In this document: positions 1-32,163 of the stretch, in pieces
How positions within the stretch are numbered: position 1 is the stretch's first letter
Layout of the letters: every line of letters begins with the position of its first letter
The notes under the pieces: model-generated
Told to the model about the DNA's origin: nothing
The model's input: the letters and a program-made list of their open reading frames with translations, nothing else
Database searches by the model: none
NCBI GenBank assembly: GCA_031264885.1
Contig: JAISDM010000016.1
Span: 1-32,163, forward strand
Length of the DNA stretch: 32,163 nucleotides
Source: Peptococcaceae bacterium
GTDB taxonomy: Bacteria; Bacillota; Peptococcia; DRI-13; UBA5745
Reading direction: 5' to 3'
Position numbers and translations under genes: made by a program

Positions 1-234
1 TGCCATTTATATATGAAATTTATATATGAAATCGGGGCTTGTGTCAATGTGAATTTCGCGGCGGCAGGGAACCACCCGTTCGTAATTTGGAAATGCGCGT
101 CTGTCAAGGACGGGCCAGACTGTCCGAAAACGCACCCTAAACATTCCCAACACATAACATATGGGGTAATTCGATTGGATTCACACACTATATACGGTGC
201 TAACGATGCGATTTTTGATGTTTTCGGACGGTCT
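1..234. other. non-coding stretch, nothing recognised
   Basis: No convincing gene is seen here. An open frame on the + strand crosses it but has no ribosome-binding site, low-complexity composition and no family resemblance. A short direct repeat (ATTTATATATGAAA type) sits in the first 30 bases. The stretch is probably the intergenic space upstream of trmK. Confidence 0.5.
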
Positions 235-302
235 GGGGCGGCAGAATGCCGCCCCTACGATATCGTGAATGATGTGTCTGTAGGGGCGGCATTCTGCCGC
301 CC
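235..302. repeat. pair of inverted GC-rich palindromic repeats
   Basis: GGGCGGCAGAATGCCGCCC followed by CTAC starts at 235, and its reverse complement (GTAGGGGCGGCATTCTGCCGCCC, split here as GTAGGGGCGGC and ATTCTGCCGCCC) ends at 302. The two copies face each other across about 20 bases. Each copy is itself nearly palindromic, so the unit could fold as nested hairpins in RNA. A third copy lies at 21625-21646 between the two esterase genes. This is a REP-like intergenic element; it precedes the trmK promoter. Confidence 0.8.
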
Positions 303-329
303 GCCTTTGGCAGGGGGATTTTTTTGTAC

Positions 330-358
330 TCGAAATTTTGCCGCCGGCGCGTTATAAT
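330..358 (+). promoter_or_regulatory. candidate sigma-A promoter of trmK
   Basis: A perfect TATAAT at 353-358 is preceded, 17 bases away, by TCGAAA at 330-335 (4 of 6 to TTGACA). The trmK start codon lies 35 bases downstream. The -35 box is weak, so the call rests mostly on the -10 box and position. Confidence 0.5.
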
Positions 359-393
359 GAATTATTGAACGAGTCCTAAGACGGGGAGGCGCT

Positions 394-1092
394 ATGGCGC
401 TGTCGAGACGGCTGCGCGCCGTTGCGGATATGGTTCCGGAGGGTTTGACGCTGGCGGATATCGGGACGGATCACGGGCTGCTTTTGTGTCAATTGGTCAA
501 AACGGGCCGGATTCCATATGGCATTGGCGTGGAATTGAATATGGGACCTTTCAGGCGGGCACAGGCGGCGGTCCGTGAATCCGGGCTGGAATCCCGTGTG
601 GAAATACGGCAGGGGAACGGATTGGGGCCGCTGAAGCCGGGGGAAGCGGCGGTTGTGGCCGCCGCGGGCATGGGAGGCGGATCCATCCGGGGCATCCTTG
701 AAGCGGCCGGATGGATTCGGCAGCTGCAATGCCTGATCCTGCAGCCGATGACGGAGGTGGCGGAGGTCCGCTATTGGCTGTCCGGGCATGGCTGGAAAAT
801 CATTGAGGAAGACGCGGTTAAAGAGGGCGGAAAGTATTATCAGATCATAAAGGCGGCGCCCGGGCCGGCGGAGGAATTATCCCCGGCGGAGGCGCATTAC
901 GGGCCTGTGCTTATTGAGAAGCGGCACCCTTTGCTGAGGGAAATGGCGGCAAAAGATTTTAGAGTTTTGCAGGGAATCTTGGAACAAATGGCGAATGCGT
1001 CATATATGGATGAAGGAAAAAGCGAGAACTTCATGAAAAGTCAGCATCGGCAAAAAGCGCTGTGGATGGAGGATTTCATGGAATGGCTGTAA
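394..1092 (+). CDS. trmK: tRNA (adenine(22)-N(1))-methyltransferase TrmK
   Basis: Cytoplasmic SAM-dependent enzyme that methylates N1 of A22 in tRNA. The 232-residue length is normal for the YqfN/TrmK family. The N-terminal Rossmann domain shows the SAM-binding motif LADIGTDHGLL at about residues 20-30. An AGMGGGSIRGIL loop follows near 90-100, then LILQP at about 113-117, both typical of COG2384. The start at 394 has a GGGGAGG ribosome site 7-8 bases upstream. The 3' end overlaps the next gene by 10 bases, so the two are translationally coupled. In many Firmicutes this gene lies between sigA and the nif3-like gene, as here on its 3' side. Family assignment is secure. Confidence 0.93.
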   Translation: MALSRRLRAVADMVPEGLTLADIGTDHGLLLCQLVKTGRIPYGIGVELNMGPFRRAQAAVRESGLESRVEIRQGNGLGPLKPGEAAVVAAAGMGGGSIRGILEAAGWIRQLQCLILQPMTEVAEVRYWLSGHGWKIIEEDAVKEGGKYYQIIKAAPGPAEELSPAEAHYGPVLIEKRHPLLREMAAKDFRVLQGILEQMANASYMDEGKSENFMKSQHRQKALWMEDFMEWL

Positions 1093-2195
1093 GTTCGGGA
1101 AAAATCGTCAAGGTCATGGAGGCGTTCGCGCCGGCGGCTTTGGCTTTGGAAAGGGATCCCATCGGACTTCAGATGGGTTCGCCGGAGCAGGAGATTCATA
1201 CGGTTTTGGTCAGCCTGGAACTCAACGAGACCGTTTTGGAGGAGGCCGTACAGTCCCAGGCTCAGATGATTCTGGTGCATCACACGCCGCTGTTTGTTCC
1301 TGTTAAGAATCTCAGGGAGGACAAGATGCCGGGCCGGATGCTGGCGAGGATGCTCAGACACCGGATGTGCCTGTATTGTGCGCATACCAACCTGGATGTT
1401 GTGATGGGCGGGGTCAACGACACGCTTGCGGGCCGCCTGGGCCTTGAAGAGGTTCAGATACTTTGCGTCACTTATCGGGAGAAATTGACCAAGCTGGTGG
1501 TGTATGTCCCGTGGGAGCATGTGGAAGCGGTGCGCAGGGCTATGGCGGAGGCCGGCGCGGGCTGGATCGGCGACTATTCCGACTGTGCTTTCATGGTGGA
1601 AGGATACGGATTTTTTCGGCCGGGCAAGGGGACGCGTCCATACATCGGTCAGGAGGAACAACTGGAGAAGGTCCGCGAGGCGCGGATTGAAACGGTGATG
1701 CCGGAGGCCAAGGCGCCTCAGGTGGTGAACGCGATGATGGAGGCGCATCCTTATGAAGAAGTGGCCTATGATCTGTATTCTTTGAATAATCAGGGCAAAA
1801 AAAGCGGCATGGGCCGGATCGGGGTTTTGCCGGAACCTATGGCGTATAAGGATTTCGCGTCGCTGGCGGCGCGGCAGTTGTCCGTCCGCGGGCTGCGCTG
1901 TACCGGGGATCCTGACGCCAAAGTAAGGCGCGTCGCTTTGTGCGGGGGAAGCGGGGCTTTCTTGATTGAAGAAGCCAAGAACCACGGCGCGGACGTGTTT
2001 CTCACGGCGGATGTGAAGCATCATGAGGCGCAGGACGCTTTGGACGCGGGTTTGTTCGTGATCGACGCGGGTCATTTTTCCACGGAGCAGCCCGTGGTTG
2101 AAATAACGGCGAAGCATATCAGGGAAGCTTTGCCGGAACTGCAAGTGATTGAATCCAAAATCAATACGGATCCTTTCTGGTACGTGAAAGAATAG
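1083..2195 (+). CDS. Nif3-like dinuclear metal-center protein (YqfO type)
   Basis: Nif3/YqfO family protein (DUF34, often labelled GTP cyclohydrolase I type 2); the true reaction is unsettled. The start ATG at 1083 gives MAVSSGKIVK; a GTG at 1062 is possible, but GGAGG sits about 10 bases before the ATG. Metal ligands are visible: HHTPLF at about residues 66-71, the HTNLD segment near 107-111, and GHFSTEQP near the C-terminus. The 370-residue length matches the long form that carries an inserted PII/CutA-like domain between the two halves (about 130-230, ending HPYEEVAYDLY). The gene overlaps trmK by 10 bases, the standard arrangement in Firmicutes. Confidence 0.9.
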   Translation: MAVSSGKIVKVMEAFAPAALALERDPIGLQMGSPEQEIHTVLVSLELNETVLEEAVQSQAQMILVHHTPLFVPVKNLREDKMPGRMLARMLRHRMCLYCAHTNLDVVMGGVNDTLAGRLGLEEVQILCVTYREKLTKLVVYVPWEHVEAVRRAMAEAGAGWIGDYSDCAFMVEGYGFFRPGKGTRPYIGQEEQLEKVREARIETVMPEAKAPQVVNAMMEAHPYEEVAYDLYSLNNQGKKSGMGRIGVLPEPMAYKDFASLAARQLSVRGLRCTGDPDAKVRRVALCGGSGAFLIEEAKNHGADVFLTADVKHHEAQDALDAGLFVIDAGHFSTEQPVVEITAKHIREALPELQVIESKINTDPFWYVKE

Positions 2196-2251
2196 GCGGA
2201 ACGCCTGTTCTTTCGCTGTATTCGGCGGGAACTTTTCACGAGGAGGAGCCT

Positions 2252-2965
2252 ATGGGGGAAGGAAAATTTCTTTTGGAATTGAGCTCGATTCAGGCGAAGA
2301 AAGACGCGTTGGATCCCAAACGGGTGCTGAGTGAGGATTTTAAGGCCATCAAGGGGCTAAAAAGACAGATTGAAAGCATGGAGGCCATGCTGGAAGGCGA
2401 GAAGGAATTGCGGGCCTCCCGCATGAAATCCATCGCGGCGCTGGAAGCGGAGATGGGGGGCAAGGAGCAGTATCTGCGCCAGGGAGAGACGCGCTTGTAT
2501 GAATCCAAGGGGCATTCCCTGAGGGAGCTGCTGGGCATCCAGCAGGCGATTGTGGCGGCGGAAGCGGATTTGCGCGCCGGGGAGGATACCTACCTGAGTT
2601 TGCTGAACGAGTTGGAGGGGATGGGAAAAGAGCGGGAAAAAACGGAAGCCGCGTCCAAAGAGCTTAAAAAGACGTACAATCAAAAAGTGCGGGATTTCAA
2701 GCTTAAGAAGCGGGATCTGGAACTTCAGATCAAGGCGCTGGAAGCGGGGGAGGAATCAATTCGAAAGGAACTGTCCGAGAAGACGCTGAATTTATATGAC
2801 AGCGTTTTGAAACGGGTGGGACAAGCGCCGGTGGCGACGGTGTGGAAGCAGACGTGTCAGGGCTGCCATATTGGAATTTCCGATCAGCAGATCCGCAAGA
2901 TCCAATTCGGGGAGCGATTGTACTGCTGTGAGAATTGCGAAAGGATTTTGATCATGCCGGAGTGA
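2252..2965 (+). CDS. coiled-coil protein with C-terminal C4 zinc ribbon (COG1579)
   Basis: A 237-residue protein. Residues about 10-190 are charged heptad-rich helix predicted to form a long antiparallel coiled coil. The end carries a zinc ribbon: CQGCH, then about 24 residues, then CENC, followed by ERILI. This layout matches the COG1579 family of putative nucleic-acid-binding or chaperone-like proteins, whose exact role is not established. The start has a GAGGAGG ribosome site 7-8 bases upstream. It follows the nif3-like gene by 56 bases, as commonly seen, so it is probably in the same transcription unit. It converges on the histidine kinase gene with only 17 bases between stop codons. Confidence 0.85.
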   Translation: MGEGKFLLELSSIQAKKDALDPKRVLSEDFKAIKGLKRQIESMEAMLEGEKELRASRMKSIAALEAEMGGKEQYLRQGETRLYESKGHSLRELLGIQQAIVAAEADLRAGEDTYLSLLNELEGMGKEREKTEAASKELKKTYNQKVRDFKLKKRDLELQIKALEAGEESIRKELSEKTLNLYDSVLKRVGQAPVATVWKQTCQGCHIGISDQQIRKIQFGERLYCCENCERILIMPE

Positions 2966-2982
2966 TTGGGATGTGTGGGGTG

Positions 2983-3975
2983 TCAGGGCAGATTAAATTC
3001 GCTTTTGGGGAATTGGATTTCTACCGCGGCGCCTTGCCCCGCTTCCGAGGCAATGGAGACCGCCAAACCCAGCTTCGTACACAGTTTTTTGCATAAATAC
3101 AGGCCGAATCCGGTGGACCGCCCGAAGCGCCGGCCGTTTTCGCCGGTAAACCCTTTGTCGAAGACCCGCGGGATATCTTTTTCCGGGATTCCGACGCCGT
3201 CGTCCCGGATGAAAAGAGAAACGCTCTGGGGATGCGGCACACCCCGAAACTCCAGGTGGGTTCCGCCGTATTTTACGGAATTATCCATGATTTGGCGCAG
3301 AATAAAGACGACCCATTTCGCGTCGGTAAATACCGTCCAGTCCAGTTCCAGCGCGGTTATTTTGACCTTGTTGGCGATCAGATACACGGCGTTGTTTCTG
3401 AGCGCGCCGCCGACCAGATCCGATAAAGGAACCGCTTTAATGATGTAGTCTTTCTCCACGCTGCCGCTGCGGGAATAGAAAAGGACCTGTTCCGCCAAAA
3501 ACTCAATTTTGTCCAGCTCGGTCAGAATCTCCTGATTGTGGGTGTTCTCGCAGATCAACTTCGTCCCGGCGATGGGGGTTTTGATCTCGTGAACCCACAT
3601 TTCAATATATTCACGGTATTCCAGGGAAGCAAGGCGGTGTTTCCCGATCTCGCCGCTCATGGATTTGGCTGTGCGCCGCAGGGTATCGTACAGGATTTGG
3701 CCGTCGAAGAAGTCCGGCCGGTCTATCATTTCCGGCAAAAAGCGTTTTTCCTCAAGCTGATCCAGCAGGTTTTGCAGCTTGGTGTAATACTGTTTTTTTG
3801 TAAAAAACTCCGGAAGCAGGGCCGCCAGGCCGCCGAAGAAGAACAGGCCGGGAATGAAGACGACAAAGTAAGGCCGGGGCTTGACTACGTAAAGCAGCAG
3901 CATAAAGAAAACGGACAAAAAAAGATTCGTAAGGATGAATCCCAGCTTGCTCCGCGTGAAATCGCCGATTTTCAT
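2983..3975 (-). CDS. BceS/GraS-type sensor histidine kinase
   Basis: Membrane kinase of the intramembrane-sensing group that usually responds to cell-wall-active peptides. Two transmembrane helices (about 12-31 and 38-56) are separated by only a few residues, so there is no extracellular sensor domain. The phosphoacceptor is H129 in MWVHEIKTPIAG. The N box has N232 in MDNSVKYGG; G1 is DDGVGIPEKD and G2 is STGFGLYLCKKL. All catalytic motifs look intact. The start codon overlaps the stop of the response regulator gene (ATGA, 3972-3975), so the two are co-translated. Bce-type kinases normally depend on a BceAB ABC transporter encoded next door; none is seen within 4 kb on either side, which makes this pair look orphan. 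Confidence 0.9.
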   Translation of the reverse strand: MKIGDFTRSKLGFILTNLFLSVFFMLLLYVVKPRPYFVVFIPGLFFFGGLAALLPEFFTKKQYYTKLQNLLDQLEEKRFLPEMIDRPDFFDGQILYDTLRRTAKSMSGEIGKHRLASLEYREYIEMWVHEIKTPIAGTKLICENTHNQEILTELDKIEFLAEQVLFYSRSGSVEKDYIIKAVPLSDLVGGALRNNAVYLIANKVKITALELDWTVFTDAKWVVFILRQIMDNSVKYGGTHLEFRGVPHPQSVSLFIRDDGVGIPEKDIPRVFDKGFTGENGRRFGRSTGFGLYLCKKLCTKLGLAVSIASEAGQGAAVEIQFPKSEFNLP

Positions 3976-4637
3976 AAGGAATAACCCTGCCCCCTTCGGG
4001 TCTTGAGCTTCTCACCCGCGCCGATTTGGCCGAGCTTTCTCCTGAGGCGGTTGATGTTCACCGTCAGGGTGTTCTCGTCCACGAAGTCGTCCGACTGCCA
4101 AAGGGTGTTCATGATTTCGTCTCTTGGGATGATGCCGCCCTTGCCGGCCATCAGCAATTGCAGGATGCGCGCCTCGTTTTTGGTTAACTCGACGCTTTGT
4201 TCCATGTAACTGGCGGCGCTTTTTCCCAAATCCAGGGCGAGCCCGCCGAAGCGGAGCAGGTTCGGCGCTTCCGTGTCGTAAGCGCGTTTAAGCAAGGCGG
4301 CGATTTTGGCGATCAGGATGTGGGTGTTATACGGCTTTGTCACAAAATGATCCGCGCCTAGATTCAGGCTCATCAGCTCATCCATTTCGCTGTCCCTGCT
4401 GGTGACGACGATGATGGGAACGCCGGAGCGGCCGCGGAGTTCCCGGCAGATATGGAATCCGTCATAAACGGGCAGGTTCAGGTCGAGCAGAACCAAATGC
4501 GGGTTTGCGGACAGGACAAACTCGACGATGTTGTTGAAATCGTCCGTGGCAGTTGCGGAATATCCGAATTTTTGGAGCAGGGATCTCAATTCTTTCCGAA
4601 TGACCGGGTCATCTTCGACGATCAGAATATTGTACAC
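3972..4637 (-). CDS. OmpR/BceR-type response regulator
   Basis: A 221-residue DNA-binding response regulator, partner of the kinase immediately downstream. The receiver domain covers about 1-115: acidic pocket VEDD at 7-10, phosphoacceptor D52 in LLDLNLP, the T/S switch near 79-80 and K101 in VTKPY. The C-terminal winged helix (about 130-221) ends in RRKLGQIG...TRRGQGYSL, typical of the Trans_reg_C domain. The first two codons give MYNILIVEDD; the ribosome site is GGAG in the short leader. First gene of a two-gene operon on the - strand; no target gene is visible nearby. Confidence 0.92.
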   Translation of the reverse strand: MYNILIVEDDPVIRKELRSLLQKFGYSATATDDFNNIVEFVLSANPHLVLLDLNLPVYDGFHICRELRGRSGVPIIVVTSRDSEMDELMSLNLGADHFVTKPYNTHILIAKIAALLKRAYDTEAPNLLRFGGLALDLGKSAASYMEQSVELTKNEARILQLLMAGKGGIIPRDEIMNTLWQSDDFVDENTLTVNINRLRRKLGQIGAGEKLKTRRGQGYSL

Positions 4638-4714
4638 GGGATTCTCCTGTGGGCAAAAGCGTGTTCAAAATGTATGCGGAGGCGGGGAGAGCGTTGTAAG
4701 GGCAAGATTTTGAT

Positions 4715-4807
4715 ATGGAAGCCAACGACCCTAACGCAAAGCGTTATACACACGCTGAGATAGTGGAGCGCATGAATAAACGGCACGAGGCGCACAGCCG
4801 TGTATAA
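4715..4807 (+). pseudogene. possible C-terminal relic of a RelB/DinJ antitoxin
   Basis: A short frame of 30 codons reads MEANDPNAKRYTHAEIVERM and continues for ten more residues. The DPNAKRYT...E pattern resembles the tail of RelB/DinJ-family antitoxins (commonly DPNxKxYTDxEE). The DNA-binding N-terminal half is absent: the frame is closed by a TAA 18 bases upstream of the ATG. No toxin gene follows. It lies immediately beside the tRNA half-gene, a place where broken mobile-element cargo is common. The resemblance is short, so this is a tentative call. Confidence 0.3.
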
Positions 4808-4928
4808 TGTTGTATGATTACAATCCACAGAATTCTACGCGGGATGCGAGATATTCCGAACGTATCGCAACTATCCCAGGAATAGCGCGCAGTTGATCTA
4901 TTTCACGTCGTTATGACGCTTGTTCCAA

Positions 4929-4973
4929 TGGCACGCCAGGAGGGGTTCGAACCCCCGACCCACGGCTTAGAAG
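4929..4973 (-). other. 3' half of tRNA-Arg(UCU), candidate attachment site
   Basis: Read on the - strand, the segment starts exactly at an anticodon loop CTTCTAA (anticodon TCT) and continues as the 3' anticodon strand GCCGT, a 5-base variable loop GGGTC and a T arm GGGGG-TTCGAAC-CCCTC. It ends with the acceptor strand CTGGCGT, discriminator G and encoded CCA. The expected 5' half (ACGGC stem strand, D arm, acceptor ACGCCAG) does not follow; the next bases are ATGCG on the + strand. Homology that stops at the anticodon loop is the usual signature of a tRNA-targeting integrase core site. A degenerate tRNA is the alternative: a CCAG near 5002-5005 could mimic the acceptor strand. Confidence 0.7.
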
Positions 4974-5255
4974 ATGCGTTTCCTATTTCTCACGGAGTAC
5001 ACTGGGAACATCTGCTATGCACCTGAATCCCTTTCCGAATGCGGATTAGACCGTACCAATTTCTTTTGTAGTATCCTTGAATACCACCTTTATGTCTGCT
5101 GTGTATTCCTGCTTTGTTAGCAGACCGTTTGCCATATTAGGCTGTTGCTCAGATAAAGAAGTTGGTATATCCACCCATATTATCAAGTTATTTGGCAATT
5201 TAAAAGCGTCAATAAATAACCGGGCATTTGAGCAGGAATCAGTATCTCTCCAAGA
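4974..5255. other. no independent gene; open - strand frame continues from antitoxin
   Basis: No gene with its own start is seen. On the - strand the frame of the small antitoxin gene stays open after its TGA for a further 69 codons, to a TAA at 5046-5048. The continuation looks protein-like (for example LFIDAFKLPNNLIIWVD and ADIKVVFKDTTKE). A + strand frame over the same bases is Ser/Cys-rich with no ribosome site and looks like an antisense shadow. Confidence 0.45.
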
Positions 5256-5474
5256 TCACCCTGATTCAACCGATGCCATCTCCCCATTGGAGGAGATTTT
5301 TTCTAACCATGCGTCGTTGTGCGGCAACGTGACAAACTTCCAACCTTGTTCTTCAAGTCCCGAGCGTTGGGCTTTCATGTACTTGCTCAGCCCGTCTATT
5401 CCGCCATGTTTTTCGAGTAGCAGTTCACGGTTCTTCCTGACATCTTCAACAATGTCAGCACCAGCGTAATTCAT
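5256..5474 (-). CDS. small putative antitoxin paired with PIN toxin
   Basis: A 72-residue protein beginning MNYAGADIVEDVRKNRELLL. The IVEDVRKNRE...EKHGGIDGL pattern resembles the short proteins encoded next to VapC-type PIN toxins, so an antitoxin role is inferred from context and pattern, not from a named family. The start follows the PIN stop codon by one base, with GGGAGGG lying inside the end of the PIN gene, which indicates translational coupling. After the TGA stop the frame remains open to 5046. The gene could therefore be a longer protein interrupted by a nonsense codon. Confidence 0.6.
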   Translation of the reverse strand: MNYAGADIVEDVRKNRELLLEKHGGIDGLSKYMKAQRSGLEEQGWKFVTLPHNDAWLEKISSNGEMASVESG

Positions 5475-5475
5475 T

Positions 5476-5955
5476 TTATTCCCTCCCGTCTAAACCCAAC
5501 AATGCCTCCGGCGTTACCAACAGCGGAACGGAAAGATTCCACTGATTGTTGTATTCCTGGATTTTCACAAAGGTGTGAATTCCCAGATGGGTACAGTTCC
5601 AAGTGAGCATGTAATCCATATTGGCGAGGACACTGACCGCCAGGTGATAACAATCAATCTTGGCTCGGTCAGGTATGCCGAGCAGTTTCTGATATGCGTC
5701 AGATAATGTGGTCATTTCATCTGTTACAGGGATGACTGGCAAGCCTCTCAAAAATTCAATGCGGCGGGCGGCGGCTTGAACATCGCCCAGCAAACATTCA
5801 TTGATGACGAATTGGCTGATGTAGAGTTCGTATTTTAGCCTTTCCGATTCCCAAAAGGCTAAGGTAGCAGCTTGCATTCCAGCGGTTATTGTATCACGGC
5901 TTGGTCTGCTGGTAGCGAAGCTGGGAATCGTGGTTTCTACGTACATTTTCTTCAT
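5476..5955 (-). CDS. VapC-family PIN-domain toxin (putative RNase)
   Basis: A 159-residue PIN-domain protein, predicted Mg-dependent endoribonuclease of a type II toxin-antitoxin pair. The N-terminus MKKMYVETTIPSF belongs to the PIN subgroup with E (E7) in place of the usual first Asp. Other active-site acids are E53 in FVINEC and D101 in AKIDCYHLAV; N120 in LTWNCTHL closes the set. The chosen start at 5955 has GGAGAG 7-8 bases upstream; a longer frame to 6003 lacks a ribosome site and adds a non-family leader. It precedes the small partner gene by one base. Such modules often stabilise integrated elements, in line with the adjacent tRNA half-gene. Confidence 0.8.
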   Translation of the reverse strand: MKKMYVETTIPSFATSRPSRDTITAGMQAATLAFWESERLKYELYISQFVINECLLGDVQAAARRIEFLRGLPVIPVTDEMTTLSDAYQKLLGIPDRAKIDCYHLAVSVLANMDYMLTWNCTHLGIHTFVKIQEYNNQWNLSVPLLVTPEALLGLDGRE

Positions 5956-6056
5956 TTTATTCTCTCCAAATCCCGAGTATGATAACCATATTGCCATTAC
6001 CATAATACATCAAAAACCCTGCTGTGACAATTGCCATATGTGATAAATATAGAGGA

Positions 6057-6092
6057 CTTGATTCATGGCTTGATTCATGGCTTGATTCATGG
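6057..6092. repeat. three tandem copies of a 12-base repeat
   Basis: CTTGATTCATGG is repeated three times without interruption, then followed by degenerate copies (ATTCATG, GATTCATG). The array sits 25 bases upstream of a strong + strand terminator. No protein-coding gene on the + strand feeds into it. It could be the 3' part of a small transcript or of a vanished gene. Confidence 0.75.
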
Positions 6093-6116
6093 GCAAATTC
6101 ATGATTCATGCCTTAC

Positions 6117-6147
6117 AGACGCCTCATCTTTGAGGCGTCTTTTTTTA
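6117..6147 (+). terminator. strong intrinsic terminator without an upstream + gene
   Basis: A perfect 10-base stem AGACGCCTCA / TGAGGCGTCT with a TCTT loop is followed by a run of T. It terminates transcription on the + strand, yet the nearest annotated genes on both sides are on the - strand. An unannotated short RNA starting between the PIN gene and about 6050 would explain it. Confidence 0.8.
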
Positions 6148-6258
6148 TGTTGTTTTATTTGTTGAACATATGTATACAGAATCAATAACATTGGATACAC
6201 AGTAAAAATCTATGCGGCTAGCGGCCGTTGATCTCACAAATTGCAAACAAACTGTCCA

Positions 6259-7962
6259 TCAATTGTTGGCAGATCCACGCAGCATTGCATCCCAGTCGGA
6301 GGGCAGCTCGATCTTTTTACTTACTGGGTATCCTATAAATCCGTTCTGGGCGCAGACAAGGGTATGATCCCTGGCGGGGTCGCCGCTTACAGCGATCTGT
6401 AAATCATCGGGATCGGAGACCATCTGGACATACCGGTTCGGATCCGCGGACGTGCCCAGCTGTTCAGGCCAGCTCCCGTCTTCGATGCCCTTTTGGAACC
6501 GCGCGATTTCCTTCCCGCTCATATCAGCCGGCTTCAGCTTCGCGTTCTCATAGAGATACCGCTTGATTTTTTCCTTGGTATAGCCAGCCTTCGCCAACTC
6601 TTTCACCACGAGCGGCGTGAGTATGATCAAAGGTCGCGTCTTTTGGCCCCGGAAGAAGAACTGAATGAAAAGATGATTATCAGCCATACGCTTTGCGATG
6701 TTTTCCAGTGTGCCTTCGGCAGTGGGCATACCGGACTCGATCAGCTGAGTCCGCTCCGTGACGGAAGTCAGAGTGACGACATTATCCCCGGTCTTGAAGC
6801 CCCGATCAGCGCTCAATGGCTGCCAGCCGGCCTCGGCAATCGCGTCCTCGTTTTCCGCCAAAACAATTCTGAAGTTATCTCCAAAGCAGCCTTTATCCGC
6901 TTTATGAGGCAAAAATCCGCACACATTCCGTATGTACATACGCAGGAAACGGCCGATGCTGGTATTCGCCTGAAATCCGGGGCGAAGAATTCCCTGGGTA
7001 TAGTTAAACTCCAAATCCTTAATGATCTTGCCATTTATGATAATCAACGTTTCCGTTCCAGGCGTCTGCCCCAGATGCTCCTGGCCAAAATCCGGGTCGC
7101 ACAGCCCTTCGACAATGGCGATCAGTACAGGCATATATTCCGGGCGGCAGCCGCTCATCACGCCGTTTACGGCAATGTTCCAAATTGTCGCCTCACGGTT
7201 ATCCGGCTTCAAGACCCCGACGACCGAACCCGCGGGGCGCGCCGTAAACCGCAGGAATTTCTCCACCTCTTCAATCACCGGCGGAATGACAGGCAGACCG
7301 TCGCTCCACTCGCGCATATAATAAAAGTCGTTGACCTCCTTGAGATTACCGGAAAAAACGATATCTCTCATCCCCGGCTCCTTCACCGGCTTCGCGTCCG
7401 CCGGCTGCACAGTCAGAGCCTTGACAACCTGGTCGGTCATAACCTCGGCCGCGTTCTTATAAATCTCTTCATCCGTAAAGAAATTGACATGTCCCGGATG
7501 AACCGCGTAGGGCAAATTGGGATATCCTTCGCCCGCCGCATTGAAGCCGCCCGCCGTTTGGAAACCGTCACAACAAAGTGTCACGGTGGGAATCCCTAAC
7601 TTCTCAACCAAAATGCTGGTTCGGGTCACGGCGGCGATACAGCTGCCGCAGCAGCCGACGCCGCAGATTACGGCGTCTACGCCAAAGCTCTTCAGCTTCC
7701 CGGGGAGATCGGCCAATACCTCATGCTCCTTGCCCCCGTGAATTTCACCAAACTCCTTCCAGCTTATGAAACGGATCCCGGGATACCGTCTCCCCAACTC
7801 CGCTTCAAATCCCTCGCACATGACATCACCTTTGAAAACCCAATCCCATAACTCCGCTACGACCTTGCCCTCCAGCGTATCCAGGCGCTTCGCGAGTTTA
7901 GCGCCTGTTATGGTGGACTTTCCGCGGGGCCATACAACATCATACACATTGGCGTCTTTCAT
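6259..7962 (-). CDS. UGSC-family (Cys form) / DGLPVIPP-domain fusion protein 1
   Basis: A 567-residue cytoplasmic protein of unknown reaction. Residues about 1-190 resemble the UGSC family, named for a selenocysteine-Gly-Ser-Cys motif in some members. Here the motif is GVGCCGSC with C105 and C108 as a CxxC pair, followed by ILVEKLGIPTV as in the family. From about 200 a second domain begins with MREWSDGLPVIPP (221-228) and carries AVNGVMSGCRPEYMP (about 264-278); I know this type as separate actinobacterial proteins without assigned function. The start has a perfect AGGAGG nearby. No signal peptide or membrane segment is seen. A paralog with the same architecture lies at 18002-19723. Substrate and chemistry are unknown; a thiol-redox or thiol-adduct role is suggested only by the CxxC. 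Confidence 0.75.
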   Translation of the reverse strand: MKDANVYDVVWPRGKSTITGAKLAKRLDTLEGKVVAELWDWVFKGDVMCEGFEAELGRRYPGIRFISWKEFGEIHGGKEHEVLADLPGKLKSFGVDAVICGVGCCGSCIAAVTRTSILVEKLGIPTVTLCCDGFQTAGGFNAAGEGYPNLPYAVHPGHVNFFTDEEIYKNAAEVMTDQVVKALTVQPADAKPVKEPGMRDIVFSGNLKEVNDFYYMREWSDGLPVIPPVIEEVEKFLRFTARPAGSVVGVLKPDNREATIWNIAVNGVMSGCRPEYMPVLIAIVEGLCDPDFGQEHLGQTPGTETLIIINGKIIKDLEFNYTQGILRPGFQANTSIGRFLRMYIRNVCGFLPHKADKGCFGDNFRIVLAENEDAIAEAGWQPLSADRGFKTGDNVVTLTSVTERTQLIESGMPTAEGTLENIAKRMADNHLFIQFFFRGQKTRPLIILTPLVVKELAKAGYTKEKIKRYLYENAKLKPADMSGKEIARFQKGIEDGSWPEQLGTSADPNRYVQMVSDPDDLQIAVSGDPARDHTLVCAQNGFIGYPVSKKIELPSDWDAMLRGSANN

Positions 7963-8101
7963 GGAACATTCCTCCTCTACATTTTGAATTTACACACAGT
8001 GGATTGTTTATTTCACACTATCATAAAAACAAAATATAAGGAACTTTCTTTGAGATTACCCCAACCGGCGTTAACCGTCGGTTTACGCGCGGTTTATAAG
8101 T

Positions 8102-8127
8102 AAAGCGAGCCAGGCTCGGCTCGCTTT
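8102..8127 (-). terminator. intrinsic terminator after the first LysR gene
   Basis: A perfect 10-base stem AAAGCGAGCC / GGCTCGCTTT flanks a six-base loop, immediately downstream of the LysR stop codon at 8130. The T run is better on the + strand (TTTTTTT at 8125-8131), but on the - strand the hairpin is followed by TTTACTTA. It separates the LysR gene from the UGSC gene behind it. Confidence 0.7.
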
Positions 8128-8129
8128 TT

Positions 8130-8990
8130 TTATGCGTTCTCTTGGGGATACATGTCGTAAACAACATTGAGAAGCGCCATAACTACCGGAGACGGCGATT
8201 TGCGATGGAGAATGACCCCCACCGGCATAAGATCGGTCTCAAGCGGGACGGCGGCGAGCGAATTCAACATATTCACAAAAGACGCTTTGGTGATAAAAAC
8301 ACCATTGTTATAACAAATGCCCATAATGCTTTGCAGGTCATTGCTCGGAAGGGTCTCCAGCTTCAGATGATCACAACATTTGTTCAGCTGTTCCAAAAGA
8401 TCGGTGTTTTTCCACAATACTCCCACATGCTGACCGGATAAATCTTCCAACCGGATCGTCTGCTTTTTGGCCAGCGGATGATTTGGCAGGAAAAGGCACT
8501 TGTAGGGCATGGGAAAAAGCACGGTATACCGTATATCGGGGCGGTCCAGCATTGGATGATAGGTGCATTCGGCCACATCCGCCCGATCATGGAGTATATC
8601 TTCAACAAGATTGCCGCTTGCCTGCAATTTTATTTTAACCCCAGGAAATTTACGGGAGAATTCATTGAACACGTTGTCCAGCAGCAGATGTGGATGGGAA
8701 GGCGTTATAATGCGAACAGTCTGGTTTTGGAGCGCAAGTTCCCGGCCCCTTTGGGCAGCGGCTTCCATTTCGGCGATTGATTTCCTGGCGGCGTTACAGA
8801 ACAACTCGCCGGCGGGGGTCAGGGAGATACCCTGATGCGTGCGCACGAACAAAGTGAAGCCGAGCTCCTTCTCAAGGGAGTCGATCTGCTTCTTAACGGC
8901 CGGCTTTGAAAGATACAACGCTTCCCCGGCCTGGCTGAAACTGCCGCGCTCCGCTGTTGTAATCAGAGATTTGAGCTGCTGACTGTTCAT
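8130..8990 (-). CDS. LysR-family transcriptional regulator 1
   Basis: A 286-residue regulator. The winged helix-turn-helix is at about 1-60 (QLKSLITTAERGSFSQAGEA...SKPAVKKQIDSLEKELG) and the effector-binding domain covers about 90-286. The start at 8990 (MNSQQLK) has AAGGAG seven bases upstream; the open frame runs 79 codons further up but that leader is not LysR-like. It lies between the second LysR gene (49 bases upstream) and the first UGSC fusion (downstream, past a terminator), so the UGSC gene is a candidate target. The inducer is unknown. Confidence 0.88.
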   Translation of the reverse strand: MNSQQLKSLITTAERGSFSQAGEALYLSKPAVKKQIDSLEKELGFTLFVRTHQGISLTPAGELFCNAARKSIAEMEAAAQRGRELALQNQTVRIITPSHPHLLLDNVFNEFSRKFPGVKIKLQASGNLVEDILHDRADVAECTYHPMLDRPDIRYTVLFPMPYKCLFLPNHPLAKKQTIRLEDLSGQHVGVLWKNTDLLEQLNKCCDHLKLETLPSNDLQSIMGICYNNGVFITKASFVNMLNSLAAVPLETDLMPVGVILHRKSPSPVVMALLNVVYDMYPQENA

Positions 8991-9039
8991 AAACGCTCCT
9001 TTTGATTCTCTCCTCAATTCCTCTTCCGCGATCCGCGGT

Positions 9040-9921
9040 TTAGAAATTGGGAATTGGCAGGTCCATATAAAACTCAATGATGCTCTGCCGCATAAACGCC
9101 TGAGAAGCGTTCTTTGTGTCATTCTTTCGCCAATAAAGAGAGATCGGCAATTCAATATCAAAATTCTCAACAGGCAGAATGACCAGATCATCGTCGGCAG
9201 GCAGGTTGTACACCACCATAAGTCCAAGGCACCTGTTGGAACGGATGGCCTTGATCATATCGGCGGAATCGCGGCCCAAAAATGTAATTCGGGGATTAAA
9301 TCCGACAGACTGGGGCAGATCCTTGGCGAGACTAATCAGCGAGTGCGACACGCCGGTAGTTGAGCAGAAGGAGTGACGGTTCAAGTCACTCTTCGTAACC
9401 GTTTTCGCGTCCGCGAGCGGGTGTGCCTTATTGGCCACGACCGCCAGCTTATGATAACGGAGGAGCGCCCGGTCAATGCTCATATTGTTTGACCGGCCCA
9501 GCGTAATCACCAGGTCACAGTTATTGTTAACCAACTCATATTCCCAATTTTCCGGTATATTCTCCACCTTTAAATTCAGGCCCCGGGACAGCAAAAGATT
9601 AATCAGTTGGGAATTCGCCGGGGAAATAGAGCATGCCAGACGAACGAAATTCACCGATCTCTGCTTCAACTCTTCCATTTCGTTCATACACGAATCCATA
9701 ATATTTTCGACGGCGGTAACGCCCCGCAGAAAAATTTCGCCGTACTCATTTAACTGAATCCCCCGGCCGGTGCGGTCAAACAGCTGAAAGCCGATCTCCG
9801 CCTCCAGTCTGCGGATTGACGCTGAAAGCGAAGGCTGAGTAATGTTGAGCTGCTGGGCCGCTTTGGTCATATGCCGGGTACGGGCTACGACGGCAAAATA
9901 TTTTAAAGTGGCAATATCCAT
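9040..9921 (-). CDS. LysR-family transcriptional regulator 2
   Basis: A 293-residue regulator with a classic N-terminus: MDIATLKYFAVVARTRHMTK, helix-turn-helix through about 60 (TQPSLSASIRRLEAEIG, LFDRTGRG), effector domain about 90-290. It is transcribed divergently from the transporter operon that starts near 10.15 kb, the usual arrangement for a LysR regulator and its target. Its own promoter (TTGGCC-N17-TATAAT) lies just downstream of a composite operator that recurs in front of the second UGSC gene. I infer that this protein is the shared regulator. The inducer is unknown. Confidence 0.9.
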   Translation of the reverse strand: MDIATLKYFAVVARTRHMTKAAQQLNITQPSLSASIRRLEAEIGFQLFDRTGRGIQLNEYGEIFLRGVTAVENIMDSCMNEMEELKQRSVNFVRLACSISPANSQLINLLLSRGLNLKVENIPENWEYELVNNNCDLVITLGRSNNMSIDRALLRYHKLAVVANKAHPLADAKTVTKSDLNRHSFCSTTGVSHSLISLAKDLPQSVGFNPRITFLGRDSADMIKAIRSNRCLGLMVVYNLPADDDLVILPVENFDIELPISLYWRKNDTKNASQAFMRQSIIEFYMDLPIPNF

Positions 9922-9995
9922 AGGATCAGACCCCCTGATAAGGATCGGTTTACTCGTTGAGTTTCTCTCTTCACATGAATTTTGTTCTATTTTCT

Positions 9996-10024
9996 ATTAT
10001 AGCATATGTATTTGTAAGGGCCAA
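9996..10024 (-). promoter_or_regulatory. promoter of the second LysR gene
   Basis: On the - strand TTGGCC (10024-10019) and TATAAT (10001-9996) are separated by 17 bases. The predicted transcript starts near 9989, 68 bases before the ATG at 9921. The composite operator ends 13 bases upstream of the -35 box. Confidence 0.65.
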
Positions 10025-10037
10025 TCATTTTGACAAA

Positions 10038-10075
10038 TGATAGTCAAAACGTTATCAAATATACCATCGATAGTT
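10038..10075 (-). promoter_or_regulatory. composite LysR-type operator, copy 1
   Basis: The + strand reads TGATAG-N8-TTATCA-N8-ATCGATAGTT. The first two blocks form an inverted repeat with one mismatch. The same three blocks with the same two 8-base spacers occur at 19807-19844. In the direction of the LysR gene the inverted repeat is centred about 58 bases upstream of the predicted transcript start, close to the usual recognition-site position of LysR proteins. It also lies upstream of the divergent transporter operon. Confidence 0.65.
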
Positions 10076-10106
10076 ATCGCCGTATAGTACCGAAAAAATG
10101 TCCTAT

Positions 10107-10136
10107 TCGACTACACTGCGCGGTATACGGTATAAT
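10107..10136 (+). promoter_or_regulatory. candidate promoter of the first transporter operon
   Basis: TATAAT at 10131-10136 is preceded by TCGACT at 10107-10112 with an 18-base spacer. The predicted start (about 10143) lies only a few bases before the truncated binding-protein frame. It would produce an almost leaderless message for that fragment while still supplying transcript for the permease and ATPase genes. Confidence 0.45.
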
Positions 10137-10150
10137 TTTGAGTAGGTTGT

Positions 10151-11065
10151 TTGGTATGGCGGCGCAACACACTTGAGCAAACCAATAAGATCATCAACGA
10201 AGAATCCCAGGCGACGAACGCCTATGAGACCGGCGAGGTTGATGTTCTGTCGCTGAACCCCACGGCGGATCTTGATTATCTCGCCGCCCTCCCCAACACC
10301 GCCCAGATTAGATTGGTCATGCCCACATGCACAATGATCCGCTTCAACATGAGTGAGAACTCCATAATGAACAACAAGGACGCCCGTTACGCAGTCATGT
10401 ACGCAACGGACTTCAACGCCGTCAAAAACATCGCCTACGGCGGGTTGGGTACGGTTCCTCAATTTATCATTTCCGCTAACGGCGACGAAACGGAGCCCGA
10501 ATTCCTCAACGCAACAACAATCTATTCCGATCTGGCAAACGGACCAAACTACGATCTTGCCAAAGAATACGCCGAGAAAGCCGGAATTGTCGGCAAGACC
10601 CTGACGATCATTAACGACAGTACCGCCGTGTTCCAAAGCAGCTGCGAAGTCCTTCAAGCCTGCCTCGGAAATATTGGCGTAAACCTTGAGATCGTAAACT
10701 ATGACGCCGGCAGCTTCAAGGAAAAATACGCCAGCCCCGATGGCTGGGATATGTTCCCCTCCGAGCATTCGAACCCGACCAACGCCAGTTACCCTCTCGC
10801 CACGCGTATCATTACCGCCAACAAGCTGTGCTGGTCCGGCCCGGAATATGACGCGGTCAACGCCCAGGCAAAGGAAGTCGTCGGTACCTTTGATCCGGCG
10901 AAACGCAAAACTCTTATGGAAGACTTCCTGGTTGTATTGCAGGATTACTCTCCGGCGTATAACCTTCTTGACAACGTGAAGGTTTACACATACGACTCCC
11001 GGCTCCGGGGCGTTGAAATCTTCCGTATGCATGACTTCCTTATCAAGGACTGGTCGTGGGTTTAA
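10151..11065 (+). pseudogene. 5'-truncated ABC solute-binding protein (SBP_bac_5 family)
   Basis: The frame encodes about 304 residues matching only the C-terminal part of an oligopeptide/dipeptide-binding protein. It starts near the IINEES...AYETGEVDVL strand, passes RFNMSENSIMNNKDARYAVMYATD and ends IKDWSWV. Full-length members have about 500-560 residues. The signal peptide, lipobox Cys and roughly the first 250 residues are missing. A TGA lies nine bases before the TTG at 10151, and there is no ribosome site. The fragment therefore cannot be an exported binding protein. It remains in place as the first gene of the permease-permease-ATPase-ATPase operon, and a terminator-like hairpin follows, as usual after a binding-protein gene. 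The intact binding protein at 29085-30740 is a distant paralog. Confidence 0.8.
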
Positions 11066-11096
11066 CGGATGTATCCAATTGAAGAGTCAATAAAGC

Positions 11097-11137
11097 AACG
11101 GCCACTGGTTGGTCACAGCCGGTGGCCACCGTTTTTT
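11097..11137 (+). terminator. intra-operon terminator/attenuator hairpin
   Basis: CCACTGG (11102-11108) pairs with CCGGTGG (11119-11125), extended by neighbouring G-C pairs, and is followed by TTTTTT at 11132-11137. It lies between the binding-protein remnant and the permease genes. Such hairpins commonly cut expression of the membrane parts relative to the binding protein. Confidence 0.65.
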
Positions 11138-11168
11138 AGCTGCTTTATCGAAAGGGGTTATAAAGGAT

Positions 11169-12152
11169 TTGAGCAAGTTCGTTATAAGACGGATACTTTG
11201 GATGATTCCTACACTTCTCTGTGTTGTGCTTCTGATCTTTGTCCTGTTCGAGATAACGCCTGGAGACCCCGCGCTGACAATTCTGCCGAGCGACTCCTGG
11301 ACAGAGGAAAACATCGCGCGGGTTCATAAAGAGCTTGGATTGGACGACCCAATTCTCGTGCGCTATGTCCGTTATTTAGGCAACGCGGTACAAGGCGATC
11401 TCGGCACGAGTTATCTGACCAAAACCTCTGTAACCAATGAGATCGCTCAAAAGTTTCCCTATACAATGAAAATCACATTTATCAGCGTAATTATGGCCAT
11501 CGTCGCCGGCATCCCATTTGGTGTAATCGCGGCAAAACACCAGTACACACTGACAGACAACATTTCCGTTTTTATATCTCTGTTGTTTGTGAGTATGCCA
11601 AATTTCTGGTTCGCGCTTCTGCTTGCGCGATTTTTCGGCGTCCAGCTGGGGTGGCTGCCGACGACCGGCGTCGAGACATGGACAGGGTACATATTACCGA
11701 GCGCCACAGTCGCCATTACTTCACTTGCGGCCATAACCCGTCAGACACGCTCAAGTATGCTTGAGCAAATCCGTCAGGATTATGTCGTCACCGCGCGCGC
11801 CAAGGGTCAGATCGAAGGAAAGGTTATCTACGGCCACGCGCTGAAAAACGCGCTGATCCCGATTATCACAGTCGTCGGTACAAATATTGCCAATCATCTT
11901 GGCGGAACATTGGTCGCGGAGACCATCTTCTCAATCCCCGGCCTTGCCAAGTACATGATTACCGGCCTGAACGGGCGTGATTACCCTGTCGTTCTGGGTT
12001 CAGTCCTTTTTATTTCGGCCGTGTTCTGTATCGTCATGATGGTCGTCGATATTATTTACGCCGTCGTTGACCCGCGTATCCGCATTCAGATGATGAAGAA
12101 GAACAATAGCGGCAGAAAAACCAAGGCCAGAAAGGAGGCTGCGGCAGCGTGA
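11169..12152 (+). CDS. Opp/Dpp-type ABC transporter permease (DppB-like), system 1
   Basis: A 327-residue inner-membrane permease of the peptide/nickel family. An N-terminal helix (FVIRRILWMIPTLLCVVLLIFVL) is followed by the FEITPGDPA loop typical of DppB/OppB, then five further helices. The cytoplasmic coupling loop reads VTARAKGQ...HALKNALIPI (about 215-240). The chosen start is TTG 11169 (MSKFVIRR) with AAAGGGG 11 bases upstream; the open frame extends upstream into the terminator hairpin and that part is rejected. The stop overlaps the next start (GTGA). It partners the permease and two ATPases downstream. Confidence 0.88.
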   Translation: MSKFVIRRILWMIPTLLCVVLLIFVLFEITPGDPALTILPSDSWTEENIARVHKELGLDDPILVRYVRYLGNAVQGDLGTSYLTKTSVTNEIAQKFPYTMKITFISVIMAIVAGIPFGVIAAKHQYTLTDNISVFISLLFVSMPNFWFALLLARFFGVQLGWLPTTGVETWTGYILPSATVAITSLAAITRQTRSSMLEQIRQDYVVTARAKGQIEGKVIYGHALKNALIPIITVVGTNIANHLGGTLVAETIFSIPGLAKYMITGLNGRDYPVVLGSVLFISAVFCIVMMVVDIIYAVVDPRIRIQMMKKNNSGRKTKARKEAAAA

Positions 12153-13006
12153 GTAGAGGAAAAAAACAATTACGTATATACGAAGTCTGGCGTCAGCTTC
12201 GGAAGAATAAATTCGCCATGGCCGGCATGGTGATCATCATTCTGCTGGCGCTTGTCACTATTTTCGCTGATCAGTTAGCGCCATACCACTTTGAGACGGC
12301 CGACTTTTCCGCCTCCTTCGCGAGGCCCTCCGCCGAGCATCCCCTCGGATGCGACAAACTTGGACGCGACACCTTGAGCCGCGTCATTTACGGCGCGAGA
12401 ACGAGTCTGCAAATCGGTCTCGGCGCCACGGTGATCGCCACGGTCGTCGGCGTCGTACTCGGCGCCTTCTGCGGCTACTACGGCGGCTGGATCGACACAA
12501 TTTTTATGCGCTTTCTCGATATCTTCCAGTCCATTCCAAATCTGCTGTTCAGTATCGTGCTTGCGGCATCGCTGGGCGTCGGCGTCAAAAACGCCATCAT
12601 AGCCGTAGGCATAACATCCGCGCCGCTGTTCGCGCGTATGATACGGGGCAGCATTATGCAGATCCGCGGCAGTGAATACATTGAGGCGGCCCGGTCGATC
12701 AACGCGCGGGATCCCCGCGTTATTATCAAGCACATTATCCCCAACGCCATCTCTCCTGTCATCGTACAGATCACCATGAAGATCGGCAGCGCCATCATCT
12801 ATGGCGCGACGCTCAGCTTCATCGGGCTCGGAGCCCAGCCGCCCACAGCCGAGTGGGGCGCGATGATTTCGGAGGCGAGAAATTACATCCGCAATTATCC
12901 GGCGCTTATTATGTATCCCGGCGCCGCCCTGATGATCTGCGTGCTGGCGTTCAATCTGTTTGGCGACGGTCTGCGTGACGCTCTCGATCCGCGTTTGAAG
13001 AACTAA
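12149..13006 (+). CDS. Opp/Dpp-type ABC transporter permease (DppC-like), system 1
   Basis: A 285-residue permease. The N-terminal cytoplasmic tail and first helix (MAGMVIIILLALVTIFADQ) are followed by the DppC hallmark HPLGCDKLGRDTLSRVIYGAR (about 65-84) and then five helices. The coupling EAA loop is EAARSINARDPRVIIKHIIP at about 170-190. It ends FGDGLRDALDPRLK, standard for this family. The start is GTG at 12149 with AAAGGAGG upstream, overlapping the preceding stop by 3 bases. Forms the heterodimeric channel with the preceding permease. Confidence 0.9.
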   Translation: MSRGKKQLRIYEVWRQLRKNKFAMAGMVIIILLALVTIFADQLAPYHFETADFSASFARPSAEHPLGCDKLGRDTLSRVIYGARTSLQIGLGATVIATVVGVVLGAFCGYYGGWIDTIFMRFLDIFQSIPNLLFSIVLAASLGVGVKNAIIAVGITSAPLFARMIRGSIMQIRGSEYIEAARSINARDPRVIIKHIIPNAISPVIVQITMKIGSAIIYGATLSFIGLGAQPPTAEWGAMISEARNYIRNYPALIMYPGAALMICVLAFNLFGDGLRDALDPRLKN

Positions 13007-13019
13007 GGAGGTGGCAGCG

Positions 13020-14024
13020 ATGGAGAAAACGGCTCAGGCCGGCGAGGCTTTCTTAGATATCAAGGATCTCGTCGTTGAGTACCACACCGACGACGCGGTC
13101 ATTCACGCCGTTAACGGTGTAAACCTGAAACTGGCAAAGGGCGAGACGCTCGGCCTCGTTGGTGAAACCGGCGCCGGGAAGACAAGCATCGCCAGAAGCA
13201 TTCTGCGTATTCTGCCAGATCCGCCGGCCAAAATCATGAAAGGCGAAATTTGGTTCAACGGCGAGAATATACTGAAGCTCCCGGAAAAAAAAGTCCGCTC
13301 AATCCGCGGCGATAAAATCAGTATGATATTCCAGGACCCCATGACAGCCCTGAACCCGATTGAAACAGTAGGCAGCCAGATTTCCGAGGCAATCCGGCTG
13401 CATAACAGCATCTCAAGAGCCGACGCCAACAAACAGGCCGTACAAATGCTTGAGACGGTCGGCATCCCCGGCAAGCGTTTCACCAACTATCCTCTTGAGT
13501 TTTCAGGCGGGATGAAGCAGCGGGTGGTTATTGCCATGGCGCTGGCCTGCAAACCGGAACTGCTGCTGGCTGACGAGCCGACCACCGCGCTGGATGTCAC
13601 CATCCAAGCACAGGTACTCGAAATGATGCGTGACCTGCAAAAAGACTTCGGCGCCTCCGTTATCCTGATCACACACGACCTCGGCATCGTGGCCGAAATG
13701 TGCGAGAAGGTCGCCATCATCTACGCCGGAGAGGTCGTTGAATACGGTACGGCGGAGGATATCTTTGACCACCGCGCGCATCCCTATACCGAAGGACTTT
13801 TCGGTTCTATCCCAACGATCCATACCAAAACAAAACGTTTAAATCCCATTCGGGGCATGATGCCCGACCCCGCCAATCTGCCGTCCTGCTGCCGGTTTGC
13901 CGGTCGCTGTCCGTACACCACAGACGAGTGTACAAGCAGCTATCCCGAGATGGTCGAATGCAAGTCCCAGCCACACACAGTACGTTGTGTACGCGCCAGG
14001 GTAAAGGAAGGGGGGAGCCAATGA
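13020..14024 (+). CDS. Opp/Dpp-type ABC transporter ATPase (DppD-like), system 1
   Basis: A 334-residue ATP-binding subunit. Walker A is GETGAGKT at 48-55, the Q loop is MIFQDPMTALNP, the signature is FSGGMKQR, Walker B is LLLADEPTTALDV and the switch His is in ITHDLGI. The C-terminal peptide-transporter extension has the Cys cluster CCRFAGRCPYTTDEC, which in DppD-type ATPases may hold an Fe-S cluster. The start ATG at 13020 has AAGGAGG at ideal spacing; a GTG nine bases earlier is less likely. Stop and next start overlap (ATGA). Confidence 0.92.
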   Translation: MEKTAQAGEAFLDIKDLVVEYHTDDAVIHAVNGVNLKLAKGETLGLVGETGAGKTSIARSILRILPDPPAKIMKGEIWFNGENILKLPEKKVRSIRGDKISMIFQDPMTALNPIETVGSQISEAIRLHNSISRADANKQAVQMLETVGIPGKRFTNYPLEFSGGMKQRVVIAMALACKPELLLADEPTTALDVTIQAQVLEMMRDLQKDFGASVILITHDLGIVAEMCEKVAIIYAGEVVEYGTAEDIFDHRAHPYTEGLFGSIPTIHTKTKRLNPIRGMMPDPANLPSCCRFAGRCPYTTDECTSSYPEMVECKSQPHTVRCVRARVKEGGSQ

Positions 14025-14968
14025 GCGATATTCTCGAAGTACAAGAACTGAAAAAATACTTCCGGGTGGACGGCGGCAGCCAGCTTCACGCGGTAGACGG
14101 TGTCTCCTTCAAAATTGAAAAAGGACAAACCCTTGGCGTCGTCGGGGAGTCCGGCTGCGGTAAATCGACATTGGGCCGCGTCATTCTGCATCTGATCGAA
14201 CCCTCCGGCGGGCAGATTTTCTTTGAAGGCAAGGATATCTCCAATCCTAACCGCAGCATGATCAATTACGTCCGGGAGAACATGCAGATCATTTTCCAAG
14301 ACCCGTTTTCCTCGCTTAACCCGCGTATGAGCGTCAGCGAGACGATCATGGAGCCCATGATTATAAAGGGCGGGATCTCACGGTCCGACATGTACGAGAA
14401 AACATTGAAACTGATGGATACCGTCGGCCTCGCCCAGCGTTTTACGAATTCCTATCCCCATGAACTCGACGGCGGGCGCCGCCAGAGAATCGGCATTGCG
14501 CGCTCGCTCGCGCTTGACCCCAAGTTCATCGTCTGCGACGAGCCCGTCTCCGCGCTGGACGTCTCTATACAGGCACAGATATTGAACCTGCTGCTGGATC
14601 TGCAGGAGGAGCGGAACCTGAGCTATATCTTCATCACTCACGATCTGTCCGTTGTAAAATACATCTCCAACAACATCCTCGTCATGTACCTTGGGCAGAT
14701 GGTCGAACTGGCGCCATCCGACGAGCTGTTTGAGAACCCGGCGCACCCCTACACAGAGGCGCTGCTTTCCGCCATCCCTGTCGCGGATATCCATGTAAAA
14801 CACGAACGCCTCCAAATGAAGGGAGAACTGACGAGTCCGATCGATCCGAAGCCCGGCTGCCGCTTCATGGCCCGCTGCCCATATGCCGCGGAAAAATGCG
14901 CCGAGCCCCAGACACTGCAAAATATCTCCCCGGATCACCAGGTTTCCTGTTGGATGAAGCAATCCTAA
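14021..14968 (+). CDS. Opp/Dpp-type ABC transporter ATPase (DppF-like), system 1
   Basis: A 315-residue second ATPase of the importer. Walker A is GESGCGKST at 42-50, the Q loop is [12 protein letters not shown], Walker B is [14 protein letters not shown] and the switch is ITHDLSVV. The ABC signature reads ELDGGRRQR rather than the common LSGGQ; the paralog at 25125-26087 has the same form, so this is a subfamily trait and not a defect. The C-terminal [14 protein letters not shown] cluster is present. The start overlaps the preceding stop. Last gene of the operon; the exact 27-bp repeat begins two bases after its stop codon. Confidence 0.92.
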
Positions 14969-14969
14969 C

Positions 14970-14996
14970 GCGTAACCGCGTAAAAGACAAATAGAA
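14970..14996. repeat. 27-bp direct repeat, left copy
   Basis: The 27 bases beginning GCGTAACCGCG and ending AAATAGAA are identical to 17522-17548 and in the same orientation. In the right copy they encode the last codons of the membrane-protein gene (VFYAVT on the - strand). In the left copy the same reading frame would end in CGT TAG, giving VFYAVTR and a stop that overlaps the ATPase stop codon. The left copy therefore looks like the displaced original 3' end of that gene. Confidence 0.85.
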
Positions 14997-15041
14997 CGCT
15001 TCGTGTCTGTGGGTTTGCTGTAGACGGGATTTCTGCGTTCT
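14993..15041 (+). terminator. possible terminator after transporter operon 1
   Basis: AGAACGC (14993-14999) can pair with GCGTTCT (15035-15041), with GTCT/AGAC inside the large loop, followed by a T-rich stretch. The loop is long and the stem interrupted, so the call is weak. No better terminator is seen between the operon and the convergent nuclease gene. Confidence 0.3.
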
Positions 15042-15051
15042 TTCGCTTCAA

Positions 15052-15903
15052 TCAGCGGGCTTCTTTCATCAGCTCCTTAATCTGTTCTTCCAATCGAAGT
15101 CTTTCTTCTCTTTCTCTAGCCAATTGTCTTTCTGCCTCCAGCGCCTTCTTTTCCGCCGCCGACGCTTTTTGTTTTTCTTCTAATGCTTTTTGTTTTTCTT
15201 CTTCTATAATCTCTTCCCAGATATCATTCAAATAACGCGTTTCTCCAATCATTTCCAATTCCTCCTTCGTATAATTTACTTCGTTTAACATGCCGTAAAT
15301 CTTTTTAATCCAAGAAGGATCGCTGTCCTTCATTTCGCCGCCCAGAAACAATCGCTGCCACGGTTCCAAATCATCACTCACCGTCTTGGTATACTCGAAA
15401 AAACAAGAAACCGTCGATAGCCCAGGGAACACCAAGTCATGTTTTTTATCGTAAAACTCAAACATATGCACAGCGTCCTCATCTGACTTGATCAATCGAT
15501 CGCCGATGATGTTCAAACTCAAAACCCGTTTCAGACCTTTGTATTTCTTTGCTCCAAAGTTTTTTACAAATCGGTCCGAAGTGTAAAAAAAGGATCGGGT
15601 CGCGAAAATATTCCTGGTTTGCATTTGCAGTTCCACAATGAAATCCCCCGCGTCAAACGCCGCGGATATGTCTTTGATGGTTTCCTTGATTTTTCGAACT
15701 TCACCGTCGCGCTCAAAATAAGAATGAAAGCTGTATGGATTTGAAATCACAATATCTTTGGCGTCTATGCCGAAGAAATCATGAATCGTGCCCCACAGAA
15801 CTTCTTCGCTCTCGCCCGGTGTCGTCGTCGCTTTGCGAAACACAAGATCATTCGTGATCGACAAGCCTTTTTTCCTTTTTTCAGGTTCGGTTTCTTTCGC
15901 CAT
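15052..15903 (-). CDS. Rpn-family PD-(D/E)XK nuclease (PDDEXK_2, transposase-like)
   Basis: A 283-residue protein of the recombination-promoting nuclease / PD-(D/E)XK 'transposase' family. The start motif KGLSITNDLVFRKATTT is followed by the nuclease core with D78 and the pair E91-x-Q93 in FIVELQMQTRN. A middle segment LKRVLSLNIIGDRL is typical, and the protein ends in a charged coiled coil (EEKQKALEEKQKAS...EERLRLEEQIKEL). The start ATG at 15903 has GGGAG eight bases upstream; a longer frame to 16062 has no such support. Rpn proteins act as DNA endonucleases that raise RecA-independent recombination. The base composition is AT-richer than the neighbouring transporter genes, and the gene lies inside a block bounded by 27-bp direct repeats, so recent acquisition is likely. 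Confidence 0.85.
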   Translation of the reverse strand: MAKETEPEKRKKGLSITNDLVFRKATTTPGESEEVLWGTIHDFFGIDAKDIVISNPYSFHSYFERDGEVRKIKETIKDISAAFDAGDFIVELQMQTRNIFATRSFFYTSDRFVKNFGAKKYKGLKRVLSLNIIGDRLIKSDEDAVHMFEFYDKKHDLVFPGLSTVSCFFEYTKTVSDDLEPWQRLFLGGEMKDSDPSWIKKIYGMLNEVNYTKEELEMIGETRYLNDIWEEIIEEEKQKALEEKQKASAAEKKALEAERQLAREREERLRLEEQIKELMKEAR

Positions 15904-16067
15904 AATCAATACTCCCATCGTTTTCTCAATTGGTTTGACATCATGAATCCCCCATAAAGAAATGATAGCATAGAATTCTCCAAAAATAAATATCCGAAAT
16001 TGACTTTGAGGCTTTGAGGGGGACGGATGCCGCCAAACGCAATGAATAATAAAAGGAGGCATACAAT

Positions 16068-17483
16068 TTGAAAAAGAAACTTTTACGAAGAAACTTTCTC
16101 AAATACGGCGCAGCAATAGGAACGGTGGCTTTAGTTGCAGCGGTTTTAGCCGGTTGTGGTAGCGCGGTCACTCCATCCTCCGGCGCAGAATCATCTGCAG
16201 TCTCATCCTCCGGTACATCGGAATCATTGCCCTCGGTTCAGGCGACGGAACCCGGAGCAATAAAACAATCATATTATCGTGTCAGCGGCGCGAATATAAT
16301 GCTCTACGAGCCGATTGAACCCGGAGAAAACGCAAAAATCCTGCTCGCCTCCATGCACGGCGGCCTGGGCCGGACTCTGGAGCAAAATTTCCTCAAAACC
16401 GTGGCTACGCTGGGATTTCGTACTATGTATTGTGTCCCAGACCACGCATCGTTTGTTGATCAGTTCAAAGATTTTGCGAACTGCATGACGTTTGCTCGGG
16501 AATATGATGGCGTCACAAAAATTATCCTGATGGGGCAGAGCCGCGGCGCCGCCGTAATGAGTGCCTACCAGAAAATTGCCGAGAATGGTGCAGATGTGTT
16601 TCAAGGGCCTGAGCGACGCCTACCCATTCCCGATATAGTGTGTTCCCCGGCTGACGGTCTCATGTTGCTTGACGCAAATTTTGGTTTTATGGTAATGCAT
16701 GTCATGTCCATGAACCCCGCTCTCATTGAGGAAGGTAACGCGATGAAGGTAGACCCTGAGCTTGACGCATTGAACCCCGAAAATGGTTTTGGCGAAGAAG
16801 AGTGCCATTACACCGAGGAGTTCCGCCGCAAATTCCTAACAGCCCAAAGGTCACGCTATTACGAGCTGATGGATCTGGCAGAGGAGCGTTGGGGGCTGAT
16901 CCAAAACGGAGAGGGTAATTTCTCGGATAACGAGCCGTTTATTGTGCCTGATTGCATTGGTACTAACAATTCGCCGAAGCTGTTTGCCGGTGATATAAGC
17001 TATTTCTCCCGAACCAAGGGGGCTTACGATCTCATCCATCCAGATGGCTCCATCACCAATGAAGTTATTCGGTGTCTGCGCCCAAACGAGAACAACCCCG
17101 CTTTCGCTGGCACCAAAGAGGCTGCCTTTGAGACAACCGTCAAGGACTTCTTTTGGATGGAGGTTAACATTACCGAAGACTATGACTACGGCGAGGATTA
17201 TCTGACCGGCGTCGATTTTGAAAGCAGCTTCACCTGTTCCAGTGGCAATGTAAAGATGATATCCTGTCCGCTGCTACTGATGGGCCATACGGCCGGATAC
17301 GAGTTCATTACTGCGGAGTGGTCCTACGAAAACGCAAACAGTGCTGATAAAACCATCGCGTTTACCGAAGGCGCCACGCACGGATGGTCTTCCATCGACA
17401 AGGACAAATATGGTGATACACTTCTAACCGAGGCCAAATATGTGGCCGACTGGATGACGGCGGAAGGGCGCTTTGTTGACTAA
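16068..17483 (+). CDS. exported alpha/beta-hydrolase lipoprotein (Tat-like signal)
   Basis: A 471-residue predicted cell-surface hydrolase. The N-terminus has a twin-arginine motif RRNFLKYG (R7-R8), a hydrophobic stretch and the lipobox LAGC with C30, followed by a Ser-rich linker to about 65. The hydrolase domain shows SMHGGLG (oxyanion region, about 95-101), nucleophile S158 in GQSRG and catalytic His near 438 in GATHGWSS. The acid residue is not certain. Start TTG at 16068 has AAAGGAGG eight bases upstream. The gene is divergent from the nuclease gene and lies in the same repeat-bounded block. The likely job is opening an ester or related bond outside the cell before uptake; the substrate is unknown. 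Confidence 0.72.
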   Translation: MKKKLLRRNFLKYGAAIGTVALVAAVLAGCGSAVTPSSGAESSAVSSSGTSESLPSVQATEPGAIKQSYYRVSGANIMLYEPIEPGENAKILLASMHGGLGRTLEQNFLKTVATLGFRTMYCVPDHASFVDQFKDFANCMTFAREYDGVTKIILMGQSRGAAVMSAYQKIAENGADVFQGPERRLPIPDIVCSPADGLMLLDANFGFMVMHVMSMNPALIEEGNAMKVDPELDALNPENGFGEEECHYTEEFRRKFLTAQRSRYYELMDLAEERWGLIQNGEGNFSDNEPFIVPDCIGTNNSPKLFAGDISYFSRTKGAYDLIHPDGSITNEVIRCLRPNENNPAFAGTKEAAFETTVKDFFWMEVNITEDYDYGEDYLTGVDFESSFTCSSGNVKMISCPLLLMGHTAGYEFITAEWSYENANSADKTIAFTEGATHGWSSIDKDKYGDTLLTEAKYVADWMTAEGRFVD

Positions 17484-17504
17484 ACTTCGTTCTTTGCTAA
17501 TCCA

Positions 17505-17999
17505 TTAAAGAATTACAAGATGCGTAACCGCGTAAAAGACAAATAGAATAACCGTCCCGGCCAGGCAGATGCGGCAGCGGTCGATATACTGCTGCCGTGT
17601 CTCCGGCCTTTTTTTGAAGTGCTTGCGCCATCCGGAATTCTCGTCCATTACCGCGGCGCCATCTGAATCCGGCTCTGAACCTCGTTTTCGCAGTGTGCTT
17701 AACCGGAAAAGGCTGAGGATCACGGTGACAGCGCCGAATCCCAGCCAACAGTAAAACGCAGAAAAACTGAGGTTTTGCCGGTACTTATCGGCGCCATAAA
17801 CGCCGTATTTCAGCCAAGCCCCTGTCTCCCCGAAAGCCATGGCTATGGTCCCGCCTATCGTAATCCAAAAAAAGATTCGGCTGAGTTCAAGCAGGATAGA
17901 CCCCTCGGCGCTTCGTGTAATCCTCTCCCGCTTTTTTTCAAGCGACCTGCGGAACACATCGTCGTCGCCCTTGCCAAAGCGTTGTAGTAGATTAAACAT
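17505..17999 (-). CDS. small membrane protein, unknown function
   Basis: A 164-residue protein with three predicted transmembrane helices (about 43-57, 80-98 and 144-164) and a charged N-terminal tail (DDDVFRRSLEKKRERITRS). I do not recognise a family. It starts two bases after the stop of the second UGSC fusion, so it is co-transcribed and probably works with it, for example as a membrane anchor. Its last codons lie inside the right-hand 27-bp repeat; the sequence beyond the repeat supplies HLVIL and the stop, whereas the left-hand repeat copy would give R and stop. The C-terminus therefore appears altered by rearrangement. Confidence 0.7.
   Translation of the reverse strand: MFNLLQRFGKGDDDVFRRSLEKKRERITRSAEGSILLELSRIFFWITIGGTIAMAFGETGAWLKYGVYGADKYRQNLSFSAFYCWLGFGAVTVILSLFRLSTLRKRGSEPDSDGAAVMDENSGWRKHFKKRPETRQQYIDRCRICLAGTVILFVFYAVTHLVIL
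17522..17548. repeat. 27-bp direct repeat, right copy
   Basis: Identical to 14970-14996 over 27 bases and in the same orientation. It overlaps the 3' end of the small membrane-protein gene. Together the copies bound a 2.5-kb block that carries the Rpn nuclease and the Tat-type hydrolase. Confidence 0.85.
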
Positions 18000-18001
18000 A
18001 T

Positions 18002-19723
18002 TTACATCTGAGCTTCTTTCAGCATTTCATTCCAATGATCCGGGAGCTTGACCGCCTGGCTGGTGAGCTTGCCCATCGAGTAGTTCGACCGGAAGAACTG
18101 GCTGCGGTTACGGGTCGGATCCCCGACGACAATGACGACAATGTTGGCTTCTTTCCAGAACAGCGGCACCATACGCTTGGGGTCGTCGGATTCATACCAT
18201 TCCGGATCAAGATTCCCCATCCCGACCTCTTCCTTTAAGCTGTAAGGCTGCCAATGATTAAACCGGGATACGTTCGTTTCGAAGTACTCGGCGGTAACCT
18301 TCGCGTGGGCGAGGATGTACTTTGTAATGGATTCTTTATCATACCCGCTCCCGGCAAGCAGCTTCGCGACGGCCGGGCTTAAGAACAGGACGTTGTTATC
18401 CTGATATCTGCGCATTGTCTGATAGGGTTCAGTCATCCTGGCTGCCCAGTCGGTCAGATAATCCAGATGCTGTTCCGCGGTGGAACCGTTCGTCTGCATC
18501 GGGTCGCTGCATACGCGGCCGGAAACGATCGTGACGACGTTTTCGCCTTTGTCGAAGCCCTGCGTCTCAGCGACTGTCTTGAAGCCGATTTCTTCACAGA
18601 CTTGGTCATTCTCCGGGATAACCGGACGGAACATCTGTCCGTAGGTCGACATATCCGTCGAACCGATCTGGAACCCGGCGATGTTGCGCAGTATCAGGCG
18701 ATAGAAGCGGCCTACCGTTACGTTCGGCATACAATCCGGACGCTGATGCCCGATTTTGTAGTTGAATTTAAGTTGATCACGAATGGGCCCGTTCAGCATG
18801 ATCATCGCTTCCCACCCCGGAGTGGCGCCGGAGTCTTTGACGCTAAACTCAGGGGTCGCCATGATCTCGGCGATGGCGAGAAGCAGCGGGAAATATTCCG
18901 GATGACAGCCGGCCATAACACCGTTAACCGCGACTTTCCAAACAGTGCAGGAGGCCATGGACGGCTCCATAATGCCGATCACTTCCTCAGGATCGCGGTC
19001 CGTGAATTTCAGGAACTTCTCAATTTTTTCAACAGTCGGAGGGACAATCGGAAGACCGTCCGACCATTTCATTTCGTAGAAATAATCCTGGATCTCCTCG
19101 TTGCTTCCCTCAAAAATAATATCGCGGGAAGCCGGCCCTCTCTTTCTTTCCCTAGCCGTACTTTTGACAGGCGTTGTAAGGGCGGCGGCGATCTTCGGAA
19201 CGACAGCGTCACGAATGTTTTTGCGGACGGTATCCGCCGAATCCAGCGCGATCGGGTTCGGATATTCCACGAAACGGGCGTCCGGGTAGCCGGCGCTCTT
19301 CGCGTTCTGTTTTGCCATGGGTGGGAAGCCCTTGCAGAGTATGCCGACAGCCGGAATGCCCTGCCGCTCGACCAACACAACGCCGCGCGCCACAGCGGGA
19401 GAGCAGGTACCGCAGCAGCCGTTGCCGACAATTACGGCGTCAATGCCGTTTTTCTTAAGCTGTTCCGGAAGAGCCGCCATCATCTCGGCTTCATAAGACG
19501 GATCATGGAAATTGCCGAAGGTCTTGTAGCCGACAAATTTAATGTCCGGATACATGGCTTTTAATTCTTCTTCAATCATCGGGAAGGTTTCATCGCCGCG
19601 GAACGCCCAGTTCCAAAGCTCGCCGATGGTTTTTCCGTTGAGATCGGGGATGGACGGAGAAACTGTTTTGTCTTTTGAGACAGATACCGCGGCTGGATAA
19701 ACAACCTGAAGAACGCCACTCAT
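18002..19723 (-). CDS. UGSC-family (Cys form) / DGLPIVPP-domain fusion protein 2
   Basis: A 573-residue paralog of the protein at 6259-7962 with the same two-part architecture. The N-terminal UGSC-like domain has GNGCCGTC with C104 and C107 as the CxxC pair, preceded by GIDAVIV and followed by VVLVERQGIPAVGIL. The second domain opens with MKWSDGLPIVPP (about 227) and carries AVNGVMAGCHPEYFP. The C-terminal part ends in a VVGDPTRNRSQF segment. No Sec codon: the position equivalent to Sec is an ordinary Cys codon in both paralogs. It has its own strong promoter (TTGGAC-N17-TATAAT) and the composite operator upstream; the ribosome site is weak (AAAGAAG). Co-transcribed with the small membrane protein. 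Reaction unknown. Confidence 0.75.
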   Translation of the reverse strand: MSGVLQVVYPAAVSVSKDKTVSPSIPDLNGKTIGELWNWAFRGDETFPMIEEELKAMYPDIKFVGYKTFGNFHDPSYEAEMMAALPEQLKKNGIDAVIVGNGCCGTCSPAVARGVVLVERQGIPAVGILCKGFPPMAKQNAKSAGYPDARFVEYPNPIALDSADTVRKNIRDAVVPKIAAALTTPVKSTARERKRGPASRDIIFEGSNEEIQDYFYEMKWSDGLPIVPPTVEKIEKFLKFTDRDPEEVIGIMEPSMASCTVWKVAVNGVMAGCHPEYFPLLLAIAEIMATPEFSVKDSGATPGWEAMIMLNGPIRDQLKFNYKIGHQRPDCMPNVTVGRFYRLILRNIAGFQIGSTDMSTYGQMFRPVIPENDQVCEEIGFKTVAETQGFDKGENVVTIVSGRVCSDPMQTNGSTAEQHLDYLTDWAARMTEPYQTMRRYQDNNVLFLSPAVAKLLAGSGYDKESITKYILAHAKVTAEYFETNVSRFNHWQPYSLKEEVGMGNLDPEWYESDDPKRMVPLFWKEANIVVIVVGDPTRNRSQFFRSNYSMGKLTSQAVKLPDHWNEMLKEAQM

Positions 19724-19759
19724 AGTTCATACACTTCTTTCTTTGTTTATTACATTTTT

Positions 19760-19788
19760 ATTATACTTTGAGTGGTTTTTTTGTCCAA
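19760..19788 (-). promoter_or_regulatory. strong promoter of the second UGSC gene
   Basis: On the - strand TTGGAC (19788-19783) and TATAAT (19765-19760) are separated by exactly 17 bases. The predicted transcript begins near 19753, 30 bases before the ATG. The composite operator lies 18 bases upstream of the -35 box. Confidence 0.8.
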
Positions 19789-19806
19789 TTGAACATAAAA
19801 CCCGTT

Positions 19807-19844
19807 TGATAGTTTAATGGCTATCAGTTGTTTTATCGATAGTT
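19807..19844 (-). promoter_or_regulatory. composite LysR-type operator, copy 2
   Basis: The + strand reads TGATAG-N8-CTATCA-N8-ATCGATAGTT; the first two blocks are a perfect inverted repeat. Block order and both spacers equal the copy at 10038-10075. The inverted repeat is centred about 63 bases upstream of the predicted start of the second UGSC transcript, the canonical place for LysR recognition. Orientation relative to the target promoter is the same as in copy 1 relative to the LysR gene. Confidence 0.7.
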
Positions 19845-19883
19845 TATACTCTATATTTGGAGAGGCGGCTGCGGTCAGCTTCT

Positions 19884-21554
19884 CTATATGCGGTACAACC
19901 GCGTGGCATACTCATATATAAGCGCGTCCAGCCCCTCGCTCACGCCTTGGTAATGGCGCATTTCGCCGTCTTGGTCCAAGTACCCGAAGTCATCCCCGGC
20001 TGACGGCCAATAAGGCAGCCCCTCACCGTTAGGATCTCCCTTGCGGCAGAAATTCGCCCAATAGCCGCAGACGATGTCCGCCACCCGATAATCCAATTCC
20101 CGCCAGGGGCGGTTCGCCGGTACGCCGCCGGCAAGCGACCGGAAAGCATACCACTGGTCGCTGCCGTGAAACGCCAGCCGAAGGTCGGGGTTCATCTTTG
20201 GATCCGTCATATCTTCGGGGTGAACCGGGGGTATATGCGACCACAGGTAAGCGTATACGGACATGTTTGGGCGCAACTTCTTCATGTGCATACCGAACAG
20301 CCGGTGCAGCATCAAACTGCGGGCGCCGCTGGACTTCCCGTTGCCGGTCAGCCCCAGCGAGGCCAGCCGCCTGGCTTTCTTTGCCGCGTTTTCGTCCGTT
20401 ACCTTCACGAGCGCCTCAAAATCATACTTATCGTACAAATCCCCCAGCATATAGCGAAAATGAGCGTAAAAATCAGCCGCGTTCCCGATGGATTTCTTTA
20501 GGGGATATCGCGTTTCCCCGTCTCCGTCGTGGTGCCCAAGGTAAAACACAGGGTCGCCCGGATCCGTAAAAACCAGCGCCTCCCCGTAGGTGGCGCCGCC
20601 CATAACGTCGATATCGTAATCCAGCTTCTCAAACGCCTCATAAAAAGAACCGTATGGAATATAGTCCCCGTCGCATACCATATCGCCTATGACATAATCC
20701 CGCGCCAAATCAAAGCTGAACACGCGCTCTGCCGGCAGCTTGCGCAGATCGTCCAGGGGCGTGTCCGCCGCGATGCCCAACTGTCCCAGGTAATCTGTCC
20801 CGAACCGCTCCGCCTCCGGCACGGTGGGGAATTTCATGAACCAACGGAAAACACTCTGGGCAATAACGCGCTTCACCCGTCCGCGGGCATAGGGGCACAG
20901 GGCGATGGCGTTGGATTTCCATGTGCCGCCCGACACGCCGCCCACGGTAATGTTGTTCGGATCGCCGCCAAATTGCTCAATATTCTCCGTTACCCAGTCC
21001 AGCGCGGCCAACTGATCCATTAGCCCATAGTTGCCGCTTTTCCCGCCCTGCTCGGCCGAAAGCTGCGGCAGCGCGATATAACCGAACGGGCCAAGGCGCT
21101 GCCCCACACTCACGGCCACAATGCCGCGTTTGGCGAGGCCGACGGGGTTGTTCTGCACTTCATAGGAAAACCCGGTGGTCAGACCGCCCCCATGAAACCA
21201 GATAAACACGGGCCGTTTCTCGCCGGGCCGCGCCGCGCCTGTGCAAACGTTCAGATACAGGCAGTCCTCGCTGATTGCCGGCGCCGCCGCGGATACCGTG
21301 TCGTCATCGCCCTTCACGTCGGCGGAATCCCGGCGGTGTACCCATTTCATATCCTGGTAGGCAGCCGGCGCAAACGAGTCACAGCTGCGCACCCCATCCC
21401 AAGGGGCAGGCGGCGCGGGCGGCGCCCACCTAAGCGGACCCACCGGCGGAGCGGCATATGGAATGCCCTTAAACAGCGTCAAACCGTCCGCGTCTTCCCC
21501 TGCCGAAACACCCCGCGTCTTCCCGTATATCGTTTTTACAATCCCAATCGGCAT
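19884..21554 (-). CDS. type-B carboxylesterase 1
   Basis: A 556-residue alpha/beta-hydrolase of the carboxylesterase type B family, no signal peptide, so cytoplasmic. Family landmarks: LFKGIPYAAPPVGPLRW, SEDCLYLNV (about 95-103), oxyanion HGGG at 121-124, nucleophile S208 in GGVSGG, a Glu in TYGEALVF as likely acid, and His 463 in FHGSDQ. The nucleophile elbow is GVSGG instead of the common GESAG. It ends with the usual GDPNGEGLPYWP block. The ATG at 21554 has AAGGAG eight bases upstream; an ATG six bases earlier is too close to it. It lies downstream of esterase 2, across a relic tail and a palindromic repeat, probably in one transcript. Confidence 0.85.
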   Translation of the reverse strand: MPIGIVKTIYGKTRGVSAGEDADGLTLFKGIPYAAPPVGPLRWAPPAPPAPWDGVRSCDSFAPAAYQDMKWVHRRDSADVKGDDDTVSAAAPAISEDCLYLNVCTGAARPGEKRPVFIWFHGGGLTTGFSYEVQNNPVGLAKRGIVAVSVGQRLGPFGYIALPQLSAEQGGKSGNYGLMDQLAALDWVTENIEQFGGDPNNITVGGVSGGTWKSNAIALCPYARGRVKRVIAQSVFRWFMKFPTVPEAERFGTDYLGQLGIAADTPLDDLRKLPAERVFSFDLARDYVIGDMVCDGDYIPYGSFYEAFEKLDYDIDVMGGATYGEALVFTDPGDPVFYLGHHDGDGETRYPLKKSIGNAADFYAHFRYMLGDLYDKYDFEALVKVTDENAAKKARRLASLGLTGNGKSSGARSLMLHRLFGMHMKKLRPNMSVYAYLWSHIPPVHPEDMTDPKMNPDLRLAFHGSDQWYAFRSLAGGVPANRPWRELDYRVADIVCGYWANFCRKGDPNGEGLPYWPSAGDDFGYLDQDGEMRHYQGVSEGLDALIYEYATRLYRI

Positions 21555-21581
21555 GGTCATCTCTCCTTAAACGGTACGTAT

Positions 21582-21617
21582 TCATAGCCCGCGCAGACTC
21601 TTGATCAGCCCGGGTCC
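21582..21617 (-). pseudogene. leftover C-terminal tail of a third carboxylesterase
   Basis: Read on the - strand the bases encode PGLIKSLRGL and a TGA stop, almost the same as the end of esterase 2 (PGLIKSLREL and TAA). The flanking bases also match: 21572-21615 and 21647-21690 form a direct repeat of about 44 bases with few differences. The body of the gene is gone. This suggests that a tandem array of esterase genes collapsed by deletion, leaving the tail between the two survivors. Confidence 0.7.
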
Positions 21618-21624
21618 GGATTGA

Positions 21625-21646
21625 GGGCGGCAGAATGCCGCCCCTA
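21625..21646. repeat. GC-rich palindromic repeat, third copy
   Basis: GGGCGGCAGAATGCCGCCCC followed by TAC, the same unit as the inverted pair at 235-302. It sits between the esterase relic and the stop codon of esterase 2, within the presumed esterase transcript, where it could form an RNA hairpin. Confidence 0.8.
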
Positions 21647-21656
21647 CGGTACATAT

Positions 21657-23132
21657 TTATAGTTCGCGCAGACTCTTGATCAGCCCCGGATGGTCGGCTG
21701 CGAAGCGAACGGCCTGCTTGGCGGCGGGGTTCCGCGCCAATTCCTCCGCCGCGTATCCCATATCGGTAAAGTGCATGGACACCGGGTTTTCTTTAGTATA
21801 GGCCGGCCAAGGCTTCAACCCTTCCCCGTTCGGGTCGCCCGTCTTTGCGAAATTGGTCCAATAATCCACCATCGCTTCCGACAATTCCTTATCATACGCG
21901 GTGAAACCGCCGTTTCCCGCGTCAGCCGCTTCCACCATGCCCATCACATACCGGATCTCGCTGCCGTGAGGCGTAGGGTTCTGCAGTCCCCTTTGCCGGG
22001 CGGGGGGCTGGGTCCGTTCGAAGTGGTAGGTGAATATCGGCCTGCGTCCCGTGTCTGTCTGCCGAATTGCCCAGGAAACGCCTCTGGAATAGACGAACGC
22101 CGGAATCATCCTCTCGTCGGCCACTTCATGGCGCACGATTTTGATCCATCCGCTGTCGCCGCTGACAGACCCGGCAATCACCGGAATATCCGCACATTCG
22201 CCTTTCCATATCCCCACGCCGGGCGTAACCGTCAGGATGTCGCCGTCAATGTCCGGCTGGAACACCGATTTCTCCCAGGATTCCAGTTCCCCGGCAGTGG
22301 CGTCCCGCAGCATGTCGTTCACCTCGCCGGCGTCCTTTTTCATCAAATCATCCGCCGTCCAGCCGAGTCTGTCCATTCCCCGCCGGCAGACGCCGATTTT
22401 TTCATCCAACGGACGATAATTGTCGGAATCGGTCACGCCGCCGCCGGATTCCACGATCACCCGCCGCATCATGTGCCGCGCGCGGGGTGAACACATCAGC
22501 ATGCGGGCGCTCATCCCGCCCGCGGAGAATCCGAACACCGTAATATTGTCCGCGTCCCCCCCGAATGCGCCGATGTTCCCGCGAACCCAGGAAAGAGCCG
22601 CTATCTGGTCCAGAAGCCCGTAGTTTCCCGTCGTCCCGTCCCGCGCTTTCAACGCGTCCAACGCAAGGAAGCCCAGCGCGCCCAAGCGGTAATTGACCGT
22701 GACCAAGATCACGCCCTTCCGCGCGAACGCCTCCCCGTCAAATTCCGGGGAAGTCCCGCATCCGGTAACAAACCCGCCCCCGTGGATCCAGAACATGACC
22801 GGGCAATTTCCCCTCTCGGATTCCCTCCCTGCCGGGCCGCCGCCCGTTTTCCCCGCCGCTCCCGCAGGCGCCCAGATATTCAGGTACAGGCAATCCTCAC
22901 CGATCTCCCGGACGTCCGGGTCGCCGAAGGGTTTATGCTGCACCGCGGACGCGGAGAATTTATCACAAAGAAGCACCCCCGCCCATGGCAGCGGTCTTTG
23001 GGGCGGCGTGAACCGCAGCATGCCCACAGGCGGCCTGGCGTAGGGGATCCCCTTAAACACCGTGACATTCTCATCCCTCCCCGGCACACCCTTCAGCAAG
23101 CCATATTGTGTGGGAACTGTATCCATAGCCAT
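21657..23132 (-). CDS. type-B carboxylesterase 2
   Basis: A 491-residue cytoplasmic esterase. It shows VFKGIPYARPPVGMLRF near the N-terminus, GEDCLYLNIW (about 78-87), oxyanion HGGG at 117-120, nucleophile S203 in GFSAGG and His 389 in TPHGSE. The acid appears to be D326 in SGDSGW where most members have Glu. The AKTGDPNGEGLKPWP block near the end is normal. The ATG at 23132 has AAGGAG seven bases upstream; the 46-codon upstream extension crosses a hairpin and is rejected. It sits between the LysR pair and esterase 1 on the same strand, so those regulators may control it. Confidence 0.88.
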   Translation of the reverse strand: MAMDTVPTQYGLLKGVPGRDENVTVFKGIPYARPPVGMLRFTPPQRPLPWAGVLLCDKFSASAVQHKPFGDPDVREIGEDCLYLNIWAPAGAAGKTGGGPAGRESERGNCPVMFWIHGGGFVTGCGTSPEFDGEAFARKGVILVTVNYRLGALGFLALDALKARDGTTGNYGLLDQIAALSWVRGNIGAFGGDADNITVFGFSAGGMSARMLMCSPRARHMMRRVIVESGGGVTDSDNYRPLDEKIGVCRRGMDRLGWTADDLMKKDAGEVNDMLRDATAGELESWEKSVFQPDIDGDILTVTPGVGIWKGECADIPVIAGSVSGDSGWIKIVRHEVADERMIPAFVYSRGVSWAIRQTDTGRRPIFTYHFERTQPPARQRGLQNPTPHGSEIRYVMGMVEAADAGNGGFTAYDKELSEAMVDYWTNFAKTGDPNGEGLKPWPAYTKENPVSMHFTDMGYAAEELARNPAAKQAVRFAADHPGLIKSLREL

Positions 23133-23165
23133 AAGATTTCTCCTTCCGCGGACGAGTATGAGTTT

Positions 23166-23198
23166 AGGACTTGTGCAACTTATTATTGCACAAGTCCT
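23166..23198. repeat. perfect 13-bp hairpin between LysR gene and esterase 2
   Basis: AGGACTTGTGCAA and TTGCACAAGTCCT flank a seven-base loop (CTTATTA). No T run follows on the - strand, so it is not a classical terminator. It may be an intergenic repeat unit, an RNA processing site or an operator. It lies 34 bases upstream of the esterase 2 start codon. Confidence 0.75.
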
Positions 23199-23211
23199 TA
23201 GACGCTCAAGT

Positions 23212-24120
23212 TTAGACCCCCGCCGTTCCGGGGTTGGGCGCGCCTTCCCCGTTTGCCGCTTCATCCACAAACACTCGGACAGACGGGTTATCGGCGGGAT
23301 CGCAGTAGTACATGTTTACGTCGAAAGCGCAAGGCACGGTCGTGACCTGGGAAAGCGCGATATTGCGGTACTCCCCGCTGACCACGGACTTGGGTACGAT
23401 GGTCACGCCGTTTCCAAGGGAAACCATCAGCAAGGCGCTGTCCACATTTGGCACGGGGATCACATTGATCCGCCCGTTCGTATGTTTTTCCGCAAGTATG
23501 CGGTTCTGCGCGTACGGCCCCCAGAATTCGTCGTCAAAAGGCACAAACAGGTTTTCTTTTTCCAACTCTTTCAACTCGACAAACGGGGATTTTTGCAGCC
23601 GGCGGCCTGCCGGGAAAGCCACGAAGGCCGCCTGGCGAAAGGCTGCGGAGCATTTGATTTTATCCAACAGCTGCGTGTACGCGCAGGGGGACAGAAACAC
23701 GTCGTTTTCGAGGATTTCGCGGGATGTGACCGGCCCCCGCGCCACGCTGAGCGACAGGGCGATCCCCCGGTACCGGGCGGAAAACCGATGGATGAAGTCC
23801 AATGTGCCGCGCCCCAGGGAGCTTCTCGTGCAGGCGATTTTGAGCGTTCCGCCATCGGTTTGCCCGCCGATTTTGATGCGGCTTTCCAGTTTCGCGCATT
23901 TTTGAATCAGCCGCGCCGCGTCAAGCGATAACTGCTTGCCCGCCTCCGTCAGGCACATGGCGCGCGTGCTGCGCACGAACAGCTTGAATCCCAATTCTTC
24001 CTCCATTTCAAGGATATGACGGCTCAACACAGACTGGGTGATGTAGAGTTTTTTTGCCGCCAAGCTGTAGCTGCGCGTGTCGGCAAGCACCAGGAACTCC
24101 TGCAGGCGGTTCGTGGTCAT
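23212..24120 (-). CDS. LysR-family transcriptional regulator 3
   Basis: A 302-residue regulator: helix-turn-helix at 1-60 (NRLQEFLVLADTRSYSLAAK, TQSVLSRHILEMEEELG), effector domain about 90-300. Its start codon overlaps the stop of the next LysR gene upstream (ATGA, 24117-24120), so the two regulators are co-translated. It directly precedes the esterase pair on the same strand. Inducer unknown; esterases or transporter 2 are the natural targets. Confidence 0.9.
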   Translation of the reverse strand: MTTNRLQEFLVLADTRSYSLAAKKLYITQSVLSRHILEMEEELGFKLFVRSTRAMCLTEAGKQLSLDAARLIQKCAKLESRIKIGGQTDGGTLKIACTRSSLGRGTLDFIHRFSARYRGIALSLSVARGPVTSREILENDVFLSPCAYTQLLDKIKCSAAFRQAAFVAFPAGRRLQKSPFVELKELEKENLFVPFDDEFWGPYAQNRILAEKHTNGRINVIPVPNVDSALLMVSLGNGVTIVPKSVVSGEYRNIALSQVTTVPCAFDVNMYYCDPADNPSVRVFVDEAANGEGAPNPGTAGV

Positions 24121-25025
24121 TCCCCGACCCTCCCCTCGCCCGCGGCAAGAAAGGCTTTGAGCGCGTCCGCGAACAATGCCGCTGCCTCATTGGCCGGCTC
24201 CTTCTGACAGTAAAACCGCATCATCGCCTCGCCGCCGTCGCATAGAGAAAGAGCCACCGAGTCCGGCGGGGCTGCCGCCAGAGACGCCAACGGGTACATG
24301 GCCAGCCCTTTTTCCACGGACACCAGGTATTTGAACCATGTCTTGTCCTGGACATCGCCGCACAGCGAATAGGATATTCCCGATTCTTCCAATATCGCCT
24401 CTTGCCGGCGGCGTATGGCGGGTTCCCGGGTCTCCGGGTAGAGTATAAACTGCTCCCCCTCCAGTTCCTTGACGGACACTTCCGTCCGCCCCGCCAGCGG
24501 ATGGTCTTTAGGCACAAACACATACTGGTTCATCACACACACGTCCATGCCGCGTATCTGCGCTGTCTGCTGGGATTCTACGTAAAACGCGAAATACACG
24601 TCCACATCCCCCGCCTCCAGGCTGTCCATCACGCCATAGGCCGCGTCGTCGGTGAATTCCAGGTGCAGGCCGGGGTACATCCGGTTGAAACCGCGCAAAA
24701 ACTGCCTCAGCGCCGGCGGCAGTTCCAGCCCCATCACCGCCAGTTTTAAACGCCTGTACGCGCCGAACGCCGTATCGGCCCCCCGGCGCGCGATCCGCTG
24801 GTAATCCTCCAGAAGCTCGCGGCACTCATCAAAAAAGCATCGCCCGTCCGCCGTCAATTCCACCCGATGGGCATTGCGCGCAAGCAGCCTGACCCCAAGG
24901 CTGTTCTCAAATTTGGAAAAACGCGCGCTCAAAACCGCCGCGGACACCTGAAGCCGTGCCGCCGTCCGCGCAAAACTGCCCGACTCGGCAATCAGGATAA
25001 ATTCTCTCAAACGCTCATAGTTCAT
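24117..25025 (-). CDS. LysR-family transcriptional regulator 4
   Basis: A 302-residue regulator: MNYERLREFILIAESGSFAR, helix-turn-helix to about 60 (AAVLSARFSKFENSLG, LLARNAHR), effector domain about 90-295. The start at 25025 has GAGGT seven bases upstream; the 21-codon extension above it is not LysR-like. A TACAAT -10 box lies at 25052-25047, about 22 bases before the ATG, with a poor -35. It overlaps the third LysR gene by 4 bases. Two coupled LysR genes of different sequence suggest either heteromers or two inducers. Confidence 0.88.
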   Translation of the reverse strand: MNYERLREFILIAESGSFARTAARLQVSAAVLSARFSKFENSLGVRLLARNAHRVELTADGRCFFDECRELLEDYQRIARRGADTAFGAYRRLKLAVMGLELPPALRQFLRGFNRMYPGLHLEFTDDAAYGVMDSLEAGDVDVYFAFYVESQQTAQIRGMDVCVMNQYVFVPKDHPLAGRTEVSVKELEGEQFILYPETREPAIRRRQEAILEESGISYSLCGDVQDKTWFKYLVSVEKGLAMYPLASLAAAPPDSVALSLCDGGEAMMRFYCQKEPANEAAALFADALKAFLAAGEGRVGE

Positions 25026-25124
25026 GTCACACCTCAATTCGAGGCAATTGTAGCACAAATGCCATGAGACTGGAAGCGGCAAATCCACGGCGGCGGTGTG
25101 GTTCCGCGCGATGGTTCCGCGCGG

Positions 25125-26087
25125 TCAATACGCCCCTGTCTTTTGCGCCTGTGCCTTCACACAGGCTGCCACATGCCCCGGCGCGACCAACTCCAATTTT
25201 TGGGGGCCTTTGCATACCTCCGACGCCTGCGGGCAGCGGGCGGCAAAGCGGCAGCCCGGTTTCGGGTCGATGGGGGATACGATTTCGCCTCTCAGCACAG
25301 CGCGTTCCCTGCGCGCGTGTATATTCGCCGATGGCACGGCGGACAGCAGCGCCCTCGTGTAAGGATGGACCGGCGCCGCAAACAGCTCTTTGGCGGGGCA
25401 TTTCTCAACCAGCTGCCCCAGGTACATGACACAGATGTCGTCGGATATGTGGCGCACCACGGACAGATCGTGAGTGATGAACATGTAGGTCAGGTTTTTT
25501 TCTTGCTGCAGATCCATGAGCAAGTTCAGTATCTGCGCCTGTATGGATACGTCCAGCGCCGATACGGGCTCGTCGCAGACCACGAAGGCCGGATCCAGCG
25601 CCAGCGCCCTGGCGATGACCACCCGCTGGCGGCGCCCGCCGTCCAGTTCGTGCGGGTACGCCAGCCGCAGCCGGGCCGCGATGCCCGCCAAATCCATCAA
25701 CTGTGCGGTTTTTTCGTCCATCTGGCGCTTGTTGTATCTGCGGGACAGATGGAGCGGTTCCTGGATTGTGTCCTCCACCGTGTAGCGCGGGTTCAGGGAC
25801 GAGTAAGGGTCTTGGAAGATAATCTGCGCCTGTTCGCGGAATTTACGCAGCTGTCCTCTGGAGAGGATCGTCACATCCTCGCCGTCCAGGAAAAACCTTC
25901 CGGATGTGCTGTCCTCCAGATGAACCAGCACCCTGCCCAGCGTGGATTTGCCGCAGCCTGACTCCCCCACGATCCCCAATGTGCCGCCTCTGCCGATGGA
26001 AAAAGATACATCGTCCACCGCATGCACCGTACCGCGCTTAGTTTTGAAATGTTTCTTCAGATTTCTGACCTCCAGAAATTCCGGCAT
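25125..26087 (-). CDS. Opp/Dpp-type ABC transporter ATPase (DppF-like), system 2
   Basis: A 320-residue ATPase, last transporter gene of the second importer operon. Walker A is GESGCGKST at 41-49, the Q loop is IIFQDPYSSLNP, the signature is ELDGGRRQR, Walker B is [14 protein letters not shown] and the switch is ITHDLSVV. The C-terminal cluster is CRFAARCPQASEVC. The start at 26087 has AAAGGAG six bases upstream; the 33-codon upstream extension overlaps the preceding ATPase gene and is rejected. Same subfamily as the ATPase at 14021-14968. Confidence 0.92.
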   Translation of the reverse strand: MPEFLEVRNLKKHFKTKRGTVHAVDDVSFSIGRGGTLGIVGESGCGKSTLGRVLVHLEDSTSGRFFLDGEDVTILSRGQLRKFREQAQIIFQDPYSSLNPRYTVEDTIQEPLHLSRRYNKRQMDEKTAQLMDLAGIAARLRLAYPHELDGGRRQRVVIARALALDPAFVVCDEPVSALDVSIQAQILNLLMDLQQEKNLTYMFITHDLSVVRHISDDICVMYLGQLVEKCPAKELFAAPVHPYTRALLSAVPSANIHARRERAVLRGEIVSPIDPKPGCRFAARCPQASEVCKGPQKLELVAPGHVAACVKAQAQKTGAY

Positions 26088-26098
26088 GGGGACTCCTT

Positions 26099-27058
26099 TC
26101 ACCGCAAACACCTGCACGTATGCCCCGGTCCGACCGTCTTCATTTCGACGGGCCGCGCGCCGCACTCTCCGTCCATATAGGCGCACCGGGGGGAAAACTT
26201 ACAGCCAACCGGCAGCGCGGTGGGATCCGGCGGCTGCCCGGGAATGGGCGTCAGCCGCGCCACATCCTCCCACATAGACGGAATGGCGGCGAACAGCCCC
26301 ACCGTATAGGGATGCGCCGCGTGGTCGAACACATCCTCCAACGCGCCGTATTCCACGATTTCCCCGGCGTAAATCACCGCCACATAGTCGCACATTTCGG
26401 CTACGACGCCCATGTCATGCGTAATGATGACGGTGGACGTCTCCTTCAAATCATGCAGTCTGTGCATCATATCCAGCATCTGCGCCTGTATGGTCACATC
26501 CAGCGCCGTGGTGGGCTCATCCGCCAACAGCAAGTCCGGGCCGCACGCCAGCGCGGCGGCAATGACCACCCGCTGCTTCATACCGCCGGAAAACTGGTGC
26601 GGGTATTCCCCATACCGCTGCGCCGGGATGCCCACCAACTCCAGCGACATCTCCGCCTGCTGTCTGGCGGCGGCCGCGGAAACATGGTCATGCTTGCGGA
26701 TGACCTCAGCGATCTGGTTACCCACGCACATAACCGGGTTAAGCGCCGTCATCGGGTCTTGGAATATCATAGAGATTCGATTGCCCCGCATATGGCACAT
26801 CTCTCTTTCGGGTAATTTAAGTAAGTCAACACCGTCCAGAAAGATTTCTCCGCCCCGCACGGCGGCAGGCGGCGACTGAAGTATACGCGTGACCGCCCGG
26901 GCGATCGTGGTCTTGCCGGCTCCGGTTTCCCCTACCAACCCCAGCGTTTGTCCCTTCGATAAATCCAGACAGACGCCGTTTACAGCCTGAACTGTTTCGT
27001 ATTTCGTCACATATTCCACCGTTAGACCACGTACGGAAAGAAACGTATCCTGGCTCAT
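26099..27058 (-). CDS. Opp/Dpp-type ABC transporter ATPase (DppD-like), system 2
   Basis: A 319-residue ATPase. Walker A is GETGAGKT at 43-50, identical to system 1; the Q loop is MIFQDPMTALNP, the signature is FSGGMKQR, Walker B is LLLADEPTTALDV and the switch is ITHDMGVV. The C-terminal cluster CKFSPRCAYMDGEC is present. GAGGT lies before the ATG at 27058. It is followed after 11 bases by the second ATPase gene. The identical GETGAGK motif and layout show that the two systems are paralogous subfamily members. Confidence 0.92.
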   Translation of the reverse strand: MSQDTFLSVRGLTVEYVTKYETVQAVNGVCLDLSKGQTLGLVGETGAGKTTIARAVTRILQSPPAAVRGGEIFLDGVDLLKLPEREMCHMRGNRISMIFQDPMTALNPVMCVGNQIAEVIRKHDHVSAAAARQQAEMSLELVGIPAQRYGEYPHQFSGGMKQRVVIAAALACGPDLLLADEPTTALDVTIQAQMLDMMHRLHDLKETSTVIITHDMGVVAEMCDYVAVIYAGEIVEYGALEDVFDHAAHPYTVGLFAAIPSMWEDVARLTPIPGQPPDPTALPVGCKFSPRCAYMDGECGARPVEMKTVGPGHTCRCLR

Positions 27059-27104
27059 CTGACACCTCGTTAGCCTGTCTTGCGGCCATTGCGTTTAACG
27101 AATT

Positions 27105-28016
27105 CTAACGTTTGAGCTTGGGGTCAAGCGCGTCCCGCAGGCTGTCCCCGGTCATGTTGACCGCCAGCACGAACACCAGCAGGAACAACCCCGGGAACAG
27201 CATCATTTGAGGATATTTCTTGATGAAATCCCTGCCGGAACTTAACAGCGCCCCCCATTCCGGCGAATCGACGGGCAGCCCCAGCCCCAAAAAACTCAGT
27301 CCGGCGGCGGACATGATCACCGTACCCACCGACATCGTGGCGCGCACCAATATCGGCGAAAAAGCGTTAGGGATAATATGGCGCGTGATTTTGCGCCAAT
27401 CTCCGCAGTTGATGGAGCTGGCGGCGTCGATATACTCCATCTTCCTGACATTGAGAATGGAGGAACGCATCAGCCGCGCGGTCCCGGCTATCTGCGCCAC
27501 ACCCAGCGCCAGCATGGTATTGAAAAAACCGCCCCCAAAGGCCACCGCCAGCGCCATGTTGAACAGCACGCCGGGGATGGACTGGATGACATCGATGCAC
27601 CGCATGATGAACTCATCCGCGGGCCCGCCGTAGTATCCCGACACGGAGCCGATGGCCACGCCCGAAACAGCGCCGATCAGCGTCGCGCCCAGCCCGAGGA
27701 CAATGGAATATTTGGCGCCGCAGATGACCCGGCTGAAAAGGTCGCGTCCCAAGTCGTCCGTGCCGAACCAGTGCTTCGCGCCGGGCGGCGCGAAGATATC
27801 CCCCGTCATGGTTTCCACGCCGTAAGGCGCCACAAAATCAGCGCAGATGGCCAAAACCGCGAACAATACGATAACGGTCACGCCGATAACCGCCTTCTTG
27901 CTGTCGAGCATCCGCCCTATGACCTGCCTGATCTGTGACGACCTCGCTTGGGCGGAAATGGCGCCGCCGCCCGGCGGTCTCTGATATCCCGCGGCTGTTC
28001 CCTTTGCTGCCGTCAT
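27105..28016 (-). CDS. Opp/Dpp-type ABC transporter permease (DppC-like), system 2
   Basis: A 303-residue permease with a longer, Gly/Pro-rich N-terminal tail than system 1 (GYQRPPGGGAISAQAR). The first helix is VIGVTVIVLFAVLAICADF, followed by the DppC hallmark HWFGTDDLGRDLFSRVICGA and five more helices. The coupling loop is DAASSINCGDWRKITRHIIP. It ends TGDSLRDALDPKLK. GGAGGG precedes the ATG at 28016. Pairs with the permease encoded just upstream. Confidence 0.9.
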   Translation of the reverse strand: MTAAKGTAAGYQRPPGGGAISAQARSSQIRQVIGRMLDSKKAVIGVTVIVLFAVLAICADFVAPYGVETMTGDIFAPPGAKHWFGTDDLGRDLFSRVICGAKYSIVLGLGATLIGAVSGVAIGSVSGYYGGPADEFIMRCIDVIQSIPGVLFNMALAVAFGGGFFNTMLALGVAQIAGTARLMRSSILNVRKMEYIDAASSINCGDWRKITRHIIPNAFSPILVRATMSVGTVIMSAAGLSFLGLGLPVDSPEWGALLSSGRDFIKKYPQMMLFPGLFLLVFVLAVNMTGDSLRDALDPKLKR

Positions 28017-28040
28017 TTTATTTCCCTCCGTGACCGTTGG

Positions 28041-28985
28041 TCATTTTCTGCGCCGCGCGGTGCTGTACTGCTCCTTGACGCGGGGATCGACGAATGCCAT
28101 GCCGAGATCCGCCGCCAGCATGACCAGGCTGAAAAACAGAGACGTTATGATTACGCCGCCCATCACAGCGGTAAAATCCCTTTGCCCCACCGCCGTCACC
28201 AAGTAGTTCCCGATCCCTGGTATAGAAAACACTTTCTCAATGATGAGGCCGCCGCCCAGCATGCCGCCGAAATTCATGCCCGCCACCGCTATGATGGGGA
28301 TCAGCGCGTTGGGCAGGGCATGCCTTACGATCACTTCGCCCTCGGACAGCCCCTTGGAACGGGCCATGACGACGAAATCGGAGCGGATGACCTCAAGCAT
28401 GCTGGAACGTGTCTGCCGGGTGATGATGGCCACGCCGTGGAAGCAATTGGCGAGTACAGGCATAATCCAGTATTCGACGCCTCCCATCCCATAAGGCGGC
28501 AGCCAGCCCAGCCGATAAGCGAACAGCAGCACCAGCATCAGGGCCAGCCAGAAACCGGGCGTGGACACGAACAGAAGCGAGAAGGCAGTGGCCAGCGAGT
28601 CGCCGGTTTTGTTCTGGTGCAAGGCCGCGTATACGCCCAGCGGAATCCCGGCAAACACCGAAATCAGAATGCCGAACACCGCGAAAATCAGTGATTTGGG
28701 GAAACGCATGACTATATCCGCGGAAATGCTGGTCTTGTTCACCAGCGCCTTGCCGAAGTCATGTCGAATGAACACATTGTACAGATAATCGCCCAACTGC
28801 ACGATATATGGCCTGTCCAGCCCCATCAGGCGGCGCAGTTCCTCTACCTGTTCCCTCGGGGCGTTGCCCGCCAGCACCTCCGCCGCGTCGCCCGGCGTGA
28901 ACCATATAATGGTAAATACCAGGACAGTGACACCGATGATGATGGGAATCATCAGCGCCAGACGCCTGAAAACATATCGAATCAT
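28041..28985 (-). CDS. Opp/Dpp-type ABC transporter permease (DppB-like), system 2
   Basis: A 314-residue permease. The N-terminal helix MIRYVFRRLALMIPIIIGVT is followed by the IIWFTPGDAAEVLAG loop characteristic of DppB/OppB, then five helices. The coupling loop is VVMARSKGLSEGEVIVRHAL (about 210-230). AAGGA precedes the ATG at 28985. It is separated from the binding-protein gene by 99 bases that contain a GC-rich hairpin, and from the next permease by 24 bases. Confidence 0.9.
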   Translation of the reverse strand: MIRYVFRRLALMIPIIIGVTVLVFTIIWFTPGDAAEVLAGNAPREQVEELRRLMGLDRPYIVQLGDYLYNVFIRHDFGKALVNKTSISADIVMRFPKSLIFAVFGILISVFAGIPLGVYAALHQNKTGDSLATAFSLLFVSTPGFWLALMLVLLFAYRLGWLPPYGMGGVEYWIMPVLANCFHGVAIITRQTRSSMLEVIRSDFVVMARSKGLSEGEVIVRHALPNALIPIIAVAGMNFGGMLGGGLIIEKVFSIPGIGNYLVTAVGQRDFTAVMGGVIITSLFFSLVMLAADLGMAFVDPRVKEQYSTARRRK

Positions 28986-29058
28986 CGCGGTTTTCCTTTT
29001 TCATGTCGTCGTTGTCAATTCGCCCGGGACACATGTGATTGCGTTACGCAGGATCCCC

Positions 29059-29079
29059 CGCCGGCAATATGTGCCGGCG
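29059..29079 (-). promoter_or_regulatory. hairpin after the binding-protein gene
   Basis: A perfect 8-base stem CGCCGGCA / TGCCGGCG with a five-base loop lies just after the stop codon of the binding-protein gene. No T run follows, so it more likely protects the 3' end of the binding-protein message or attenuates read-through into the permease genes than terminates fully. Confidence 0.5.
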
Positions 29080-29084
29080 CGCTG

Positions 29085-30740
29085 TTATTCATAATACGCG
29101 TAATCGGCGGAGAATTCGCACGCGCCGACCACCAGGTTGTTCTTGAAATTCGTCACCGTCTCCTTGATGGCGTCCACATAGGAACAGGTGAAATAATTGG
29201 AAAACCACTGGTAAACATAGCAGTTGTCCACCACATAGTCATGTATGGCGTCCAAATCCGCTTGCGCGCCGTCCTTGGAATTGCTTTTGTCAACCAAATT
29301 CTCGAAATCATCGTCGCGGACGCCCCACATGGCCCCATTCACTTGGTTGTTCAAGCCCACGCTGCTGCAGTAGTACGAATAAGACTGAATCAAATAAGGG
29401 CCTTTCAGCGTGGTGGCGGCAATGAAAATATCCCAGCCGCTTGCCAGGTCGTTCAAATATGTAGACTGTGTGGCCGCCTCCACCGCGTTGACCTCCAGCT
29501 TCAGCCCGATTGCGGCCAGGCATGACGCCAGCACGGAACCCGTCTTCTCCGTTTCCGCCCCCGCGGGGCCATAGAATTTCAACACCGTGCCCTCCGGGAT
29601 GCCCGCCTCGGCCAGCATCGCCTTCGCTTTTTCGATGTCATAGTTGTAGTAGTCCCCAGATTCCCACGCCTTGTTGTAGCCGATGGCATAGGGGCTGCCG
29701 AAAGTCGGCGGCGCGTAGCCGATGCCGCTGAGCGCGCCGGTGATCAGTGCGTCATTGTCCGTGGCGTAACAGATGGCCTTGCGCAGCGCTTCGCTGCTGC
29801 ACGCGCTGTACTCGGACGCGTTGAACACAATGGTTTTCATCTGAATGGACTCTTTGCTCTCCACCGTCACGCCGGGGATGGTCCGGGCATCCTCCACGAT
29901 GCTCTCGTTCAGCCACGCGCAAATCTGCGTCCCCGCCGGATCCTCGGTGGAAATGGCCATCTGCGTGGTCTCGCTCACCGTATTGTAGACGATTACGTCC
30001 ACGTTCGCGCGGCTCGTCACGGCGGTCAGCTCCGGCGTCTGCCAGTAATCATCTCTCTTTTCAACCTGTGTCGAGCTGCCGGAAATGAATTCCACGCACA
30101 CATACGGGCCTGTGCCCGCGCAGATTGAACCGTCCGCCTCGGACTTCTCGAAAGCCGCTCTGGCAGCCATCCAGCAAGTTTCGCACACCATCTCGAAGAT
30201 GCCCACGCCGGAATCCGTCAGCTTCATGGTAAACGCGTAGGGCTCTGTCACCTCAATGCTCTCAATGTATTTTGAATCCGCAATGCCGTTCTCATGGGCT
30301 TTGTCAACGCTGAATTTCACATCTTCCGCCGTGAATGGATTGCCGTCGCTGTCGACGATATAGTCATACAGTACGCAGTCGTATGTTACATCGTCCACCT
30401 TCTCCCATGACTTCATCAAGACGCCTTGGAAGCTGTCCGACCCGAACTGCTCCCGTTCCGCCAGGCGTTCATACACACCCGCGTACTGAATGCCCAAGTA
30501 GGGGTTCCATTTGCTGTAGGGGGCGAACACATTGACGGCGCTGGCCAACGCGACCGTGGCCTTTGTCCTCCGTCCTTCCTGCGCGGCGGAAACGACCTGG
30601 CCGTCCGCGGCTTGGTTACCCGCGCTCTGGCCGCCTTCGTTCCCGCCGGACGCGCACCCCGCCAACAGCGCCGCCGCCAAGACTGCGGCCAGACCTCGCG
30701 CCCACGGTTTCTTCATGCCTCTCGACGCTATTGCCGACAT
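29085..30740 (-). CDS. ABC transporter solute-binding lipoprotein (SBP_bac_5), system 2
   Basis: A 551-residue extracellular peptide-type binding protein, full length for the family. The signal peptide (KKPWARGLAAVLAAALLAGC) ends in the lipobox LAGC with C29 as lipid anchor, followed by a Gly/Asn-rich linker. The binding domain then shows ERLAEREQFGSDSFQGVLMK, the conserved PFTAEDVKFSVDKA segment and the C-terminal strands up to FSADYAYYE. The start at 30740 has GAGGAGG seven bases upstream; the frame's earlier ATG at 30785 lacks one. First gene of the five-gene importer operon, behind a good promoter. The ligand cannot be read from sequence; an oligopeptide or other small amphiphile is possible. 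Confidence 0.92.
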   Translation of the reverse strand: MSAIASRGMKKPWARGLAAVLAAALLAGCASGGNEGGQSAGNQAADGQVVSAAQEGRRTKATVALASAVNVFAPYSKWNPYLGIQYAGVYERLAEREQFGSDSFQGVLMKSWEKVDDVTYDCVLYDYIVDSDGNPFTAEDVKFSVDKAHENGIADSKYIESIEVTEPYAFTMKLTDSGVGIFEMVCETCWMAARAAFEKSEADGSICAGTGPYVCVEFISGSSTQVEKRDDYWQTPELTAVTSRANVDVIVYNTVSETTQMAISTEDPAGTQICAWLNESIVEDARTIPGVTVESKESIQMKTIVFNASEYSACSSEALRKAICYATDNDALITGALSGIGYAPPTFGSPYAIGYNKAWESGDYYNYDIEKAKAMLAEAGIPEGTVLKFYGPAGAETEKTGSVLASCLAAIGLKLEVNAVEAATQSTYLNDLASGWDIFIAATTLKGPYLIQSYSYYCSSVGLNNQVNGAMWGVRDDDFENLVDKSNSKDGAQADLDAIHDYVVDNCYVYQWFSNYFTCSYVDAIKETVTNFKNNLVVGACEFSADYAYYE

Positions 30741-30823
30741 CTTTGAACCTCCTCTCACCTCACTGTTACTCTCTGCGTGTTTCATTATTCACGCTTTTAT
30801 TCACGCCTTCGTTTCACAGTAAA

Positions 30824-30852
30824 ATTTTATCATGCCGCAATCGCCGTGTAAA
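30824..30852 (-). promoter_or_regulatory. promoter of transporter operon 2
   Basis: On the - strand TTTACA (30852-30847) and TAAAAT (30829-30824) are 17 bases apart. The predicted transcript starts near 30817, leaving a leader of about 77 bases before the ATG. The composite LysR operator is not present here. Confidence 0.7.
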
Positions 30853-31068
30853 CCCATAACAACCCATTTATTTATTCGTTATTTTTGTTTAATGTGTTCC
30901 GCCTCTTTTTATGTGTTTCGCCTGTCACATTCATATATTCCATTTTTCTGTGTTATTAAATTGATTCCTCTATTGGTTTCTAACCGAGTCCCAAGAAATA
31001 ATTTCCATATTAAAGAATTATATATGCAATATATTTTATAAACGCCCTTTGCATGGAGTTCCGCATCC
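30853..31068. other. AT-rich intergenic spacer, no gene seen
   Basis: The stretch from about 30860 to 31040 is markedly AT-rich compared with its surroundings and lies between the divergent transporter operon 2 and the lactonase-like gene. Short open frames cross it without ribosome sites or family features. It probably holds upstream regulatory sequence for one or both genes; no recognisable operator was found. Confidence 0.5.
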
Positions 31069-31097
31069 TTGCGGTCCGCGCGGATTTGCGATAAAAT
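31069..31097 (+). promoter_or_regulatory. weak candidate promoter of the lactonase-like gene
   Basis: TTGCGG (31069-31074) and TAAAAT (31092-31097) are separated by 17 bases. A hairpin GCCCGC-TTTACG-GCGGGC lies downstream, shortly before the GAGGT ribosome site. The call rests on spacing and a partial -35 match only. Confidence 0.35.
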
Positions 31098-31215
31098 TGA
31101 ACCTGCGCGGCGCGCGCGGTTCCGCGCCAAAGCAGGCGCAGCCACGCGCGCGCAAGGTTTGAATGGCTGTAAACAAATTGAACGCCCGCTTTACGGCGGG
31201 CGGCGAGGTATTACA

Positions 31216-32163
31216 ATGAACAAAGCAACCGCAAAATTCGCCTGTATCGGCGCGTGGGGCTATAACGAATCCGCTCCGGATCACGGCTTGACCGTCTGCC
31301 ATTATGATGGGGACAGCGGGACGTTCACACCCATTGACCGCATTCTGCCCTATGTCCGCGTGGGCGGGGTTTGCCGGCATCCCGCGCTCCCCATCCTCTA
31401 TTGTCCGGACGAGTGTACTAACTCCTGCAAAGACGGCGGCGGTCACATCGTCGCGATTCTGGCGGACGCGGCCGGCGGCGCGCTGACAGAGTTAAACCGG
31501 CTGCCCTCCTTCGGCGGCGCGCCGTCTTACTGCGCGACAGACGCCGGCGGAACATACTTGCTGGTAGTTAATCACGCCGGAAACGATTCCATACTGAAAA
31601 CACGCCGGATCGGGCAAGGCGCGTATAAACTCTGCCGGGAGTACGACGAGGCGAACATCGTCCTCTTTCCACTGGCGAAAGATGGGAGGATCGAAGCGCC
31701 CTGCGACATCGCGCGCCTTGACGGAAGCGGCCCGCGTCCCTCCCAGGTTCACGCCAAGCCTCATTGCGTGATGGCTTCCCCGGACGGCAGCATATTCCTC
31801 GTCTGCGACTATGGGGCGGACAGACTCTACACCGTCCGCATAGACAGAAACAGGCGCAAGCTGGACATGCGCGGCGGGCGTTACTACACATGCGCGCCCG
31901 GCGACGCGCCGCGCTATGCCGCCTTCCATCCCACGGAGCCCTTTGTTTTCACAAACAATGAGGACGCGCCCTATGTGTATGCTTTCCGCTATGCCGACAG
32001 TGGACGGCTTACCTTCATTTGCAAAGAGCTTGTGGCTGAACCGCCGGCCAAAGCCGGCGAGTCGCCGCTGATCTCCGACATCCGAATCCATCCAAACGGC
32101 CAAACCCTGTATAACCTTTCCAGGGCATATAATACCGTGACGGTCCTGGGCATCGGCGAAGAC
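31216..32163 (+). CDS. lactonase-family seven-bladed beta-propeller (partial, 3' end cut)
   Basis: An open frame from ATG 31216 runs to the window edge without a stop (316 codons). It has a GAGGT ribosome site seven bases upstream. The pattern fits the COG2706 / 6-phosphogluconolactonase-like propeller family: YLLVVNHAGNDSI, SQVHAKPHCVMASPDGSIFL, VCDYGADRLYTVRID, RYAAFHPTEPFVFTNNEDA and SDIRIHPNGQTLYNLSRA are the usual repeated blade motifs (xHPxG, D.GxDRLyxy). Full-length members have about 340-350 residues, so only the last part is missing. No signal peptide. Lactone hydrolysis would suit the esterase-rich neighbourhood, but many members have no proven activity. Confidence 0.85.
   Translation, partial: MNKATAKFACIGAWGYNESAPDHGLTVCHYDGDSGTFTPIDRILPYVRVGGVCRHPALPILYCPDECTNSCKDGGGHIVAILADAAGGALTELNRLPSFGGAPSYCATDAGGTYLLVVNHAGNDSILKTRRIGQGAYKLCREYDEANIVLFPLAKDGRIEAPCDIARLDGSGPRPSQVHAKPHCVMASPDGSIFLVCDYGADRLYTVRIDRNRRKLDMRGGRYYTCAPGDAPRYAAFHPTEPFVFTNNEDAPYVYAFRYADSGRLTFICKELVAEPPAKAGESPLISDIRIHPNGQTLYNLSRAYNTVTVLGIGED

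Follow-up and report, generated by a model that had tools for sequence, protein, structure and literature searches.

Genes and repeats at the locus

The window, by which we mean the whole stretch of 32,163 nucleotides from a Peptococcaceae bacterium that was analysed here, contains an oligopeptide-type ABC transporter operon on the forward strand and, facing it, a small membrane-protein gene, a gene for a UGSC-domain protein and two carboxylesterase genes (Table 1). Between the last ATPase gene of the operon and the membrane-protein gene lies a block that is bounded by a pair of 27-bp direct repeats. As the earlier note had described, the block carries a recombination-promoting nuclease gene, which is intact, and a gene of the alpha/beta-hydrolase type with an export signal. 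The sequence between the repeats is poorer in GC than the flanking ABC and UGSC genes (42–51% versus 53–56%), and no inverted repeats were found at the block ends. Scans for Rfam families and tRNA genes gave no matches, and the window holds neither a tRNA nor a tmRNA gene.

Table 1. Positions of genes and other features in and around the repeat-bounded block
Feature	Position	Strand	Remarks
Two permeases and OppD/DppD-type ATPase	11109..14024	+	same ABC operon as the next gene; from sequence and homology
OppF/DppF-type ATPase	13928..14968	+	closes the oligopeptide ABC operon
Left 27-bp direct repeat	14970..14996	+	starts 1 bp past the ATPase stop codon
Stretch between the repeats, 2525 bp	14997..17521		GC 42–51%
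DNA common to the window and the rpn remnants on contig C283	~15028..16010		86–95% identity per fragment
rpn, PD-(D/E)XK nuclease gene, 286 aa	15052..15912	-	PDDEXK_2 (PF12784); repetitive, coiled-coil-like C-terminus
Candidate internal start in rpn	15052..15252	-	putative separate 66-aa C-terminal protein (RpnS-like antitoxin); from sequence only, cf. PMC10327210
Exported alpha/beta-hydrolase-type gene	16068..17483	+	GQSRG nucleophile motif; predicted Tat (twin-arginine)/lipoprotein-type signal
Small membrane-protein gene (orphan)	17505..17999	-	C-terminus at present ...FVFYAVTHLVIL; in the joined layout ...FVFYAVTR
Right 27-bp direct repeat	17522..17548	+	within the 3' end of the membrane-protein gene
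UGSC-domain protein	18002..19723	-	directly upstream of the membrane-protein gene
Two carboxylesterase genes	19884..23270	-	homologues of the hydrolase in Curtobacterium and a Lachnospiraceae bacterium have relatives of the first gene nearby

When the block is removed and the two flanks are joined at the repeat, the membrane protein becomes 160 amino acids long and its stop codon (CTA on the forward strand, 14965–14967) overlaps the TAA of the ATPase gene (14966–14968). This layout had been proposed in the earlier note, and our recomputation gave the same result. Homologues of the membrane protein that would reveal its natural C-terminus were sought in 399 genomes of the phylum, at loci of UGSC relatives and at hydrolase loci, and none was convincing.

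Uniqueness of the 27-bp repeat

The two copies of the repeat (GCGTAACCGCGTAAAAGACAAATAGAA) are exact and in the same orientation, as the earlier note had stated, with 2552 bp from start to start. The repeat is statistically striking and far beyond chance: by a simple estimate, exact pairs of 27 bp or more would be expected about 2e-8 times in 32 kb, and shuffled versions of the window gave 0 matches. It is not scattered over many unrelated places, since no third copy with up to three mismatches was found in the whole genome (3.26 Mb, 308 contigs), and the block ends, too, were searched for in the genome and have no further copies. Exact direct repeats were also surveyed in 1.19 Mb of the genome, sampled as 122 contig stretches. 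Among repeats with just two copies and unrelated flanks, this pair was the longest; the runner-up in that sample, of 22 bp, is itself a remnant of rpn upstream sequence. The longer dispersed repeats in the genome belong mostly to many-copy REP-like families. A 19-bp repeat on contig C47 and many longer repeats were rejected as comparators, as these were REP-like clusters. Such REP-like palindromic repeats (the GGGCGGCAGAATGCCGCCCCTAC and GTCATTCCGGGCTTGTCCCGGAATCC families) are abundant in this genome and often clustered, for example at window positions 236–302 and 21625–21651 and on many other contigs.

The draft assembly is of the metagenome type and consists of 308 contigs, so one might ask whether two unrelated stretches were falsely joined through a shared 27-mer. 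This is hardly credible. Both junctions lie inside a 32-kb contig, and the commonest length of contig-end overlaps, with runs of N set aside, is 119 bp, which places the assembler's final k far above 27, so that a spurious join at a repeat of this length is unlikely.

The rpn nuclease gene

The nuclease belongs to the PDDEXK_2 family, scoring 38.6 bits (E = 1.3e-9) against the PF12784 profile, for which the curated cut-off is 27.4. An alternative start further upstream, at 16062, is possible for the open reading frame. Within the gene, the ATG at 15252 on the reverse strand is preceded at 8 nt by AAGGAGG, a sequence resembling a strong ribosome-binding site, from which the putative small C-terminal protein could be made. 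Rpn proteins have been described as phage-defence nucleases of the toxin/antitoxin type with variable C-termini (PMC10327210), and the family traits of the window protein fit such a role, making it a putative toxin or phage-defence nuclease. Searches with PADLOC and against PDB sequences returned no match. We found no rpn gene in the 45 other genomes of the class, suggesting that the gene was probably acquired. No close match was detected in named genomes or viral contigs and none in phages; relatives on plasmids share only 24–27% identity.

Other copies of rpn do occur in this genome. Remnants on contig C283 share with the window a segment (~15028–16010) that includes neither the hydrolase nor the 27 bp, and a second, partial relative on contig C117 (75–90% identity) carries a larger number of C-terminal repeats than does the gene in the window. 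On C283 a DUF6398 gene is flanked by two co-oriented, decayed rpn copies (L014, 1–1151); one of these remnants has internal deletions, and at a junction there is an overlap of 7 bp. On C117 a gene resembling that for cobyric acid synthase lies between a 60-bp rpn fragment and the partial copy (L015, 3891–5914), the latter running past the contig end. A promoter-like segment of about 46 bp that belongs to the sequence upstream of rpn also occurs by itself on C283, 5' of an unrelated hydrolase gene (window 15955–16010; L014 1097–1151 and 4549–4594).

The earlier note had suggested that the nuclease itself may have taken part in the insertion. A possible mechanism would be that Rpn mobilised the block by staggered cuts 27 bp apart. 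Rpn proteins are nucleases, they have been reported to raise RecA-independent recombination in E. coli, with possible repeated insertion at one locus (PMC5350276), and several decayed rpn copies are present in this genome. However, the other copies share only the ~15028–16010 segment and occur without the repeat and without the hydrolase, and a published comparison found rpn gene ends to be variable and target-site duplications to be absent, judging a role as a transposase unlikely and finding autonomous transposition of rpn genes to be unsupported (PMC10327210). We therefore consider this mechanism very improbable, and the nuclease as mover of the block is not supported by what was tested. 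The broader proposition that PDDEXK_2/Rpn staggered cuts drive the insertion of adjacent DNA, with a target duplication that at 27 bp would be unusually long, is a long shot. If it were true, it would represent mobility driven by a protein fold for which no autonomous transposase is known.

The hydrolase gene and its neighbours

The hydrolase gene is present in one copy in the genome, and a search of the order turned up no genuine homologue; the nearest relative found is in Curtobacterium pusillum, which belongs to a distant phylum (55–57% identity). An alignment-based scan of named genomes yielded 80 hydrolase loci. None of them (0/80) has an rpn homologue beside the hydrolase, which argues against the block as one mobile unit. 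At 26 of the 80 loci an oligopeptide-type ABC operon is encoded on the strand of the hydrolase, no more than about 6 kb away, and at 5 there is an esterase like those of the window. At a Treponema locus the hydrolase is directly downstream of an OppF-type ATPase gene, and at three clostridial loci it follows such a gene after about 0.6–1 kb. At the C. pusillum locus a relative of the first window esterase is encoded about 4 kb from the hydrolase, while a Lachnospiraceae locus combines this type of esterase, the hydrolase and an ABC operon. Carboxylesterase genes adjoin the hydrolase on Agrobacterium plasmids, and loci of Rhizobiaceae likewise pair it with esterases. The association of the hydrolase with ABC operons and esterases is thus real at the level of the family. 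Because the homologous loci often hold ABC operons of the same kind, and some of them esterases, the window hydrolase fits its neighbours by function.

These loci provide the main rival to the insertion of a whole segment. The hydrolase may have stood beside the ABC operon already, with only a unit of about 1 kb containing rpn arriving between the ATPase gene and the hydrolase; the left 27 bp would then be filler that break repair or template switching copied from the membrane-protein gene end at a distance of 2.5 kb. Consistent with this are the adjacency to oligopeptide operons in Treponema and at the three clostridial loci, the pairing with esterases at the Curtobacterium, Lachnospiraceae and Rhizobiaceae loci, and the fact that the DNA common to the other rpn copies stops at ~15028 and ~16010, outside the hydrolase. 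The trees point the other way: the window hydrolase falls outside the ABC-linked clade, where it pairs with that of Curtobacterium, and the permease of the window ABC operon groups with a paralogue in the same genome and not with hydrolase-linked operons. Co-inheritance of the hydrolase and the ABC operon in this genome is thus unsupported by the trees. In addition, the left filler must by chance have supplied an in-frame overlapping stop codon, for which our own estimate is roughly 5–10%, no other filler was found around rpn when templates for its other junction sequences were sought, and the codon usage of the hydrolase is as atypical as that of rpn. Arrival of rpn on its own with templated filler, while the leading competitor, is for these reasons rather unlikely.

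Codon usage and a possible origin of the block

Codon typicality was scored relative to 632 long genes from the sampled stretches of the genome. The hydrolase (2.5th percentile) and rpn (4th percentile) are both outliers, whereas the values of the ABC, UGSC and esterase genes are unremarkable (21st to 41st percentile) and the short membrane-protein gene is somewhat atypical (5th percentile). Codon usage favours a joint and more recent arrival of rpn and the hydrolase, though the two genes may have had separate histories.

Our preferred reading, to which we assign a probability of about 0.47, is that a foreign segment with both rpn and the exported hydrolase was inserted once into the last codons of the membrane-protein gene, duplicating 27 bp, with Rpn as a passenger. 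The data show the repeat and its uniqueness, the overlap of the two stop codons, the unusual composition of both genes and the separate occurrence of rpn and the hydrolase at other loci; from these we infer a single event, its direction and the manner of joining. Such an event would require no transposase and would leave 27 bp of the membrane-protein gene at both ends of the segment. The lack of inverted repeats at the ends and of a recognised recombinase among the block genes is in keeping with it, as are the distant phylum of the nearest hydrolase relative and the absence of rpn from the 45 other genomes of the class. The likeliest route may be illegitimate or homology-facilitated joining, for which two forms can be envisaged. 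Staggered breaks could have been filled in on both sides, or homologous recombination within the end of the membrane-protein gene could have been combined with an illegitimate join 27 bp away, beside the ATPase stop codon. Homology-facilitated illegitimate recombination is known in several bacteria (PMC3240628). The hydrolase was probably retained as suited to a cluster of oligopeptide transporter and esterase genes, and the nuclease, of the toxin or phage-defence type, would probably have been carried along.

A single insertion of the whole segment accounts together for the geometry of the repeat, for the overlap of the two stop codons in the joined layout and for the unusual composition that rpn and the hydrolase have in common. 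By itself it leaves the fit between the hydrolase and its neighbours unexplained, so that this fit must then reflect selection. Two points count against a single insertion. The hydrolase could predate rpn, because its family recurs beside oligopeptide ABC operons and esterases, and the foreign stretch may extend past the repeat, because the membrane-protein gene is also atypical. The interpretation in the earlier note is upheld in part: the repeat beyond chance, the compact joined layout and the codon outliers agree with insertion of foreign DNA into the last codons of the membrane-protein gene and duplication of its 3' end, while the block as one mobile unit and the nuclease as its engine are not supported.

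Comparison with known systems

Both Rpn families of COG5464 (PF12784, PDDEXK_2; PF04754, Transposase_31) comprise recombination-promoting nucleases with a PD-(D/E)XK fold that are patchily distributed, horizontally acquired and present in multiple copies, and the window gene resembles them in these respects. It is also similar in its repetitive C-terminus, with a repeat number that varies between copies, and it may share with them an internal start from which a small C-terminal protein would be made. It is only a distant relative of the named Rpn proteins (about 24–27% identity), and it differs in lying within perfect 27-bp flanking repeats, whereas target-site duplications were absent from published comparisons of rpn genes (PMC10327210).

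Insertion sequences and transposons also bound an inserted segment with direct repeats, but the window block lacks terminal inverted repeats, its repeat is longer than their usual target duplications, and it contains no DDE, HUH or tyrosine transposase and has no other copies. No recognised transposase was identified in the block. The only candidate match was PDDEXK_2, whose Pfam name contains the word "transposase" although autonomous transposition is unsupported by published work. No further element with the same ends was found, and the block and the hydrolase are single-copy in the genome.

Genomic islands and other integrative elements at the 3' ends of genes share with the block the site of insertion and direct repeats of att-like length. 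The 27 bp could accordingly be attL and attR, produced by site-specific integration at a gene 3' end with a recombinase acting in trans; the repeat is perfect and the interrupted gene stays open. The block, however, consists of two genes only, neither of which matches a tyrosine or serine recombinase in Pfam or NCBIfam, no tRNA or tmRNA gene is available as a target in the window, and the genome contains neither a second insertion nor another copy of the site. Site-specific integration is thus improbable.

A parallel to our preferred reading is homology-facilitated illegitimate recombination (PMC3240628), which would attach foreign DNA through homology at one end and without it at the other and can leave a short duplication; its part in forming the block is putative. 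An insertion is plausible, and the gain of these genes would be of an ordinary kind. The repeat most likely marks a chance, one-off insertion of foreign DNA at a gene end and not a novel type of mobile element.

For the question of how rpn genes come to spread with no hallmarks of a transposase, this locus offers one recent-looking junction with a clear duplication. Were the 27 bp a genuine target duplication connected with Rpn, they would be relevant to a possible role of these nucleases in moving DNA. At present the locus serves mainly as an example of the one-off gain of a defence-type gene beside a cluster of transporter and esterase genes.

UGSC-family genes

The window contains two genes for UGSC-family proteins (6259–7962 and 18002–19723), neither of which has an in-frame stop codon. 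Several of their relatives (L032, L029–L031) have one in-frame TGA, a possible selenocysteine codon. Elsewhere in the genome, on contig C286 (L087, 4449–4973), a YhgA-like gene of the other Rpn branch (Transposase_31, PF04754) adjoins a UGSC paralogue.
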